Source: Cryptosporangium aurantiacum
Lineage (GTDB): Bacteria; Actinomycetota; Actinomycetes; Mycobacteriales; Cryptosporangiaceae
NCBI RefSeq assembly: GCF_900143005.1
Contig: NZ_FRCS01000002.1
Span: 186,001 to 250,000, forward strand
Length of the DNA: 64,000 nucleotides
Direction of reading: 5' to 3'
Positions 1 to 64,000 of the stretch are shown here, piece by piece. The stretch's first letter is position 1. The number at the start of each line of letters is the position of its first letter. A program made the position numbers and the translations under genes. The notes below the pieces were generated by a model. That model did no database searches and was not told the DNA's origin. It worked only from the letters and a program-made list of their open reading frames with translations.

Positions 1-953
1 TGGGCCAGCCCCAGCGAGGCGTACGGCAGCACGACACCCTCGCCGCGGCGGAGCAACAGCGTCAGGAGCACCTCCGCTTCCCGGAACGAGTGCGCGGTGC
101 GGTCGGCGCCGGTGACCACCGGGCCGGACGCGGCCCGCACGACGCCCTCGCCGACCACGGCCTGGGCACGCTCCCGGAGCCGGTCGAGCTCGTTACCGTC
201 CCCACCGGGCACCACCGCCCAGGCGCGGCGGCCCTGGTGCAGCGCGGTCACCCCGGCGCGCGGCAACGCGGTGGCCCAGGCGCGGACGTGCGGACCGTCG
301 TAGTCGAACACCGCGCCCGCGTGCGGGGCGTCCAGACGCATCCCGAACCGGGCCGCGGCGCGGGTGAGGTCGTCCGGCGCGCGCAGGGTGCCGCAGCGCA
401 GCTCGTCGACGAGTTCGGACCCGGCAGCGGTACCAGCGTCGGCAGCGGCGTCCCGGCGGACCGCCTCGATCGCGAGCGCGGTGGTGGCCGCGAGGAGATA
501 AGGCACGACGGCGGGCGGCACCGGCTCGGCGAGCAGCGCGATGCCGAACCGGCGGCGATCGGCGCGGACCGGTGCGGCGCGGGCCGGGCGGCCGTCGGAC
601 ATCGTCAGCGGGGTCGGGCGTTCGGCCCCGAACACCTGGGCGACGTCCGACGCGCGGACGCTCGGCGCGTCCCCGGCGGGCGCGACCGACGAGGCCAGCA
701 GCTCGCCGTGGACGTCGAACAGCCAGGCGGCGTGGCCGGTGTGCGCGGCGAGCCTGCGCAGGATCGCGGGCCAGCCCTCGCCGCCGAGCGTGAGCCGGTT
801 CAGCTCGCGCTCGAACTCCTCGGGCGTAGCGGCCGGCGAGACGGGGCCGGGCGGGGCCATCCGTGGCCCGGCCGGACGAGGCGTCGGGGGAACCGGAATT
901 CCGTGCGCCCTGGCCTCGCCGTGCGGGTCCCGTCGGACCCGGCCGCCCTCCAT
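1..953 (-). CDS. PucR/CdaR-type transcriptional regulator, truncated by the window edge
   Basis: This reading frame stays open to base 1, so about 317 residues are visible and the C-terminus is missing. The N-terminal half has a GAF-like or PucR N-terminal region (around WLFDVHGELLASS) and the middle resembles the GGDEF-like domain of CdaR/PucR proteins (FREAEVLLTLLLRR). The expected C-terminal PucR helix-turn-helix would lie outside the window. The start is uncertain: ATG at 953 follows GGAAGG at a long spacing, and a second in-frame ATG lies at 860. It follows the acetamidase gene by 43 bases on the same strand. PucR-type proteins often control purine, amide or aromatic catabolism, so it may regulate that neighbour; this is inference. 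Confidence 0.75.
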   Translation of the reverse strand, partial: MEGGRVRRDPHGEARAHGIPVPPTPRPAGPRMAPPGPVSPAATPEEFERELNRLTLGGEGWPAILRRLAAHTGHAAWLFDVHGELLASSVAPAGDAPSVRASDVAQVFGAERPTPLTMSDGRPARAAPVRADRRRFGIALLAEPVPPAVVPYLLAATTALAIEAVRRDAAADAGTAAGSELVDELRCGTLRAPDDLTRAAARFGMRLDAPHAGAVFDYDGPHVRAWATALPRAGVTALHQGRRAWAVVPGGDGNELDRLRERAQAVVGEGVVRAASGPVVTGADRTAHSFREAEVLLTLLLRRGEGVVLPYASLGLA

Positions 954-996
954 GGCGGGAACCATACCTTCCGGGTCGGAAGCGCCTTCAGAGGCT

Positions 997-2103
997 TCAG
1001 GCGCCGAAGTCCGCCTTGCGGATCATGCAGTGCACACCCTTCACCGCGTCGACGACCTGGCTGACCTCGAAGTCGCCCGCCGCGCTCAGGTACGCCAGCG
1101 CTGTCGCCCGCGGCAGGCCCTGGGTCAGCTCGAGGAACGAGACGGCCCGGCGCACCGCCTTCTTCATCGCCTCGTTCAGGTCCGGGTCCATCCCGACCGG
1201 GATCCAGTGGGTGTCGGTCTCGACGAACGGCGCGTTGACCAGGCCGACGGCGGCGCGCGCCTCGGCGTCCTTGAGAACGGTGAGCCGGAGCGTCGCGCGC
1301 AGCGGTGCCTCCAACGCGGTGAGCGCCACCTCACCGTCACCCTGGGCGTAGTGCGGGTCGCCCGCGTAGAACAGTGCGCCGGGCGTCTGGACCGGGAGGT
1401 AGAGCGACGAGCCTGCCTGCAGCTCGTTCACGTCCATATTGCCGCCGTGGTCGCCGGGCGGGACCGAGGGCACCGGCTCGTCGGTGTCGATCGCGACGCC
1501 CATCAGGCCGAGGAACGGGCGCAGCGGGAAACGCACGCCTCGCCCTTCGCCGAAGCGGAGGTTGCCGTAGAGCACGCCGCCGCTCTCGGTGACGTCGGTG
1601 AAGTGGATGTTGCTGCCGTAGCCGGCCGGGTCGAGGACGCCGGCATCCTCGCGGCGCACCGTGCCCTCGGGGAACTCGCCGGGCAGTGCACCGTAGCCGT
1701 GACGGTTGCTGATGAAGCCGTAGGGCGCGCGGATCGCCAGGTCCAGGACGTCGACCCGGAGCAGGTCGCCGGGCTCGGCACCGGCGACCGCGATCGGACC
1801 GGTCACCACGTGCGGGCCGTCGTCGTAGTCGTGGGCGATGTCGGACGCCGCGAACACCCGCGAGTCCTCGAGGACCTCGTCGGCCTTGACGCCGAAGCCG
1901 GCCAGGTAGGCGACCGGGTCGCGGCCCTGGTCCTCGAGGATGCCCTCGTGGCTGAGGGTGTCGACGGTGACGACCGCCCCGCTCTCGACGCTCAGCGCCG
2001 GCCGGTTGGTGCGGTTGGGCAGAAAGCCCCAGAGTGCGGTCTCCGGCGTCGTCTCGAGGTAGTGGTCACCGGAGATGCGGCCTTGGCGCGCCTGCAGCGT
2101 CAC
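997..2103 (-). CDS. Acetamidase/formamidase family amidohydrolase
   Basis: The 368-aa product matches the acetamidase/formamidase (FmdA/AmdA) family, which hydrolyses short aliphatic amides to ammonia and a carboxylate. Visible family features are the glycine- and histidine-rich core with GDHGGNMD near the middle, the metal-associated stretch THWIPVGMD and a C-terminal cysteine-containing VHCMIRKADFG. I chose GTG at 2103 because GAAGGAG lies six bases upstream; the frame extends further upstream but without coding character. The gene is followed on the same strand by the PucR-type regulator. Actual substrate (formamide, acetamide or another amide) cannot be told from sequence. Confidence 0.88.
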   Translation of the reverse strand: MTLQARQGRISGDHYLETTPETALWGFLPNRTNRPALSVESGAVVTVDTLSHEGILEDQGRDPVAYLAGFGVKADEVLEDSRVFAASDIAHDYDDGPHVVTGPIAVAGAEPGDLLRVDVLDLAIRAPYGFISNRHGYGALPGEFPEGTVRREDAGVLDPAGYGSNIHFTDVTESGGVLYGNLRFGEGRGVRFPLRPFLGLMGVAIDTDEPVPSVPPGDHGGNMDVNELQAGSSLYLPVQTPGALFYAGDPHYAQGDGEVALTALEAPLRATLRLTVLKDAEARAAVGLVNAPFVETDTHWIPVGMDPDLNEAMKKAVRRAVSFLELTQGLPRATALAYLSAAGDFEVSQVVDAVKGVHCMIRKADFGA

Positions 2104-2833
2104 GCTCGGCTCCTTCGTGCGATGGGGCAAGTCGCCTACGACACTGCGGGAACCCTGTTTCGGCCAGAATTCCGAGCTGCGAAGCTGTCGTAAAGCGCCT
2201 CGGCATGCGATACCGCATCTCACTTCGCGACGAGCCCGGTATACGATCCACTCACCGTCCAGAAGCGACCTTCGCGTGTTACTACCGGTGGGTATGGCGA
2301 ATGTCGCACCGGGTTACCGCAACCCGGCTTCCTGCTGGTCACGAGCAGAACGTGACACTTGCTCGCGTTTTCCGCGAGTTCGCTGCGGCACGCCCACTGG
2401 AGCGGGGCGCTGTCCCTCCACTACGATCCGTGCGCTGCATGTGGACACATGAGTACTGGCGACGGCGAGGACTGGGGAGGCGACGAGTGGACGCGACGTC
2501 CCGTTCGCTGGCCGACCCAGTGCACAGAGCCGCCGCAGCGGGGCCAGACGGTTCGCGCCGGGTCGTCCGGAAAGCCCCCGACTTGCGCAGCAAAAACCTC
2601 GCCACTGCTCATAGCAAGCTGCGTCCATTGCACGCGCGCGACCCCTGGACGTGCCATTCTTCGTGGAGTCACCTCGCGGTCACGCTGATCGAGTGGTCGA
2701 CTGCGGTGCGCCCGTTGCAGGGCGCCTCGCTCGCGGGCTGTCCGTCACTAGTGACCGGGACTGGACAGGAGCAGCACCGTCGGGTCGGTACCGCCCGGCG
2801 TACCCACGCTAGGCGGAGTAGGGGCTGGATACG
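2104..2833. other. Intergenic region without a supported gene, with a 12-bp palindrome
   Basis: About 730 bases separate the divergent acetamidase and XRE genes. Base composition is less GC-rich than in the flanking genes, and the short open frames have irregular third-position use and no good ribosome-binding sites. A perfect 12-bp palindrome, GTCACTAGTGAC, lies at 2744-2755, about 80 bases before the XRE start, and could be an operator. No RNA gene or repeat family was recognised. Confidence 0.5.
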
Positions 2834-3718
2834 GTGATTACGGCTGAGCCTGGCGCTGGCCCCACCGTCCTGCGCATCCTGCTGGGCTCCCAGCTGCGGA
2901 GGCTACGCGAGGACCGGAACGTCACGCGCGAGGACGCCGGCTACGCGATCCGCGCCTCCGAGTCGAAGATCAGCCGGATGGAGCTGGGCCGGGTCGGCTT
3001 CAAGGAGCGCGACGTCTCCGACCTCCTGACGCTCTACGGCGTCACCGACGGGGCCGAGCGCGACGCGCTGCTCTCCCTCGCCAGGGAGGCCAACCAGCCC
3101 GGCTGGTGGCACAAGTTCAGCGACATCCTGCCGAACTGGTTCCAGGCCTACGTCGGGCTGGAGGCCGCGGCTTCGCTGATCCGGACGTACGAGGTCCAGT
3201 TCATCCCCGGCTTGCTGCAGACCGAGGAGTACGCCCGCGCGGTCGTGCTGCTGGCCAACGGCAACGCGCCGAAGGAAGAGGTGGATCGGCGGGTCCAGCT
3301 GCGGATGGAACGGCAGAACCTGCTGACGCGCGCCAACGCACCGCGGTTCTGGGCGATCATCGACGAGGCCGTGCTGCGGCGTCCGATCGGCGGCCGGGAC
3401 ATCATGCGTGACCAGCTGGAGCACCTGGCGAAGCTGGCCGAGCGGCCGAACATCACGCTCCAGGTCATCCCGTTCGGGTACGGCGGCCACGCCGCGGCGG
3501 GCGGCGCGTTCTCGCTGCTCCGCTTCCCCGACCAGACGCTGCCCGACATCGTCTACATCGAGCAGCTGACCAGCGCGCTCTACCTGGAGAAGCGCGAGGA
3601 CGTCGACACGTATCTGGAATCCATGGAGCGACTCGCCGTCGAGGCGGATTCGCCGGTCCGGAGCCGGGAACGTTTCCTGGAGATTCGCCAGGACTTCACC
3701 CCGCCACCTGCTCGCTGA
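2834..3718 (+). CDS. XRE-family helix-turn-helix regulator with DUF5753 (Scr1-type)
   Basis: The 294-aa protein has an N-terminal HTH_31-type DNA-binding domain (about residues 15-75; RASESKISRMELGR is the helix-turn-helix) followed by the DUF5753 domain (about 100-285) with the typical WWHKF, FIPGLLQT and PFGYGGHAA signatures. Such proteins are abundant in Streptomyces and relatives and pair with small DUF397 proteins, as here with the convergent gene at 3835-4071. Described Scr-type pairs act as toxin-antitoxin-like or developmental regulators; the role here is unknown. GTG at 2834 has a loose GGAGTAGGGG upstream. A strong hairpin follows the stop codon. Confidence 0.92.
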   Translation: MITAEPGAGPTVLRILLGSQLRRLREDRNVTREDAGYAIRASESKISRMELGRVGFKERDVSDLLTLYGVTDGAERDALLSLAREANQPGWWHKFSDILPNWFQAYVGLEAAASLIRTYEVQFIPGLLQTEEYARAVVLLANGNAPKEEVDRRVQLRMERQNLLTRANAPRFWAIIDEAVLRRPIGGRDIMRDQLEHLAKLAERPNITLQVIPFGYGGHAAAGGAFSLLRFPDQTLPDIVYIEQLTSALYLEKREDVDTYLESMERLAVEADSPVRSRERFLEIRQDFTPPPAR

Positions 3719-3743
3719 AGCGGTCGGGGCCGGACCTGGCGGT

Positions 3744-3771
3744 TGCGGAGCGCGCCCGACCGCGCTCCGCA
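3744..3771. terminator. Hairpin terminator between convergent XRE and DUF397 genes
   Basis: An 11-bp perfect stem (TGCGGAGCGCG at 3744-3754 pairing with 3761-3771) with a six-base loop lies 25 bases after the XRE stop. There is no strong T tract. It sits between convergent genes and could serve both. Confidence 0.65.
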
Positions 3772-3834
3772 CACAACAACTACTGAACTGCGTTGATGCG
3801 CCCGGCCCCGTTCCGGACTGCGATGAACTGCTGG

Positions 3835-4071
3835 TCAGCTGACGAAATGATCAAAGTCTCCGCTCCGTGCACCCGCGATCAGAGCAGCGATCTCGTCTCG
3901 GGTGTAAATGAGCGCCGGTCCCTCCGGATGGCGAGAGTTCCGCACTGCGAACTGTCCGTCCGGTAACCCCGCGATCTCCACGCAGTTGCCGTTCGGATTG
4001 CTGTGACTGCTCTTCAGCCATGCCACGTGGCCTAGCTGACCAGCAGGTATTCCGTTGTACGGGTGGTGCAT
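3835..4071 (-). CDS. DUF397 domain protein
   Basis: The 78-aa product carries the DUF397 signature: AWLKSSHSNPNGNCVEIAGL, then VRNSRHPEGPALIYTRDE and a C-terminal FDHFV. DUF397 proteins are small partners of XRE/DUF5753 regulators, and the convergent neighbour at 2834-3718 is exactly that type. ATG at 4071 was chosen because GAGAAGAGG lies six bases upstream. The longer frame reaching 4209 has no coding character. Its 5' region contains two copies of a palindrome-rich repeat, which may control it. Confidence 0.9.
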   Translation of the reverse strand: MHHPYNGIPAGQLGHVAWLKSSHSNPNGNCVEIAGLPDGQFAVRNSRHPEGPALIYTRDEIAALIAGARSGDFDHFVS

Positions 4072-4180
4072 GTTGCGCCTCTTCTCGGATCGCCGGCGGA
4101 CACGTCCTCGGCCGCCGGTGCACGATCGGCGGTACGACGCCCCGTTCCGTCGATTGGTGCCGCCCATCAATGAGGCCGCC

Positions 4181-4240
4181 TGCACGTGCAGACGCTCTTG
4201 CACATGCACGGCCTGATGCAGGAGGATAACGCACGTGCGC
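4181..4240. repeat. Palindrome-rich direct repeat, copy 1
   Basis: This is a 60-base unit beginning with the palindrome TGCACGTGCA, continuing with CTCTTGCACATGCACGGCC and ATGCAGGAGGATAACG, and ending in GCACGTGCGC. Copy 2 at 4404-4464 differs by two substitutions and one single-base indel. The unit starts 110 bases upstream of the DUF397 start. The repeated CACGTG cores look like protein-binding sites. Confidence 0.9.
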
Positions 4241-4403
4241 CACGCCGTAGGCCCCCTAGCCTCCCGGCACGGACGGTCAGAACGTCGCCTCTGAGCGCGA
4301 CGGATTTCGCTACAGCCGTTAAGCGCTCACCTGCCCTCGGAAATGGATGACGTGGCTTCCGACAGGTATCGGCGTTCCCCGAATCAGAAAAAATTAAGCC
4401 ATC

Positions 4404-4464
4404 TGCACGTGCAGATGGCTCTTGCACATGCACGGCCTGATGCAGGAGGATTACGCACGTGCGC
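4404..4464. repeat. Palindrome-rich direct repeat, copy 2
   Basis: The second, 61-base copy of the repeat begins at TGCACGTGCA (4404) and ends at GCACGTGCGC. The left arm is extended to ATCTGCACGTGCAGAT, a perfect 16-bp palindrome from 4401. It lies 50 bases upstream of the GTG start of the 71-aa ORF, so the two copies could control divergent transcription. Confidence 0.9.
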
Positions 4465-4513
4465 GACTGTGCTCAGTAGTCGAACAGCCGACAGCCAGTG
4501 ATGGGAGGTAGAC

Positions 4514-4729
4514 GTGTCCCCAGCTCCACAGCCGACCCGGACCGAGTCCGCCCGCGGCTGCGCACACAGAGAGGCGGCCTGGAAGGTCGAACTCTCGGCC
4601 CGGCTCTGTACCGACCGGGCACACGCCGCCCGGTTGCGCGGGCTGGCCGCCTGGCACCAACGGCAGGCCGACTACTTCGATCAACTCTTCGGGGGCGATG
4701 ACTCCGGCGCCTCGCCGGCCACCGCCTGA
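4514..4729 (+). CDS. Small hypothetical protein (71 aa)
   Basis: I do not recognise this protein. GTG at 4514 is preceded by GGGAGG at five bases, third codon positions are strongly G/C, and a 10-bp terminator hairpin follows the stop by about 20 bases, so I regard it as a real gene. The product is soluble and amphipathic with two cysteines (GCAH, LCTD) and a helix-forming centre (RLRGLAAWHQRQADYFDQLF). It is divergent from the DUF397 gene and follows repeat copy 2, which suggests shared control with the XRE/DUF397 pair. Confidence 0.6.
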   Translation: MSPAPQPTRTESARGCAHREAAWKVELSARLCTDRAHAARLRGLAAWHQRQADYFDQLFGGDDSGASPATA

Positions 4730-4750
4730 GAGTTCTGCCTGCACACAGCT

Positions 4751-4782
4751 CCGACGAGCGCCCCTGAAGGAACGCTCGTCGG
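4751..4782. terminator. Hairpin terminator after the 71-aa ORF
   Basis: A perfect 10-bp stem (CCGACGAGCG at 4751-4760 with CGCTCGTCGG at 4773-4782) and a 12-base loop lie between the small ORF and the convergent ABC permease gene. Confidence 0.65.
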
Positions 4783-4902
4783 TCGTGGCTGGTGCGGGTT
4801 GGAGGCGCCCGGACCCTCCAGCCCGTGCCGCCCCGCGGTCGGTCCGCGCGTCGCTTCCCCGGCATGGCGGCGCGCGGACTCCGCTGTTTTCGGCCTTTGT
4901 AG

Positions 4903-5718
4903 CTAGGCGTCCCGGCGTCGCATCAGGACTGCCGCGACCGCGAGCGCCCCGACGATCCACGCGATGAACACCGCGAGCCCGGCTCCGGACGAGAGCAGCG
5001 TCGATGCGGGATCCGCGGACATGAACGCACTGCCCGCATTGGACGGCAGGATCTTGGTCAGCGGCTCGCTCCAGCTGTCCGGGAGCAGCCCGACCATCGT
5101 CGGCAGGATCAGGATCAACCCCACGAGCGCCCCGATCGCGCCCGCCGTGTGCCGCAGGATCGCGCCGAGCGCCAAGCCGAGAAGACCGATCCCGGTGAGA
5201 TAGATCGCAGCGCCGAACACCGCCCGCAGCGTCCCGTCGTCACCCAACGCCACACCGTCCGCGCCCAGGGCAGCCTGGCCGGCCAGGAAGGCGGCCACCG
5301 TCGCGACGAGCGAGACCACGAGCGTGACCCCGCCGAACACGACAACCTTCGCCCACAGAACGGGCAGACGGGTCGGTACCGCCGCGAGCGTTGCGCGGAT
5401 CATCCCGGTCGAGTACTCCCCCGCGATGACCAGCACGCCGAGCACACCGAGGATGAGCTGACCGAGCGTGACGCCACTCAGGCTCAGATCGGTCGGGTCG
5501 ATCGGACCGCCGCCGGGGCCACCTCCGTCACCGGACACCACCGATGCGGCGAGCAGACCGAAGCCGATCACGACCACCAGCGCGGCGCCGAGCGTGATCG
5601 CGGTCGACCGCAGCGACCGGAGCTTGATCCACTCCGAGCGAATCACCCGCCCGATCGTGACCCCGGCTTCCGCCGACGTCCTCGCCCTCGTCTCGGGAGT
5701 CAGGGTTGCGGTGCTCAT
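4903..5718 (-). CDS. ABC-2 type transporter permease
   Basis: The 271-aa product begins with a soluble segment containing IRSEWIKLRSLRSTAI, the usual entry of ABC-2 membrane subunits, followed by about six hydrophobic helices (VIGFGLLAASVV, LILGVLGVLVIAGEYSTGMIR, and later helices to the C-terminal VFIAWIVGALAVAAVLMRRRD). The GEYSTGMIR motif is typical of actinobacterial ABC-2 permeases. Its ATG at 5718 overlaps the stop of the ATPase gene by one base, so the two are translated together. Substrate unknown; drug, lipid or peptide export is plausible. Confidence 0.88.
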   Translation of the reverse strand: MSTATLTPETRARTSAEAGVTIGRVIRSEWIKLRSLRSTAITLGAALVVVIGFGLLAASVVSGDGGGPGGGPIDPTDLSLSGVTLGQLILGVLGVLVIAGEYSTGMIRATLAAVPTRLPVLWAKVVVFGGVTLVVSLVATVAAFLAGQAALGADGVALGDDGTLRAVFGAAIYLTGIGLLGLALGAILRHTAGAIGALVGLILILPTMVGLLPDSWSEPLTKILPSNAGSAFMSADPASTLLSSGAGLAVFIAWIVGALAVAAVLMRRRDA

Positions 5719-6629
5719 CAGGCAGCCTTTCCGGTGGAGTATTCGGTGAGGTCCTTGGTCATCGCCATGAACGCCTCTTCGAGCGACGCGCGCTCGGTGG
5801 TCAGCTCGTGCAGGACGTAGCCGGCGGCGAACGCGCGGTCGCCGATCACGTCCGCGGTGAGCCCGATGACGTCCAGCGCGCCCCGCTCGGTGCTGGTGAT
5901 CGTCACGCCGGGGCCGCTGAGCACCCGGATGAGGTCGGTCGCCTGCGGGGAGCGAACCCGGATCCGGTCGCTGACCGCGTTCTGGACGAAGTCGACGACC
6001 GGCACGTCGGCGACCAGTTGCCCACGCGCCACGACGACCAGCTGCTCGGCGGTCAACGCCATCTCGCTCATCAGGTGGGAGGAGACGAAGACCGTGCGCC
6101 CCTCGGCCGCCAGCCCCTTGAGCAGGTTGCGGATCCACAGGATGCCGTCCGGGTCGAGGCCGTTGACCGGTTCGTCGAGCATGATCGTCCGCGGGTCCCC
6201 GAGCAGCGCGGACGCGATGCCCAGCCGCTGCCCCATGCCGAGGGAGAACGCTCCGGCGCGCTTGCGGGCGACGTTCCGCAGCCCGACCAGCTCGAGCACC
6301 TCGTCGACGCGGGACGCGGGGATCCCGGTGGTCGCCGCCAGCGCGAGCAGGTGGTCGCGGGCGGATCGGCCGGGGTGGATGGCCTTGGCCTCGAGCAGCG
6401 CGCCGATCTCCCGGAGCGGCGCCCGGTGCTCGGCCAGCGGCCGGCCGTTGACGGTCGCCGACCCGGACGTCGGGCGGTCCAGCCCCATGATCATTCGCAT
6501 CGTGGTGGACTTGCCTGCGCCGTTGGGCCCCAGGAAGCCGGTCACGATCCCGGGCCGGACGGTGAACGAGAGGTCGTTCACTGCCACCTTGTCCCCGTAG
6601 TGCTTGCTGAGACGGACGACCTCGATCAC
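5718..6629 (-). CDS. ABC transporter ATP-binding protein (ABC-2 exporter)
   Basis: The 303-aa ATPase has Walker A GPNGAGKST, signature SLGMGQRLG, Walker B TIMLDEPVNGLDPDG and the H-loop SSHLMSE, followed by the C-terminal extension usual for drug/lantibiotic-type exporters. GTG at 6629 was preferred since CAGGAG lies five bases upstream and the next residues (IEVVRLSKHYGDK) begin the domain; the frame could start further upstream at 6716. It forms an operon with the permease gene downstream and lies just downstream of a LuxR-type response regulator on the same strand, a common regulator-exporter arrangement. Confidence 0.9.
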   Translation of the reverse strand: MIEVVRLSKHYGDKVAVNDLSFTVRPGIVTGFLGPNGAGKSTTMRMIMGLDRPTSGSATVNGRPLAEHRAPLREIGALLEAKAIHPGRSARDHLLALAATTGIPASRVDEVLELVGLRNVARKRAGAFSLGMGQRLGIASALLGDPRTIMLDEPVNGLDPDGILWIRNLLKGLAAEGRTVFVSSHLMSEMALTAEQLVVVARGQLVADVPVVDFVQNAVSDRIRVRSPQATDLIRVLSGPGVTITSTERGALDVIGLTADVIGDRAFAAGYVLHELTTERASLEEAFMAMTKDLTEYSTGKAA

Positions 6630-6758
6630 TGCGACTCCTGACGCCGGTGAGGTTTCCTCGGACGTCTTCAACCGTCGCCGCCGCAGCGCGTCGCGGCATC
6701 GTCCAGCAATCGTCATTCGGGCCTACCGTGTCCGCGGTAGGCGGGCGCTGCGCGCGTA

Positions 6759-7433
6759 CTACGGGCGCGGGACGTCCGCGCGGACCAGGCCGGTCTGGTA
6801 GGCGATCACGACGAGCTGGGCCCGGTCCCGCGCGCCCAGCTTCGTCATCGCCCGGTTGACGTGCGTCTTCGCGGTCAGCGGCGAGAGCACCAGCCGCTCG
6901 GCGATCGCGTCGTTCGGAAGCCCTTCGGCGACCAGCGCGAGCACTTCCCGCTCGCGGTCGGTGAGGACCGCGAGCTGCTCCGGCACGGCGCGCGGAGTGT
7001 CGTCCGGCTGGGCCAGGAAACGGCCGATCAGGCCCTTGGTGGCCTTCGGCGAGAGCAGCGCCTCGCCGCGGGCGACTACCCGGACGGCGTCCAGCAGCTC
7101 GGCCGGTTCGACGCCCTTGCCCAGGAAACCGCTGGCACCGGCCCGGAGCGCCTGGAAGACGTACTCGTCGACCTCGAACGTCGTCAGGATCACCACCCGG
7201 ACGTCGGTCAGCGCCTCGTCCGCGGTGATCTCCGCGGTCGCGGCCAGCCCGTCGAGCTCGGGCATCCGGATGTCCATCAGGACGACGTCCGGGTGGGTCC
7301 GGCGCACCACGTCGACGGCTTCGCGGCCGGTCGAGGCCTCGCCGACGACCTCGAGGTCGGACGCCGAGTCGATCAGCACCCGAAACCCGGCGCGGATCAA
7401 CGCCTGATCGTCGGCAAGCACGACGCGGACCAT
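6759..7433 (-). CDS. NarL/LuxR-type response regulator
   Basis: The 224-aa protein has a receiver domain (acidic pair DD at 8-9, phospho-acceptor Asp54 in LMDIRMPELDG, conserved LTTFEVDEYVF) and a C-terminal LuxR-type helix-turn-helix ([25 protein letters not shown]). ATG at 7433 opens the domain exactly; there is no clear ribosome-binding site and a TTG at 7451 is an alternative. It is divergent from the histidine kinase gene at 7520 and is almost certainly its partner. The ABC exporter genes downstream on the same strand are a likely target. Confidence 0.92.
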   Translation of the reverse strand: MVRVVLADDQALIRAGFRVLIDSASDLEVVGEASTGREAVDVVRRTHPDVVLMDIRMPELDGLAATAEITADEALTDVRVVILTTFEVDEYVFQALRAGASGFLGKGVEPAELLDAVRVVARGEALLSPKATKGLIGRFLAQPDDTPRAVPEQLAVLTDREREVLALVAEGLPNDAIAERLVLSPLTAKTHVNRAMTKLGARDRAQLVVIAYQTGLVRADVPRP

Positions 7434-7519
7434 GGGGGAACCGTACGTCAACGGTGGTATGCGACGGTTACCGCATCCGGACGACGGCTGCCGTACCAGT
7501 CGTGACGTAGCGTCGGCGC

Positions 7520-8671
7520 GTGGGAATTCTCACCGCGTGGCGGCGCTACACCGCCGCGCACCCGCTCGCCGTGGACGCCGTCCTGGCCGGTCTGTTGTTC
7601 GCGTCGGTCGCCGGACCGGCGGTGGCGGGCGGCAACAGCGGAGGGCTGCTGTTCTTCGCCCCGGTCTGCGCCGCGCTGGTGTTCCGCCGCCGCCTGCCGA
7701 TCCCGGTGCTCGCGATCGAACTCTGCCTGGCCGTGATCGGGATCGCGACCGGCCACGGCGCAGCCGGAATCGTCGGCAGCCTGATCGCCGTCTACACGGT
7801 CGCCTCGCGCGCCGACCGGACCACGAGCATCACGGCCGGCGCCGTGACCGCGATCACGCTCGGCCTCGGGACGCTGCTGAACACCGGCGAGCCGCTGCTC
7901 GACGAGCGGAACGTCATCGTCGTGACGTGGGCAGGCCTGGCGACCGCCGCCGGGTACGCGGTCCAGAACCGGCGCGCGTACATCGCGGCGATCGAGGAAC
8001 GGGCCCGGCGCGCCGAGCAGACCCGGGAGGAGGAGGCGCGTCGCCGGGTCGCCGAGGAGCGGCTGCGGATCGCCCGCGAACTCCACGACGTGGTGGCGCA
8101 CAGCATCGCGCTGATCAACGTCCAGTCGGGGGTCGCCGCGCACCTCCTGCGCGACCAGCCGGACGCCGCCGAGGAAGCGCTGCGGCACGTCCGCGCGGCC
8201 AGCCGGACCGTGCTCGACGAGCTCGGGACGATGCTCGGCGTCCTGCGGCAGGGCGACGACGTGGACACGCCGGTGGAGCCGGCTCCCGGGCTGGAGCGGC
8301 TGGAGGCCCTGATCGAGACGTTCCGGGACGCCGGGCTCGAGGTACAGGTGCGGGTCACCGGCCGACCGCGCCGGCTCGCGCCGACGGTGGACCTCGCCGC
8401 GTACCGGATCAGCCAGGAGTCGCTCACCAACGCGCACAAGCACGGGTCCGCGCCCCGGATCGAGCTGTCGGTCGGCTACGAGCCGGACGCCGTCCGGATC
8501 GTCGTCCGCAACCCGGCAACGCCGGAGGGCGCGTCGGTACCGGCCGGCACCGGACACGGGCTGATCGGCATGCGGGAGCGCGCGACCGCGGTCGGCGGTC
8601 AGGTCACGACCGGCCTGCGAGCAGGCACGTTCGAGGTCGAAGCCGTGCTACCGGCTCCGGCCGACGGCTAG
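7520..8671 (+). CDS. DesK-type sensor histidine kinase
   Basis: The 383-aa kinase has four to five hydrophobic segments in the first 150 residues, a short coiled region, a HisKA_3 dimerisation domain with phospho-acceptor His189 (RIARELHDVVAHS), and a C-terminal HATPase_c domain (N-box ESLTNAHKHG, G-box GTGHGLIGMRERA). The sensor part has no large extracellular domain, so it likely senses the membrane or an intramembrane signal. It is divergent from its partner response regulator across 86 bases. The stop codon TAG overlaps the start of a terminator hairpin. Confidence 0.9.
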   Translation: MGILTAWRRYTAAHPLAVDAVLAGLLFASVAGPAVAGGNSGGLLFFAPVCAALVFRRRLPIPVLAIELCLAVIGIATGHGAAGIVGSLIAVYTVASRADRTTSITAGAVTAITLGLGTLLNTGEPLLDERNVIVVTWAGLATAAGYAVQNRRAYIAAIEERARRAEQTREEEARRRVAEERLRIARELHDVVAHSIALINVQSGVAAHLLRDQPDAAEEALRHVRAASRTVLDELGTMLGVLRQGDDVDTPVEPAPGLERLEALIETFRDAGLEVQVRVTGRPRRLAPTVDLAAYRISQESLTNAHKHGSAPRIELSVGYEPDAVRIVVRNPATPEGASVPAGTGHGLIGMRERATAVGGQVTTGLRAGTFEVEAVLPAPADG

Positions 8672-8691
8672 GCCCGGGGCGAGCCCGGGCC
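8671..8691. terminator. Hairpin between convergent kinase and cvn operon
   Basis: An 8-bp perfect GC stem (GGCCCGGG with CCCGGGCC) and a five-base loop begins at the last base of the kinase stop codon and ends eight bases before the convergent GTPase gene. It likely terminates both transcripts. Confidence 0.6.
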
Positions 8692-8698
8692 GCAGCCG

Positions 8699-9307
8699 TC
8701 AGGTCGTGGCGACCTGCTCGCCGATCGCCTTGTGCAGCGCCCGGTTGAGCAGGACGAGCAGGGTGTCCCGCACCGACCGCTTGTCACGGGCGTCGAACGC
8801 GACGACCGGGACCTGGTCATCGATCGCGAGCGCCCACCGAACCGCGGCGAGGTCCTGCGCGAGCAACCCGTCGAACGCGTTGACACCGACGATGAACGGG
8901 ATGCCGGTGTGCTCGAAGTAGTCGACGGCCGGGTAGCAGTCGTCGAGCCGCGAGCTGTCCACGACGACGAGCGCACCCAGCGCACCGCGGGACAGGTCGT
9001 CCCACATGAAGCCGAACCGTGCCTGGCCGGGAGTACCGAACAGGTACAGCTTGACTCCGGCGTCGATGGCGACCGAACCGAAGTCCATCGCCACCGTCGT
9101 CGTGGTCTTGGTCGAATGCTGTCCAGGGATGTCGATCCCGACGGCCACCTCGGTCATTTCGGCCTCGGTGGTCAACGGGGCAATGTCGGAGATCGCCCCG
9201 ACCGTCGTGGTCTTTCCGACCCCGAAACCGCCGGCGATGACGATCTTTACCGGAAGCGGTGGCTTCGAGCCGGGGGCGGTGCGGTCAGACGATGGCGCTG
9301 AGTCCAC
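8699..9307 (-). CDS. cvnD: Conservon GTP-binding protein (CvnD-like)
   Basis: The 202-aa small GTPase has P-loop GGFGVGKTT, switch-region threonines (TTVAMDFG), the G3-like LFGTPGQARF and the G4-like VGVNAFDG. Such Ras-like proteins of the MglA/CvnD group are the last members of actinobacterial conservons and are thought to receive signals from the membrane kinase complex. Its start overlaps the end of the DUF742 gene by 23 bases, consistent with translational coupling. No regulatory GTPase-activating partner is visible other than the roadblock protein upstream. Confidence 0.92.
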   Translation of the reverse strand: MDSAPSSDRTAPGSKPPLPVKIVIAGGFGVGKTTTVGAISDIAPLTTEAEMTEVAVGIDIPGQHSTKTTTTVAMDFGSVAIDAGVKLYLFGTPGQARFGFMWDDLSRGALGALVVVDSSRLDDCYPAVDYFEHTGIPFIVGVNAFDGLLAQDLAAVRWALAIDDQVPVVAFDARDKRSVRDTLLVLLNRALHKAIGEQVATT

Positions 9308-9743
9308 GGATCACTCGCAGGATGAGTTCGGGGGAGTTGGGAGAGCTCACGTCATGGTTGTGGACGTCGAGGTAACCGGTGGCACGCAGGTCACCGACCA
9401 GGATCTTGACCACGCCCAGGTGAAGCTTGAGTCGGGCCGAGATCTCGGCGACGGAGATGGGCTGGGCGCAGAGGGTCACGATGGCGCGAAGTTCCGGCGA
9501 GAGCCGGGACGTCGGTACGCGTCCGCCGCGGGTCCCGGCGGTCACCTGTGTCTCCAGCCCGATCTCCGGATCGGCGGTCACCCGCCCGGAGGTCAGAACG
9601 AAGGGACGCAGCTGCGCGCCGGATGCCTCAGACCCGACAGTGCTGGCCTTGTTGGGTTCTCCGGAGGGAGAGAACGACGAAGCCCTCAGATACGGCCGGA
9701 TAGAGGCCGGTTCCTCTGAGTCGGATCCGCCCACGATCCTCAT
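9285..9743 (-). CDS. cvnC: DUF742 protein (CvnC-like)
   Basis: The 152-aa protein contains the DUF742 winged-helix-like domain in its C-terminal two thirds (VRPFVLTSGRVTAD opening here as LRPFVLTSGRVTADPEI, then LSPELRAIVTLCAQPISVAEI and VKILVGDLRATGYLDVH). The N-terminal 50 residues are low-complexity. DUF742 proteins are the third member of conservons. ATG at 9743 overlaps the roadblock gene stop by four bases (ATGA). Confidence 0.92.
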   Translation of the reverse strand: MRIVGGSDSEEPASIRPYLRASSFSPSGEPNKASTVGSEASGAQLRPFVLTSGRVTADPEIGLETQVTAGTRGGRVPTSRLSPELRAIVTLCAQPISVAEISARLKLHLGVVKILVGDLRATGYLDVHNHDVSSPNSPELILRVIRGLSAIV

Positions 9744-10201
9744 GACTGCACGGAATTCTTCAACTCAACGATGAGTTGCGGCGTGAGGACCGCGCCGGCG
9801 CGGCTCGCGAAGAGCGTCATTTCGTAGGCGACCGTACCAAGGTTGGCCGACCGGTCGGCGATGACGCCGAGCACGGAGCCACGGCTGATCGCCGTAGCGA
9901 GCAGGTAACCACCGGTGAGGTCCACGATGACCTTGTTCAGCCCGCCCAGCGTGTAGGTGTCGGCCACACCCGCCGCGAGGCTCGTCATACCCGAGATGAC
10001 CGCGGCGAGACGGTCGGCGTTGGCGTGGTCGGACGTCGCCGACTTCGCCATCAGAAGACCGTCCGCCGATACCGCCACCGCCTCCACGACACCTGCGGTG
10101 CCGCTGCAGAACGAGTCCAGCAACCAGTTGAAGGTCTGTGCCTCGGCGCTGAGGCCGGCGGTCGCCAGGTCGCCGCCGTTGGGTCGGTAGGAGCTGTTCA
10201 T
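9740..10201 (-). CDS. cvnB: Roadblock/LC7 domain protein (CvnB-like)
   Basis: The 153-aa protein is a roadblock/LC7 fold (NWLLDSFCSGTAGVVEAVAVSADGLLMAKS, LGGLNKVIVDLTGGYLLATAIS). These proteins act as scaffolds or GTPase regulators for the MglA-like partner and are the second member of conservons. ATG at 10201 overlaps the kinase stop by four bases and the gene ends overlapping DUF742 by four bases, giving tight coupling through the operon. Confidence 0.93.
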   Translation of the reverse strand: MNSSYRPNGGDLATAGLSAEAQTFNWLLDSFCSGTAGVVEAVAVSADGLLMAKSATSDHANADRLAAVISGMTSLAAGVADTYTLGGLNKVIVDLTGGYLLATAISRGSVLGVIADRSANLGTVAYEMTLFASRAGAVLTPQLIVELKNSVQS

Positions 10202-13200
10202 CGTGGTGATCCTTCGTGCTGATGGTCGTCGACGACGACCCTGTTGAGAGCGCGGGACACGCCTGCTTCGATCTGCTCGATCAGCGCCCGGGCGGCGTCC
10301 GGATCCGCCACCGGTGTTGCTGTGACCGAGGCGCTGGAAGCGTTGCCTCGGCCGCTGGTGAAGCTCTTCAACGTCGCACCTGGCACCCGCCGTACCAGGC
10401 CACCCGGGGTGCGTTGCGGTGGCTGGTTCGGCTGGGTGTGCGGTGCCGGCGGTGCTTGCGATGCGGCCCCCGGTACCGGTCGGGAGGGCAGCACCGGCGG
10501 GGAGACCGGCGCGGCAGACGGCGCCTGCCGCGCGGCCGGCTGTGTGTTCCACGGCGACGGCGCCGCCGGCTGCGGCACCGGCTCGTTCCAGATCGACGAC
10601 GCCGCCGGCTGGGGCGCCGGCTCGTTCCAGATCGACGGTGCCGCGTGCGGAGCAGTCGGCTCGTTCCAGATCGACGACGGCTGCTGGCGAGCCGGCTGAG
10701 CCGGACGCGGGGCCGGAGCCGGAGCACCCGACGCCGGACCGGGTGCGCCCGCCGGAGGCGTGGACAGCTGCGGGACCGCACCGGTGTCCGCGGTCCGCTG
10801 CGCGTTGCGCACGCCGGCCTCGAACTCCTCGATCAGCGCCCGTGCCGCCGCCGGATCGCCCGCGTCGCCGAGCACCGTCGGCTCGGCCTGCTGGTTCCGC
10901 TTGCTGGAGATACCGGCCGGGAGCTGGGCCCCCGGCACCCGGCGCTGCAGGCGAGGCGGCGTACCGCCGGGGCCTGCCGGTCCCGCGGGCGGCGCTGCCG
11001 CCGGTGGGGCCGTCCGCACGCTCGGCGCCTGCCGCGCGGCGGGCTGGACCGGCTGCGGGATCGGGGCTGCCATCGGCGGAGCAGGCGCCACCGCAGGCGG
11101 GGGCGGCGGTGCGGGTGCCGCCGCAGGCGGGAGCGAGCGGAACGCGGACGGTGCCGCGGGCTCGGCGGGCCGACCGGCCGGAGCGTCCCACCAGGAGACG
11201 TCGGGTCCGCCCGGACCGGCTCCTGCCGGGGCGTGCGGAGCGCCGACTGCCGACTCGCTGCGGTAGAGCGCGCTGCTGGCGGCGACCGGCTCGGCGTCGA
11301 CCGGCTCGCGCTGGGACGGCACCTCGGGCTCGGAGCCGGAGAACGCGTTCCACGGCCCGGCCGAGATCGCCCGCGTCGCCCGCTCGAGCGCGACGTTGTC
11401 GAACATCGACGCCGAAGCCACTGCCGGGAGCCCCGAGTGCGCCGGCTCCGGCGTCGGCTCGTACACCGGTGTCGGGGCGGGCGTGTAGGCCGGCGGCGCC
11501 GCCGCGGGCGCCGGGGCCATCGCGGTGTTCGGAACCCGGAGCACCTCGGGCTGGTGCGCCGGCTGCTGGCGCGTCGGCCCCGGCGGCAGCGCGGGACGCT
11601 GCTCCTCCACCGCGGCGATGCCCTGGTAGATCGACGGCACCAGGTGCTGCTCGTTCAGCGCGAGCACCGCGGTCACACCGCCGCCCGGCGTCGGCACCAG
11701 CGCGACGCCGATGCCGTGACGACGAGCCAGCCGCCCGGTCACGAACAGACCGAGCACCTCGGTCGGAGCGAGGTCGAGGCGTTCACGGCGGGCCATCCGA
11801 GCGTTTTCCTCGGCGAGCCGCTCGGCCGACATACCGATGCCGTGGTCGACGATGAGGACCTGCGCCCCGGCTCGGGTCGGCTCCGACTTCACGCTCACCC
11901 GGGTGTGCGGTGGCGAGTACGCCGCGGCGTTCTCCATCAGCTCGGCGAAGATCAGCGTCAGGTCGGAGACGACCGACGGCTGGACGACTAGGTCCTCGGG
12001 GACGTCGATGTCGACACGGGTGTAGTCCTCGATCTCACCGAGGGCCAGCCGCGCGATGTCGCCGAGCGGCAGCGGGCTGCCGCCGCCCTGGTCGGTCGCG
12101 ATCGAACCGGAGAGAACGACCAGCGAACCCGCGTTCCGGTTGAGGCGGCTGGACAGGTGGTCCAGCTGGTAGAGGCTGCTCAGCCGGTCGGCGTTCGTCT
12201 CCTGCCGCTCCAGCCGGTCGATCATCGACAGCTGACGACCGATCAGGTTCTGCGTACGGCGTCCGATGTGACCGAACATCGTCGCGACGTTTCGCCGGCT
12301 GGTGATCTGACGTTCGACCAGTCGAGCCGCGGTGTCCTGCACCTGCTGGAACGCTCGGGCCAGCTCACCGATCTCGTCTCGACCGGTCGTGTCGACCGTG
12401 TCGAGACGGACCGGTTCGAAGACTTCGGCCTCGTCGTCAGCGACCCGGGTGAGCTCGCTCTCGACGGCGGTGGCGACGCGGTTGGCGGACGACGCCAGTG
12501 CGACCAGTGGCTGCGACACCCGGCGTCCGACCAGGATCGTCAGGCCGGCCACCAGCATCAGGATCAGCACCAGACCGGCACCGATACCGACGGCGGCCGC
12601 GATCGCGTTCCGCTTCTGCTCGTCGGCGGCCGCGGTGATGTCCGACACCAGCTTGGTCTCGATGTATCGCGTCTGGCCGAGGAACGACGTGAACCGCGGG
12701 AAGTACGTCGCCAGCGGCAGGGCCTGGACCGCGTTCAGGTCGGCCTTGTTACCCAGCGTCGCGAGCTCCGCCGAAGTACGCGCGGCGTTGGCTTCCTGGA
12801 CCAGCCGGTACAGCGCGGCCTGGCCGGGGTTGGCGTACTGGAAGTACCGGCCGGCGTACTCGTTCGAGGTGCCCAGCCCGTTGACGTACTGGCTCAGCAG
12901 CGTGCCGTTGGGCGTCGCCAGGAGCAGGGTCAGCGTCGCGAGGTTGAGCGAGTTCGCCTCTCCCAGGTGCAGAGCGGCGTCCATGGCGAGGATCTGGCGA
13001 CCGATCGACGACGTCGCGTCCGCCGTCCGGTACAGCTGGACGCCGTCGATCAGACCGTTGATCAGCTGGGTCAGCTGCTCGGAGACGACGGTCTGCGGGA
13101 AGTTACGAGCCAGCGACTCGGTCCGCAGGTCCTTCAGCTGGTCGAGGTCCTCGATCGCGGCCTTGAGGGTCGGCGGCGACTCGTCGTCGATCTGCGCCCG

Positions 13201-13488
13201 CACCTCCGCCAGCTGGTCGTCCACGATGGCTTCCTGCTGGAGGACCTCGGACCGGCTGGCGAAGTCACCGGCGAGGAAACCGATCGTGAGCAGCCGCTCC
13301 GCTTGGAGCTCCCGGACCAGCGTCGCGACGTCACCGGCGATCCCGATGTCGCGCGAGGTGTCGTTGGCCTTGTCCGCTTCGGAGACGCGGCCCGCGATGA
13401 CGGAGACCGCGAGCACCGACACGGCGAGCAGCGGGATGATCGCCAGAAGGACGAGCTTCCCGCTGATTCGGAGCCTATCGAGGAACAC
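10198..13488 (-). CDS. cvnA: Conservon nitrate/nitrite-sensor-like histidine kinase (CvnA-like) with repeat-rich tail
   Basis: The 1096-aa membrane kinase has TM1 at about 12-34, an extracytoplasmic NIT-like sensor (40-290), TM2 at about 297-322, HAMP (323-400), an atypical dimerisation segment (LDHLSSRLNRNAGSLVVLSG near 443) and HATPase_c (N-box ELMENAAAYSPP near 517, DHGIGMS near 548). Residues from about 630 onward are Pro/Ala-rich and apparently disordered. The tail holds four 13-residue repeats starting SIWNEP and two copies of an RRVPGA element each followed by an ARALIE..EAGV helix. GTG at 13488 follows GGGAGCGGG and overlaps the upstream gene by 14 bases. It probably signals to the roadblock/GTPase module encoded downstream. 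Confidence 0.93.
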   Translation of the reverse strand: MFLDRLRISGKLVLLAIIPLLAVSVLAVSVIAGRVSEADKANDTSRDIGIAGDVATLVRELQAERLLTIGFLAGDFASRSEVLQQEAIVDDQLAEVRAQIDDESPPTLKAAIEDLDQLKDLRTESLARNFPQTVVSEQLTQLINGLIDGVQLYRTADATSSIGRQILAMDAALHLGEANSLNLATLTLLLATPNGTLLSQYVNGLGTSNEYAGRYFQYANPGQAALYRLVQEANAARTSAELATLGNKADLNAVQALPLATYFPRFTSFLGQTRYIETKLVSDITAAADEQKRNAIAAAVGIGAGLVLILMLVAGLTILVGRRVSQPLVALASSANRVATAVESELTRVADDEAEVFEPVRLDTVDTTGRDEIGELARAFQQVQDTAARLVERQITSRRNVATMFGHIGRRTQNLIGRQLSMIDRLERQETNADRLSSLYQLDHLSSRLNRNAGSLVVLSGSIATDQGGGSPLPLGDIARLALGEIEDYTRVDIDVPEDLVVQPSVVSDLTLIFAELMENAAAYSPPHTRVSVKSEPTRAGAQVLIVDHGIGMSAERLAEENARMARRERLDLAPTEVLGLFVTGRLARRHGIGVALVPTPGGGVTAVLALNEQHLVPSIYQGIAAVEEQRPALPPGPTRQQPAHQPEVLRVPNTAMAPAPAAAPPAYTPAPTPVYEPTPEPAHSGLPAVASASMFDNVALERATRAISAGPWNAFSGSEPEVPSQREPVDAEPVAASSALYRSESAVGAPHAPAGAGPGGPDVSWWDAPAGRPAEPAAPSAFRSLPPAAAPAPPPPPAVAPAPPMAAPIPQPVQPAARQAPSVRTAPPAAAPPAGPAGPGGTPPRLQRRVPGAQLPAGISSKRNQQAEPTVLGDAGDPAAARALIEEFEAGVRNAQRTADTGAVPQLSTPPAGAPGPASGAPAPAPRPAQPARQQPSSIWNEPTAPHAAPSIWNEPAPQPAASSIWNEPVPQPAAPSPWNTQPAARQAPSAAPVSPPVLPSRPVPGAASQAPPAPHTQPNQPPQRTPGGLVRRVPGATLKSFTSGRGNASSASVTATPVADPDAARALIEQIEAGVSRALNRVVVDDHQHEGSPR
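10519..10674 (-). repeat. Four in-frame 39-bp repeats in the cvnA-like tail
   Basis: The coding strand repeats a 39-base unit four times, encoding SIWNEPTAPHAAP, SIWNEPAPQPAAS, SIWNEPVPQPAAP and a degenerate SPWNTQPAARQAP. The stretch TCGATCTGGAACGAGCCG is identical or nearly so in the first three units. The conserved Trp-Asn-Glu-Pro core in a disordered tail suggests a multivalent docking motif. Confidence 0.9.
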
Positions 13489-14680
13489 CGGCCCGCTCCC
13501 GCCTCGCGTCGCGTCCAGCGTCCAAGTTGTTCAGGTACGGGTCGGCGCCCATCGGGTCCGGAGCGGCCGGGTAGGCGGAGTAGTCGAGGTTGCCGGGGTC
13601 GTACGGCGGCGTGTCCGTCATCTCAGAGCGCGACCGCCTGCCGGAGATGAGGACGAAGAGGATGCTCAGCACCGTGACGACGACCGCGATCACGACGAGC
13701 GCGGCGGCCAGGAAGCGGGTGGTGTCCGCGCTGCTCTGACGATCCTCCACCTGCGACCCGAGCTCGTCGAGGAGCAGCGGGTTGAGGTCGGTCGCTGCCG
13801 ACTGGGCGGCAGCCCGCTGCGCGGTCACCGACTTCTCCGAGGGGAGCGCGCCGAGCGAGGTCTGGCCGGGCGGCGCCATCGCCTCGACGCCCCGCTGGAA
13901 CGCGTCCAGGCTCTGCAGGAGCTGGGTGCTGAACGTGCCGCTGTCCGAGGCGTCCACCGCCGCGGCCATGTCCGACGCGACGTCGGTGCCGGACTCGGAG
14001 ACCACCTGGCGGCTCACCGCGAGGTCGGTGAGCGCGGTGTTGAGCTCCTCGACCTGGGCGTTGTAGTTACCGATCGGCGCGTCGCGGTCCGGGGCGGGCA
14101 GGTCCGCGGCGAGCACCGTCTGGTCCTGGTAGCGACCGGCCCAGACGACCATCGCCGGGACCTCTTCGAGCGCCGCGTCCTGCAGGTAGGTGATGACCGC
14201 GTCGGAGTCGCTGCGCAGACCGGATGCCTGGCCGACCCGCTGGTAAAGCGCGAGCAGCAGGTCGGTGGCCTCGCCGTAGCTCTTGAACGCGCTGAGCCCC
14301 TCACCACCCTGCTCGGGCAGCGTCTCGATCCGGGCTCGCAGGCCGGACCAGCGGTTCGTCGTCCCGAAGTCCGAACCGAACTTTTCGTCGGCCGCGCCGA
14401 CGGCGGCGACGGCCTCGGAGAACGTGTCCTTCGTGGCCGGCTTGCCGAGAACCGCGTTGGACTGCGCACTGACCAGCGCCGGAAGCAGCTTGTTCAGCGC
14501 GCTGACGTACTCGACGCCGTCCCGCTCGCGTCCGTGCAGATCACTGTCGTCAGAGCGCGGACCCCACACCAGCGCGAACAATGCTATTACGGCAATAACC
14601 GTAATGATCTGCAGCGCTAGGGGCGCAAACGCCCGCAACGGGGCGGACCGTAACCGGGATCCGGACCCGGGAGAAGTCAT
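13475..14680 (-). CDS. Membrane-anchored extracytoplasmic protein at the head of the conservon
   Basis: The 401-aa product has a short basic N-terminus, TM1 at about 15-40, a 280-residue helical extracytoplasmic domain, TM2 at about 322-347 and a 50-residue cytoplasmic tail rich in Pro, Asp and Tyr. This is the topology of a sensor lacking a kinase domain, and the helical domain resembles the NIT-type sensor of the adjacent kinase. ATG at 14680 was chosen because GAAGGA lies six bases upstream. It overlaps the kinase gene by 14 bases and is the first gene of the operon. It may be a co-receptor of the kinase; no named family recognised. Confidence 0.8.
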   Translation of the reverse strand: MTSPGSGSRLRSAPLRAFAPLALQIITVIAVIALFALVWGPRSDDSDLHGRERDGVEYVSALNKLLPALVSAQSNAVLGKPATKDTFSEAVAAVGAADEKFGSDFGTTNRWSGLRARIETLPEQGGEGLSAFKSYGEATDLLLALYQRVGQASGLRSDSDAVITYLQDAALEEVPAMVVWAGRYQDQTVLAADLPAPDRDAPIGNYNAQVEELNTALTDLAVSRQVVSESGTDVASDMAAAVDASDSGTFSTQLLQSLDAFQRGVEAMAPPGQTSLGALPSEKSVTAQRAAAQSAATDLNPLLLDELGSQVEDRQSSADTTRFLAAALVVIAVVVTVLSILFVLISGRRSRSEMTDTPPYDPGNLDYSAYPAAPDPMGADPYLNNLDAGRDARRERAGVPR

Positions 14681-15390
14681 CGCTCTTCCTTCACCAACAT
14701 CGCCTGCATGGGACCCTGCGACCAGTCTCCGCACCGGCCGCCTCAGCATGAGCAAGAAAACCAGCGCCATACGAAGCTAGTTCTTCGATAAACCCGATGG
14801 CAAGATGCACACCGTTAACCCCAAGAATCACAGGCCGATCGACAGCGTCTGCAAATAAATGGTGGTACGTTTTTAGCGGTTTGCCCGAATCGCGGGCCAG
14901 CATAACTTACCAATAAGTAATGTCGATTAATGCGTTAGGTCGGCGGCTCCGGAGCGTATTTCGTTCCTCACTGAACGCGACCAAAAGCGGCGTGAACTGG
15001 TCAGTTGTTCGTGAACACCAGACCAAACCCCTGCAGCTGTGCACTTTCGGAAACAACTCCAGCGAGTTACCGACGACGGGCCCCGAGCCCGCCACCTGCC
15101 GAAATCTCGACTTAACCCAATAGCCATAGAGCGGCGTACTCGCGCCGAACGACAGCGCTATCAGGCAATACGCCGATCCGGGGGCCACCGCGGCCGAGGA
15201 GACCCTACCGGAATGGACGGACGCGGGTGCAGCGACCCCGGCCCTTGGGCCCGTTCACCCGGTTTCGACACTCCACTCAAGACCTGAGACCGAGACACTC
15301 CTTGTCAGCCGGGTGCACTATTTGCCCAAATTGTCACCTTCTGGTTGAGTTCCTACCGCCCCACACGCGGGACACATAGGGAGGTAGGGC
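14681..15390. other. Long intergenic region upstream of the conservon and the secreted-protein gene
   Basis: These 710 bases separate divergent genes and are clearly less GC-rich than the flanks, with AT-rich patches such as TTACCAATAAGTAATGTCG near 14906 and GCTATTACGGCAATAACCG just inside the conservon gene. Open frames here (for example 14903-14691 on the minus strand) lack ribosome-binding sites and use rare A/T-ending codons. I see no RNA gene or clear palindrome. It presumably holds the promoters of both transcription units. Confidence 0.5.
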
Positions 15391-15864
15391 ATGCGAGACA
15401 GCTGCAGGCGCATCACGGTGGCGATTGCCGGCGTGGCGCTGGCGGGCGGAGCGGTGCTGGCGGCCACACCGGCCGCGGAGGCCGCCACGGTCAGCGGACC
15501 GGTGACAACGGTCAACGTGAGCGCTCCCGGCGCCGCCACCGCCGGCTGGGACGACGACCGCGGACGCCACGGCCATTGGAAGAAGCGGCACCACTGGAAG
15601 AAGCGGCACCACTGGGGCAAGCGCCACCACTGGGACGGGCACCGCTGGGACCGGCACCGCTGGGACAACGACCGCTGGGACAACGACCGCTGGAATCGGC
15701 ACCGCTGGGAGGGGCGCCACGGGCACCATCGGTGGCGGACGCACGGCCGGTACCACAGCCACCACGAGGCCTGGGAGATCGGCTCGCGCTACCGCGGGTC
15801 GTCGTGGGAGTCCTTCAGCTGCTACCGCAGCGGCGGCTCGTGGGTGCTGCGCGTCTACGGCTGA
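15391..15864 (+). CDS. Secreted His/Trp/Arg-rich repeat protein
   Basis: The 157-aa product has a Sec signal peptide with a basic start, a hydrophobic core (VAIAGVALAGGAVLAAT) and a likely cleavage after AEA at about 31. Residues about 58-112 are short tandem repeats: three HWKKRH-like hexapeptides, then pentapeptides of the type W-D-x-[HD]-R. A less repetitive C-terminal domain has one cysteine and ends in WVLRVYG. Clustered histidines suggest metal or anion binding at the cell surface, which is inference. GGGAGG lies seven bases before ATG. No family recognised. Confidence 0.8.
   Translation: MRDSCRRITVAIAGVALAGGAVLAATPAAEAATVSGPVTTVNVSAPGAATAGWDDDRGRHGHWKKRHHWKKRHHWGKRHHWDGHRWDRHRWDNDRWDNDRWNRHRWEGRHGHHRWRTHGRYHSHHEAWEIGSRYRGSSWESFSCYRSGGSWVLRVYG
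15570..15720 (+). repeat. Short tandem repeats encoding His/Trp-rich peptides
   Basis: Within the secreted protein gene, 18-base units encoding HWKKRH are followed by 15-base units encoding WDRHR or WDNDR. TGGGACAACGACCGC occurs twice in direct succession. The unit length change from 18 to 15 bases keeps the frame, so the array may vary in copy number between strains. Confidence 0.85.
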
Positions 15865-15874
15865 GCGCACCGTT

Positions 15875-15901
15875 CGGCGGGCGCCCACCAGGCGCCCGCC
15901 G
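15875..15901. terminator. Bidirectional hairpin terminator
   Basis: A perfect 11-bp stem (CGGCGGGCGCC with GGCGCCCGCCG) and a five-base loop CACCA lie between the convergent secreted-protein and DUF2252 genes, whose ends are 45 bases apart. Confidence 0.8.
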
Positions 15902-15909
15902 AGAGGGAC

Positions 15910-17310
15910 CTAGGCGTGCAGCGGAGCGGTCACCGGTGGCGCCACCGCACGCGGACGCTGCGGCGCGGGCATCTCACCCTCGCGCACCGCCTTGACCAGC
16001 CGCGTGTGGTCGGCTTCGGTGCGGTCGGCGTACCGCTGGCCGAACTTCACCATCGAGCGGTCGAACCGGTCGCCGTGTCCGATGTAGCCGGCGATCGCCG
16101 CCGGGTCACCGCTGCGGGCGTGGGCCCTGGCCAGCACCCGGCCGCACAGCCGCGAGTAGGTCGCCAGGCCGGACGCGTTGAACGTGGACGTGTCGAACGA
16201 TCCCTTGGCGTCCCAGAGCTGCCGGACGTAGTAGTCGTGGCCACCCGCCGGATCGCGGAACCAGCCGAGCAGGACGTCCGGCGCCGCCTGGATCAGCCGC
16301 TGACCCTCGACGACCCGCTGCCCGGCGTTGCGATACGGGCTCGGCGTGAGGTGCCACTCGAGCACCGACGGACCGGCCTCCTTCACCTGCAGCAGCAGCG
16401 GATCGTTCGCAGACGCCGCGAGCAGCACGACCCAGCACCGGCTGCCCACGCTGCCGACACCCACGACCTTCCGTGCGAAGTCGACGAACGCGTACCGGTC
16501 GAGCAGCACCCGGCGATCGGCGGGCAACGTCTGCCGGTACTCGCGGATGCACCGGCGGACCAGTTCCTCGTCCATACCGCCCTCGGACGTGTCCGAGACA
16601 TGGGTGAGCAACGGCGGATCCTCGCGCAGCCGCCAGCCACCGTTGATCCGCTCGGTCAGCTTGGCCGCCGCACTCAGGTGGTCACGGCTGCGCGCTTTTT
16701 CGACCGCCTGCAGCGTCGGCACGCTTGCCCGGCCGCGATTCAACAACGGCACCAGATCGTCGACTTCGACCCGGTCGTACCAGACTTCGAGCGCCCGCCG
16801 GGTCGCGTAGTCGTTCATCGCCTCGCGGTAGCCCGCAGCAGCGCTGGTGGCGGCCGCCGCTGCCTCACCGTTCTTGAAGCGATTCGCCCTCGCGGCCAGG
16901 ATCACGCTGCTGACCAGCCGTTTCAGATCCCATTCGAACGGCGCTTCCAGCGTCTCGTCAAAATCGTTGAGGTCAAAAACCAGGCGTCGATCCGGGGTGC
17001 CGGACATCCCGAAGTTCTGCAGGTGCGCATTTCCACCGGCCTGGACGAACAACCCGCTGTGCGGTCGTAGCGCTAAATCGTGCGCCATCACGGTGGCCGC
17101 ACCGCGGAAAAAGCTGAATGGGGACGCGATCATGCGCTCGTATCGCAGCGGCAGCAGTTCCGCGAGACGGTGTGCGTCCGCCCCGGCGAGAAGCGTCAAC
17201 GGATTGCGTCCGTCGTCCCCGAGTTCGGCCTGGTCAGCTCTGGACACCCTGGTGCGAGCGTTGCGGCCGAGTTCATACCCGACCGGAGACACGACGGTCA
17301 ATCCACCCAT
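15910..17310 (-). CDS. DUF2252 family protein
   Basis: The 466-aa protein matches DUF2252: RYERMIASPFSFFRGAATVMAHDL, then GNAHLQNFG, FDLNDFDET and the later DYYVRQLWDAKGS and YSRLCGRVLARAHARSGD. The fold is related to aminoglycoside phosphotransferase-like kinases, and the GNAHLQNFG / DLNDFDE motifs correspond to a catalytic-loop Asp/His region and a metal-binding Asp. No substrate is established for the family. ATG at 17310 follows GGGAGAGGGGG at five bases; longer frames upstream have no site. It is convergent with the secreted protein gene. Confidence 0.9.
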   Translation of the reverse strand: MGGLTVVSPVGYELGRNARTRVSRADQAELGDDGRNPLTLLAGADAHRLAELLPLRYERMIASPFSFFRGAATVMAHDLALRPHSGLFVQAGGNAHLQNFGMSGTPDRRLVFDLNDFDETLEAPFEWDLKRLVSSVILAARANRFKNGEAAAAATSAAAGYREAMNDYATRRALEVWYDRVEVDDLVPLLNRGRASVPTLQAVEKARSRDHLSAAAKLTERINGGWRLREDPPLLTHVSDTSEGGMDEELVRRCIREYRQTLPADRRVLLDRYAFVDFARKVVGVGSVGSRCWVVLLAASANDPLLLQVKEAGPSVLEWHLTPSPYRNAGQRVVEGQRLIQAAPDVLLGWFRDPAGGHDYYVRQLWDAKGSFDTSTFNASGLATYSRLCGRVLARAHARSGDPAAIAGYIGHGDRFDRSMVKFGQRYADRTEADHTRLVKAVREGEMPAPQRPRAVAPPVTAPLHA

Positions 17311-17398
17311 CGCTGCCCCCTCTCCCGAAAACCGGAGGCTCCGCTGCCTGCCTGCAACGTTAACGGAGGTTGGCCGGTAGGGAAACGTGAGGTTCTCG

Positions 17399-19645
17399 TC
17401 ACCGCGCCACAACGGCTGCTGAACCCGGAAGGTACCGGATGAACTCCTCCGGCCCGAGAGCGGGTGCGTAGTACCAGCCTTGCCCGGTGTCGCAGCCCAG
17501 CGCCCGCAGCCGGTCGCGCTGCTCGACGCTCTCGATCCCCTCGGCGACCACCTGTAGGCCCAGCGCACGCGCCAGCTCGACCAGCGACTCGAGGATCTGG
17601 TCGTCGAGCGGCGAGCGGTCGGTGCCGGTCAGCCGCTGCACCAGGCCGCCGGAGAGCTTGAGGACGTCGATCGGCAGCTCACGGAGCACGCCGAGGTTCG
17701 CCCAGCCCGCGCTGACGTCGCCCACCGCCAGCCGGACGCCCAGCGCGGAGAGCCGCTGGAGTGGTGCGGTGTTCACAGCTGATACGGCGCCGGCCGCCAA
17801 CTCCAGCTGCAGGCGGCCCGGCTCCAACCCGGTCTCCTCCAGCACCCGCACGACGTCGTCGACAAGGCCGGGGTCGCGGAACTGGCGCACGGCGAGGTTG
17901 ACGCTCACGTACGGTCCCCAGCCACCGGGCAGCCGCTCGGTCGTCGGCCAGCGTGCGGCTTGCCGGCAGGCCAGCTGCAGCACGCGTCGGCCGATCGGAA
18001 CGATCGCGCCGGTCTCCTCGGCGAGGCCGACGAACCGCTTCGGCGAGAGCAGCCCGAGTTCCCGGTGGCGCCAGCGGACGAGCGCCTCGGCGCCGCGGAC
18101 CGTGCCGTCGGTGAGCCCGACCAGCGGCTGGAACTCGACGACGAACTCGTCCCGCTCCAGCGCGGCGGGCATCGCGGTGGAGAGCAGGTATCGAGCCACT
18201 TGCTGCTCGATGCGGTGCGGGTCGTAGACCGCCCAGCCGCCGCGCCCCTCGGACTTCGCGCGGTACATCGTCAGCTCGGCCGCCCGGATCAGCTCGGCCG
18301 CGTCGGCGTCGGCCGCCGGATGTTCCACCACGCCGATGCTGGCCGACAGCGTGAGCCGGTTGTCGGCCAGCGCGAACGGCACCGCCAGCGAACGGACGAG
18401 CTCGGCCGCGAGCCGCTCCACGTCCGCGACACCGCCGGTGCCGGCCAGCAGGATGCCGAACTCGTCGCCTCCCATCCGCGCGACCAGCGCGTCGCCCGCG
18501 AGCGTCCGCAGCCGGTCGGCGACGGCGACCAGCAGCTCGTCGCCGACCGGGTGCCCGAAGCTGTCGTTGAAGACCTTGAAGCCGTCGAGGTCGAGGAAGC
18601 ACAGCCCGACCCGCTCGACGCTCCCCCGCTCGCGCAGGAGCGTGGTGAGCCGCTCGACGAACGCGACCCGGTTGGCCAGCCCGGTGAGCTGGTCGTGGGA
18701 GAACTGGAACTCGCGGTCGAGGCGGAGCTTGCGCTGCTCGGTGACGTCCTCCACCACCACCGTGACCCGGGGTGGGACGCCCGCCTCGTCGGCGACCAGC
18801 GTCAGGCGCAGCGACAGCCAGGTCTCCGCGCCGCCGGGGCGCGCCAGCCGGCACTCGAGGTCGGTCCGGCGCACCTCGCCGGTGAGCAGGCGGGTGTACG
18901 CGTCGTCCAGGCCGGCCCGGTGCTCCGGCACCAGGAACTCGCCGAGGCGCCTGCCCACCAGGGCGCTGACCGGGAGGCCGAGGAGGTTCGCCAGCGTCTC
19001 GTTCGCGTCGGTGATGCTGCCGTCCGGCGCGCCGAGCCCGATGCCGATCGGCGGACCGCCGAACACCGCCCGGAAGCGCGCCTCGCTCGCGCGGAGCGCC
19101 CGCTGCGCGTCGGCCTGCGTCGCCAGCGCGGCGCGGCGCAGCACCTCCCGCTCCTCCGCGGCCCGGTCGCGCGTCGCCGTGCTGAAACCGGTGGCCAACT
19201 CCGCCTGGATTGCGGCGAGGCGCTTCCCGGCGTCCGTCACGTTCGTCGCGTCCCCCGCCTCGGCAGTGAGAACCGTGGGGAACTCGGTGGCGATCAGGCG
19301 AAGGCTCTCGCCCAGCACCACCGGCTCGGCGAAGCCGAGCCCGACCAGCGCGGCGCCGACGGTTGCCGCCGGGCTCGCGTCGAACGGTTCACCACGCGCC
19401 GCCTCGATCAGCCGGTCGACGGCGCCGGTCAGCCGGAACTCGGTCTCGTCCGCGGTCAGCGAGGTGGCACCGGCACGCCGCAGCGCCCAGGCCCAGGTTG
19501 CGGCAAACGCCCGGCGACGATCGCCGCCCGAGCCCTGACCCGGGTCAACGGTGGCGTCGACCGCGGTCACGAGCGCGCGCTCAGCCGTAACTCCATGCCA
19601 GCGAGAGTAGCGAAGCGCCACGACGCATACGCATGGAGTCGCCAC
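17399..19645 (-). CDS. PAS-GGDEF-EAL protein with a degenerate EAL domain
   Basis: The product (748 aa from GTG 19645, 723 aa from GTG 19570; start uncertain) has an N-terminal all-helical region (25-170), a PAS domain (about 190-310), GGDEF (about 325-480) and EAL (about 495-745). The cyclase motif is intact (MGGDEFGILLAG), so c-di-GMP synthesis is possible. In the EAL domain the EALVRW motif and VAEGIE remain, but the DDFGTG loop reads VGDVSAG, the ELTES motif reads ELAAGA and LKIDRSF reads LKLSGGL. Phosphodiesterase activity is therefore doubtful; it may bind rather than hydrolyse c-di-GMP. It is divergent from the GAF kinase gene. Confidence 0.9.
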   Translation of the reverse strand: MATPCVCVVALRYSRWHGVTAERALVTAVDATVDPGQGSGGDRRRAFAATWAWALRRAGATSLTADETEFRLTGAVDRLIEAARGEPFDASPAATVGAALVGLGFAEPVVLGESLRLIATEFPTVLTAEAGDATNVTDAGKRLAAIQAELATGFSTATRDRAAEEREVLRRAALATQADAQRALRASEARFRAVFGGPPIGIGLGAPDGSITDANETLANLLGLPVSALVGRRLGEFLVPEHRAGLDDAYTRLLTGEVRRTDLECRLARPGGAETWLSLRLTLVADEAGVPPRVTVVVEDVTEQRKLRLDREFQFSHDQLTGLANRVAFVERLTTLLRERGSVERVGLCFLDLDGFKVFNDSFGHPVGDELLVAVADRLRTLAGDALVARMGGDEFGILLAGTGGVADVERLAAELVRSLAVPFALADNRLTLSASIGVVEHPAADADAAELIRAAELTMYRAKSEGRGGWAVYDPHRIEQQVARYLLSTAMPAALERDEFVVEFQPLVGLTDGTVRGAEALVRWRHRELGLLSPKRFVGLAEETGAIVPIGRRVLQLACRQAARWPTTERLPGGWGPYVSVNLAVRQFRDPGLVDDVVRVLEETGLEPGRLQLELAAGAVSAVNTAPLQRLSALGVRLAVGDVSAGWANLGVLRELPIDVLKLSGGLVQRLTGTDRSPLDDQILESLVELARALGLQVVAEGIESVEQRDRLRALGCDTGQGWYYAPALGPEEFIRYLPGSAAVVAR

Positions 19646-19782
19646 ATCGACCCACGCCTGTCACACCCACGTTACGACCGAAATCTCCAGCTCTGCCGGG
19701 GGACGAGTTCCCCTCAACCGGATTCTGCCCCGGTCGATGGGGAAGCGGATGTCGCCGCTGCGCTCGGTCGAAGGACGGTCGG

Positions 19783-21018
19783 ATGACGGTCAGCACGTTC
19801 CGTAGCCGTGCCCAGATGCTGGAGCCGTACGCGATCCTCGGCCAGCCTGCCGAGCCCGATCTGGAGGCGATCGCCAGCATCGCCGCGCACATCTGCGGCG
19901 CTCCCACGGCGGTCGTGAACCTGCTCGACGACACCCACCAGCACCAGGTGGCCGCGTTCGGCTTCGCCCGGTCGGTCTGTGACCGCGAGGACGCCATGTG
20001 TGCGATCTCGATCAACCTGCCCGAACCGGTGTACGTCCCGGACGCCCGGCTCGACCCGCGCTGGGCGGAGAACCCGTTCGTCACCGGCGTGATCGGCGAC
20101 GTCCGGTTCTACTCGTCCACCCAGCTGGTGAACGCCCGTGGCGAGGTACTCGGGACGCTCTGCGTCTTCGACGAGCAGGTCCGCGAGATCACCCGGGAGC
20201 AGCGGACCCAGCTGGAGTTGCTCGCCCACCAGGTCGTCGACGTGCTGGAGCTGCGCAGGCAGAGCTTCGAGCTGCAGGCTGCGATCGGCCAGCTGGAGCG
20301 CGCCCGCGAGGAGCTGGTCCGCTCCAACGAGCACCTGGCCGCGTTCGCCGGGCAGGTCAGCCACGACCTGAAGAACCCGCTGGCCAGCGTCGTCGGGTAC
20401 CTGCACAACCTCTCCGAGGTCGGCGCGGTGGTCGCGGAGCCGGAAGCCGCCTGGTGCACCCAGCGGGCGCTCGCCGCCAGCCAGCGGATGAGCGACATGA
20501 TCGGACACCTGCTCGACTACGCGAGCGTCGGCGGCTCTCTGACGTTCGAGCCGGTCAACCTGGAACAGCTGCTGAGCGACCTGACCGACGACCTGAGCGA
20601 CGCGATCGCCTCGGTCGGCGGCTCGATCACGGTCGAGGACAAGCTGCCGACGGTCCGCGCCGACCGGGTGCAGCTGCGGGCGGTGCTGCAGAACCTGATC
20701 AGCAACGCGCTGAAGTTCCGGCGCCTCTCCCGGGCCCCGCACGTCGCGATCAGCGCGGCGCTCCGGGACGGCACCTGGTTGATCCGGGTGGCCGACAACG
20801 GGATCGGCATCCCGCACGACCGGCGCGAGCAGGCGTTCGCGCTGCTCAGCCGGGTCCACGACGAGTCGGCCAGGGAAATCGCCGGCAACGGCATCGGGCT
20901 GGCGACCTGCAAGCGGATCGTCACCGCGCACGGCGGCGAGATCGGGCTCGCGGACACTCCGGGCGGTGGGACGACGGTCTGGTTCACGCTCCCGTCCGAG
21001 GTGCCCGCGTTGCCCTGA
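19783..21018 (+). CDS. GAF-domain histidine kinase
   Basis: The 411-aa soluble kinase has an N-terminal GAF domain (about 15-155; APTAVVNLLDDTHQHQVAAFG), a short coiled linker, HisKA with phospho-acceptor His194 (QVSHDLKNPLASVVGY) and HATPase_c (N-box NLISNALKFRR, VADNGIGIPHDRREQAFALL, GNGIGLATCKRIV). It resembles the bacteriophytochrome-like GAF kinases of actinobacteria. There is no response regulator beside it; the divergent PAS-GGDEF-EAL gene suggests a link to c-di-GMP signalling, which is inference. ATG at 19783 follows AAGGAC at eight bases. Its stop lies six bases from the convergent globin stop. Confidence 0.9.
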   Translation: MTVSTFRSRAQMLEPYAILGQPAEPDLEAIASIAAHICGAPTAVVNLLDDTHQHQVAAFGFARSVCDREDAMCAISINLPEPVYVPDARLDPRWAENPFVTGVIGDVRFYSSTQLVNARGEVLGTLCVFDEQVREITREQRTQLELLAHQVVDVLELRRQSFELQAAIGQLERAREELVRSNEHLAAFAGQVSHDLKNPLASVVGYLHNLSEVGAVVAEPEAAWCTQRALAASQRMSDMIGHLLDYASVGGSLTFEPVNLEQLLSDLTDDLSDAIASVGGSITVEDKLPTVRADRVQLRAVLQNLISNALKFRRLSRAPHVAISAALRDGTWLIRVADNGIGIPHDRREQAFALLSRVHDESAREIAGNGIGLATCKRIVTAHGGEIGLADTPGGGTTVWFTLPSEVPALP

Positions 21019-21024
21019 GCCCGG

Positions 21025-21399
21025 TCAGAGGGAGACGACCTCGGGTTCGAGCGGAACGAGCACCGCGGCGATCTGGCTGATCGTCTCGTCGTCGACGCCC
21101 GCCTCGGCGAGCGACGCCGCGAGATGCCCCACGACGGCCGCGAACGCCGCCGGGGTGATACCGAGGCCGGCGTGCGCGACGCTCAGCGCCCGGCCGGGGT
21201 AGGGACGCTCGGCGCCGAGCGCCTGCCCGACGAACAGCCGCTGGTGCTCCTTCAGCTGTTCCAGATCGACGCCGTCGAAGTACGGCGCGAGCGACGGGTC
21301 GGCGATGACCTTCGCGTAGAACAGGTCGACGACTGCGGCGACGGCCGGTTCGCCACCGATCCGCTCGAAGATGGTTTCGGGGGCTGCCTCGGTGCTCAT
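21025..21399 (-). CDS. glbN: Group I truncated haemoglobin
   Basis: The 124-aa protein matches TrHbN-type globins: IFERIGGEPAVAAVVDLFY (helix A/B), the PYFDGVDLEQLKEHQ segment, and the proximal haem ligand His in AHAGLGIT, which aligns with VHQGRGIT of the mycobacterial protein as I remember it. These proteins bind oxygen and detoxify nitric oxide. The start has GGAGG ten bases upstream. It is a single gene, convergent with the GAF kinase with only six bases between stops. Confidence 0.92.
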   Translation of the reverse strand: MSTEAAPETIFERIGGEPAVAAVVDLFYAKVIADPSLAPYFDGVDLEQLKEHQRLFVGQALGAERPYPGRALSVAHAGLGITPAAFAAVVGHLAASLAEAGVDDETISQIAAVLVPLEPEVVSL

Positions 21400-21498
21400 C
21401 CGCGTCCTCCTGACTGCGGTGCTGACCTGACGGGGCGCGCTTCCTCCAACACGGTCCCATCGCGCGGGCCGCCCGTCCCGGACTTCGCCCGCTCTTGT

Positions 21499-21966
21499 TC
21501 AGCGGCAGCTGGCCAGGTGCGCGTTGACCTTGCGAACCAGCGGAGCCAGCGACGGCACCTCGATCACGGTGGCTCCGGCGTCCCGCAGCCGTTCGGCACC
21601 GTCACAGTCGACGAAGATCTCCGGCTCCCGCCAGGCGAACACCACCCGGCGCAGTCCGGCGGCCAGGATCAGCTCGGTGCAGCTCCGCGGCCGGGACGCG
21701 CGGGCGGAGCACGGCTCCAGCGAGCTGTAGATCGTGGCGGCCCCCGCCACGGTGCCGACCCGCGCCAGCGCGGCCTCCTCGGCGTGCTCGTGCGGATCGT
21801 CGCGGCGGGACCAGCCGTCCGCGACGACCGTGCCGTCGGCGTCGACGATCAACGCGCCGACCGAGAACGCGGTGCTCGACGGCGGGCAGCGCCGGGAGAG
21901 CTCGATCGCCTGGCGGAGCCAGTGCAGGTCCGCCTCGGTGAGCTCACCGGGGTCGGCCACGTTCAC
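21499..21966 (-). CDS. RibD-like cytidine/deoxycytidylate-type deaminase
   Basis: The 155-aa zinc deaminase has the HAEEAAL motif (His ligand and catalytic Glu) and the PC-x9-C motif in LEPCSARASRPRSC. This is the layout of the N-terminal (diaminohydroxyphosphoribosylaminopyrimidine deaminase) domain of RibD, with one extra residue between the cysteines. Its ATG at 21966 overlaps the stop of the RibD-reductase-like gene by four bases. Together they would amount to a split, order-reversed RibD. Whether they serve riboflavin synthesis or a related pathway such as deazaflavin or a secondary metabolite is not shown. Confidence 0.85.
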   Translation of the reverse strand: MNVADPGELTEADLHWLRQAIELSRRCPPSSTAFSVGALIVDADGTVVADGWSRRDDPHEHAEEAALARVGTVAGAATIYSSLEPCSARASRPRSCTELILAAGLRRVVFAWREPEIFVDCDGAERLRDAGATVIEVPSLAPLVRKVNAHLASCR

Positions 21967-22565
21967 CGGGACCCCAGCAGGTACCGCAGCAGGACGACGT
22001 CCCCGATCGGACGGGTCTCGACCAGCCGCATGCGCCGGTCGGGCCCGTTCGGATAGGTCCCGGGGCCCGCGAACCGGGGTGCGGCCGGGTCGCCGACGAA
22101 GAACGGGGCGACGACGAGGTGCAGCTCGTCGACCAGCCCGGCGGTGAGGAACTGCGCCTGGACGCTGCCGCCGCCCTCGACGAGCAACCGTCCCACGCCG
22201 CGCCGGACCAGGTCGGCGAGGACCACGTCCAGCGCCTCACCCCGGTAGACGACGGTCTCGGCACCCGGCGCGAACACCGCGGCCGCCGGGTCGAGCCGCC
22301 CGCTGCGGGTGAGCACGACCCGCAGCGGTGACCCGATCGCACCGCGGGCCTCCCGCGCGGCGCGCCGTTCGGCCGAACGCACCAGCAGCCGGGGGTTGTC
22401 CCGCCGTACGGTCTCGGCGCCGACCAGGATCGCGTCGCACCCGGCGCGGACCTCGTCGACGCGGTCGAAGTCCGCGTCGTTGGAGAGCAGGAGGCGGTTC
22501 GGGCTCGCGTCGTCGAGGTAGCCGTCGACCGAGACCGCTGCCGACACCACGACGTAGGGCCTCAC
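21963..22565 (-). CDS. RibD C-terminal-domain reductase
   Basis: The 200-aa protein is a stand-alone dihydrofolate-reductase-fold RibD_C protein: VVVSAAVSVDGYLDD at the N-terminus, GAETVRRDNPRLLVR and the GRLLVEGGGSVQAQFL segment near 140. This domain reduces the ribosyl group of the pyrimidine intermediate with NADPH. It overlaps the enoyl-CoA hydratase gene upstream and the deaminase gene downstream by four bases each, so three genes are co-translated. Confidence 0.87.
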   Translation of the reverse strand: MRPYVVVSAAVSVDGYLDDASPNRLLLSNDADFDRVDEVRAGCDAILVGAETVRRDNPRLLVRSAERRAAREARGAIGSPLRVVLTRSGRLDPAAAVFAPGAETVVYRGEALDVVLADLVRRGVGRLLVEGGGSVQAQFLTAGLVDELHLVVAPFFVGDPAAPRFAGPGTYPNGPDRRMRLVETRPIGDVVLLRYLLGSR

Positions 22566-23338
22566 GACAGGGCCGGATCGGCAGCGGGTTTCCAGGGAAA
22601 TTCGGGCGCGCGCCGTTCGGTGAACGCCGCGACCCCCTCGGCCAGTTCGGCGCGGCCGGCCTCCTCCCAGTGGCGCTGGCGCTCGGCGGTCGGCGCCCCG
22701 GCGAGCGCGGCGCCGATCAGCTCCTTCGCGGCGTGCTGGGTGAGCTGGGACCGGCTCACCAGCGTCCGCGCCAGCTCCGCCACGCGAGTGTCCAGCTCAC
22801 CGGCCGGGACCAGTTCGTCCACCAGCCCCACCCGCAGCGCGCGCTCGGCGTCGATGAAGTCGCCGGTGAAGAGCAGGAACTTCGCGGTGGCCGGACCCAC
22901 CAGGTCGACCAGGCGAGCGGTCGTCGCGGCGGGGTAGACGACGCCGATCTTCGACGGGGTGATGCCGAACCGGGCACCCTCCTCGGCGATCCGCAGGTCA
23001 CAGGCGACCGAGAGCTGACAGCCGCCGCCGACGCACCAGCCGCGGATCGCTGCGACGACCGGCTTCGGGAACGCGACGAGCGCGTCCTCGGCGAGCACCG
23101 CCGGGGCCGGTACGCCGGGAATCATGCCGGTCAGCGTCGAAATGTCGGCGCCGGCGGAGAACGCGTCGCCCGCGCCCGTGACGACCACCACCCGGACGTC
23201 CGGGTCGGTCGCGAGCCGATCCAGCAACGGCGGGATCGCGTTCCACATGTCGGTGGTCATCGCGTTGCGCTTGGCCGGGTTGTCGAGCACGACGGTGGCC
23301 ACGCCGTCGTTTACCTCACAGCGCACGTGCCCGGTCAC
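22562..23338 (-). CDS. Enoyl-CoA hydratase/isomerase family protein
   Basis: The 258-aa crotonase-fold protein has the CoA-binding start (VATVVLDNPAKRNAM), the oxyanion-hole motifs (AGADISTLTG and IRGWCVGGGCQLSVACDLRIA) and a C-terminal RRAPEFPWK. The position of the first catalytic Glu of hydratases carries Pro/Ser (GITPSKIGVV) and the second lies in VYPAATTARL, where hydratases have Glu-Gly, so true hydratase activity is doubtful; an isomerase or other crotonase chemistry is possible. It is the first gene of an operon with the split RibD-like pair. Confidence 0.87.
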   Translation of the reverse strand: MTGHVRCEVNDGVATVVLDNPAKRNAMTTDMWNAIPPLLDRLATDPDVRVVVVTGAGDAFSAGADISTLTGMIPGVPAPAVLAEDALVAFPKPVVAAIRGWCVGGGCQLSVACDLRIAEEGARFGITPSKIGVVYPAATTARLVDLVGPATAKFLLFTGDFIDAERALRVGLVDELVPAGELDTRVAELARTLVSRSQLTQHAAKELIGAALAGAPTAERQRHWEEAGRAELAEGVAAFTERRAPEFPWKPAADPALS

Positions 23339-23696
23339 CAGATACCTCCCGGTTGCCCAACTGATGGGCAGACGATAGTGCCGGTGCGGCGGAGAACTCT
23401 ATGAGCCGGATCGCGTCGGCCGTAACGGCTCAAGCCGGGCGGGTTGCCGCCGACGTGCATGCTGTGCGTGTGCGACACCGAACCTCCGGACGGATGAGCC
23501 CGTGTCCTCTGTTGGGTGCCGAACCGATACCGAGGTGGGGCAGATGCCGCTGAGGCTCGGCGAAGCAACCCGGTGCGCGGTAGCCTCGTGAACAGCGCGT
23601 GACCCTCCCGGGAACGCGCGGCGGAGCAGCCGCGTTGTTCCGAAGCAGGCGATTCGTCATCGCCTGGCCCCGTCCCGACTCGCCCGAGGATCATCG
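23339..23696. other. Leader region upstream of the 47-aa ORF, with hairpins
   Basis: About 350 bases between divergent genes have no supported ORF. The half next to the small plus-strand ORF is rich in potential stems: an 8-bp perfect hairpin CAGGCGAT-TCGTC-ATCGCCTG at 23646-23666 and a 6-bp CGCGGC/GCCGCG hairpin around 23616-23633. It may be a structured 5' leader. I could not match it confidently to a riboswitch class. Confidence 0.4.
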
Positions 23697-23840
23697 ATGG
23701 ACCCAGTGGCACCCTTCGCGATCGCCGTGATGACTCTTGCCGGTGGCGCCCTCGCACTCTCGTGGGCAGCGGACAAGGCGCGACGTGCGACCCGTCCGGT
23801 CCGCGTCCGCGCGCAGCGGCGTCAAACCGGCCGCGACTGA
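23697..23840 (+). CDS. Small membrane protein (47 aa)
   Basis: The frame starts at ATG 23697 with GAGGA seven bases upstream and is followed 20 bases after its stop by a textbook intrinsic terminator, so the transcript is well defined. The peptide has a hydrophobic helix (PFAIAVMTLAGGALALSWAA, residues 5-24) and a strongly basic C-terminal tail (RR, R-x-R repeats). This is the form of small single-pass membrane peptides. No family recognised. Confidence 0.6.
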   Translation: MDPVAPFAIAVMTLAGGALALSWAADKARRATRPVRVRAQRRQTGRD

Positions 23841-23860
23841 CGCGGCAGACCCGATCTCCC

Positions 23861-23901
23861 CGAACGGCGGGGGCGTCCCGACAGGGCGCCCCCGCCGTTC
23901 G
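23861..23901 (+). terminator. Intrinsic terminator after the 47-aa ORF
   Basis: A perfect 15-bp GC stem (CGAACGGCGGGGGCG with CGCCCCCGCCGTTCG), an 11-base loop and a following TTTTC make a classic Rho-independent terminator. The next gene starts only 26 bases later, so it has either its own short promoter here or depends on readthrough. Confidence 0.88.
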
Positions 23902-23926
23902 TTTTCGCCAAATATGGGTGGTTAGC

Positions 23927-24589
23927 ATGAAGGTGATCGTTTTTGGTGCAACCGGGATGGTCGGCCAGGGGGTACTTCGCGAGTGCCTGCTCGCTCCGGA
24001 CGTGTCCGAGGTGCTGTCGGTGGGGCGCCGGCCTCTCGGGCGATCGGACCCGAAGCTGCGCGAGGTCGTGCAGCCCGACTTGGCCGACCTCACGCCGGTC
24101 GCGGACGAGTTTCGGGGGTACGACGCCTGTTTCTTCTGCCTCGGCGTCTCGTCGGTCCGGATGTCGGAGCCCGACTACCGGCGGGTCACCTACGATCTGA
24201 CGATGTCGGTGGCCCGGCTGCTCGCCGAGCGCAACCCGGACATGACGTTCGTCTACGTCTCCGGGCAGGGCACCGACAGCACCGAGCAGGGCCGGTCGAT
24301 GTGGGCCAGGGTGAAGGGCAAGACCGAGAACGACCTACTGGCGCTACCGCTGGACGCGTACATGTTCCGGCCGGGCTTCATCCAGCCGATGCACGGCGAG
24401 GGCCCGAGCAGCCCGGTCTACCGCTCGATGTACCGGGTCCTCCGGCCGCTGACGCTGCTCATGACCCGATTCTTTCCGAAGTACGCCACGACGACGGAGA
24501 GGGTCGGCCGAGCGATGCTCGCCGTGACCCGCGAGAAGCGCGACACCCACGTCCTGGGCAACCCGGAAATCAGTTCCCTCGGGGCCTAG
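23927..24589 (+). CDS. NAD(P)-binding Rossmann protein (atypical SDR)
   Basis: The 220-aa protein opens with the NAD(P)-binding motif VIVFGATGMVGQGVLREC and continues with an atypical short-chain-dehydrogenase core (DLADLTPVADEFRGYDACFFCLGVSS, then FVYVSGQGTDST and an MFRPGFIQP segment). A YxxxK catalytic motif is not evident, which fits the atypical SDR/NmrA-like or oxidoreductase HTATIP2-like group. ATG at 23927 begins the domain; only a weak GGGTGG precedes it. Its TAG stop overlaps the convergent response-regulator stop in a CTAG. Confidence 0.87.
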   Translation: MKVIVFGATGMVGQGVLRECLLAPDVSEVLSVGRRPLGRSDPKLREVVQPDLADLTPVADEFRGYDACFFCLGVSSVRMSEPDYRRVTYDLTMSVARLLAERNPDMTFVYVSGQGTDSTEQGRSMWARVKGKTENDLLALPLDAYMFRPGFIQPMHGEGPSSPVYRSMYRVLRPLTLLMTRFFPKYATTTERVGRAMLAVTREKRDTHVLGNPEISSLGA

Positions 24590-25242
24590 GTGCCCGCGCC
24601 GGACTGGTAGGCGAAAACGACCAGCTGGGCGCGGTCGCGGGCGCCGAGCTTCACCATGGCCCGCCCGACGTGGGTCCGGACCGTGGCCGGGCTGATCACC
24701 AGCCGGTCGGCGATCTCGTCGTTGGACAGGCCCTCGGCCACCAGCTCGGCGATCTCCTGCTCCCGGTCGGTGAGGCTGGTCCAGCGCGGATGCGGGCGGG
24801 ACGTCCGGCTGGGCCGGTCGACGAACGTCTTCACGACCCGGCGAGTCACCGACGGTGACAGTAGCGCCCCGCCGGCGACGACCTGGCGGATCGCGTCCAG
24901 CAGCTCGGCCGGCCGGGTGTCCTTGAGGAGGAAGCCGGAGGCGCCGACCCGCAGCGCGTCGAAGATGTACTCGTCGATCTCGAACGTGGTCAGCACCACG
25001 ATCCGGGTGCCTGCGGTCTCCGGCGCCGCGACGATCCGACGGGTGGCCTCGATGCCGTCGATTCCCGGCATCCGGACGTCCATCAGGATGACGTCCGGAC
25101 GCGTACGGGCAGCGGCCGCGACGGCGGCGAGCCCGTCGGCGACGTCGTCGACCACCTCGATGTCCGGTTCGTTGTCCAGCAGCGCACGCAGGCCCAGGCG
25201 CACCAGCGCCTGGTCGTCGGCGAGCAGCACCCGGATCGTCAC
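24586..25242 (-). CDS. NarL/LuxR-type response regulator
   Basis: The 218-aa regulator has a receiver domain (ADD at 8-10, Asp55 in LMDVRMPGIDG, LTTFEIDEYIF) and a C-terminal LuxR-type helix-turn-helix (LTDREQEIAELVAEGLSNDEIADRL). Its GTG start overlaps the kinase stop (GTGA), so kinase and regulator are a pair. The divergent ABC transporter operon at 27033 is the likely target; a TACGTCA/TGACGTA palindrome lies between the two operons. Confidence 0.93.
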   Translation of the reverse strand: MTIRVLLADDQALVRLGLRALLDNEPDIEVVDDVADGLAAVAAAARTRPDVILMDVRMPGIDGIEATRRIVAAPETAGTRIVVLTTFEIDEYIFDALRVGASGFLLKDTRPAELLDAIRQVVAGGALLSPSVTRRVVKTFVDRPSRTSRPHPRWTSLTDREQEIAELVAEGLSNDEIADRLVISPATVRTHVGRAMVKLGARDRAQLVVFAYQSGAGT

Positions 25243-26333
25243 GGCGTCGGGATCTTCGCGGTGACCCGGAACCCGCGGGTGTCCGGTCCGGCGTCGAACG
25301 ATCCGCCCACGGCCGTCACCCGCTCTCGCATCCCGGCGATCCCGTGCCCTTCGTCGACCGGCCCGGCGCCGCCGGAACCGGTGTCCGTGACCTCGATCAG
25401 CACAGAGTCCGCACCGTAGTCGACCCGGACGGTCGCGGTGGCCGGTCCGGCATGCCGGAGCACGTTCGTCAGCGACTCCTGGACGACGCGGTAGGCGACG
25501 AGGTCGGCCGACGGGGGCAGCGGGCGGGCGGTGCCGTTGACGACGGTCCGGACCGGGGTTCCGCTGGCGGCGATCCGCTCGGTCAGGGCGTCCAGCCGGG
25601 CCAGCCCAGCGGTGGGCGCCCGCTCGGTGCTGTCGCGGAGCACCGCGAGCGTGGCCCGCAGTTCCTCCAGCGCCTCCCGGCTCGTCTCGCTGATCGCGGT
25701 GAGCGCAGTCTCCGCCTGCTCCGGCTTCGTCGGCAACAGGTGCAGCGCGATGTCGGCCTGCATCGTGATCGCGGCCAGACCGTGCCCGACGACGTCGTGT
25801 ACCTCCTGCGCGACCCGGAGCCGCTCGTCGTCGGCAGCGCGCCGGGCCTCGGCCGCCCGTTCGCGCACCACCGCCTGGCGGTTGAGCCGCACCACGGTCC
25901 CGATCGCGAACGGCACGACGATCCAGGCCGAGCCGGGTACCAGCCCGGCCAGGGCCTCCGCCGTGCCCACCGAGAAGACCACGTGCGTCAGCAGCACGAC
26001 CAGGGCGGCGCCGGCGGCGAGGGCCGCCCGCCGCACCGGGCGGGCCAGCACGACGCTGTAGACCCCGATCGCCACCGAGAGCAGCACCGGCCCGAACGGG
26101 TAGCCCGCGAGCAGGTAGACCGAGACCGCCCCGGTGCTGATGGCCAGCGTCCACATCGGGCGAATTCGCCGAACAACCAGCGCGGAGCAGGCCACCACCA
26201 TCAGCGCGTACCCGACGGCGTCGACGCGGGTGGCGTCCGACTGGAAGTTGCTGATCGGAACGGCGGTCGCCGCGCTCAGCGCGGCGACCGCCGTCGCGAG
26301 CACGGCGTCGGCCAGGGTCGCGCGCCAGTTCAT
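25239..26333 (-). CDS. DesK-type sensor histidine kinase
   Basis: The 364-aa kinase has five to six membrane helices in residues 8-150, HisKA_3 with phospho-acceptor His179 (RVAQEVHDVVGHGLAAIT) and HATPase_c (N-box ESLTNVLRHAG, DTGSGG, GHGIAGMRERV). The lack of a periplasmic domain suggests an intramembrane signal, as in systems that sense membrane-active antibiotics. ATG at 26333 overlaps the upstream membrane-protein gene by four bases. Partner regulator directly downstream. Confidence 0.92.
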   Translation of the reverse strand: MNWRATLADAVLATAVAALSAATAVPISNFQSDATRVDAVGYALMVVACSALVVRRIRPMWTLAISTGAVSVYLLAGYPFGPVLLSVAIGVYSVVLARPVRRAALAAGAALVVLLTHVVFSVGTAEALAGLVPGSAWIVVPFAIGTVVRLNRQAVVRERAAEARRAADDERLRVAQEVHDVVGHGLAAITMQADIALHLLPTKPEQAETALTAISETSREALEELRATLAVLRDSTERAPTAGLARLDALTERIAASGTPVRTVVNGTARPLPPSADLVAYRVVQESLTNVLRHAGPATATVRVDYGADSVLIEVTDTGSGGAGPVDEGHGIAGMRERVTAVGGSFDAGPDTRGFRVTAKIPTP

Positions 26334-26851
26334 GCCGGGCTCGGTGCCTGTCGTCGGGCCGAGAGCGCGCGGCGGCCGCGCGCGGTCCGGTCCCACGGCT
26401 TCACGACGCTCAGCACGGTCGTGAACAGCAACAGCGAGCCGGCCACCGACGGCGCGACGACGAGGTTGAGCTGTTCTTCCCGCGGCAGGGCGGCGCCGAG
26501 GTCGGCCGCGGTGCGCAAGCCGGGGCTCAGGACGAACACGACCAGCCCCGCCATCGCTGCGGTCACCACGAGTTTCACCGCCACCCACCAGTACCGGATC
26601 AGGCCCCACTTCGTTCCGAGGCCGCAGACGATGCCGGTCACCAGCGCTGCGACGGCCAACGGCGTGATCAGCACCGTACCGATCAGCCCGGCGACCGGGT
26701 AGACGACGTCCGGCCCGCCGGCGGCACCGGTGAGCCCGGCGATGCCCAGGACCAGCAGGACGGCGTCTGCGCCCAGCCAACCGACCGAGCTCACGACGTG
26801 GGTGATCAGCGCGATCTTTCGCCAGCGTGGAGTGAGTTTCATGGTCCTCAT
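26330..26851 (-). CDS. Four-helix integral membrane protein (DUF2269-like)
   Basis: The 173-aa protein has four hydrophobic helices (ITHVVSSVGWLGADAVLLVLG, VVYPVAGLIGTVLITPLAVAALVTG, WWVAVKLVVTAAMAGLVVFV, VAGSLLLFTTVLSVVKPW) and a basic C-terminus. The spacing and the HVVSSVGWLGAD motif resemble the DUF2269/CopD-like group. It starts at ATG 26851 or 26842; neither has a strong site. It is the first gene of the operon with the kinase and regulator, so it may be an accessory sensor component; this is inference. Confidence 0.78.
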   Translation of the reverse strand: MRTMKLTPRWRKIALITHVVSSVGWLGADAVLLVLGIAGLTGAAGGPDVVYPVAGLIGTVLITPLAVAALVTGIVCGLGTKWGLIRYWWVAVKLVVTAAMAGLVVFVLSPGLRTAADLGAALPREEQLNLVVAPSVAGSLLLFTTVLSVVKPWDRTARGRRALSARRQAPSPA

Positions 26852-26932
26852 CGTCGGTATCGCGGCCGCCGCACGCGTCCGTCTCTCAACCGGTCTCCGG
26901 CTGCCCGCCCTGACGTACCCGGTGGCCCCGCG

Positions 26933-26948
26933 TACGTCAGCTGACGTA
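26933..26948. promoter_or_regulatory. Perfect 16-bp palindrome, candidate response-regulator operator
   Basis: TACGTCAGCTGACGTA lies between the divergent kinase/regulator operon and the MacB-like ABC operon, about 85 bases from either start. A third half site TGACGTA is at 26911-26917. The same half sites occur at 7444-7450 and 7503-7509 in the other regulator/kinase intergenic region. Confidence 0.6.
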
Positions 26949-27032
26949 GGCGCAACCCCGCGCACACGCGGACGACCGCGGCGGGGTCACGCAGCCAGCC
27001 TGAGCGGGTTACCGAATGAGAGGGAATCCGAG

Positions 27033-27734
27033 ATGACCACCGACGCAGCGGCCCGCACCGAACGGGCCCGCAAGATCTACGGTCGCGGCGAGACCGCCGT
27101 GACCGCGCTGGACGACGTGACGGTCACGTTCCCCAGCGGGCAGTTCACCGCGATCATGGGCCCGTCCGGGTCCGGTAAGTCGACGCTGATGCACTGCGCG
27201 GCCGGGCTCGACCCGCTCACGTCCGGCCGCACCTACCTCGGCGAGACCGACCTCTCCACGCTGTCGGACACCGCGCTGACCAAACTGCGGCGCGAGCGCG
27301 TGGGCTTCGTCTTCCAGTCGTTCAACCTGCTACCGACGCTGACGGCCGCGGAGAACATCACGCTGCCGCTCGCGCTCGCAGGCATCACGCCCGATCAGGA
27401 CTGGATCGACCTGGTCACGGCCACGGTCGGGCTCGGAAACCGGCTCGGGCACCGGCCCTCCGAGCTCTCCGGCGGCCAGCAACAGCGGGTCGCGGTGGCA
27501 CGCGCGCTGGCGACCCGGCCGGACGTGATCTTCGCGGACGAGCCGACCGGAAACCTGGACTCGGCCGCGGGCGCCGAGCTGCTCGGCTTCCTGCGGCACG
27601 CGGTCGACGAGTTCCGGCAGACGATCGTGATGGTGACGCACGACCCGATCGCCGCCGAGTACGCGGATGCGGTGGTGCGGCTCGCCGACGGCCGGGTGGT
27701 CGAGGAACGCGCTACGTCGGGGCTCCGGTCATGA
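27033..27734 (+). CDS. MacB/LolD-type ABC transporter ATP-binding protein
   Basis: The 233-aa ATPase has Walker A GPSGSGKST, Q-loop FVFQSFNLLPTLTA, signature LSGGQQQRVAVARAL, Walker B VIFADEPTGNLDS and H-loop VTHDP. This is the MacB/LolD/FtsE subgroup, which drives mechanotransmission or lipid/peptide extrusion rather than import. ATG at 27033 follows GAGAGGGA; its stop overlaps the permease ATG (ATGA). Divergent from a DesK/NarL operon and convergent with another, which fits an antibiotic- or envelope-stress exporter. Confidence 0.93.
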   Translation: MTTDAAARTERARKIYGRGETAVTALDDVTVTFPSGQFTAIMGPSGSGKSTLMHCAAGLDPLTSGRTYLGETDLSTLSDTALTKLRRERVGFVFQSFNLLPTLTAAENITLPLALAGITPDQDWIDLVTATVGLGNRLGHRPSELSGGQQQRVAVARALATRPDVIFADEPTGNLDSAAGAELLGFLRHAVDEFRQTIVMVTHDPIAAEYADAVVRLADGRVVEERATSGLRS

Positions 27735-30214
27735 GGCGGCTCCTGCTCTCCGGGCTGCGGGCCCGTCGCCGCCGGCTGGCCGGGACATTCATCGCGGTGC
27801 TGCTCGGCGTCGCGTTCCTGGCCGCGACCCTGACCCTGACCGCGACGATGACCAGCGCGATCGACGGCTTCTTCACCGAGGCCAACGCCGGGGTGGACGT
27901 CGTGGTCCGAAGCGAAACCGTGCTGGCCGACACCCCGAACGCGTCCCGCACGCCGATCGACTCGTCGCTGGTGGAGACCGTGCGAGACGTGCCGGGCGTC
28001 GCGGTGGCCGCGCCGGTCGTCGACGGGTTCGGGCAGTTGCTGGGCCGGGACGGCACCGCGATCGCGGTGAACGGTCCACGACTGGCCGGGAGCTGGGTGG
28101 CCGACCCGGAACTCAACCCGTACCGGGTGGTGGAGGGCCGGGCGCCGACGGTCACCGGGGACGTAGTCGTCAACCGGGCAACCGCGGAGGACGGTGGGCT
28201 GCGGGTCGGCGACCGGACCACGCTGCTGACCCCGGCCCCGAAGCCGGTGCGCGTGGTCGGCGTCGTGACGTTCGGCGAGGCGGACGCGTTCGGTGGGACG
28301 TCGTACGTGGGGCTCACGCCCGCCGACGCCACCGCGCACCTGGCCGGCGGGCGCGATCAGCTGTCCAGCATCCAGGTTCGCGCGGAGGACGGTGTGTCGC
28401 GGGAAGCGCTGGCCGAGCGGGTCGCCGCCGTGCTGCCACCGGGCGTCCAGGCGGTCACCGGGGACGCGGCCACCGACGAGACGACCGAGGCGATCAACGA
28501 GGGGTTCCTCACCGTGCTGCGGGCGCTGCTCGGCGCGTTCGCCGGGGTGGCGCTGCTGGTGGCGGTGCTGAGCATCCACAACACGTTCGCGATCCTGGTG
28601 GCGCAGCGGACCCGGGAGACCGCGCTGTTGCGTGCGGTCGGCGCGGTGCGGAGGCAGGTGCTGGGTGCGGTGTTGCTCGAGGCGCTGGTGCTGGGGGCGG
28701 TGGCGTCCGGCGCTGGTGTTGCGGCCGGGTACGGTTTGGCCGGGCTGCTCAAGGGGGTGTTCGGCGCGCTCGGGTTCGACGCGCCGGTGGAGGGCCTGGT
28801 CTTCCCGCTCTCCACGATCGCGATCTGCGTCCCGATCGGCGTGCTGGCGACGGTGGTCGCGGCGCTGGCGCCCGCGATCCGGGCGTCCCGGGTGGCACCG
28901 GTCGAGGCGCTGCGCGAGGCGGCGGCGGAACGGTCGGAAGCGTCCCGGGTGCGGGTGGCTCTCGGTGCGGCGCTGGCACTCGCCGGTGTCGTCGCCGTCG
29001 GCGCCGGTACCGCGGTGGCCGTGGTCGGGATCGGCGCCGTGCTGGTGGTGGCCGGCGTGATCGCGCTGGCTCCGCTGCTGGTCGGGCCGCTCGCCGCGAT
29101 ACCGCTGCGCGGGGTCACGGCCCGGCTGGCCCGGCGGAACGCCCGCCGCAATCCGCGCCGCACCGCCGGTGCCGCGGCTGCCCTGCTGATCGGCGTCGGT
29201 GTCGTCACGCTGTTCACGGTGGCGGCGGGCTCGCTCGGGGCGGCGTCGCGTTCGGACGTGGAGAAGACGTTCACCGGCGACTTCGCGGTGGACAGCGGCG
29301 CCCGGTTCGGCAACGGGTCGCTCTCGGCGGAGATCGCGCCCGCGCTCGCCGAGCTGCCCGAAGTGTCGGCGGTGGCCGCGGTCGGCGGCGGGCAGGCGCT
29401 GGTGGGTGGCGAGGGTACGACGGTCAGCGTCGCTGACCCGCCGTCGCTGGTGCGCCTACTGTCCTTTGCGGACGTCGAGGGCGCGGACGTCGGCGCATTG
29501 CGTCCGGGGCAGATCGCCGTCGCCGCGGACTCGGACTGGTCGCTCGGGCAGAAGCTGTCGGTGCGGTACCCGGACGGCGCCACCGCGACCGTGGAGGTGG
29601 CCACCGTGTACGCCGAGAACCCGCTGGTCGGGCCGGTGTTGATCACTGCGGCGGAGTGGGCGCCGCACGCGTCGCAGCAGTTGGCGTCGGCGGTATACGT
29701 AGGGCTGGCCGACGGCGTCTCCGCCGCCGACGGACGCTCGGCGATCGAGGACGCGGTCCGCCCGTTCGGCAACCCGACGGTGTCCGACGCCGAGGAGCTG
29801 GCCGGCGCCGGTGCCGCCGCGATCGATCAGCTGCTCAACCTGGTCTACGTACTGCTCGCTATCGCAGTGATCACCGCACTCCTGGGCATCGCGAACACGC
29901 TCTCGCTGGGCGTCCACGAGCGGACCAGGGAACTGGGGCTGCTCCGGGCGGTCGGCGCCACCCGGCGGCAGGTGCGGTCGCTGGTGCGGTGGGAGTCGGT
30001 GCTGATCGCGCTGTTCGGCACCGTGCTGGGTGCCGCGCTGGGCACGGCGCTCGGGTGGGCCCTGGTGCGGGAGGCCGGATCGGGGTTCTCGGTGCCGGCC
30101 GTTCCACTGGCGGTGATCGTCGTCGGCGGCGCGCTCGCGGGCCTGCTCGCCGGGGCACGACCCACTCGCCAGGCCGCCCGCCTCGACGTCCTCCGCGCGA
30201 TCGCGACCGAGTAG
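27731..30214 (+). CDS. FtsX/MacB-like ABC transporter permease with two MacB-FtsX units
   Basis: The 827-aa permease has the typical duplicated layout: TM1 near 18-40, a large extracytoplasmic domain, three helices near 255-400 (ALLGAFAGVALLVAVLSIHNTFAILVAQRTRETALLRAVGA is the FtsX signature), a second TM near 420-470, a second extracytoplasmic domain and three final helices (LLNLVYVLLAIAVITALLGIANTLSLGVHERTRELGLLRAVGA). Such proteins occur with LolD-type ATPases in actinobacteria. The stop TAG at 30214 directly abuts the convergent response-regulator stop at 30215. Confidence 0.92.
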   Translation: MRRLLLSGLRARRRRLAGTFIAVLLGVAFLAATLTLTATMTSAIDGFFTEANAGVDVVVRSETVLADTPNASRTPIDSSLVETVRDVPGVAVAAPVVDGFGQLLGRDGTAIAVNGPRLAGSWVADPELNPYRVVEGRAPTVTGDVVVNRATAEDGGLRVGDRTTLLTPAPKPVRVVGVVTFGEADAFGGTSYVGLTPADATAHLAGGRDQLSSIQVRAEDGVSREALAERVAAVLPPGVQAVTGDAATDETTEAINEGFLTVLRALLGAFAGVALLVAVLSIHNTFAILVAQRTRETALLRAVGAVRRQVLGAVLLEALVLGAVASGAGVAAGYGLAGLLKGVFGALGFDAPVEGLVFPLSTIAICVPIGVLATVVAALAPAIRASRVAPVEALREAAAERSEASRVRVALGAALALAGVVAVGAGTAVAVVGIGAVLVVAGVIALAPLLVGPLAAIPLRGVTARLARRNARRNPRRTAGAAAALLIGVGVVTLFTVAAGSLGAASRSDVEKTFTGDFAVDSGARFGNGSLSAEIAPALAELPEVSAVAAVGGGQALVGGEGTTVSVADPPSLVRLLSFADVEGADVGALRPGQIAVAADSDWSLGQKLSVRYPDGATATVEVATVYAENPLVGPVLITAAEWAPHASQQLASAVYVGLADGVSAADGRSAIEDAVRPFGNPTVSDAEELAGAGAAAIDQLLNLVYVLLAIAVITALLGIANTLSLGVHERTRELGLLRAVGATRRQVRSLVRWESVLIALFGTVLGAALGTALGWALVREAGSGFSVPAVPLAVIVVGGALAGLLAGARPTRQAARLDVLRAIATE

Positions 30215-30829
30215 TTACCGCAGGAGCCAGCCGTTCTCGTCCGCGAGACGGACCGCCTCAGCGCGGGTTCGCGCGCCGGTCTTGCCGATCGCGGCGGACA
30301 GGTGATTACGGACCGTTCCCTCCGAGAGGTGCAGTTCCTTCGCCAGGTTGGCGACCGTGCCGCCGGCGCGGGCCGCGCGCAACACATCGGTCTCCCGATC
30401 GGTGAGCGGGCTCGCGCCGGTGGCGAGCGTCTCGGCCGCGAGCATCGGGTCGACGACCCGGAGGCCGGCGTGCACTCGGCGAACCGCGTCGGCCAGCTGC
30501 TTCGCCGGGGTGTCCTTGACGACGAAGCCGCTGGCACCGGCCTCCATCGCCCGGCGGAGGTAGCCGGGCCTCCCGAACGTCGTGACGATCAGGACCTTGC
30601 AGGTCGGCACCGCGTCCCGCAGTGCCTTGGCGGCCGCGATCCCGTCCAGCCCCGGCATCTCGACGTCGAGCAGCGCGACGTCGGGGTGAGCGTTCCGGGC
30701 GGCGTCGACCACCTCGTCGCCCCGCCCGACCTCGGCGACGACCGTGAGGTCCGGCTCCAGGTCCAGCAGCGCCGCCAGCGCTCCTCGCACCAGCGCCTGA
30801 TCGTCGGCCAGCAACAGGCGCACGGTCAT
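30215..30829 (-). CDS. NarL/LuxR-type response regulator (DesR-like)
   Basis: The 204-aa protein has the receiver domain (ADD at 8-10, Asp55 in LLDVEMPGLDG, TTFGRPGYLRRAMEAGASGFVVKD) and a LuxR-type helix-turn-helix (LTDRETDVLRAARAGGTVANLAKEL). Its ATG at 30829 overlaps the kinase stop by four bases. The F-G-R-P-G-Y-L-R-R segment is typical of the DesR subgroup, which often controls ABC transporters and membrane lipid enzymes. Confidence 0.93.
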   Translation of the reverse strand: MTVRLLLADDQALVRGALAALLDLEPDLTVVAEVGRGDEVVDAARNAHPDVALLDVEMPGLDGIAAAKALRDAVPTCKVLIVTTFGRPGYLRRAMEAGASGFVVKDTPAKQLADAVRRVHAGLRVVDPMLAAETLATGASPLTDRETDVLRAARAGGTVANLAKELHLSEGTVRNHLSAAIGKTGARTRAEAVRLADENGWLLR

Positions 30830-31971
30830 TTGACTCCAGTCAGCGTCACACGAAGTAGGAATCCACCCAGGGGCGAGCGTCCGACCGTGAGCGCACCACC
30901 AGCGGCCTCGACCCGTTCCCGCAGGCCGGTCAGGCCGTTGCCCATGCCCTCGTCGGTCGGCCCGCGGCCGTCGTCGGCCACCTCGACGCGGTCCCTGGTG
31001 ACCGTGACGACGCAGCGCCGGGCCGCCGCGTGCCGGACGACGTTCGTGACGCCCTCCCGCACCACCCAGCCGAACAGCTCACGCCGCTCCCCCGGCACCT
31101 CGTCGAGTGCGGTCGGCAGCTCGGCGTCGATATCCGCGGCGTCCAGCGCGGCGCGGGCACCGGCCAGCTCCCCGGCGAGCGTGACCGGCCGGTAGCCACT
31201 GACCGTCCGGCGGACGTCGGCGAGCGCCTCCCGGGAGAGCCGCTCCAGGTCGGCGACCTCGCGTCCGGCTCGCTCCGGATCGACGGTGATCAACCGTCCG
31301 GCGAGCTCGGCCTTCACCGTGATCACGGTCAGCGAGTGGCCGAGGATGTCGTGCAGGTCGCGGGCCGTGCGGGCGCGTTCCTCGGCGACCGCGAGCTGGG
31401 CGATCGTCTGCTGCGCGGCGAGCAGTTCGATGTTCCGGGCGATCATCTGCCGGATGCCCCACACCGCCAGCGCGGCCACGATCATGCTGAACACCAAGCT
31501 GGCCCCGGACTCGGTCTCCGGGAACGCGTCGAGTACGAGGACCACCACGACGAACACCCCGGTCAGCGTGAACGCGTGCCGCGCCGGAAGCACCATCATC
31601 GCCGCCGCGGCGATGTAAACCAGCGTCGCCAGCGACTCGCCACGGCAGGCGGGCACGGTCAGCGCCGCCAGGGCCAGCAGGACGCCGATCGCGATCCACC
31701 CGCGGCGGACCTCGTCCTCCCACAGCCGGAAGCTGGTGCTCCGGACGAACGTGAAGATCAGCAGGTACCAGGCCGAGAACGCGAGCAGCGTGACGACGCC
31801 GTACACCCGCAGGGCGAGGCTTTCGTGGGCCAGTGCCGTCTGCGCCGGTTCGATCAGGAAGAACAGCCAGACGCCGCCGAAGAGCCAGCCGAACCGGGCG
31901 ATCCGCGGACGATGTCCGTGCGACCCGCTGAGTGGTGGTGCGGGGGTAGCAGCGCTGGTCACGGCTGCCAC
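30826..31971 (-). CDS. DesK-type sensor histidine kinase
   Basis: The 381-aa kinase has five to six helices in residues 25-180, HisKA_3 with phospho-acceptor His207 (RTARDLHDILGHSLTVITVKAEL) and HATPase_c (N-box EGVTNVVRHAAA, DDGRGPTDEGMGNGLTGLRERV). It corresponds to the DesK group, thought to sense membrane thickness or fluidity. It is coupled to the DesR-like regulator. There is no desaturase gene beside it; the adjacent MacB-like transporter is a candidate target. Confidence 0.92.
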   Translation of the reverse strand: MAAVTSAATPAPPLSGSHGHRPRIARFGWLFGGVWLFFLIEPAQTALAHESLALRVYGVVTLLAFSAWYLLIFTFVRSTSFRLWEDEVRRGWIAIGVLLALAALTVPACRGESLATLVYIAAAAMMVLPARHAFTLTGVFVVVVLVLDAFPETESGASLVFSMIVAALAVWGIRQMIARNIELLAAQQTIAQLAVAEERARTARDLHDILGHSLTVITVKAELAGRLITVDPERAGREVADLERLSREALADVRRTVSGYRPVTLAGELAGARAALDAADIDAELPTALDEVPGERRELFGWVVREGVTNVVRHAAARRCVVTVTRDRVEVADDGRGPTDEGMGNGLTGLRERVEAAGGALTVGRSPLGGFLLRVTLTGVK

Positions 31972-32045
31972 GGTAGCGCCGGTCCGAACGCCTTAATGCT
32001 CGTTCACCTGACCACTAGACACCGGCAGGAAGTGGCCCCAAGATA

Positions 32046-32065
32046 CATACGGTCAAGACTGCATC
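32046..32065 (+). promoter_or_regulatory. Candidate TetR operator upstream of the monooxygenase operon
   Basis: CATACGGTCAAGACTGCATC matches 16 of 20 positions of the perfect palindrome CATACAGTCAAGCCTGTATG found upstream of the TetR gene at 40584-41195. It lies 38 bases before the monooxygenase start. The TCAAG core and CATAC left arm are identical, indicating one regulator for both operons. Confidence 0.65.
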
Positions 32066-32103
32066 TTTCTTTGCGAATCACAGCCAGCGCCGGAGGTGAA
32101 CGC

Positions 32104-33600
32104 GTGTCCGAGGATCTCCCCACCGAGGTACGAGTCCTGGTGGTCGGCGCCGGATTCGGCGGCCTGGCCGCCGCCGCGCAACTCCGTGCGGCCGGCTACC
32201 GCTCCCCCGACGACCTCTTACTGATCGAGCGCGCCGACCAGGTCGGCGGCACCTGGCGCGACAACACGTATCCGGAGTGCGCCTGCGACGTCCAGTCGGT
32301 GCTGTACTCGTTCTCGTTCGCCGCGAACCCCGACTGGACGCGGTCGTACGGACGCCAGCCGGAGATCCTGGACTACCTGATCCGCATCACGCGCCAGACC
32401 GGGCTGCTCGAGCACGTTCGATTCGGGTGCGAGCTCATCGGCGCCGCCTGGGACGCCGCGAGCGCTCGGTGGGTGGTCGAGACGTCGCGGGGCGTCGTCC
32501 GGGCACAGGTGCTGGTCGCCGCGACCGGTGCGCTCTCCGCACCACGCCTGCCCGACTTACCGGGCATGGACTCGTTCACCGGCGACGCGTTCCACTCCGC
32601 GCGCTGGAACCACTCGGTCTCGCTGGCCGGTAAGCGTGTCGGGGTGGTGGGCACCGGGGCGTCCGCGGTCCAGTTCGTGCCCGCGATCGCGCCCTCGGTC
32701 AGCCACCTGACGGTCTTCCAGCGGACGCCGGGCTGGGTGATACCGCGCGGTGACCGTCCCTACCTGGCTTCCGAGCGTGCGCTGTACCGGCGCTGGCCGG
32801 TCACCCAGAAGATCTCCCGCGGCGCGGCGTACCTCTACCGCGAGGGCTACGTGATCGGCATGGCCCACTACCCGCAGTTACTGCCGGCGATGCAGGTCAT
32901 CGCCGAGTCGCACCTGCGCAAGCAGGTGCCCGATCCGGAACTGCGGGCCAAGCTGCGGCCACCGTTCAAGCTCGGCTGCAAGCGGGCGCTGCTGTCCGAC
33001 GACTGGTTCCCCGCGCTGCAGCGGCCGAACGTCGAGCTGGTGACGTCGGCCGCCGCCGAGGTCACCCCGCACGGCCTGATCGACGCGACCGGCCGGAAGC
33101 ACGAGCTCGACGTGCTGATCTTCGGCACCGGCTTCACCCCGACCGAACCGCCGGTAGCACGGTTACTCAGCGGCAAGGACGGGCGAACCCTCGCCGAGAG
33201 CTGGGACGGGAGCCCGCGTGCGTACCTGGGCCTGACCGTGCACGGCTTCCCCAATATGTTCCTGATGTACGGCCCGAACACCAACCTCGGGCACAGCTCG
33301 ATCGTCTACATGCTGGAGTCGCAGGCCCGGTACATCGTGGACGCCGTGCGGACGCTGGACCGGGCGAACCTCGCGTCGCTGGAGGTGCGCGCGGACGTCG
33401 AGGACTCGTACGTGACCGACGTCCAGCGTCGGCTCGGGCACTCGGTCTGGAACAAGGGCGGGTGTGCGAGCTGGTACCTCGACCGGACCGGCCGGAACAG
33501 CGTGATGTGGCCGACGTTCACCTGGCGGTACCGGCAGGCCACGCGACGCCTGGACGTGGACAGCTACCACCTGAAAGCGGTGCCCGCGCATGCACTATGA
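32104..33600 (+). CDS. Baeyer-Villiger-type flavin monooxygenase
   Basis: The 498-aa flavoprotein has the FAD motif GAGFGG at about 17, the GGTWRDNTYPECACDV motif near 50, the NADPH motif GVVGTGASAVQF near 182 and a near-canonical Baeyer-Villiger fingerprint (F-x-G-x3-H-x3-W-N in FTGDAFHSARWN, where Pro or Asp is usual at the end). It likely inserts oxygen into ketones to give esters or lactones; flavin-containing S- or N-oxygenation is an alternative. GTG at 32104 follows CGGAGGTG. The first gene of a three-gene operon, overlapping choD-like by 11 bases. Confidence 0.88.
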   Translation: MSEDLPTEVRVLVVGAGFGGLAAAAQLRAAGYRSPDDLLLIERADQVGGTWRDNTYPECACDVQSVLYSFSFAANPDWTRSYGRQPEILDYLIRITRQTGLLEHVRFGCELIGAAWDAASARWVVETSRGVVRAQVLVAATGALSAPRLPDLPGMDSFTGDAFHSARWNHSVSLAGKRVGVVGTGASAVQFVPAIAPSVSHLTVFQRTPGWVIPRGDRPYLASERALYRRWPVTQKISRGAAYLYREGYVIGMAHYPQLLPAMQVIAESHLRKQVPDPELRAKLRPPFKLGCKRALLSDDWFPALQRPNVELVTSAAAEVTPHGLIDATGRKHELDVLIFGTGFTPTEPPVARLLSGKDGRTLAESWDGSPRAYLGLTVHGFPNMFLMYGPNTNLGHSSIVYMLESQARYIVDAVRTLDRANLASLEVRADVEDSYVTDVQRRLGHSVWNKGGCASWYLDRTGRNSVMWPTFTWRYRQATRRLDVDSYHLKAVPAHAL

Positions 33601-35302
33601 CGTCCTGGTGGTGGGCAGCGGCTTCGGCGGCAGCGTCACCGCGCTCCGGCTGACCGAGAAGGGCTACCGGGTCGGCGTCCTGGAGGCGGGGCAGCGGTTC
33701 GACGAGTCGACGCTCCCCCGCACGTCCTGGGATCTGCGGCGGTACCTCTGGGCGCCGCAGATCGGCTGTTACGGGCTGCAGCGGATCCACCTGCTGCCGG
33801 ACGTCCTGGTGATGGCGGGAGCGGGGGTCGGCGGTGGTTCGCTGAACTACGCGAACACGCTGTACAAGCCGCCCGCGAAGTTCTTCGAGGACCCGCAGTG
33901 GGCCGGTATCACCGACTGGGCCGACGAGTTGGAGCCGCACTACGACCAGGCGCGCCGCATGCTCGGCGTCACGCTCAATCCGTCGGAGACACCGGCCGAT
34001 CTCGTCATGCGGCAGGTCGCGGACGAGATCGGAGCCGGTGACACCTGGCGGTCGACGCCGGTGGGGGTGTTCTTCGGGCCCACCGGCGGAGACCCGTTCT
34101 TCGGCGGTGCGGGGCCGGATCGGGTGGCGTGTACCGAGTGCGGGTCGTGCATGACCGGGTGCCGGGTCGGCGCGAAGAACACGCTGACGAAGAACTACCT
34201 GTACCTGGCCGAGAAGGCCGGTGCCGAGGTGCACCCGCTGACGACCGTCCGGACGCTCCGTCCCGGTTCGTCGGGATGGGTGGTCGAAACCGTCCGGAGT
34301 GGACGACGAAGCGGGCGCCGCACTTTCACCGCCGACCACGTCGTCCTCTCGGCCGGCACGTACGGCACCCAGCGGCTGCTGCACGCGATGCGGGACGCTC
34401 GCGTGCTCCCGAACCTCTCGCCCCGGCTGGGCGAGCAGACCCGGACGAACTCCGAGGCGGTGCTGGCCGCGACGTCCCGTCATCGGCGGACCGACTACAC
34501 CCGCGGCGTCGCGATCACCGGATCTTTCCACGTCCCTACACCCCCACCCACCCCCTTGAGCGGAACCAAAAGCGTCATCACGCACATCGAGCCGGTCCGG
34601 TACGGGCCGGGCAGCAACGTGATCGGGCTGCTGCAGACGCTGCTCGTCGACGGTGACGGACGGGCGCCCCGGTGGCTCTCCGCGCTCGGCGTCGCCGCCC
34701 GGAACCCGGGCGCGCTGCTGCGCAGCCTCTCGGTGCGGCACTGGTCGGAGCGGACCGTGATCGCGCTCGTCATGCAGGAGCACGACGACTCGCTGGTCGT
34801 GTCCGGCAAGCGTGGGCTGTTCGGCGGGCAGCGGCTGCGAACCCGCCCGGGGCCGGGCGAACCGCCGCCGCGCTGGATCCCGGTGGGGCACGACGTGGTG
34901 CGGCGGCTCGCGCGTCTCGTGGACGGTGACCCGGGCGGTTCGTTCGCCGACCTGGCGAACATCCCGATGACCGCGCACTTCATCGGGGGGTGCGGCATGG
35001 GCGTGTCCGCCGAGGACGGCGTCATCGACCCGTACCACCGGGTGCACGGCTACCCGGGGCTCTCGGTGGTGGACGGCTCCACGGTGTCGGCGAACCTCGG
35101 GGTCAACCCGGCGCTGACGATCACCGCGCTGGCCGAGCGGGCCGCGTCGTACTGGCCGAACAAGGGCGATGCCGACCTCCGCCCGGAGCTCGGCGCCGCG
35201 TACCAGCGGGTCACCCCGGTCGCACCTCGTTCGCCGGTGGTGCCCGCATCGGCGCCTGGCGCGCTACTGTTCCCGACCATCCGCCTCCGGGAGGGCGCAT
35301 GA
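33590..35302 (+). CDS. choD: GMC-type oxidoreductase, ChoD-like (cholesterol-oxidase family)
   Basis: The 570-aa protein has the FAD-binding motif VVGSGFGGSV at the N-terminus, GAGVGGGSLNYANTLYKPP near 82, the substrate-domain hallmark CTECGSCMTGCRVGAKNT near 180 and a C-terminal VVDGSTVSANLGVNPALTI segment. Layout and length fit the mycobacterial ChoD group, annotated as cholesterol oxidases though their true substrate is debated. It is not exported (no signal peptide). It overlaps the monooxygenase and acetoacetate decarboxylase genes, so an alcohol-to-ketone step next to ketone oxygenation is plausible. Confidence 0.87.
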   Translation: MHYDVLVVGSGFGGSVTALRLTEKGYRVGVLEAGQRFDESTLPRTSWDLRRYLWAPQIGCYGLQRIHLLPDVLVMAGAGVGGGSLNYANTLYKPPAKFFEDPQWAGITDWADELEPHYDQARRMLGVTLNPSETPADLVMRQVADEIGAGDTWRSTPVGVFFGPTGGDPFFGGAGPDRVACTECGSCMTGCRVGAKNTLTKNYLYLAEKAGAEVHPLTTVRTLRPGSSGWVVETVRSGRRSGRRTFTADHVVLSAGTYGTQRLLHAMRDARVLPNLSPRLGEQTRTNSEAVLAATSRHRRTDYTRGVAITGSFHVPTPPPTPLSGTKSVITHIEPVRYGPGSNVIGLLQTLLVDGDGRAPRWLSALGVAARNPGALLRSLSVRHWSERTVIALVMQEHDDSLVVSGKRGLFGGQRLRTRPGPGEPPPRWIPVGHDVVRRLARLVDGDPGGSFADLANIPMTAHFIGGCGMGVSAEDGVIDPYHRVHGYPGLSVVDGSTVSANLGVNPALTITALAERAASYWPNKGDADLRPELGAAYQRVTPVAPRSPVVPASAPGALLFPTIRLREGA

Positions 35303-35955
35303 TCTTGACCGCGATCCCGAGCGTGCCCGAGTCGCTGCTGGCGTCCGACGTCGAGTTGCCGACGTCGTCCGCGCCCGCGCCCTGGCGCACCCGCATCGAC
35401 GCGGCGTTCTGGTGGCACCGCGCGGCTCCGGACGCCAGGTCCGTGCTGCCGCCCGAGCTGGCGGCGTCCGGCGTCATCCCGGTGACGCTCGGCGCCTTCG
35501 TGCGGTACCGGGAGACCCCGGTCGGGCCGTATTCGGAGGTGTTCGCGAGCCCGGTGCTGCTCCGCAAGTGGCCGGTGCCGCCGATGCACATCCCGTTCAT
35601 GGCGGTGGACTCGCTGACGTCGGTGCACGGCGGGCGGACGAACTGGGCGCTACCGAAGACGCTGGCCTCGTTCGAGTGGAGCGGCGCAGCGGTCTCGGCG
35701 GTCGGCGACGGGTGGAAGGTCTCCGCGGAGGCCCGTGCATCCACGCCGCAGTTCCCGATGGCGGGTGGGCTTCGCACGCTTCAGGTCTTCGACGGGGAGC
35801 CGAGGAGCGCCTGGGTCGGCATGCACGGCCGAGCCCGCCTGGGCCGCGTGACCGTCTCCGCCACCGGGCCGACGTTGTCCCGCTGGCTGACTCCCGGACG
35901 CCACCCCGCCCTACTGATCAGCGACTCCACCATGAACGTGGGCGCCCCGCGCTGA
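35299..35955 (+). CDS. Acetoacetate decarboxylase family protein
   Basis: The 218-aa protein resembles acetoacetate decarboxylase: VTLGAFVRYRETPVGPYSEV includes the conserved Glu (Glu80) and GGRTNWALPKTLASFEW the Schiff-base lysine position (Lys120). It may decarboxylate or otherwise process a beta-keto acid or enol-type intermediate; several relatives have non-decarboxylase activity. ATG at 35299 overlaps the choD-like stop by four bases. Its transcript ends at two strong hairpins. Confidence 0.82.
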   Translation: MILTAIPSVPESLLASDVELPTSSAPAPWRTRIDAAFWWHRAAPDARSVLPPELAASGVIPVTLGAFVRYRETPVGPYSEVFASPVLLRKWPVPPMHIPFMAVDSLTSVHGGRTNWALPKTLASFEWSGAAVSAVGDGWKVSAEARASTPQFPMAGGLRTLQVFDGEPRSAWVGMHGRARLGRVTVSATGPTLSRWLTPGRHPALLISDSTMNVGAPR

Positions 35956-35960
35956 GCCGA

Positions 35961-36000
35961 ACGGAGGGCCGGGAGCTCCCATAGCGTCCCGGCCCTCCGT
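35961..36000. terminator. Hairpin terminator 1 between convergent catabolic operons
   Basis: A perfect 14-bp stem (ACGGAGGGCCGGGA with TCCCGGCCCTCCGT) and a 12-base loop start five bases after the decarboxylase stop. Confidence 0.85.
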
Positions 36001-36008
36001 GTCCGTGG

Positions 36009-36034
36009 GGGTGGCGCCCGTCAGGGCGCCACCC
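36009..36034. terminator. Hairpin terminator 2 between convergent catabolic operons
   Basis: A perfect 11-bp stem (GGGTGGCGCCC with GGGCGCCACCC) and four-base loop GTCA lie five bases from the convergent fadB-like stop. Together with terminator 1 it insulates the two operons. Confidence 0.85.
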
Positions 36035-36039
36035 GGCCC

Positions 36040-38199
36040 CTAGGCGAGCGCCTCGCGCAGGGACCCGGCCTCGATCGCCTTCTCGCGCAGCAGCGCGGGC
36101 GGGCGGAACCGCTCACCGAACTTGTCGGCGAGCTCGTCGGCGCGGGCCACGAAGCCCGCGACGCCGCCGTCGTACTGATCGACGAACTGGGCCACGCCGC
36201 CGAAGCCGGGCGGGAAGCCGATGCCCATGATCGAGCCGATGTTCGCGTCCTCGACCGACGTGAGCACGCCCTCCTCGAAGCAGCGCGCGGTCTCGACGGC
36301 CATGATGAACAGCAGCCGGTCCTGGGCGTCCTTGAAGCGGATCGGGTCGTTGCCCGCCCCGGGGGCGAGCCCGTCCACGTTCGGCGGGAACACCTCGGCG
36401 AGGCCCGGCCACACCTTCTTCGACGGCTCCCAGTCGAAGAAGCCCTTGCCCGCGGCCTTACCGGTGCGGTCGTGCTCCTTGACCAGCGTCCGGAGCACGG
36501 CGATGCCCGGGTGGGCCGCTGCGCCGCCGCCCTGCTCCTCGATCTTCAGCGGCAGGGTCAGCGTCACCTCGTCGAGCAACGTCAGCGGACCGGCGGGGAA
36601 GCCGGCCTGCAGCGCGGCCCGCTCGATGCTCATCGGCGGCAGGCCCTCGGCCACCAGCGCCGCACCCTCCATGACCATCGTCCCGAACACCCGGCTGGTG
36701 AAGAACCCGCGACTGTCCTTGACGACGATCGGCGTCTTGCCGATCGCCCGGGTGTAGTCGTACGCCTTCGCGACGGCTTCCGGCGACGTGTTCGCGCCGA
36801 CGATCAGCTCGATCAGCGGCATCTTGTCCACCGGGGAGAAGAAATGGACGCCGACCAGGTCGGGCAGCCCGGCGCCCGCCTGCAGATCGGTGATCGGCAG
36901 CGTCGAGGTGTTCGACGTGATCAACGCGTCCGGCGCCGCAGCCGCGGCCTCGGCGAGCACCTTGTGCTTCAGCGCGGTGTCCTCGAACACCGCCTCGATG
37001 ACGAAGTCGCATCCGGCGAGGTCGGCGGCGTCCGCGGTGGCGAGGATCCGGCCCAGAAGCGCGTCCCGCTTCTCGGGCGTGCTCCGTCCGCGAGAGACCT
37101 GCTTGTCGAGGATCTTCTGCGAGTAGGCCTTGCCCTTTTCGGCCGCCTCGACCGAGACGTCCTTGAGGACGACGTCGATACCGGCCTTGGCGGTGACGTA
37201 GGCGATGCCCGCGCCCATCATTCCGGCGCCGAGAACCCCCACCTTGCGGGGCTTGAACGCAGGCACGTCCGCCGGGCGGCTGCCGCCACCGTTGATGCGG
37301 TTCAGGTCGAACCAGAACGCCTGGATCATGTTCGTCGAGGTCTGACCGGTGGCCAGGTCGGCGAAGTAGCGTCCCTCGATCACGAACGCGGTGTCGACGT
37401 CGACCAGCAGGCCCTCGACCGCGGCGCAGAGGATGTGGTGCGGCGCGGGCAGGTGCGCGCCCTTGAGCTGCTTGCGAAGGTTCGCGGGCAGCGCGGGCAG
37501 GAACCCGGCCAGCGAGGGCGACGTCGGCGAGCCGCCCGGCACCTTGTAGCCCTTGGCGTCGTAGGGCTGGGTGGCCTGCGGGTTGGCCTCGATCCACTCG
37601 CGAGCCTTGACCAGCAGCTCGGCCGGGTCGCTGACGACGTCGTGCACCAGCCCGAGCTGCTGCGCGGCCGGGGCCCGCAGCTGCTGGCCCTGGAGCAGCA
37701 CCTGGGTCAGCGCGTTGACCAGACCGAGCAACCGCACCGAACGGACGACGCCCCCGGCGCCGGGCAGCAGGCCCAGCGTCACCTCGGGAAAGCCCAGCTT
37801 CGTGGCGGGCGTGTCCAGCGCGACGCGGTAGTGAGCGGCCAGCGCGATCTCCAGGCCGCCGCCGAGCGCGGCACCGTTGATCGCGGCGGCCACCGGCACG
37901 CCGAGCGTCTCGATCGTCCGCAGCCGGCGCTTGATGTCGGTGACCGTGGTCAGCAGCTGCTCCCGGTTCTCCGGGCGCGCCTGGATCAGCTCGTCGAGGT
38001 CACCGCCGGCGAAGAACGTCTTCTTCGCGCTGGTGATGATGACGCCCTTGAGCGTCTCCTTCTCGGCGACCAGCCGGTCGACGGTCTCACCGAGCGCGGC
38101 CTGGAACGCGGCGTCCATCGTGTTCGCCGACGAGTCAGGGGCGTCCAACGTCAACGTGACGACGCCGTCCTCGGCGCGGTCCCAACGAATCGGGCTCAC
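36040..38199 (-). CDS. fadB: FadB-type multifunctional beta-oxidation enzyme
   Basis: The 719-aa protein is a fusion of an enoyl-CoA hydratase/isomerase (residues 1-190; [21 protein letters not shown] and [17 protein letters not shown] with the catalytic Glu pair) and an L-3-hydroxyacyl-CoA dehydrogenase (Rossmann [17 protein letters not shown] near 325, catalytic His in [18 protein letters not shown]-terminal HCDH domains). It performs hydration and dehydrogenation in beta-oxidation with FadA. ATG overlaps the fadA stop by four bases; it is the last gene of a TetR-led operon. Confidence 0.95.
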
Positions 38200-39410
38200 A
38201 GTCGCTCCACCACCGTTGCGATTCCCATTCCGCCTCCTACGCAGAGAGTCACCAGGCCGTAGCGCTGGTCACGGCGTTCTAGCTCGTCGATCACGGTGCC
38301 GAGCAGCATCGCGCCGGTGGCACCGAGCGGGTGCCCCATCGCGATCGCGCCGCCGTTGACGTTGACGATGTCCTCGGAGAACCCGGTGTCGGCGATGAAC
38401 CGCAGCACGACCGCCGCGAACGCCTCGTTCATCTCGACCAGGTCGATGTCGTCCACGGTCAGGCCGGCCTTCGCCAGCGCTTTCCGGGTCGCGGGCGCAG
38501 GGCCGGTGAGCATGATCAGCGGGTCCGCACCGGAGACGGCGGTCGACAGGATCCGCGCCCGGGGCGTCAGACCGTGCCGTCGCCCGGCCTCCTCGTTGCC
38601 GATGACGACCAGCGCGGCACCGTCCACGATGCCGGACGAGTTGCCCGCGGTGTGCACGTGCTCGATCCGCTCGACCCAGTGGTACCGGTCCAGCGCGACC
38701 GCGTCGAAGCCACCCTGGTCACCGATGGCCGCGAACGACGCGGGCAGCCCACCCAGCGACTCGACCGTGGTGTCCGGCCGCACGTGCTCGTCCTGGTCGA
38801 GGACGACGTCGCCGTTCAGGTCCGTGACCGGCACGACCGACCGCGCGAAGTACCCGTTCGCCCAGGCCTTGGCGGCGCGCTGCTGCGAGCGGGCGGCGTA
38901 GGCGTCGACGTCGGTGCGGTTCCAGCCGTGCAGCGTGGCGATCAGGTCCGCGCCGATGCCCTGCGGGACGAACCCGGTGTCGTACGCGGTCTCCGGGTCC
39001 TGCGCCCAGGCGCCGCCGTCCGACCCCATCGGCACCCGGGACATCGCCTCGACGCCGCCGGCGAACACCAGGTCCTCCCAGCCGGAGCGGACCTTCTGCG
39101 CGGCGATGTTCACGGCTTCCAGCCCGGAGGCGCAGAAACGGTTGAGCTGGACGCCCGCGACCGTCTCCGGCAGGCCGGACGCGATCGCCGCGGTCTTCGC
39201 GATGTCACCGCCCTGCTCGCCGATCGGGCTCACGACGCCCAGGACGAGGTCGTCGACGCCGTTCGCGTCGAGGTTCGGGTTGCGGTCACGGACCGCGTCG
39301 ATCAGACCGGTGACCAGCGATACCGGTTTCACCGAGTGCAGCGACCCGGTCTTCTTGCCGCGACCGCGCGGTGTGCGGATCGCGTCGTACACAAAAGCTT
39401 CGGTGCTCAT
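38196..39410 (-). CDS. fadA: Acetyl-CoA C-acyltransferase (thiolase)
   Basis: The 404-aa thiolase has the acyl-accepting Cys in [18 protein letters not shown], the His motif [15 protein letters not shown] and the second Cys in LCVGGGMG. It cleaves 3-ketoacyl-CoA with CoA. ATG at 39410 is the start; it follows the acyl-CoA dehydrogenase gene by 16 bases and is coupled to fadB. Confidence 0.95.
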
Positions 39411-39426
39411 TGGACGCCCTCCGGGT

Positions 39427-40572
39427 CTACACGCCGAGCGAACGCCCGACGATCTCCTTCATGATCTCGGTCGTTCCGCCGTAGATCGTGGTGATTCGCG
39501 TATCGGTGTACGCCCGCGCGATCGGGTATTCGCGCATGTAGCCGTAGCCGCCGTGCAGCTGGAGGCAGCGGTCGACGACGCGCTTCTGGAGCTCGGTCGT
39601 CCACCACTTGGCCATCGCGGCGTCGACGACCGTGTACCGGCCCGCGTTGTGCTCGAGAATCGCCTTCTCGACGTACGTCTCGGCGAACTCCAGCTCGGTG
39701 GCGATCTCGGCCAGGACGAACCGGTTGTGCTGGAAGCTGCCGACCGGGCGTCCGAATGCCTTTCGTTCTTTCGCGTATTCGAGCGTGCGGTCGAAGACCG
39801 CGCGCGCACCGGCGACCGCGGCCACCGCGATCGAGAGCCGTTCCTGCGGCAGCATCGTCATCAGATGGATGAAGCCCTGGTTGAGCTCACCGACCACGTT
39901 GGACGCCGGGATCCGCACGTCGTCGAAGAACAGCTCGGCCGTGTCCTGGGCCTTCATGCCGATCTTGTCGAGGTTGCGGCCGCGCTCGAAGCCGGGCATG
40001 CCCCGCTCCACCGCGATCAGCGAGGTGCCCTGGGCCGCCTTCGCGTCCGGGTCGGTGCGAGCGACGACGAGGACGAGATCCGCGTGGATGCCGTTGGTGA
40101 TGAACGTCTTCGAGCCGTTGAGGACGAAGTCCGACCCGTCGCGCTTCGCGTGCGTGGTGATGCCCTGCAGGTCGGAGCCGGCGCCGGGCTCGGTCATCGC
40201 GATCGCGGTGATGATCTCGCCGGAGCAGAAGCCCGGTAACCAGCGCTGCTTCTGCTCGTCGGTGGTGAGTTCGGTCAGGTACGGCGCGGTGACGTCGTTG
40301 TGCAGCGAGAAGCCGACGCCGCTCGCCCCGACCGCGATCGTCTCCTCGGTGAGGACCGCGTTGTAGCGGAAGTCCTTGATGCCGCCGCCGCCGTACTCCT
40401 CCGGGACGTCGGTGCCGAGGAGGCCCTGCGCGCCCGCCGCGGTCCAGATCCGGCGGTCGACGAGACCCTCGGACTCCCACTCCTCGTGGAACGGGACGAC
40501 CTCTTTGGCCATGAACGTGCGGGCGGTCGAGCGGAATGCCTCGTGGTCGTCTTCGTAAAGAGTGCGGCGCAT
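39427..40572 (-). CDS. Long-chain-type acyl-CoA dehydrogenase
   Basis: The 381-aa flavoprotein has the [16 protein letters not shown] motif, GSKTFITNG, and the C-terminal [12 protein letters not shown] and [11 protein letters not shown]. The position that carries the catalytic Glu in medium- and short-chain enzymes is Gly (IYGGT rather than IYEGT), as in long-chain and isovaleryl types, where the base lies earlier; here [10 protein letters not shown] offers that Glu. ATG at 40572 follows AAAGGACGCGAGG. Second gene of the TetR operon. Confidence 0.93.
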
Positions 40573-40583
40573 CCTCGCGTCCT

Positions 40584-41195
40584 TTACTTCGTGGGAGGGG
40601 AGTTCCGGGTCGCGAGCATCTCCGCCCAGGCGTCCAACGCCCTGGACCGTTGGCTCGCGGTGAAGTCGGTGAGCAGGCCGCTCACCCCGCGGCCGAGCAG
40701 CAGGTCGAGCGTCATCTGCTGGAGCAGCGGGTCGGACGTGAGGTTTTCGCGGCAGATCTCGCGCAGGTCGATCGCGAGCCGCGCCTCGACCGGGATCAGC
40801 AGTTCGCGGAGCGCCGGGTCGCTGCGGGCGGCGACCCAGAGCTCGATCGTCGCCGCGTAGAGCGGGCCGGAGAGCAGGTCGGCGAGCAGGTCGAGGGTCC
40901 GGCGGACCTTGTTCTCCTCGTTCGCGAGCTTCGCCACCTCGGCGCGGAGGACGGCGGCGCGCTGCTCGGCGAGGTGCCCGACCGCCGCGGCGACGAGCTT
41001 CTCCTTGGTGCCGTAGTGGTGCAGCTGGGCACCGCGGCTGACCCCGGCCCGCTGGGCGACCGCGGTCGTCGTCGTGCCGACGTAACCGTCCTCGACGAGG
41101 CTGGCGAGCGTGGCGTCGAGAAGCCTCGCGCGGGTGGCGGCACTCCGGTCCGCCTGCGTCCGCCGGGCGACCTGAGTCTCGGTAGGGCTCGCCAC
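40584..41195 (-). CDS. TetR-family regulator of the catabolic regulon
   Basis: The 203-aa protein has an N-terminal TetR domain (ATRARLLDATLASLVEDGYVGTTTTAVAQRAGVSRGAQLHHYGTK is split over helices 1-4, with the recognition segment VSRGAQLHHYG) and a C-terminal ligand-binding domain of about 130 residues. GTG at 41195 follows GAGGAAGG. The perfect palindrome 57 bases upstream and its near copy before the 32104 operon indicate autoregulation and control of both operons. The inducer is unknown, probably an acyl-CoA or a pathway intermediate. Confidence 0.92.
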   Translation of the reverse strand: MASPTETQVARRTQADRSAATRARLLDATLASLVEDGYVGTTTTAVAQRAGVSRGAQLHHYGTKEKLVAAAVGHLAEQRAAVLRAEVAKLANEENKVRRTLDLLADLLSGPLYAATIELWVAARSDPALRELLIPVEARLAIDLREICRENLTSDPLLQQMTLDLLLGRGVSGLLTDFTASQRSRALDAWAEMLATRNSPPTK

Positions 41196-41251
41196 TCGCC
41201 ACCTTCCTCACACCGTTCGGTTCAGGCGTCCTGAGTCTCCGGTGCCAAGCG

Positions 41252-41271
41252 CATACAGTCAAGCCTGTATG
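41252..41271 (-). promoter_or_regulatory. Candidate TetR operator (perfect palindrome)
   Basis: CATACAGTCAAGCCTGTATG has perfect 7-bp arms (CATACAG/CTGTATG) around a six-base centre. It lies 57 bases upstream of the TetR gene start, and on the minus strand contains TTGACT, which may be the -35 element. A copy matching at 16 of 20 positions precedes the monooxygenase operon. Confidence 0.75.
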
Positions 41272-41288
41272 TTTTTGATCTCCTGTGG

Positions 41289-41750
41289 TCAGGCGGCGTG
41301 CGGCGCGATGTCCCGGACGGCGTCCCCTACCCGGACGTGCACGGTTTCCGCTCCGTTCTCGCGCAGGTAGCGGACGAGCAGGGCGGCCGTGAGCACCGGC
41401 ACCATCGCCCGCAGGTCGAGCAGTTCGTCGTCGGGCAGCCCGACCCGATTACGGCGCAGGTCCACGATCACGTCGTGCAGCGCCATCGGCGGGTGCGGGT
41501 GCCGCCACGCGGCGCGCGCGGCGAGCTCGACCAGCGCGGCGGTCTCCGGCTCCACCGTCACCATCGTCCCGAGCAGCGAGTAGGCGCGGTGCAGGTCGCT
41601 GCCGGGCAAGGCCGGGTTCCAGAGCCGCTCGAGGCGCGCCACCAGCGCGCGAGCGCCGGGCAGCAGCGCCGCCGGTGCGTCGATCTCGATCGGGAGGCCC
41701 CAGGCCGTGAGCTCGCGGTGGGCGCGGGGGTGCAGGTCGACGACGGTCAT
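41289..41750 (-). CDS. Divergent ApbE-like protein, apparently degenerate
   Basis: The 153-aa protein resembles the front and middle of ApbE (FAD:protein FMN transferase): LWNPALPGSDLHRAYSLLGTMVTVEPETAALVELA matches the SxDSD-type start, and AALLVRYLRENGAETVHVRVGDAVRD corresponds to the helix and strand leading to the GGDVR element. The ApbE FDPTV motif is replaced by HPHPPMALHD, and the C-terminal catalytic part is missing, so it is probably inactive or repurposed. Family full length is about 300 aa. Its ATG overlaps the upstream 80-aa gene by four bases. Confidence 0.55.
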   Translation of the reverse strand: MTVVDLHPRAHRELTAWGLPIEIDAPAALLPGARALVARLERLWNPALPGSDLHRAYSLLGTMVTVEPETAALVELAARAAWRHPHPPMALHDVIVDLRRNRVGLPDDELLDLRAMVPVLTAALLVRYLRENGAETVHVRVGDAVRDIAPHAA

Positions 41751-41989
41751 CGGACGCTCCGGCCGGTGAGAGGACCGGTGACACCGGTCGTGACGGTCTG
41801 GCTCACCGCGCTGAGGGCAGGCGACTCGGCCGGGAGCGTGGTCACTCCCCCGGACGCCGCGAGCGTGAACGTCGCGGCGCCGGCGAGGAGGGCGGCGGCG
41901 ACGGCCAGGCGCGGGCCGCGAGACGGTGCGCGGTGGCGGCCGAGCTTGCGGAGCGACGGGGGGAGCGTGGGCGCTGCAACGGCGGTCAT
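41747..41989 (-). CDS. Small exported or membrane-anchored protein (80 aa)
   Basis: The protein has a basic N-terminal region (RKLGRHRAPSRGPR) followed by a hydrophobic segment (LAVAAALLAGAATFTLAAS) and a 30-residue Ser/Thr/Val tail. The start looks like those of secreted peptidoglycan-active proteins of actinobacteria, but no domain follows. ATG at 41989 has GAGGAC five to six bases upstream. Translationally coupled to the ApbE-like gene, so the two may work together or be remnants of a larger locus. Confidence 0.6.
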   Translation of the reverse strand: MTAVAAPTLPPSLRKLGRHRAPSRGPRLAVAAALLAGAATFTLAASGGVTTLPAESPALSAVSQTVTTGVTGPLTGRSVR

Positions 41990-42098
41990 CGGGGGTCCTC
42001 TCATCCGCTGAACACCTACGACGATCGGCCGCGCCGCTGAGCAGTTGCTGATCTTTTCCTGTGAGGCTCCGATGAAGTCACGCTCCGTGATACGCCGA

Positions 42099-42123
42099 CG
42101 ACCCCGGCCGGTGGCCGGGGTCG
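42099..42123 (-). terminator. Hairpin terminator after the ABC permease gene
   Basis: A perfect 11-bp stem (CGACCCCGGCC with GGCCGGGGTCG) and a three-base loop lie 19 bases beyond the minus-strand permease stop. Confidence 0.75.
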
Positions 42124-42141
42124 GTCGGAGAAACGTGCGAG

Positions 42142-42918
42142 TCAGACGCGGGCGGTGTCGCGGCGGAACAGGCGGGCGGCGCCGAGGCCGAACACCAGCG
42201 TCCAGGCCACCACGTTCAGAACCTCGGCCATCGTGACGGTGTCTCCGGTCAGTGGGCTCCGCGCGATCGTGCCGATGCCGTAGACCGGCGTCCACTTCGC
42301 GATCTCCTGGAACGCGTGCGGCAGGACCTCCAGCGGCACGAACAGCCCGCCGAACATCGCCAGGATCGCCAGGATCGGGCCGAGGAACTGCATAACGTTC
42401 TCGGCAGGCACCAGGTACCCGATGAACAGCCCGAACGCCGCGAACACCAGCGAGCCGACCCAGGCCGCCAGCCCGGCGAGCAGCCAGATGTGCGCGGGCA
42501 TCCGCACCCCGGCGAGAGCGCCGACCACGAACTCCACCACGACCGCGGCGAACCCGAGTGTCATCGCGCTGAGCACCTTCGTCGTGATGTAGGCGACCGG
42601 ACGCAGCGGGGTCAGCCGCAGTTGCCTGCTCCAGCCGAGCGCACGCTCGACCGCCACCATCGCACCGCCGCTGGTCGTCGCCACCATCGCGCCGTACACC
42701 GCGAGGCTGATCATGATGTAGCCGGTCACCGGCTCGCCGTTGTCCAGCGACTGGCCCTTCTGCGGCAGGCCGAACAGCAGGAAGAACACCGGGGGCATGA
42801 TCAGGATGAAGAACAGCGTCCGGCGGTTGCGGAGGGTCCGGCGGATCTCCAGGCCGAGGTAGGTCGCGTTCAGGCCGCCCAGCCGCGGCGTCCGGCGCTC
42901 ACCGACGTAGGTGGTCAT
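42142..42918 (-). CDS. ABC-2 type transporter permease
   Basis: The 258-aa permease begins with a short cytoplasmic stretch leading to LEIRRTLRNRRTLFFILIMPPVFFLLFG, the ABC2_membrane entry, followed by five further helices (ending TLVFGLGAARLFRR). It is the drug/daunorubicin-resistance-type fold. ATG at 42918 overlaps the ATPase stop by four bases, forming a two-gene exporter. A TetR gene lies directly upstream on the same strand. Confidence 0.9.
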   Translation of the reverse strand: MTTYVGERRTPRLGGLNATYLGLEIRRTLRNRRTLFFILIMPPVFFLLFGLPQKGQSLDNGEPVTGYIMISLAVYGAMVATTSGGAMVAVERALGWSRQLRLTPLRPVAYITTKVLSAMTLGFAAVVVEFVVGALAGVRMPAHIWLLAGLAAWVGSLVFAAFGLFIGYLVPAENVMQFLGPILAILAMFGGLFVPLEVLPHAFQEIAKWTPVYGIGTIARSPLTGDTVTMAEVLNVVAWTLVFGLGAARLFRRDTARV

Positions 42919-43844
42919 CGGTCGTTCTCCTTCGAGTCGGTGGTGAGAGCGATGAAGGCCTCTTCGAGGTTGCGCGAGGTGATCTCCAGGTCCCGTGCGC
43001 CGGTGGTCGTCAGCAGGTAGCGGGCCACCGCGTCCGAATCGGACGCGTGCACCAGCACCGAATCCCCGCGCACCTCGACCTGGTCGACGCCGGGCAGCGC
43101 GGCGAGTAAGACCGGGTCGGCGCCCGGCAGCGTGGCGCGCACGGTACGGCCGGTGGCCAGGCCCTTGATCTCGGCGGCGGTGCCGTCGGCGACCACGCGC
43201 CCGTGCCGAACCAGCACGATCCGGTCGGCGTAGGCGTCCGCCTCGTCGAGGTAGTGGGTGGCGAACAGGATCGTGCGGCCGCGGGCGGCGTCCTCGCGGA
43301 TCGCGCCCCAGAACTCGCGGCGCCCTTCGACGTCCATGCCGGTGGTCGGTTCGTCCAGGACCATCAGGTCCGGGTCGGGCAGCAGCGCCATCGCGAACCG
43401 GAGCCGCTGCTGCTGGCCGCCGGAGCACTTGCCGACCCGCCGGTCGGCGATGTCCGCGATCCCGGCCCGCCGCAGCACCTCGTCGACCGGGCGCGACCGG
43501 CCGAACAGCGAGGCGGTCATCCGCACGGTCTCGGCGACCGTGAGGTCCTTCAGCAGGCCGCCGGTCTGCATCACGGCGGCGATCCGGCCGTGCGCGACCG
43601 CGTCGACCGGCGACTCGCCGTAGACCTCGACCGCGCCGGCGTCCGGGCGGGCGAGGCCCAGCATCATGTCGACGGTCGTGGTCTTGCCCGCCCCGTTCGG
43701 ACCGAGGAACGCGACCACTTCACCGGGCTCGATCGTCAGCGAGAGGCCGTCCACGGCGGTGACCGATCCGAACCGCTTGGTGAGGCCGGTGAGCCGGACG
43801 GCGGCCGTGGCGACCCCGGCCCGCGTCCGCGTTGTGTTCTCCAT
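42915..43844 (-). CDS. ABC transporter ATP-binding protein (drug-exporter type)
   Basis: The 309-aa ATPase has Walker A GPNGAGKTT, signature CSGGQQQRLRFAMALL (Cys replacing the usual Leu in LSGGQ), Walker B LMVLDEPTTGMDVEG and the H-loop ATHYLDEAD, followed by a C-terminal regulatory extension. ATG at 43844 was chosen; in-frame alternatives lie upstream. With the permease it forms an ABC-2 exporter. The TetR gene at 43928 lies 83 bases upstream and may form part of the same transcript. Confidence 0.92.
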   Translation of the reverse strand: MENTTRTRAGVATAAVRLTGLTKRFGSVTAVDGLSLTIEPGEVVAFLGPNGAGKTTTVDMMLGLARPDAGAVEVYGESPVDAVAHGRIAAVMQTGGLLKDLTVAETVRMTASLFGRSRPVDEVLRRAGIADIADRRVGKCSGGQQQRLRFAMALLPDPDLMVLDEPTTGMDVEGRREFWGAIREDAARGRTILFATHYLDEADAYADRIVLVRHGRVVADGTAAEIKGLATGRTVRATLPGADPVLLAALPGVDQVEVRGDSVLVHASDSDAVARYLLTTTGARDLEITSRNLEEAFIALTTDSKENDR

Positions 43845-43927
43845 GCCGTTGACGATCCCGTCGCGTGGGCGCCGGCTCCCGGATGGAGCGTCACCATCCG
43901 GCCATGACATCTGTCAGGGGCAGGCCC

Positions 43928-44608
43928 TCAGCAGACGCCACCCGGGCGGGGCAGGTTCCCCGGCAGCGGGCCTTCGGTGGTGTCCAGGAGATGGGCGCTC
44001 ACCAGCAGCGACGTGAGCAGGAACCGGGCCTGCTCGACGACGTCGGCCCTGGTATCGGGGTCGAGCATCGGGACGCCTCCGTCCTCGTCGACCGACGCTC
44101 CGGTCAGCGCGCGGAACAGCAGCCCGTCGAGGCAGGCCGTCACCAGCGAGGCCCGCTCCCCCGCACGGGCCAGCCCGACGTCGGAGATGATCCGCGCGAC
44201 CAGCGCGTCGAACGCCGTCCGCCAGGCCGTCATCGCCTCCCCCAGCTCCGGCCGGCGCGACGACTCCAGCGAGAGCTCCAGCCGCGCGGCCAGCGGCGCC
44301 GGATCGGAGAGCCAGCGGTCGAGCAGCTTCATCGTGTGCGCGACCGCGTGCACCGGGTCGCCCGGGTGCTGGGCGGTCTCCGCGGCGAGCTCGTCGACGT
44401 CGGCGCCGATCCGCTCGTCCAGCCGGGCCACGACCGCGTTCAGCAACGCGGCCCGCGTGCGGAAGTACGCCGAGGTCGAGCCCTCGGAGAGGCCGACGGC
44501 GGCGTCCACCGCGCGGTGCGTCAACCCGCGGAGCCCGGCACCGGCGACCAGGTCGATCGCCGCGTCCAGGATGTCCGCTCGACGGTTACCGGTGGACGCT
44601 CTGACCAT
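43928..44608 (-). CDS. TetR-family regulator
   Basis: The 226-aa regulator has a TetR N-terminal domain (RRADILDAAIDLVAGAGLRGL, recognition segment VGLSEGSTSAYFRTR) and a long C-terminal domain. Three palindromes of the type TCTACAG-N-TGTAGA lie 40-110 bases upstream, between this gene and the divergent 64-aa membrane protein gene; they are very likely its operators. The ABC exporter downstream on the same strand is a further probable target through cotranscription. Confidence 0.9.
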   Translation of the reverse strand: MVRASTGNRRADILDAAIDLVAGAGLRGLTHRAVDAAVGLSEGSTSAYFRTRAALLNAVVARLDERIGADVDELAAETAQHPGDPVHAVAHTMKLLDRWLSDPAPLAARLELSLESSRRPELGEAMTAWRTAFDALVARIISDVGLARAGERASLVTACLDGLLFRALTGASVDEDGGVPMLDPDTRADVVEQARFLLTSLLVSAHLLDTTEGPLPGNLPRPGGVC

Positions 44609-44647
44609 CTCGACACCGTACTCAGCGCTGGTGTGATCGGCGCAACT

Positions 44648-44661
44648 TCTACAGCTGTAGA
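44648..44661. promoter_or_regulatory. TetR operator candidate, site 1
   Basis: TCTACAGCTGTAGA is a perfect 14-bp palindrome. It is the closest site to the TetR gene. Centre-to-centre distance to site 2 is 38 bases. Confidence 0.75.
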
Positions 44662-44685
44662 TGCCGTCGCCGACCCGAGGTACCT

Positions 44686-44699
44686 TCTACAGGTGTAGA
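44686..44699. promoter_or_regulatory. TetR operator candidate, site 2
   Basis: TCTACAGGTGTAGA is palindromic except for the central pair. Its centre is 19 bases from that of site 3, exactly half the distance to site 1. Confidence 0.72.
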
Positions 44700-44704
44700 G
44701 ATCT

Positions 44705-44718
44705 TCTACAGACGTAGA
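44705..44718. promoter_or_regulatory. TetR operator candidate, site 3
   Basis: TCTACAGACGTAGA keeps the 5-bp arms TCTAC/GTAGA. It lies 36 bases before the start of the 64-aa membrane protein and could overlap its promoter. Confidence 0.7.
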
Positions 44719-44753
44719 AGGCTTCCGACCGGGAAGGACCGGAGGGATCTCCC

Positions 44754-44948
44754 ATGATCGACCAGGGTCTTGCCACCGCCGCCATCGTTTACGTCGGCGT
44801 TCTCGCGGTCGGCGCCGTGGTGCTGCTCGCGCTCGGCGCGTGGGCCGCGCGTTCGCCGCTGAACGACTGGGCTCAGCGCCGGCACGCCTCGCGCGACCTG
44901 CGTCGCGCCGCGGAGGACTTCAACCGCACTCCGCACCCCGCTCACTGA
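44754..44948 (+). CDS. Small single-pass membrane protein (64 aa)
   Basis: The product has one hydrophobic helix at about residues 8-31 (TAAIVYVGVLAVGAVVLLALGAW) and a basic/acidic cytoplasmic tail with WAQRRHASRDLRRA. No family recognised. GGAGGG lies about seven bases before ATG. It is divergent from the TetR gene with three operators between, and is followed by stop codons in all three frames and a strong hairpin, so it forms a self-contained, tightly regulated unit. Confidence 0.7.
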   Translation: MIDQGLATAAIVYVGVLAVGAVVLLALGAWAARSPLNDWAQRRHASRDLRRAAEDFNRTPHPAH

Positions 44949-44973
44949 CTCACTGACTCACTGACCTGACCGC

Positions 44974-45002
44974 ACGGGCCCCGCAGTTTCTGCGGGGCCC
45001 GT
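44974..45002 (+). terminator. Hairpin terminator after the 64-aa gene
   Basis: A perfect 12-bp stem (ACGGGCCCCGCA with TGCGGGGCCCGT), extended by a G-C pair to a three-base TTT loop, lies 25 bases after the stop. No T tract follows. Confidence 0.8.
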
Positions 45003-45097
45003 TGCCGTGTCCGTCGACACACTGCTGGTACCAGCCGGGACCACAGCGCCCACCTGCTGGATGATGGGCCGATCCGCAGACCGCACGGGAGGCACGG

Positions 45098-45970
45098 ATG
45101 AGCAGCCCCACCGACGTGGCGACACCGTACGAATTCGACGAGCCGCTGACCGCACTGGCCGCGACCAGGCACGGCGAGGAGGGCAGCGTCGTCCGAGTGA
45201 CGCTGCTCGGGCCCGGCAAGGGCAACGCGATGGGCCCGGCGTTCTGGGCCGAGACGCCGAAGTTGTTCCGCGCGCTGGGGGCCGACGAGAGCGTCCGCGC
45301 GATCGTCGTCACCGGCTCCGGGCCACACTTCACCTACGGCCTGGACCTGACGTCGTTCGCCGGCGGAGCCGGCGCCACGCTGGCCGACGACGGCGGCCTC
45401 GCACGCGCCCGGACGCGGTTCCTCTACGAGATCCGCGAGATGCAGACCGCGCTGGACGCCGTGGCGGACTGCCGGAAGCCGGTGGCCGCCGCGATCAGCG
45501 GCTGGTGCATCGGCGGCGGCATCGACCTGCTGGCCGCCTGCGACGTCCGGTACGGCAGCGCCGAGGCGAAGTTCAGCATCCGCGAGGTGCGGATGGCGAT
45601 CGTCGCCGACATGGGCAGCCTGGCCCGCCTCCCCGGGATCCTCTCCGAGGGGCACCTGCGGGAGCTGGCGTACACCGGCCGCGACATCGACGCGACGAAG
45701 GCCGAGCGGGTCGGGCTGCTGAACGACGTGCTGCCGACGCCCGACGAGGCGCTGGCCGCCGCCCACGCGTTCGCCGACGAGGTGGCCGCCAACCCGCCGC
45801 TGGTCGTGCAGGGTGTCAAGGAGGTGCTCGACGTCAACCGCGCCGAGCGCGTCGCCGCCGCCCAGCGGTACGTCACGACGTGGAACGCCGCGTTCCTGCC
45901 GTCGCACGACCTGACCGAGGCGATGACCGCGTTCCTGCAGCGCCGCGCGCCCAAGTTCGAAGGACGATAG
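45098..45970 (+). CDS. Crotonase-family dienoyl-CoA isomerase-like protein
   Basis: The 290-aa crotonase-fold protein has the oxyanion motif segment (HFTYGLDLTSFAG, ISGWCIGGGIDLLAACDVRY) and SIREVRMAIVADMGSLARLP. The latter, with Glu followed eight residues later by Asp, is the hallmark of delta3,5-delta2,4-dienoyl-CoA isomerases rather than simple hydratases. Such enzymes rearrange double bonds from unsaturated fatty acids. ATG at 45098; the operon continues with a second crotonase-fold gene two bases after its stop. Confidence 0.88.
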   Translation: MSSPTDVATPYEFDEPLTALAATRHGEEGSVVRVTLLGPGKGNAMGPAFWAETPKLFRALGADESVRAIVVTGSGPHFTYGLDLTSFAGGAGATLADDGGLARARTRFLYEIREMQTALDAVADCRKPVAAAISGWCIGGGIDLLAACDVRYGSAEAKFSIREVRMAIVADMGSLARLPGILSEGHLRELAYTGRDIDATKAERVGLLNDVLPTPDEALAAAHAFADEVAANPPLVVQGVKEVLDVNRAERVAAAQRYVTTWNAAFLPSHDLTEAMTAFLQRRAPKFEGR

Positions 45971-45972
45971 AG

Positions 45973-46647
45973 ATGCCCACACTCGACCGCGACGGCGAGG
46001 TCTTCGTCCTCGACCTCGGCACCGACGAGAACCGCTTCCACCCCGACTGGCTGGCCGCGGTGAACGCCGCGCTCGACGAGGTGGAGGCAGCCGACGGACC
46101 GCGCGCGCTGGTCACGTCGGCCACCGGCAAGTTCTGGTCCAACGGGCTGGACCTGGACTGGCTCGGCGCCAACCCGGACCGCCTGACGGAGTACGTCGTC
46201 GACGTGCAGGCGCTGTTCGCCCGGGTGCTGACGTTGCCGGTGCCGAACGTCGCCGCGATCCAGGGCCACTGCTTCGCGGCCGGTGCGATGCTGGCGCTGG
46301 CGCACGACTTCCGGGTCATGCGCGCCGACCGGGGCTTCTTCTGCCTGCCCGAGGTCGACATCCAGATCCCGTTCACGTTCGGGATGTCGGCGCTGATCCA
46401 GGCCCGGCTGGACAAGCAGACCGTGCACGAGGCGATGACGACGGCCCGGCGCTACGGCGGCACCGACGCACTCGCGGCCCGGATCGTGGACGCGGTCGCC
46501 GACGAGGGCAAGGTACTCGCGACCGCGGTGGAGTTGGCGCGTCCGTTGGCGGGCAAGCCGGCCGCGACGCTCGGCACGATCAAGTCGCGGATGTACTCCG
46601 ACGTGACCACCGCACTCCGGGACCCGTCCGGCGCCTCGTTGGGCTGA
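45973..46647 (+). CDS. Short enoyl-CoA hydratase/isomerase family protein
   Basis: The 224-aa crotonase-fold protein is shorter than usual. It has FWSNGLDLDWLGA and IQGHCFAAGAMLALAHDFRVM for CoA and oxyanion-hole binding, then FCLPEVDIQIPFTFGM, which carries a Glu but lacks the second hydratase Glu. This fits the delta3-delta2-enoyl-CoA isomerase group. ATG at 45973 follows GAAGGACG and the preceding stop by two bases, so it is cotranscribed with the dienoyl isomerase-like gene; both would serve unsaturated fatty acid breakdown. Confidence 0.87.
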   Translation: MPTLDRDGEVFVLDLGTDENRFHPDWLAAVNAALDEVEAADGPRALVTSATGKFWSNGLDLDWLGANPDRLTEYVVDVQALFARVLTLPVPNVAAIQGHCFAAGAMLALAHDFRVMRADRGFFCLPEVDIQIPFTFGMSALIQARLDKQTVHEAMTTARRYGGTDALAARIVDAVADEGKVLATAVELARPLAGKPAATLGTIKSRMYSDVTTALRDPSGASLG

Positions 46648-46671
46648 CGGGCGCGTAAGGAACTCCGTTCG

Positions 46672-46707
46672 GGGGTACTATTTCATCGTGTGATGAATTA
46701 GTACCCC
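46672..46707. promoter_or_regulatory. Long inverted repeat upstream of the flavin monooxygenase
   Basis: Two 16-base arms (GGGGTACTATTTCATC at 46672-46687 and GATGAATTAGTACCCC at 46692-46707) pair at 15 of 16 positions around GTGT. With a one-base offset the complementarity extends to GTTCGG/CCGAAC outside. It lies 20 bases before the gene start, next to the ribosome-binding site, and is AT-rich compared with its surroundings. It looks like a repressor operator; a 5'-UTR hairpin is the alternative. Confidence 0.75.
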
Positions 46708-46726
46708 ACCGAACAGGAGCGCGGCG

Positions 46727-47920
46727 ATGGAAGCTGATGTCTGTGTCGTCGGCGGTGGCCCCGCCGGCCTGGTACTCGGTCTACTCCTCGCCCGGGACGG
46801 TGTCAGCGTCGTCGTCTGCGAGAAGCACGACGACTTCCTCCGCGACTTCCGCGGCGACACCGTGCATCCGTCCACCCTCGACCTGCTCGCCGACCTCGGC
46901 CTGGAGAAGGAGTTCGACCAGCTCCCCGCCCGCACGGTCACCCGGTTGTCGGTCGACCTACCGGACGGCGCCTGGCCGCTCGCCGACCTCTCCCGCCTGT
47001 CGAACCGCCACCCCTACCTGGCGATGGTCCCGCAGTGGGACCTGCTGGAGATGCTCGCCACGCACGCGGCGCAGTACCCCACGTTCACGCTGCTCCGTTC
47101 GACCGAGGTCACCGACGTAATTCGCGAGAACGGCGTCGTGACCGGCGTCCGCACCGCCGAGCACGGGGACATCCGCGCCCGGCTGACCGTCGCCGCCGAC
47201 GGCCGCCACTCCACCGTCCGCAGAGCGCTGAACCTGCGCTCCCGCGACTTCGGCTCGCCGATGGACGTGGCCTGGTTCCGGCTCCCCCGGCGCGACTCCG
47301 ACGGCGAAGGCCTGACCGCCCACTACGGCGCGGGCCGCATCCTGATCACGATCGACCGCGGCGACTACTGGCAGATCGCGTACGTGCTGCCGAAGGACGG
47401 CTACGAGCAGCTGGTCGCCACCGGGCTGCCGGCTTTCCGGGCGTCGATCGCCGACCTCGTCCCCGCGCTCGGTGACCGGGTGGACACGATCACCGACTGG
47501 GAGCAGGTCAAGATCCTCACCGTGAAGGTCGACCGGCTGGAGCGCTGGCACGTTCCCGGTGCCCTACTGATCGGCGACGCCGCCCACGCGATGTCACCGA
47601 TCGGCGGCGTCGGCATCAACCTCGCCGTGCAGGACGCGGTCGCCGCCGCCCGGATCCTGCGCGACCCGCTGCGCGAGCGTCGGCTCTCCAGCACGGTGCT
47701 CGCCGAGGTCCAGCGCCGCCGCACGTTCCCCACCGTGGGCACGCAGTTGTTCCAGCGCGCGGCCCAGTCCGCGGTGGTCCGCCCGCTGCTCGCCGGCAAC
47801 CGTCCGGTGACCGCGCCGTTCCCACTGCGGCTCCTGCGCCGGTTCCCGGCGCTCCAGGTGCTTCCCGCCCGCATGGTCGGGATCGGCCTGCGGCCGGAAC
47901 GGCTCAATCGCGCACCATAG
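46727..47920 (+). CDS. Group A FAD-dependent monooxygenase
   Basis: The 397-aa protein has the FAD GxGxxG motif (VCVVGGGPAGLVLGLLLARDG), the DG motif (VAADGRHSTVRRAL near 165) and the GD motif (LLIGDAAHAMSPIGGVGINLAVQDA near 285), the set that defines para-hydroxybenzoate-hydroxylase-like enzymes. It likely hydroxylates an aromatic or polyketide-like substrate. GAACAGGAG precedes ATG. A strong inverted repeat lies just upstream, so it is tightly regulated. No obvious repressor gene is adjacent. Confidence 0.9.
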   Translation: MEADVCVVGGGPAGLVLGLLLARDGVSVVVCEKHDDFLRDFRGDTVHPSTLDLLADLGLEKEFDQLPARTVTRLSVDLPDGAWPLADLSRLSNRHPYLAMVPQWDLLEMLATHAAQYPTFTLLRSTEVTDVIRENGVVTGVRTAEHGDIRARLTVAADGRHSTVRRALNLRSRDFGSPMDVAWFRLPRRDSDGEGLTAHYGAGRILITIDRGDYWQIAYVLPKDGYEQLVATGLPAFRASIADLVPALGDRVDTITDWEQVKILTVKVDRLERWHVPGALLIGDAAHAMSPIGGVGINLAVQDAVAAARILRDPLRERRLSSTVLAEVQRRRTFPTVGTQLFQRAAQSAVVRPLLAGNRPVTAPFPLRLLRRFPALQVLPARMVGIGLRPERLNRAP

Positions 47921-47930
47921 GCTGCGATAC

Positions 47931-48770
47931 ATGGCGACTGGGATGTTCGTCGGGATCGCCACGGTCGACGTCGTCCATCGGTTGGAACGGCCGGTCGGCC
48001 GGAACCAGAAGGTGACCGCGCTCGGGCAGGACATCGCGGCGGGCGGTCCGGCCGCGAACGCGGCGGTCACGTTCGCCCGCCTCGGCGGGGACGCCACGCT
48101 GGTCACCGCGCTCGGCAGCCACCCGCTGGCCCGGTTCGCCGCCGACGAGCTGGCCGGGCACGGCGTAACCGTGCGGGACGTCGCGCCGGACGTCACCGTG
48201 CCGCCTGCCGTCTCGGCGATCCAGGTGGTCGATGCGACCGGCGACCGGCAGGTCTCCTCGATCAACGCCGGTGCGTACTGGGCCGGCCACCCCGCCGAGC
48301 CACCGGCCGCGCTCGCCGGCTGGGTCTCGGACGCCGACGTGGTGCTCGTCGACGGGCACCATCCGCGGCTCGCGCTGGCCGCCGCGCGGGCCGGGTCGCC
48401 GGTGGTGCTGGACGGCGGGAGCTGGAAGCCGGTGCTCCCGGAGTTACTGCCGCTGGTCGACTACGCGGTGTGCTCGGCGGTGTTCCGGCCTCCCGACGGC
48501 GTCGCGCCGCACGAGCTCGGCGTCCCGCACGTGGCCGTGACGCGGGGGCCGGATCCGGTGCTGTGGTGGTCCGGCGGGCGCTCCGGGGAGGTACCGGTAC
48601 CGTCTGTCCCCGTGCGCGACACCCTCGGCGCAGGCGACGCTTTCCACGGCGCGTTCGCCCATGCGCTGGCCTGCGGTTCCTCGTTCGTGGGTGCCCTGAG
48701 CTCCGCCGCCCCGATCGCCGCGCTGCGGTGCTCGGTCCCGGGGCCGCGAGCGTGGCTGGAGCAGCTGTGA
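47931..48770 (+). CDS. PfkB-family carbohydrate kinase
   Basis: The 279-aa kinase has the first PfkB signature (AAGGPAANAAVTFARLGGDATLVTALG) and the second with the catalytic Asp (VRDTLGAGDAFHGAFAHAL). This family phosphorylates sugars or nucleosides. It follows the monooxygenase gene by ten bases, and its stop overlaps the following kinase GTG. The paired P-loop kinase suggests a fructose, fructosamine or nucleoside substrate, but this is inference. Confidence 0.9.
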   Translation: MATGMFVGIATVDVVHRLERPVGRNQKVTALGQDIAAGGPAANAAVTFARLGGDATLVTALGSHPLARFAADELAGHGVTVRDVAPDVTVPPAVSAIQVVDATGDRQVSSINAGAYWAGHPAEPPAALAGWVSDADVVLVDGHHPRLALAAARAGSPVVLDGGSWKPVLPELLPLVDYAVCSAVFRPPDGVAPHELGVPHVAVTRGPDPVLWWSGGRSGEVPVPSVPVRDTLGAGDAFHGAFAHALACGSSFVGALSSAAPIAALRCSVPGPRAWLEQL

Positions 48771-49414
48771 CGACGAGTTTCCGGTTGGCGGGCAGCGCAG
48801 GACCGGAGATCCCGGCCGATCTGCTCGCGCACGCCCGTGCGCTGGCTTCCGGGCCTCGGCGCATCCTCGGGCTCACCGGAGCGCCCGGAGCGGGCAAGTC
48901 GACGCTGGCCGCCGCGCTGGTGGAGGCGCTGGCCCCGAACGCCGTGCTGGTGCCGATGGACGGCTTCCACCTGGCCAACGCCGAGCTGCTCCGGCTGGGG
49001 CGCCGCGACCGGAAGGGCGCGGTCGACACGTTCGACGCCGCCGGGTACGTGGCGCTGCTCCGCCGTCTGCGCGACCCGGCCGACGGCCTGGTGTACGCGC
49101 CGCACTTCGCGCGGGAGATCGAAGAACCGATCGCGTGTGCGATCCCGGTGCCCGCCGCGGTTCCGCTCGTCGTGACGGAAGGCAACTACCTACTGGTGGA
49201 CGACGGGCCGTGGGCCGCCGTCCGTGAGCTCCTCGACGAGGCCTGGTACGTCGAGGTCACCGAGGACGTCCGCCTGGAGCGCCTGGTCGCGCGTCACGTC
49301 GCGTTCGGCAAGGACCCGGAGGCCGCCTGGGCGTGGAGCCACGGCACGGACCAGCGGAACGCCGAGGTCGTCGCGGCGACCCGGGACCGGGCGCACCGGA
49401 TCGTGCGCCTCTAG
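48767..49414 (+). CDS. P-loop nucleoside/nucleotide kinase (PRK/PanK-like)
   Basis: The 215-aa protein has Walker A TGAPGAGKST near 37, a conserved MDGFHLANAELLRLG segment and a downstream VTEGNYLLVDDGPW, which together mark the uridine kinase / pantothenate kinase / FrcK-like group. GTG at 48767 overlaps the PfkB gene stop by four bases (GTGA), so both kinases are made together. A fructose kinase-like or nucleoside role is possible; not determinable here. Confidence 0.88.
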   Translation: MTTSFRLAGSAGPEIPADLLAHARALASGPRRILGLTGAPGAGKSTLAAALVEALAPNAVLVPMDGFHLANAELLRLGRRDRKGAVDTFDAAGYVALLRRLRDPADGLVYAPHFAREIEEPIACAIPVPAAVPLVVTEGNYLLVDDGPWAAVRELLDEAWYVEVTEDVRLERLVARHVAFGKDPEAAWAWSHGTDQRNAEVVAATRDRAHRIVRL

Positions 49415-49527
49415 CGGCGCGGCGCGCTCGGCGTCGGGTAGCTGACAGGAGTCGCCAAGTCCGGCGAAAGTGGCCGACAAGATCGGCGGCCGATCCTCGG
49501 AGCATCGAGCGAGCCGAGGAGAACACG

Positions 49528-50235
49528 ATGACCGCCGTCACCACCGACAACCGTCCGCAGATCCGCCTGGCCGGCCAGTCAGCCGCCGCACCCGGTCCGC
49601 TGAACATGGACACGATGTACCTGATGCACCACGCGCTGCGTCGTGACTTCAGCCGCCTGGTTGCGGCCACCCGAGCGGTTACGCTGACCGACTCCCGCCG
49701 GCTGACCGGCCTGCACGGTCACCTCGAGTACGTGCTGCACGCCTTGCACCAGCACCACTCGGGCGAGGACGAGTTGATCTGGCCGGAGATGCGGCGCCGG
49801 GCACCGCAGGAGCACCCGCTCCTGGACGCGATGGAGGCCGAGCACGGCGGCCTGGACAGCGCGATCGACGCCGCCCGGGCGACCTACGCCGCGCTGGTGG
49901 CCTCCCCCACCGAGGAGAACCGCGGTGCCGCGGTAGCAGCCGTAGCCACGCTCGGGAGCGCGGTGGACGCCCACATGACGCACGAGGAGACCGCGGCGAT
50001 CCCGCTAATGCACCGCGTGTTCAGCCACGACGACTTCGAGGCGATCGAGGTGCAGCTCCGGAGCGCGCACAGCTCGTTCAAGGAACTCGGTGCGCTGGTG
50101 CCGTGGATGGCCGACGGTGTGCCGGACGCGATCCTCCAGCAGGTGTGGGCCGACCAGCCGAAGATCCTGTGGTTCTTGTACCGGCGGATCTGGGGCCCCC
50201 GGTACGCCCGCCGCGTCGCACCGCTCTTCCGATGA
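49528..50235 (+). CDS. Hemerythrin HHE-domain protein
   Basis: The 235-aa protein has the His/Glu pattern of hemerythrin HHE domains: MYLMHHALRRDF (His34), HLEYVLHALHQHHSGEDELIWPEM, AEHGGLD and HMTHEETAAIPLM. These residues bind a di-iron centre for oxygen or nitric-oxide sensing or storage. A C-terminal extension (about 185-235) has no known motif. ATG at 49528 follows GAGGAG. It stands alone on its strand. Confidence 0.9.
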   Translation: MTAVTTDNRPQIRLAGQSAAAPGPLNMDTMYLMHHALRRDFSRLVAATRAVTLTDSRRLTGLHGHLEYVLHALHQHHSGEDELIWPEMRRRAPQEHPLLDAMEAEHGGLDSAIDAARATYAALVASPTEENRGAAVAAVATLGSAVDAHMTHEETAAIPLMHRVFSHDDFEAIEVQLRSAHSSFKELGALVPWMADGVPDAILQQVWADQPKILWFLYRRIWGPRYARRVAPLFR

Positions 50236-50252
50236 GCGTCCAGGAAATAGCA

Positions 50253-50284
50253 GGTGGCGGCCGCCTGATCGGGCGACCGCCACC
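50253..50284. terminator. Bidirectional hairpin between hemerythrin and cutinase genes
   Basis: GGTGGCGG at 50253-50260 pairs with CCGCCACC at 50277-50284; inside, after one mismatch, four more pairs form (CGCC/GGCG). It lies between convergent genes. Confidence 0.65.
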
Positions 50285-50310
50285 GTTGATCTACCTGATC
50301 TACCTGCAGA

Positions 50311-51192
50311 TCAGATCGGGCAGGTGTTCCGGTACTCGGAGATCCCGAGACCACCGGGGCCGGGGCAGAGGAACTGGGAGTAGCGGGTGTCCTCGTCGAC
50401 GAACCGCTTCAGCCAGCTGATCATCACCTTCGCCACGTTGTCGTCCGGCGTCTGCGGGAAGAAGTGGCTGCCGCCGCGCAGCTCCAGGTACGCCTTCTCC
50501 GGCGATCCGAGCGACGTGTAGAACGGCTCCGAGTGCGACGAGACCGGAGCGATCGTGTCGGACGAGCCACCGATGATCACGGTCGGGACGCGCTGCCGTG
50601 TCCAGCTCTTCGTGAGGTTCCACGGTGCGAGCGGGATCGCGGCCTTCAGCGACGGCCGGTCCAGCGTCGCTTCGAGCGTGCCACCGCCGCCCATCGAGTG
50701 GCCGGCGACCGCCAGCCGGTTGCGGTCGATGCGGCTCGCGGCCGGGCTGCTCGAGACCGCCCAGTCGAGCGCGGCCAGCAGCTGGTCACCGCGCTGCGCC
50801 GGCTGGTCGAGCGTCGTGTTGGTCTCGATGCCGATCACCACGAAGCCCTGGGACGCCAGGCGCGGGCCGAGCCAGTCGAGGCTGGACCAGTAGGCGGTGA
50901 AGCCGGGTGAGATCGCGACCGCGCCGAACGTGCCCTGGCTGGTGTCGGTCGGGTAGTAGATCCGGCCACCGCCGAAACCGCGGGCGCCGGTGATGCGCGC
51001 TTCGGTGACGCGGAAGGGTCCGGTGGTCGCGGTGACGCTGGCCTCGGTGGGCGCGGGGCCCCTCCAGTACGGCCCGTCCGCAGCCTGAACGCCGCTCGGG
51101 GCAGCCGCGATGCTGCCGCCTGCGAGAGCCAGCGCGAGCGTGAGCTTGCCGATCAGTCCTAATCGGCGGGCGGGTTTTCGAATCGTCAGCAC
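50311..51192 (-). CDS. Secreted cutinase / PET-hydrolase-like polyester hydrolase
   Basis: The 293-aa alpha/beta hydrolase has a Sec signal peptide (about 1-38) and a mature protein with the layout of actinobacterial cutinases such as TfCut2: [12 protein letters not shown] start, [12 protein letters not shown], nucleophile Ser166 in GHSMGGG, Asp212 in SDTIAPV and His243 in GGSHFF. Trp191 in LAPWNL matches the substrate-clamping Trp. Phe98 in [10 protein letters not shown] replaces the oxyanion Tyr of TfCut2. Cys276 and Cys291 fit the conserved C-terminal disulfide (FLCPGP ... NTCPI). It should cleave polyesters or cutin; activity on PET is unproven. Confidence 0.93.
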
Positions 51193-51290
51193 GTCGTTGT
51201 ACTCCCTGCTATCGGGGGCTAACGACAGGGATTCTGACTATTGGAACTCGTCCGACGAATCGGCAATCTCGCCCATCTGACCTACCGGTG

Positions 51291-53423
51291 TCAGAGCGTG
51301 AAACGGGCGACCAGATCGGTGAGATGCCGGGCGGTGCCGTTGAGTTCCTCGGCCGCCTGCTGCGAGTCCCGCACCGCGTCCCTGGTCGTGTCGACGGTGA
51401 TCAGGACCTCGCCGAGGTTGCGGGCGATCTCGTTGCTGCGGTCGGCGGCCACGCTGACGTTCCGGCTCATCTCGCCGGTGGCCGCGGTCTGCTCCTCGAC
51501 CGCTGCGGCGATCGCGGTCTGGAAGTCGTTGACGCGCCCGATCGACGTCGAGATGCCCTCGATCGCGGCGACCGCGTGCCGGGTGTCGTCGGCGATCTCC
51601 TCGACCCGGGCGGTGACGTCCTCGGTGGCCCGCGCGGTCTCCTGAGCGAGGTCCTTCACCTCGCTCGCGACCACCGCGAAGCCCTTACCGGACTCCCCGG
51701 CCCGCGCGGCCTCGATCGTCGCGTTCAGCGCGAGCAGGTTCGTCTGCTCGGCGATCCCGTTGATCGCCTTGACCACCTCGGCGATCCGGGTGCCGGACTC
51801 ACCCAGCTTCGCGATCACGTTCCCAGCCTGCTGGGAGAGGACGACGCTCTCCCGCGCGACCGCGGCGGCTTCCTGCGCGTTCGTGGTGATCTCAGCGATC
51901 GCAGCGCCCATCTGCTCGGAGCCTTCCGAGACCAGTTGGACGTTGTCGCTGACCGCGGACGCGGCGGCGGTCGCCTCGCCGGTCTGGTCGGACGCCCTGG
52001 ACGAGGAGCCGGCCAGCGCGGTGCCCGCCGCCGACACCCGGCCGGCGGCGCCGGTGACCTCCCTGGACGCTTCGCTGATCCCGCCGAGCAGCTGGCGGAG
52101 CTCGGTGATCGCGGTGCGCAGCGCGCCGCCCATCCGCCCGATCTCGTCGTTTCCGCCCACCGGCACGTCGACGGTCAGGTCACGCCGGGACAGGCCGACG
52201 ATCGCGTCGGTCAGGGTTTCCATCCGCGCGGAGATCCGGCGGGCCCAGATCCAGGCGATGATGCCCCCGACCACCGCCAGGACCACGGCGGCGAGCACGA
52301 ACGCCCAGAGCATCGCGCGCCGCCCGGAGTTGATGTCGTTGATCGCTCCGGCGTTGTCGGGTGTGTAGGAGGCGACCGTGATCGCCCAGCCGTAGGCCGC
52401 GTAGTACGAGATCGCGACCTGGGTCGTGGCCGGTGTGTCGTCCCCGATGCCGGGCAGCGTGTAGCTCGCCTTGGTGGTCTCGTTGGTATCCAGGGCGGTC
52501 GCCTTCTCGATGATGTCCTGGACGTAGGCGGTGCCGTTGGCGTCCTCGTCGTCGAGCGCCTCGGCGTCGATCCGGTCGGGGTCGGTGGCCGCGATGACGC
52601 GTCCCTTGTCGGCGGTGAGCGTGCTGTAGACGGTGACGCCGCCGTTCTCGCCGACCTTGGTCGCGGCGATCGCGTCCCGGAGCGACGCGGTCGCCTCCGA
52701 CTGCGGCGTCCCGACGTAGATCGCACCGATGACCTGCCCGGACGCGTTCTTCAGCGGGTTGTACGCGGAGACCTGCCAGGTGTCGACGACCTTCGCGACG
52801 CCGCGGTAGGGCTTACCGCTCTTGATCGCGGCGGCGACGGCGTTCGCGGTGCCGTCGGCCGCGGTCGCCGGGATGAACGTGCCGATCGCGCGGGCGCCTG
52901 CCTTCGTACGGACGTTCGTGGCGACGCGGAGCAGGTCACCGGCGGTGTTCATGCGCTGGAACACGGTCACGGTGCCGCCGACCATGCCGTAGAGGTCGTC
53001 CACCATCGGCGTCCGGACGTTCGTGTTGCGGTTCTGGCCGAGCCAGGTCCCGCCGACGAGCAGGCGCGGCAGCGTGACCGTGCGGGTGGCCTGGGTGGTC
53101 TGGTTGACCGCCGACCAGGTCGCGGTGGTGTCTGCGAGCCGGACGCCGCCGCGCTGGGACAGCTCGGCGAGCGCGACCGTCATGCCGCGGTTGACCTCGG
53201 CCTGGATCGCGTCACCTGCGGTGCTGGTCAGGCGGTCGACGCCCTGGGCGACGTGGTCGAGGTCGGCCGTACTCAGCGTCGAGACGTTGGCGCGGGCGTC
53301 GTCGCTGAACTGGTTCGTCTGCCAGGCACCGACGATCACCAGGACGATCGCCGTGCTGACGACCCCGCCCACCCCCAGCGCCAGGAGGCGGTGCTTCATC
53401 TGCAGGCCACCGGTCATCCGCAT
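51291..53423 (-). CDS. Methyl-accepting chemotaxis protein with a Cache domain
   Basis: The 710-aa chemoreceptor has TM1 (about 12-33), a large periplasmic Cache-type domain (about 40-340, with GKPYRGVAKVVDTWQVSAYNPL and a VIGAIYVGTPQ segment), TM2 (about 352-372), HAMP, and the cytoplasmic signalling hairpin (IAEQTNLLALNATIEAARAGE, conserved tip GKGFAVVASEVKDLAQ). It would bind a small ligand outside and signal to CheA/CheW. No che genes are in the window. Start at 53423 or 53399. Chemoreceptors imply motility, for example of spores. Confidence 0.93.
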   Translation of the reverse strand: MRMTGGLQMKHRLLALGVGGVVSTAIVLVIVGAWQTNQFSDDARANVSTLSTADLDHVAQGVDRLTSTAGDAIQAEVNRGMTVALAELSQRGGVRLADTTATWSAVNQTTQATRTVTLPRLLVGGTWLGQNRNTNVRTPMVDDLYGMVGGTVTVFQRMNTAGDLLRVATNVRTKAGARAIGTFIPATAADGTANAVAAAIKSGKPYRGVAKVVDTWQVSAYNPLKNASGQVIGAIYVGTPQSEATASLRDAIAATKVGENGGVTVYSTLTADKGRVIAATDPDRIDAEALDDEDANGTAYVQDIIEKATALDTNETTKASYTLPGIGDDTPATTQVAISYYAAYGWAITVASYTPDNAGAINDINSGRRAMLWAFVLAAVVLAVVGGIIAWIWARRISARMETLTDAIVGLSRRDLTVDVPVGGNDEIGRMGGALRTAITELRQLLGGISEASREVTGAAGRVSAAGTALAGSSSRASDQTGEATAAASAVSDNVQLVSEGSEQMGAAIAEITTNAQEAAAVARESVVLSQQAGNVIAKLGESGTRIAEVVKAINGIAEQTNLLALNATIEAARAGESGKGFAVVASEVKDLAQETARATEDVTARVEEIADDTRHAVAAIEGISTSIGRVNDFQTAIAAAVEEQTAATGEMSRNVSVAADRSNEIARNLGEVLITVDTTRDAVRDSQQAAEELNGTARHLTDLVARFTL

Positions 53424-53496
53424 GCGCCCCTGATCGGCGGCGCGCGCGCCGATTCAAGGAGACCGCTCCCGATTTACTCCGCGTGCACAACCTTTG

Positions 53497-55005
53497 TCAG
53501 CCGACCGGGGCCGGGACCGCCTGCTCGGCCGCGGGGGCGGATCGCCGCTGGGTGAGGACCAGCGTCAGCACCGCGCCGATCAGCGCGACCGCCGCGCACA
53601 GCAGGAACGACCAACGCAGCCCGGACGCGAACGCGGTGTGCACGAGGTCGTCGATCGCGCTCCGCTGCTCGGCCGGCGCGGTGCCGGTCACGACCCGCGC
53701 CTGCCCGCCGGTGAGCAGCTCCGCCACCCGGTGAGCGTCCGGAACCTCGTCCCGCACGGTGTTCTCGACCCGGCCGGCGAACACACCGCCGAGCACCGCG
53801 ATCCCGAGAACGAGGCCGAGCTGGCGGAACGTGGTCACCGCGCCACCGGCCATGCCGCTGCGCTCCCGGGGTGCGGCGGCGAGCGCTGCGGACGACAGCG
53901 TCGGCATCACGGTGCCGACGCCGATGCCCATCACGATCAGGCCGGGCACCAGCACGGTCCACGACGAGCCGCTGCCGACCAGCGCCTGCAGCGCGCTACC
54001 CGCGCTGATCAGCACCAACCCGCCGCCGATGATCAGGCCCGGCGCGACCCGGTCGTGCAGCAACCGCCCGGCCAGCACCGAGCAGACCAGCGACGCCAGG
54101 CTGAGCGGCACGAACACCGCGCCGGCCGCGATCGGGCTCAGCCCGAGCACCGACTGCAGCCACAGCGACGTGAACGCCATGACGCTGAACGCGGACAGGT
54201 TGATCGCGACCGCCGCGACCATCAAACCGGTGAACGCGGGCCGCTTGAACAGCGACAGGTCCAGCATCGGGTAGGCGCGGGCCCGCTCCACCACGATGAA
54301 CACGGCCAGTGCGGCGAACCCGAACCCGAACGCGATCAGCGCGGCCGGCGCGGTCCAGCCGTCCTCGCCCGCGCGGATGAGCCCGTACGTCGCCGCGCTG
54401 GCGGCGAGCGTGAACGTGACCACGCCGGCCGGGTCGATCCGCGCCGCCGGGTCGTTCGACTCGGCGAGCACCCGCATCGCCAGCACGACCGTGAGTACGC
54501 CGATCGGGACGTTGACCAGGAAGATCGAGGGCCAACCGTAGTGCTCGGTGAGCAGCCCGCCGAGGATCGGGCCTGCCGCCGTTGCCGCGCCGTTGATCGC
54601 ACCCCAGATCCCGAACGCGATGCCCCGGTCCTTGCCGGTGTAGGCCGTGTTGATCAGCGCGATCGTCGTCGCGAACATCGCTGCTCCGCCGATGCCCTGG
54701 ATGCCACGGGCGACGATCAGCGTGGTGGAGCTGTCCGCCAGCGCGCAGCCGAGCGAGGCGATCGCGAACAGCGTCATGCCGATCAGGTAGACCCTCTTGC
54801 GGCCGAACCGGTCGGCGGCCGACCCCACGCCGAGCAACAGCGCAGCCAGCGCGAGCGCGTAGATGTCGATCACCCACTGCAGGTCCCCGAGGCCGGTGTG
54901 CAGGTCCGCGGCGATGTCGGGCAGCGCGACGTTCACGATCGTGACGTCGATCAGCAGCATGAAGGTGCCCAGGCTGATCGCGATCAGCGGCATCCACTTA
55001 CGCAT
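53497..55005 (-). CDS. MFS drug-efflux transporter (EmrB/QacA, DHA2)
   Basis: The 502-aa protein has about 14 hydrophobic segments and the DHA2 hallmarks: LLIDVTIVNVALPDIAADL (motif D), GVGSAADRFGRKRVYLIGM (motif A), and GPILGGLLTEHYGWPSIFLVNVPIG (motif C). It exports drugs or toxic metabolites by proton antiport. It is divergent from the Lrp/AsnC-type regulator at 55161, a typical repressor or activator arrangement. Confidence 0.93.
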   Translation of the reverse strand: MRKWMPLIAISLGTFMLLIDVTIVNVALPDIAADLHTGLGDLQWVIDIYALALAALLLGVGSAADRFGRKRVYLIGMTLFAIASLGCALADSSTTLIVARGIQGIGGAAMFATTIALINTAYTGKDRGIAFGIWGAINGAATAAGPILGGLLTEHYGWPSIFLVNVPIGVLTVVLAMRVLAESNDPAARIDPAGVVTFTLAASAATYGLIRAGEDGWTAPAALIAFGFGFAALAVFIVVERARAYPMLDLSLFKRPAFTGLMVAAVAINLSAFSVMAFTSLWLQSVLGLSPIAAGAVFVPLSLASLVCSVLAGRLLHDRVAPGLIIGGGLVLISAGSALQALVGSGSSWTVLVPGLIVMGIGVGTVMPTLSSAALAAAPRERSGMAGGAVTTFRQLGLVLGIAVLGGVFAGRVENTVRDEVPDAHRVAELLTGGQARVVTGTAPAEQRSAIDDLVHTAFASGLRWSFLLCAAVALIGAVLTLVLTQRRSAPAAEQAVPAPVG

Positions 55006-55160
55006 GTCGTCGTTCCTCTTCCCGGGGCGGGTGCCCTTGCACGAGTCAACTGTTCCTGCCGCTGCGCCCGACCGCCATTCAGGAAGCGTGGCGCGGTGGA
55101 TTTCGACATCTGCGTGGGAATCACGGCGGATATCCTCGCCGATGAGGTCAGGAGGTGGGG

Positions 55161-56123
55161 ATGCTCGACGAACTCGACCGACAGATTGTGCACGCGCTGG
55201 AGGTGGACGGCCGGGCCGCGTTCAGCCGCGTCGCGCAGGTGCTCGGCGTCTCCGACCAGACGGTGGCGCGACGCTACCGGCGGCTCCGGGCGGAGGAGAG
55301 CGTCCGCGTGGTCGGCAACCTCGACACCTGGCGGATCGGCGCGGTGTCCTGGTACTTGCGGCTGCAGTGCACCCCGGACGCCGCCCAGTCGATCGCCGGA
55401 GCGCTGGCGCGGCGCCCGGACACCGCGTGGGTGCGCATGACGTCCGGCGGCACCGAGATCAGCTGCGTCACCCGGGCGCGCTCTCAGGCCGACACCGACG
55501 CACTGCTGCTGGAGAAGCTGCACCGGACGCCGCGGATCGTCGGGATCAGCGCGCACGCGCTGATCCACATGTACTACGGCGGGAACGAGTCGTTCCTCCG
55601 CAAGGTCCAGGTGCTCAGCGACGATCAGGTGGCCGCGCTCAAACCGCCGTGGGCAGGCGAACCCGCCGGCGAGGTGCCCGAGCTCGGCCCCGGCGACCGG
55701 GCCCTGCTCTCAGCGCTGGCCCGGGACGGGCGCACCGGGCTCCCGGAGCTCGCCGTGGCCACCGGCTGGTCCGAGACCAGGGTCCGCCGTCGGCTGACCG
55801 AGCTGCGCCGGAGCGGCGTCCTGTTCTTCGAGGTGGACGTTCCGGGCCCGGCGCTCGGGCTGGCGATGTCGGCGATGATGTGGCTGTCGGTGGCGCCGCA
55901 CGCGCTGGTGCAGGCCGCGGAGACGCTGGCCGGGCATCCCGAGGTGCCGTTCGTCGCGGCCACCACCGGGTCGACGAACATCGTCGCGAGCCTGGTGTGC
56001 CGGGACGTCGGTGCGCTGTACGAGTACCTCACGAACCGGGTGGCCGCGATCCCGGCGATCAACCACATCGAGACGAACCCGATCGTCCGGACGTTGAAGC
56101 GCGAGGGCGCGCTGCTCGCCTAG
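55161..56123 (+). CDS. Tandem Lrp/AsnC-type regulator
   Basis: The 320-aa protein has two AsnC units: an N-terminal helix-turn-helix (LDELDRQIVHALEVDGRAAFSRVAQVLGVSDQTVARRYRRL) with a ligand-like domain to about 150, then a second helix-turn-helix (PGDRALLSALARDGRTGLPELAVATGWSETRVRRRLTEL) with its own domain to about 315. Single Lrp proteins are about 150 aa, so this is a fused or duplicated form found in actinobacteria. ATG at 55161 follows AGGAGG at five bases. Divergent from the MFS gene, which it likely controls. Its TAG stop overlaps the WD40 gene stop in a CTAG. Confidence 0.92.
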   Translation: MLDELDRQIVHALEVDGRAAFSRVAQVLGVSDQTVARRYRRLRAEESVRVVGNLDTWRIGAVSWYLRLQCTPDAAQSIAGALARRPDTAWVRMTSGGTEISCVTRARSQADTDALLLEKLHRTPRIVGISAHALIHMYYGGNESFLRKVQVLSDDQVAALKPPWAGEPAGEVPELGPGDRALLSALARDGRTGLPELAVATGWSETRVRRRLTELRRSGVLFFEVDVPGPALGLAMSAMMWLSVAPHALVQAAETLAGHPEVPFVAATTGSTNIVASLVCRDVGALYEYLTNRVAAIPAINHIETNPIVRTLKREGALLA

Positions 56124-57142
56124 GCTGGCAGTTTCCACACCTTCACGTCGCCGTGGTGCCCGCCGGTCGCGAGCGTGGTTCCGTCCGGGCTGAACGCCAC
56201 GACCGTGACGCCCTCGGCCTGCTCGTCGAGCGCCCCGCGGACCGGTGTGCCGTCCTCGGCGCTCCACAGGTCCGCGCCCCGGGTGCCGGCGGTGGCGAAG
56301 TATCGGCCGTCCGGGCTGACCCGGAGGCTGGCAGCGTTGTCCGCGTCGATCTTGATCGGAGCGGTGCGCAAGGCTCCGGTGGCCGCGTTCCAGATCCGGA
56401 CGACCCCGGCGTTGTCGCCGGTGTAGATCGTCGCTCCGTCCGGGCTGAAGGCCACGGCCAGCACCCCGTCCTGATGGCCGGTCAGCGGGGCACCGTGCGG
56501 CTTTCTGGTCCGGGCGTCCCAGAGCCGGACGGTGTCGTCGAACGCCGCGGTGGCGAGCAGCCGGCCGTCCGGGCTGTAGGCCAGGTCGAAAATCAGGTCG
56601 TCGTGTGCCGCCAGGGGCGCGCCGAGCTGCTCCCGGGTCCGGACGTCCCACTGGCGCACGATGCCGTCGCCTTCCCCGTCGGTGATGGTCTTCCCGTCGG
56701 GGCTGAACGCGAGGTCCAGCGCCGGCACGTCCGGGATCGGCGGGCCCACGGGCTTCCCGGTGGTGGAATCCCAGAAATGCACGGCGCTGTCCTCGCCATG
56801 GGAGGCGAGCAGGCGGCCGTCCGGGCTGAAGGTCAGCGCGGACGGGCAATCCTGGGTGAACAGTGGATCGCCGCGACGCTCGCCGGTCGCGGGGTCCCGG
56901 CGTCGTGCGGTGTTCCCCGCGACGCTGACCAGCGCACCACCGTCCGGGCGGAACAGCAGATAGCTGACCTCCTCCCCCTCGTCGTCGTCGGCGCAGAAGT
57001 CCCCCTCGTCGCCGTACTCCGACGCCGCTTCGGAACCGCTCCGGACGACGCCGGCTCCGAGGCATCCGACGCAGGTCACGACGAGCAACCCCACGAGACC
57101 ACCGATCAGCCACTTCCACCGGGAAAAATCGTTATCGGCCAC
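56120..57142 (-). CDS. Membrane-anchored WD40 beta-propeller protein
   Basis: The 340-aa protein has a single N-terminal helix (WLIGGLVGLLVVTCVGCLGAGVV, residues about 11-33; a lipoprotein-like Cys is present but no clear lipobox), an acidic linker (EYGDEGDFCADDDEGEE) and six to seven WD40 blades marked by FSPDGRLLASHG, FSPDGKTITDGE, YSPDGRLLATAA, FSPDGATIYTGD and FSPDGTTLATGG with W-D/W-N ends. It is probably a cell-surface scaffold or binding protein. Partner unknown. Convergent with the AsnC-type regulator. Confidence 0.88.
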   Translation of the reverse strand: MADNDFSRWKWLIGGLVGLLVVTCVGCLGAGVVRSGSEAASEYGDEGDFCADDDEGEEVSYLLFRPDGGALVSVAGNTARRRDPATGERRGDPLFTQDCPSALTFSPDGRLLASHGEDSAVHFWDSTTGKPVGPPIPDVPALDLAFSPDGKTITDGEGDGIVRQWDVRTREQLGAPLAAHDDLIFDLAYSPDGRLLATAAFDDTVRLWDARTRKPHGAPLTGHQDGVLAVAFSPDGATIYTGDNAGVVRIWNAATGALRTAPIKIDADNAASLRVSPDGRYFATAGTRGADLWSAEDGTPVRGALDEQAEGVTVVAFSPDGTTLATGGHHGDVKVWKLPA

Positions 57143-57210
57143 GAAGGGCGATGCTGTCGTAAGACACGTCAGAGCGGGAGCTTCCTGTCGTGCCTACGAC
57201 GGCAACGTCT

Positions 57211-58380
57211 CTAGAAGTCCGCGGCGACCGGGACGTGTCCCTTCAGGACGTTGCGGGCGATCGTGCGGCGCTGGATCTCGTCGGTGCCCTCGTAGATGCG
57301 CAGCAGCCGCAGCTCCCGGTACCACCGCTCGATCGGCAGCTCCCGCGTGTACCCCATGCCGCCGTGGATCTGCAGTACCCGGTCGACGATCTCGTTCGCC
57401 TTCACGCCGCCGTAGAGCTTCGCGATCGACTGGGCCTGCCGCGAGTCCCGCCCCGCCTCGACCTGCCAGGCCGCGTGCAGCACGAGCAGCCGCAGCGCCT
57501 GCAGCTCGACGACCGAGTCGGCGATCATCCACTGGATCGCCTGCCGCTCGGACAGGGGCGCGCCGAACGTCGAGCGGGTGTTCGCCTGCTCCACGGCCAT
57601 CTCGATCAGCCGCTCGCACGAGCCGATCGCCCGGGACGGCAGCAGGTACCGGCCCTGTCCGATCCACTGCAGGGCCAGCGCGAACCCGAACCCGACCTCG
57701 CCGAGCACGTTCTCGGCGGGCACCCGGACGTCGTCGAACACCAGCGCCGCCGGACCCCACTGGCCCATCGTCTGGATCGGCTCCGACTTCCAGCCCATGT
57801 CCCGGTCGACGAGGAAGCAGGTCACCCCGCCGTTGGCGCCCTTAGTACGGTCGGTGACCGCGAACACCATGACGAAGTCGGCTTCGTTGCCCTGGGTGAT
57901 GAACGTCTTCTCGCCGTTGATCACCCACTCGTCGCCGTCCCGCCGCGCCGAGGTCCGGATCGCCTTGGCGTCCGAACCGGCGCCCGGCTCGGTGATCGCG
58001 AAGCAGGAGATCCGCTCGCCCTCGATCGTCGGCAGCAGGTAACGCTGCTTCTGCTCCTCGGTCGCGTGGAACAGGATGTTGTCGGCGCTGCCACCGAAGC
58101 GGAACGGCACGAACGTCCGGCCCAGCTCGGCCTCGATCATCGACGCGGTGATCGCGCCGAGGCTCATGCCGCCGTACTCCTCCGGCGTGAGGATTCCCCA
58201 GAAACCCGACTCGCGGGCCTTGAGCTGGAGCGCGCGGATCTCGGCGCGGGTCATGCCCGGTTCGCCGGCCCGCTCCCGGCGGAGCACCTCCGGCTCGAGC
58301 GGCATCAGCTCGCGTTCGACGAACGTCCGAACCCAGTCCCGGACGCCACGCTGCTCATCGGATAAGGCGAAGTCGACCAC
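57211..58380 (-). CDS. Acyl-CoA dehydrogenase
   Basis: The 389-aa flavoprotein has [18 protein letters not shown] (FAD/acyl motif), NGEKTFITQGNEADF, and the catalytic Glu in LRIYEGTDEIQRR. It belongs to the general FadE group, and its 4.7 kDa N-terminal extension of basic helices (EPEVLRRERAGEPG) is usual for the caiA/FadE-like branch. ATG at 58380, 10 bases after the neighbour stop; the two dehydrogenases form one operon divergent from a TetR gene. Confidence 0.92.
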   Translation of the reverse strand: MVDFALSDEQRGVRDWVRTFVERELMPLEPEVLRRERAGEPGMTRAEIRALQLKARESGFWGILTPEEYGGMSLGAITASMIEAELGRTFVPFRFGGSADNILFHATEEQKQRYLLPTIEGERISCFAITEPGAGSDAKAIRTSARRDGDEWVINGEKTFITQGNEADFVMVFAVTDRTKGANGGVTCFLVDRDMGWKSEPIQTMGQWGPAALVFDDVRVPAENVLGEVGFGFALALQWIGQGRYLLPSRAIGSCERLIEMAVEQANTRSTFGAPLSERQAIQWMIADSVVELQALRLLVLHAAWQVEAGRDSRQAQSIAKLYGGVKANEIVDRVLQIHGGMGYTRELPIERWYRELRLLRIYEGTDEIQRRTIARNVLKGHVPVAADF

Positions 58381-58390
58381 GGCATTCTCC

Positions 58391-59539
58391 TTAGAACGCG
58401 TTCAGTCCGGTCAGCGCACGGCCGATCAGGAGCTTCTGGATTTGACTGGTGCCCTCGTAGAGCGTCATCACTCGGGCATCACGCAGGTACTTCGAGACCG
58501 GGTACTCGTCCAGGTAGCCGTAGCCGCCGAACACCTGGACGGCCAGGTCGGCGACCTTCACGGCCGCCTCGCTCGCGAACAACTTGGCCATCGACGCCTC
58601 GGTGCCGAACGGCTGCCCGCGATCGATCAGGTCGGCCACCCGCCAGGTCATCAGGCGGGCGGCGTCGGTGGTCACCGCGGCGTCGGCGAGCATCTCCTGG
58701 ACGAGCTGGTGCCCGGCGATCGGCTTGCCGAACTGTGTGCGTTCGCCCGCGTAACGGATCGACGCTTCGAGCGCGCCCCGGGCGATGCCCACACAACCGG
58801 CGGCGACCGACATGCGACCTTTGTCCAGAGCGGACATCGCCACTGTGAAGCCTCGCCCGACGTCGCCCACCACCGCGTCGTCGCCTACCCGGACGTCCTC
58901 GAAGAGCAATTCGGCAGTGGGCTGACCGCGGAGGCCGAGCTTGCCGTGGACCTCACGCCGGGTGAAACCCGGCGTGGACGTCGGGACTGCGAACGCGGTC
59001 ACTCCGCGCGGGCCCGGCTCGCCGGTCCGCGCGAACACCAGGGCGACGTCGGCCCAGGTGCCGTTCGTGATGAACATCTTCGAGCCGTTGAGCACCCAGC
59101 CGTTCCCGTCGCGGGTCGCGCGGGTGGCGAGGTTGCCCGCGTCCGAGCCGGTGTCCGGCTCGGTCAGCGCGAAACAAGCCAGCGCGTCGCCGGAGCACAG
59201 CTTCGGTAACCAGGCGGCCTTCAACTCGGGAGAGCCGTACGCCAGCAGCGACTTCGCGACCAGACCCAGCGAGACCGAGACCAGGCCGCGGACCGCGGAG
59301 TCGCCCCGGCCCAATTCCTCCAGCGCCAGGCAGTAGGCGAGGTGATCCATGCCGGACCCGCCGTACTCCTCGGGGATCGTCAGCCCGAGGAACCCGACCT
59401 TGCCCAGCTTGCCGACGATCGCGCGGTCGACCGATTCGGCCCGGTCCCAGGCGATCGCGTGCGGCACGACCTCGGTGTCCACGAAGTCACGAGCGACGTC
59501 GCGGAGCTGGACGTGGTCGGCGGTCAGGCCGAGATCCAT
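58391..59539 (-). CDS. Acyl-CoA dehydrogenase
   Basis: The 382-aa protein has LACFALTEPDTGSDAGNLA, GSKMFITNGTWADVA and the catalytic Glu in TLYEGTSQIQKLL. It is a short/medium-chain or branched-chain FadE-type enzyme, with the AAVKVADLAVQVFGGYGYLDEYP motif typical of butyryl- or 2-methylacyl-CoA dehydrogenases. First gene of the operon; a 23-bp palindrome lies 27 bases upstream, between it and the divergent TetR gene. Confidence 0.92.
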   Translation of the reverse strand: MDLGLTADHVQLRDVARDFVDTEVVPHAIAWDRAESVDRAIVGKLGKVGFLGLTIPEEYGGSGMDHLAYCLALEELGRGDSAVRGLVSVSLGLVAKSLLAYGSPELKAAWLPKLCSGDALACFALTEPDTGSDAGNLATRATRDGNGWVLNGSKMFITNGTWADVALVFARTGEPGPRGVTAFAVPTSTPGFTRREVHGKLGLRGQPTAELLFEDVRVGDDAVVGDVGRGFTVAMSALDKGRMSVAAGCVGIARGALEASIRYAGERTQFGKPIAGHQLVQEMLADAAVTTDAARLMTWRVADLIDRGQPFGTEASMAKLFASEAAVKVADLAVQVFGGYGYLDEYPVSKYLRDARVMTLYEGTSQIQKLLIGRALTGLNAF

Positions 59540-59565
59540 GAGGTGCCCCCATCAATCGAACTCTG

Positions 59566-59588
59566 GTCACCGAACACTGTTAGGTGAC
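59566..59588. promoter_or_regulatory. Candidate TetR operator between dehydrogenases and TetR
   Basis: A 23-base sequence starting GTCACCGAACA and ending TTAGGTGAC reads as an inverted repeat with 10 of 11 arm pairs matching around a single central base. It is centred in the 100-base gap between the divergent acyl-CoA dehydrogenase operon and the TetR gene and can cover both promoters. Confidence 0.7.
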
Positions 59589-59639
59589 GGCTAGGCTAAG
59601 CCTGTCCGGCGACCGCAGGCAAGACGGAGGGAGGTGGGC

Positions 59640-60311
59640 ATGGCCCGCCCCAGCAGCCCGCTGCTGACCCGCGAACGCATCCGGACGGCGGCGTTGGCGA
59701 TGATCGACCGCGACGGCCTGGACGGCTTGTCGATGCGGCGGCTCGCCGCTGACCTCGGCGTTCGCGCCGCGTCGCTGTACGGCTACCTGGCGACGAAGGA
59801 CGAGTTGCTCACCGACCTGGCCGACGATGTGCTGACCGGCGTCGACAGCAGCGGTTTCTCCGAGGGCTGGCGGCACGGCCTGACCGTGTGGGCGCGGTCG
59901 TACCGGGAAGCGCTCGCCGCACACCCGAACCTGGTGCCGTTCCTGGCACACTCCCCCGGACGGCGTCCGCAGGCGCTGCGTCATGCCGACGCCGTGCACG
60001 GCGGCCTGACCAGCGCAGGCTGGCCCGCGCGATACGCGACGATGATCGGCGCCTCGACGAAGTACCTGGTGGTGGGCGCGGCGATGACGTCGTTCTCCGG
60101 TGGTTTCGCGGACGACGTCGAGGTGTACGTCGGGCGATATCCGAACCTGAGCCAGGCGCACCTGCTGGCCGGGCACGAGGAGATCGACCGGGACAGCTTC
60201 GAGCTGGCGCTCACTGCCTTCCTGGACGGGCTTTCCCGCCTGCACGAACAGGTCGCGCGGCACGATTCAGAACCCGGCGTACGATCCGGCTCGGAGAATC
60301 CCTTGAAGTGA
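59640..60311 (+). CDS. TetR-family regulator
   Basis: The 223-aa protein has an N-terminal TetR domain (LTRERIRTAALAMIDRDGLDGLSMRRLAADLGVRAASLYGYLATKDEL spans helices 1-4) and a TetR_C-type domain with AHSPGRRPQALRH. GGAGGGAGG lies five bases before ATG at 59640. It is divergent from two acyl-CoA dehydrogenases with a 23-bp palindrome between, so it most likely represses them and itself in response to an acyl-CoA or related ligand. Confidence 0.9.
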   Translation: MARPSSPLLTRERIRTAALAMIDRDGLDGLSMRRLAADLGVRAASLYGYLATKDELLTDLADDVLTGVDSSGFSEGWRHGLTVWARSYREALAAHPNLVPFLAHSPGRRPQALRHADAVHGGLTSAGWPARYATMIGASTKYLVVGAAMTSFSGGFADDVEVYVGRYPNLSQAHLLAGHEEIDRDSFELALTAFLDGLSRLHEQVARHDSEPGVRSGSENPLK

Positions 60312-60318
60312 GGACGCG

Positions 60319-60741
60319 ATGAGCGAGACCCGGCCTGACATCGACGGCGTCGAGGACGACGGCGTGCTCGACCCTGCGGACAGCCTCGACAGCGACGACC
60401 TGCGCAGCGACGTGCTCGATCGGGGCGTCGACGCCGGTGACCGCTACCGCGCGTCGGACCGGTTCGGCACCACCGCGGCGGAGCAGGCGCGCGGCGAGAG
60501 CCTCGACCAGCTCCTGGCCGAGGAGGAGCCGGACGTCAGCGCGGACTTCGACGACGAGGACGAAGACGCTCCGGCGGACCTCGGTTCGTCGCCGCAGCAG
60601 CGGGCCGGCCGCCTGGTGGAGCCGGACGAGGGCGCCCACGAGGACGAGGACGCCGAGGCCTACGCGATCGACGCCGGAATCGACGGCGCCGGAGCGAGCG
60701 CCGAAGAGGCCGCGATCCACCTCGTGGACGACGAACGCTAA
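60319..60741 (+). CDS. DUF5709 family acidic protein
   Basis: The 140-aa product is strongly acidic and low-complexity, with DGVLDPADSLDSDDLRSDVLDRG near the N-terminus and TTAAEQARGESLDQLLAEEEPD near the middle, the recognised signature of DUF5709. It is conserved in actinobacteria with no known function. Its start lies seven bases after the TetR stop, so it may be cotranscribed. A 12-bp terminator hairpin follows. Confidence 0.9.
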   Translation: MSETRPDIDGVEDDGVLDPADSLDSDDLRSDVLDRGVDAGDRYRASDRFGTTAAEQARGESLDQLLAEEEPDVSADFDDEDEDAPADLGSSPQQRAGRLVEPDEGAHEDEDAEAYAIDAGIDGAGASAEEAAIHLVDDER

Positions 60742-60751
60742 GTCGAACCGG

Positions 60752-60782
60752 AGCCGGGCTTCCGCCGCATGGAAGCCCGGCT
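60752..60782 (+). terminator. Intrinsic terminator after the DUF5709 gene
   Basis: A perfect 12-bp stem (AGCCGGGCTTCC with GGAAGCCCGGCT) and a seven-base loop is followed by TTGCTGTG. It ends the TetR/DUF5709 transcript 11 bases after the stop. Confidence 0.82.
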
Positions 60783-60846
60783 TTGCTGTGCTTAGGCTCG
60801 GGTAGAGGATCAGTATTCGAGCCCCGGAGATCGTGAGGTACCGGAG

Positions 60847-63411
60847 ATGGTCACCAAGCCCCCCACGTCGGACATCGACGAACGTGAGCTGACCGTCACC
60901 CCGGCCAAGCACTACGCGGCCGGCATTCCCGCTGTGGTTCAGTCGCTACGGCACGCGGGTCGGCAGATGAGCGCCGGACGGACGCTGCTCACGCTCGCCA
61001 AGGTCAACCAGAAGGACGGCTTCGACTGTCCCGGTTGCGCCTGGCCCGACCCTGATCACCGCAGCGTGGCGGAGTTCTGCGAGAACGGCGCGAAGGCCGT
61101 CGCCGAGGAGGCGACCGAGCGCCGGGTGGACGCGGACTTCTTCGCCGCGTACTCGGCGGTCGACCTGGCCGACAAGACCGACTACTGGCTGGGCCAGCAG
61201 GGCCGGCTCACCGAGCCGATGTTCCTGGCCCGCGGTAAGCAGCACTACGAGCCGATCTCGTGGGACGCGGCGTTCGATCTGATCGCGTCGGAGTTGGCGG
61301 CGCTGGACTCGCCGGACCAGGCGTCGTTCTACACCTCGGGGCGGACCAGCAACGAGGCCGCGTTCCTGTATCAGCTGTTCGTCCGGGCGTTCGGCACCAA
61401 CAACCTGCCGGACTGCTCGAACATGTGCCACGAGTCGTCCGGCTCGGCGCTGATCGAAACGCTCGGCGTCGGCAAGGGCAGCGTCTCGCTGGAAGACCTC
61501 TACAAGTCCGACCTGATCTTCGTCGTCGGGCAGAACCCCGGTACCAACCACCCGCGGATGCTCTCCGCGCTGGAGAAGGCCAAGAAGGCCGGCGCCTCGA
61601 TCATCGCGGTGAACCCGCTGCCCGAGGCCGGGCTGATGCGGTTCAAGAACCCGCAGAAGGCGTCGGGAGTGGTGGGGCGCGGGACGCCGTTGGCCGATGA
61701 TTTCGCGCAGATCCGGCTGAACGGTGACCTGGCGCTGTTCCAGGCGCTCAACCGGCTGCTGCTGGAGTCCGACGGGGCTCTCGACCGCGATTTCATCGCG
61801 AAATACACCCACGGTTTCGAGGAGTTCTCGGCGGGCCTCAAGGCCTTGAACTGGGACGACGTCCTCGAGGCGACCGGGCTGGACCGCGCCGTGATCGAGC
61901 GGATCCACCAGCGGGTGCTCGGCTCGCAGCGGATCGTCGTCTGCTGGGCGATGGGGCTCACCCAGCACAAGAACGCGGTGCCGACGATCCGCGAGATCGT
62001 GAACTTCCTGCTGCTGCGCGGCAACGTGGGGCGGCCGGGTGCCGGGGTGTGCCCGGTGCGGGGTCACAGCAACGTGCAGGGCGACCGGACGATGGGCATC
62101 TACGAGAAGCCGGCGCCCGCGTTCCTGGACGCGCTGGCCGACGAGTTCGGGTTCGAGCCGCCGCGCGAGCACGGGTTCGACGTGGTCGACTCGATCCGGG
62201 CTCTCCGGGACGGGGACGTGAAGGTCTTCGTCGCGTTGGGCGGGAACTTCGTGTCGGCGACACCGGACACCGCGGTGACCGAGGCCGCGCTGCGGAACGC
62301 TCGGCTCACCGTCCAGATCTCCACGAAGCTCAACCGGTCGCACACGGTCACCGGCGAGCAGGCGCTGATCCTGCCGACGCTGGGCCGCACCGAGCACGAC
62401 CACCAGGCGAGCGGCCCGCAGTTCGTCACGGTCGAGGACTCGATGTGCGCGGTGCACGCGTCGCACGGGCGGCTCAAGCCCGCGTCGCCGCACCTGCGGT
62501 CGGAGGTCGCGATCGTCTGCGGTCTCGCCGAGCGGACCCTGGCCAAGGTAGGCAACCCACCCGCGATCGCCCGCCGGGCCGAGGCCGAGGAGGCCGACCG
62601 GCCCGAGGCCACGGCGGGCGACCGGCCCGAGGCCACGGCGGGCGACCGGCCCGAGGCCACGGCGGGCGACCGGCCCGAGGCCGCGGCGGGCGTCGCGCAG
62701 GCGGACCGGGCGGAGGCCGGGGATCCCGAGGCCGAGCCGGATGGGAGCGTGCCGGAAGCGACTTCGGATGCATCCGCGCCGGAGCGCGGCCGACCGGAGT
62801 CGGGGGGCGCGCCGAGCGGGGCCGACGAGACGCGACCGGTGGAGTTTCCGTGGGGCGAGTTCGTGCGCGACTACGACACGATCCGGGACCGGATCTCGCG
62901 GGTGGTGCCCGGCTTCGACGACTTCAACACGCGGGTGCGGGTGCCCGGCGGCTTCGTGCTGCCGCACGCGCCGCGCGACGAGCGGAAGTTCCCGACCGCG
63001 AACGGTAAGGCAAACTTCACGGTCAACGCGCTCGAGGTGATACGGATCCGGCCGGATCGGCTGATCCTGCAGACCGTGCGCTCGCACGACCAGTACAACA
63101 CCACGATCTACGGGCTGGACGACCGTTACCGGGGCGTCCACTCCGGCCGGCGCGTGGTGTTCGTCAACCCCGACGACCTGGCCTCGCTGGGGATCGCCGA
63201 CGGCGAGCACGTCGACCTGGTCAGCGAGTACACCGACGGCGAGCGGGTGGCGCCGGACTTCCGGGTCATCGCCTACGACACCGCTCGGGGCTGCTGCGCG
63301 GCGTACTTCCCGGAGACGAACGTGCTGGTGCCGCTCGACAGCACCGCGGAGATCAGCAACACGCCGGTCTCCAAGTCGATCGTGATCCGGTTGGAGCGCC
63401 GCGAGCCTTAA
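60847..63411 (+). CDS. FdhF/YdeP-type molybdopterin oxidoreductase
   Basis: The 854-aa protein fits the FdhF/YdeP branch of molybdopterin oxidoreductases: N-terminal Cys cluster (Cys61, Cys64, Cys78 in FDCPGCAWP and FCENG), Mo-cofactor binding regions (YTSGRTSNEAAFLYQLFVRAFGTNNLPDCSNMCHESSG is the typical region, then VGQNPGTNHPRML) and a C-terminal molydop_binding domain (RPDRLILQTVRSHDQYNTTIYGLDDRYRG). The family relates to formate dehydrogenase alpha but substrates are mostly unknown. Residues about 580-665 are an Ala/Glu/Asp/Arg-rich insert holding a 24-bp tandem repeat. It has its own start with GAGGTACCGGAG upstream. Confidence 0.92.
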   Translation: MVTKPPTSDIDERELTVTPAKHYAAGIPAVVQSLRHAGRQMSAGRTLLTLAKVNQKDGFDCPGCAWPDPDHRSVAEFCENGAKAVAEEATERRVDADFFAAYSAVDLADKTDYWLGQQGRLTEPMFLARGKQHYEPISWDAAFDLIASELAALDSPDQASFYTSGRTSNEAAFLYQLFVRAFGTNNLPDCSNMCHESSGSALIETLGVGKGSVSLEDLYKSDLIFVVGQNPGTNHPRMLSALEKAKKAGASIIAVNPLPEAGLMRFKNPQKASGVVGRGTPLADDFAQIRLNGDLALFQALNRLLLESDGALDRDFIAKYTHGFEEFSAGLKALNWDDVLEATGLDRAVIERIHQRVLGSQRIVVCWAMGLTQHKNAVPTIREIVNFLLLRGNVGRPGAGVCPVRGHSNVQGDRTMGIYEKPAPAFLDALADEFGFEPPREHGFDVVDSIRALRDGDVKVFVALGGNFVSATPDTAVTEAALRNARLTVQISTKLNRSHTVTGEQALILPTLGRTEHDHQASGPQFVTVEDSMCAVHASHGRLKPASPHLRSEVAIVCGLAERTLAKVGNPPAIARRAEAEEADRPEATAGDRPEATAGDRPEATAGDRPEAAAGVAQADRAEAGDPEAEPDGSVPEATSDASAPERGRPESGGAPSGADETRPVEFPWGEFVRDYDTIRDRISRVVPGFDDFNTRVRVPGGFVLPHAPRDERKFPTANGKANFTVNALEVIRIRPDRLILQTVRSHDQYNTTIYGLDDRYRGVHSGRRVVFVNPDDLASLGIADGEHVDLVSEYTDGERVAPDFRVIAYDTARGCCAAYFPETNVLVPLDSTAEISNTPVSKSIVIRLERREP
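62596..62691 (+). repeat. In-frame 24-bp minisatellite in the YdeP-type gene
   Basis: Four tandem copies of a 24-base unit beginning GACCGGCCCGAGG and ending CACGGCGGGC are present; copies 1-3 are identical and copy 4 differs by one base. Each unit encodes DRPEATAG. The array lies in an extra, low-complexity insert between the molybdopterin core and the C-terminal domain. Because the unit is a multiple of three, length changes would keep the frame. Confidence 0.95.
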
Positions 63412-63455
63412 GGACGCGCTAACGGCTGGGCAACGGGTGACCAGCGACAGGTAGC

Positions 63456-64000
63456 GTGACGCCCGTGCCAGTTGATCCGACTCCGCGGGCGGTACCGGGC
63501 TGGTCGGTGCCCCCGGAGCCGTCCACACCGGCACCGCACGCAGCGTTACCACCGCACTCCGAAGAGCCACGCCGCTGGAACGTGCTCCTCGCCGTCGTGG
63601 TCACGGTCGCGGTCGTGATCCTCGGCGTGGTCGGCGTGACGACGACGCTCGTGGTCCGCTCCGGCTCGGAGCCGACCCAGCTCAGCGCGGTGTCCACGAC
63701 GTCACCCGACGCGTCGGTGGCGCCCGCCACCGAGCCGGACGAGGACGCCGGGCAGGCCGCCGCCGGGCATGATTCCGGCACCGGCTCCCCGTCGGCGCGG
63801 GCCGCGAGCCCCACGGCCCCGGGCACGGCTGCACCCAGCACCGGACCGGCCGCGCCACCCGGCACCGCCGCGCCCGCCGCTCCGGCGCCCAGGGCTCCGG
63901 CACCGGCCGCTCCGGCGCCCGCGCCGACGACAAAGGCCCCGGCGGCACCGGCCCCCACGAAGGCGCCCGCGACCAAAGCCCCCACCAAGGCGCCCGCCCC
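63456..64000 (+). CDS. Pro/Ala/Lys-rich single-pass membrane protein, truncated by the window edge
   Basis: The visible 181 codons encode a Pro-rich cytoplasmic N-terminus, one transmembrane helix (WNVLLAVVVTVAVVILGVVGVTTTLVV, residues about 41-67) and a long extracytoplasmic Ala/Pro/Thr linker ending in KAP repeats (TKAPAAPAPTKAPATKAPTK). No stop is reached, so a folded domain may follow. The KAP-rich linker resembles cell-wall-spanning linkers of actinobacterial surface proteins. GTG at 63456 or 63465 may be the start; AGG precedes at five bases. Family unknown. Confidence 0.65.
   Translation, partial: MTPVPVDPTPRAVPGWSVPPEPSTPAPHAALPPHSEEPRRWNVLLAVVVTVAVVILGVVGVTTTLVVRSGSEPTQLSAVSTTSPDASVAPATEPDEDAGQAAAGHDSGTGSPSARAASPTAPGTAAPSTGPAAPPGTAAPAAPAPRAPAPAAPAPAPTTKAPAAPAPTKAPATKAPTKAPA

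Follow-up and report, generated by a model that had tools for sequence, protein, structure and literature searches.

The two convergent operons in the window (the whole stretch of 64 kb that was analysed) make up, as judged from sequence, a local TetR regulon with two operators, O1 and O2, to which a single TetR-family regulator is predicted to bind. An earlier note on this DNA had spoken of one TetR operator shared by both operons; instead, there is one TetR and each operon carries its own site. The features are as follows:

32046..32065, operator O2, reading CATACGGTCAAGACTGCATC, 38 bp upstream of the BVMO start codon
32104..33600, + strand, BVMO-like (Baeyer-Villiger-type) type I flavin monooxygenase, 498 aa
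33590..35302, + strand, GMC-family alcohol oxidase/dehydrogenase (ChoD-like), 570 aa
35299..35955, + strand, acetoacetate-decarboxylase (ADC)-superfamily protein, 218 aa
35956..36039, two strong GC-rich hairpins filling the 84 bp that separate the convergent operons (predicted -66.5 kcal/mol for all 84 bases)
36040..38199, - strand, FadB, alpha subunit of a trifunctional enzyme
38196..39410, - strand, FadA thiolase, beta subunit of a trifunctional enzyme
39427..40572, - strand, long-chain-type acyl-CoA dehydrogenase (ACAD), 381 aa
40584..41195, - strand, TetR-family regulator, 203 aa, start codon uncertain
41252..41271, operator O1, exact 20-bp palindrome CATACAGTCAAGCCTGTATG preceding the TetR gene

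Gene families were assigned by Pfam and NCBIfam, which agreed with the identities named in the earlier note. Overlaps of 11 bp between the BVMO and GMC genes and of 4 bp in both the GMC/ADC and the FadA/FadB pairs support operon coupling, and the pair of hairpins between the operons likely brings about termination in both directions. A domain search found in neither operon an esterase or lactonase, the activity needed after a BVMO. Genes for a histidine kinase and a response regulator (window 30215-31971) are divergent from the BVMO operon, O2 lying in the shared intergenic region.

O1 consists of the half site CATACAGTC, a 2-bp centre AA and the other half GCCTGTATG, and contains on the TetR strand the candidate -35 hexamer TTGACT. 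O2 was identical to O1 at 16 of 20 bases and the next best match anywhere in the 64-kb window reached only 13 of 20, so that the palindrome and its partial copy, as first reported, were both recovered. By base composition, matches of at least 16/20 were expected 0.009 times per window and around 1.3 times per 9.58-Mb genome (71% G+C), as against approximately 1.5e-5 times in the 132-bp intergenic region before the BVMO gene, or 6e-5 times with the composition of that region itself; the O2 match is significant because of its location and its recurrence at the orthologous place in the three congeners out of three. O2 follows a conserved TAGACA-17-CAAGAT/CAACAT, whose hexamers were picked out visually in the conserved columns, and with only 16/20 identity it may be bound more weakly than O1. 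A strict sigma-70 scan called no promoter at O1 or O2, and for this reason the placement of the operators on promoters is something that we infer.

The 60 relatives drawn included three congeners (G001-G003) and one genome from a different genus of the same family (G004). Its relatives and its 71% G+C point to an actinobacterium as the probable source of the window. The row BVMO-GMC-ADC facing FadB-FadA-ACAD-TetR was kept in all three congeners (L112-L114; proteins 75-95% identical), and both operons thus co-occur, as had been anticipated, in 4/4 genomes of the genus examined. Against the window palindrome, the congener O1 sites scored 20, 20, and 19 of 20, and the O2 sites 16, 16, and 15. In four-way upstream alignments, which take in gaps and some coding bases, 19/20 columns were invariant in O1 vs. 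29/145 outside, and 18/20 in O2 vs. 51/170 outside. The genome-wide motif search that the earlier note had suggested was run with the pattern CATACNGTCARGNCTGNATS (two mismatches at most) and returned exactly two sites, O1 and O2, in three of the four genomes (G000, the window genome, G002, and G003); in G001 it returned O1, O2, the other-strand reading of the O1 palindrome and two stray places with two mismatches. The reversed-pattern control gave 0 matches in all four genomes. At the level of sequence, the regulatory arrangement is genuine and shows good conservation across the genus.

A looser pattern, derived from other genera (two mismatches at most), recovered O1 in all four genomes and O2 in three, missing that of G001, and stood at noise level (matches vs. 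reversed control, 5 vs. 5 in G000 and 4 vs. 6, 8 vs. 6, and 5 vs. 7 in G001-G003). One of its matches, CTTGCTGGACTGTTTG, recurred in three of the four genomes and was rejected as a third site; in each of these it lay inside a long open frame, its flanks were alike, and it was taken as coding on that account. In the family relative G004, the GMC homologue (64%) had one internal stop, the 4.4 kb around it held no BVMO or ADC match, and FadB matches stood at 30% along most of the protein and nowhere above 40% in parts of it. Another FadB-like gene (31-32%) was present in G000-G003, and a second FadB-type gene (44%; G000:C7:409685-411754) appeared only in the window genome among the five searched; the window FadAB is therefore not the only set of its genome. 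The window genome also has a second GMC gene (60%; G000:C5:448406-450082), with similar copies in the three congeners.

The window TetR matched PF00440 (TetR_N; 43.4 bits), and the 50 fold matches listed for its model (mean pLDDT 81) were TetR-type or unnamed transcriptional regulators, although the fold search does not discriminate ligands. The TetR_N domain, the all-helical modelled fold and the palindrome at its own promoter region place it in the TetR family, with DNA binding predicted. Its recognition helix, AGVSRGAQLHH, was identical in 24 TetRs of the window, Rhodococcus and Atu groups and also in L086, whereas the remaining 18 rows of the tree had other letters at this position. An operator core, CAG[GT]CT[TG]GACTGT[AT]TG, preceded the related TetR in 13/13 Rhodococcus-type loci (12 plus L180) and in 4/4 Atu-type regions from two other families (L116-L119, corresponding to G012, G018, G055, and G025), with TetRs around 50% identical. 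In these four regions the TetR heads Atu-type operons with AtuA, biotin carboxylase and ACAD-like genes (AtuA in L116, L118, L119, and G018; biotin carboxylase in L116, L118, and L119; carboxyl transferase in L116). Twelve genomes were scanned for the core (six of the 12 Rhodococcus records, G317, and 5 Atu-type genomes), and each had exactly one zero-mismatch copy, by coordinates at the related TetR; one extra place with one mismatch occurred in G352, and the reversed core, allowing one mismatch, gave 7 matches in 6 of the 12.

The core was absent from L120-L122, where the TetRs of L120 and L122 carry another helix and that of L121 falls outside the tree, and from L115, which has only a 15/20 site and whose TetR (L086) bears AGVSRGAQLHH. 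In the tree, L086 joined the window clade (100/98). Clade tests were made after dropping five long-branched rows (L098, L107, L109, L110, and L111): a clade of the window and Rhodococcus TetRs alone was rejected (p-AU 0.028), the same clade with L086 added was not (0.28), and a single clade of all TetRs with AGVSRGAQLHH was marginally rejected (0.045). The label "atu" in the tree reflects a checked neighbouring AtuA for G012, G018, G025, and G055, and genus only for G030, G039, and G047. AtuA was sought in seven genomes, and in G000 it lies on contig C6, distant from both operons. One TetR/operator pair is conserved while its cargo differs by family, being an Atu-type operon, the BVMO-GMC-ADC trio alone, or the trio plus FadAB.

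Outside the genus, 80 loci were kept from the scan for GMC relatives. The trio row was found in 12 of them, all from Rhodococcus or Rhodococcoides, with TetR (41-45%), BVMO (54-57%), GMC (65-67%), and ADC (42-47%); the sequence around each of these loci contained no FadAB or ACAD match. Among the other 68, a BVMO appeared in L073 (46%) and a remote one in L072 (27%), and no ADC match was found in the sequence around each, so that, within this scope, most GMC relatives stand outside a trio. A search of 296 genomes from the class found an ADC-family protein in 23, the window genome included. Fourteen of the 22 other ADC places, including those with BVMO or GMC neighbours, were examined as 20-kb regions: nine held BVMO (at least 41%), GMC (at least 53%), and ADC together, two (L178 and L179) had GMC and ADC but no BVMO closer than a remote FMO (27-28%), and three (L182-L184) gave no GMC or BVMO match. 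The short loci of the remaining eight places showed no BVMO or GMC, and GMC thus accompanied ADC in 11 of the 22. In L184 and elsewhere in family f28 (G072, G094, G162, and G173), the stretches examined around ADC-family homologues (39-46%) matched neither BVMO nor GMC.

Regulators of the trio varied, with a different TetR in L171 and L178 and a divergent AraC type in L172. The gene row of G317 (L180) was as in Rhodococcus. The trio of L172 (L172:2906-12893) is accompanied by upstream SDR, AMP-ligase and DUF5938 genes and by the divergent AraC-type regulator. The trio is a separate cassette, which elsewhere occurs without FadAB and under other regulators. A catalase gene followed it in 11 of the 12 Rhodococcus loci (not in L003; example L009:12348-14033) and in L180, which is consistent with a predicted H2O2-producing oxidase activity of the GMC protein; no catalase match was found in the window, in the three congener regions or in the other trio regions.

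The BVMO aligned with 6er9 (cyclohexanone monooxygenase; 263 bits) in two stretches covering both halves. The type I BVMO fingerprint is FxGxxxHxxxW(P/D); the window protein reads FxGxxxHxxxWN, its three congener counterparts end in WD, and other relatives in WN, WD or WR. The comparison covered 25 related BVMOs (24 from trio-type loci plus L073), every one of which retains Asp62, Arg294, and Trp457, positions that we take to be functional (Arg294 as the catalytic-type Arg); the remote FMOs of L178 and L179 do not. With Arg294 kept and similarity to solved BVMOs extending across both halves, the protein is probably a type I BVMO. The GMC protein was only distantly related to solved cholesterol oxidases (71-79 bits), although His463 (HFIGGC) and Asn506 (GVNP), presumably the residues of the cholesterol-oxidase active site, aligned with their motifs; its score with the NCBIfam cholesterol oxidase NF058674 (501 bits) fell below the cut-off of 850. 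The sterol or cyclic substrate proposed earlier therefore found no specific support.

The ADC protein scored 37.7 bits with PF06314 (cut-off 29.8). Glu80 and Lys120 were invariant in 10 and in 13 sequences, and in the alignment 3c8w places PKKLA against the PKeLA of the profile; we assume Lys120 to be the candidate Schiff-base lysine and Glu80 the nearby Glu of the superfamily. All six fold matches with probability of at least 0.99 were of ADC type, for a low-confidence model (pLDDT 56; below 50 for residues 87-136, Lys120 included) that was used for the fold only. Fold, Pfam domain and the Lys/Glu pair are those of the ADC superfamily, in which acetoacetate decarboxylation by this protein is putative. 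The superfamily also includes other activities. FadB had its best solved match in 4b3h FadB of Mycobacterium tuberculosis (808 bits), and FadA matched 3svk (645 bits) and M. tuberculosis FadA Rv0859 (4b3h; 627 bits); judging from these scores, they are trifunctional-enzyme subunits of the M. tuberculosis type and not a special set for cyclic compounds. The ACAD matched 2pg0 (431 bits) and the mitochondrial long-chain specific acyl-CoA dehydrogenase (398 bits).

Gene content, sites, their conservation and number per genome, and the same core before related TetRs are the observations on which we base a model that we hold to be probable, in which one repressor, acting at two operators, keeps an oxidative front end and a beta-oxidation back end under joint control; its binding, repression, ligand, reaction order and substrate are all predicted. 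The TetR-type repressor would bind the two copies of the 20-bp palindrome. O1 covers the candidate -35 of tetR-acad-fadA-fadB and would provide autorepression, whereas O2, at or just after the candidate promoter of the BVMO-GMC-ADC operon, would repress the partner operon. Both operators would be released by a ligand, for which a CoA thioester or some other intermediate derived from the substrate is the likeliest candidate, so that front and back ends would come on together. In the front end, the GMC flavoprotein would oxidise an alcohol to a carbonyl, the BVMO would insert oxygen into a ketone, and the ADC-superfamily protein, as a Schiff-base enzyme, would handle a beta-keto acid or related carbonyl; the long-chain acyl-CoA dehydrogenase and the trifunctional enzyme would form the back end. 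The substrate class is most likely a long-chain or isoprenoid secondary alcohol or ketone, and the TetR most likely the repressor of a pathway that feeds such compounds into beta-oxidation.

Other readings of the same data were weighed. O2 could be a chance resemblance, the BVMO operon being regulated on its own; a 16/20 match is indeed expected about once per genome by composition and relaxed scans are noisy, but with an expectation of 1.5e-5 to 6e-5 within that very intergenic region, the same place occupied in 3/3 congeners with 18/20 columns invariant, and two sites only in 3/4 genomes, we regard coincidence as very improbable. Still harder to credit is that the palindromes act as intrinsic terminators or leader attenuators rather than operators. 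The stretch 41251-41272 is called terminator-like by the scan owing to a T run on the + strand, and a T-rich run also comes after O2; the run at O1, however, is opposite to TetR transcription, where an attenuator of the TetR leader would not work, and the palindrome core precedes related TetR genes with the matching recognition helix in other families.

The reading that competes most directly for the function of the regulator is that it is a fatty-acid (acyl-CoA) regulator of the trifunctional-enzyme operon to which the trio is a secondary add-on, a surplus inducing both operons and no single substrate passing through six enzymes. The match of FadA and FadB to the M. tuberculosis trifunctional enzyme, the separability of the trio from FadAB in Rhodococcus and other families, and the presence of FadR with stearoyl-CoA among the fold matches of the TetR, together with many unrelated TetRs, speak for it. 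The same kind of TetR elsewhere precedes the trio alone or an Atu-type operon, from which it follows that a straight fatty acyl-CoA is not necessarily its ligand, and the genomes hold other FadB-like genes (31-32% in G000-G003, 44% in G000); we consider this reading possible, but on the unlikely side. More doubtful, to our mind, is that the trio relieves stalled beta-oxidation as a ketone-cleavage shunt. In that case a beta-keto acid resistant to thiolase, e.g., a methyl-branched one, would be turned into a ketone by ADC-type decarboxylation, the BVMO would convert the ketone into an ester that is then hydrolysed, and the GMC oxidase would return the alcohol towards the acid level, with both halves re-entering the trifunctional enzyme; if so, a single TetR repressing the trio along with that enzyme would spell out the coupling.

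With regard to our preferred model of a co-derepressed front and back end, the earlier proposal that the sites tie six enzymes together holds in so far as there are one TetR, two sites and co-occurring operons (4/4 genomes), and does not extend to a single dedicated six-enzyme pathway, given the M. tuberculosis-type FadAB and the separable trio. For the terpenoid idea, also raised before, support is indirect only and comes from other families, where Atu-type operons stand under the same core. With a recurrent three-enzyme oxidative cassette tied both to a trifunctional-enzyme operon and to a TetR operator that is defined, substrate discovery becomes tractable, and repressor and operator together offer a candidate biosensor for what the trio degrades.

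All the enzymes are of known kinds. The literature searched (enzyme combination, Rv0859/Rv0860 with TetR, and 12-bp operator cores) yielded no account of either the trio or the operator, and the apparently co-repressed combination and the trio itself seem to be undescribed. In the VirS-mymA operon of M. tuberculosis, a BVMO gene lies beside a divergent AraC-type regulator, a layout that the trio locus L172 resembles; the window differs in having a TetR as regulator as well as GMC and ADC, and its cluster lacks lipase, SDR and FadD genes. Both subunits of the M. tuberculosis trifunctional enzyme have counterparts here (627 bits to FadA, Rv0859; 808 bits to FadB, Rv0860), but in the window the pair is encoded together with a TetR and a long-chain-type ACAD in a single operon. 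The actinobacterial Atu-type operons carry the operator core and recognition helix of the window, whose two operons contain no AtuA/C/F gene. As in the acyclic terpene utilisation system (AtuR/atu) outlined in the available part of PMC9973270, a repressor gene stands beside acyl-CoA enzymes. The AtuR operator quoted there, AGCAAGCGCTTGG, differs from that of the window and also from the L116-L119 sites, which places the window outside an AtuR regulon so defined. Subterminal or secondary-alcohol oxidation with a BVMO is the closest described chemistry, as far as the portion of PMC12753306 on the Sad cluster for secondary-alcohol/subterminal alkane oxidation goes; it needs an esterase (SadA/SadB, next to the BVMO SadD), absent from the two operons. 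Compared with that account, the window has a GMC flavoprotein in place of an alcohol dehydrogenase, no clustered esterase, an additional ADC-superfamily gene and an apparently co-regulated trifunctional-enzyme operon. The two systems are alike, within the same portion of PMC12753306, in the predicted sequence from alcohol to ketone to BVMO-derived ester, with products able to enter beta-oxidation.
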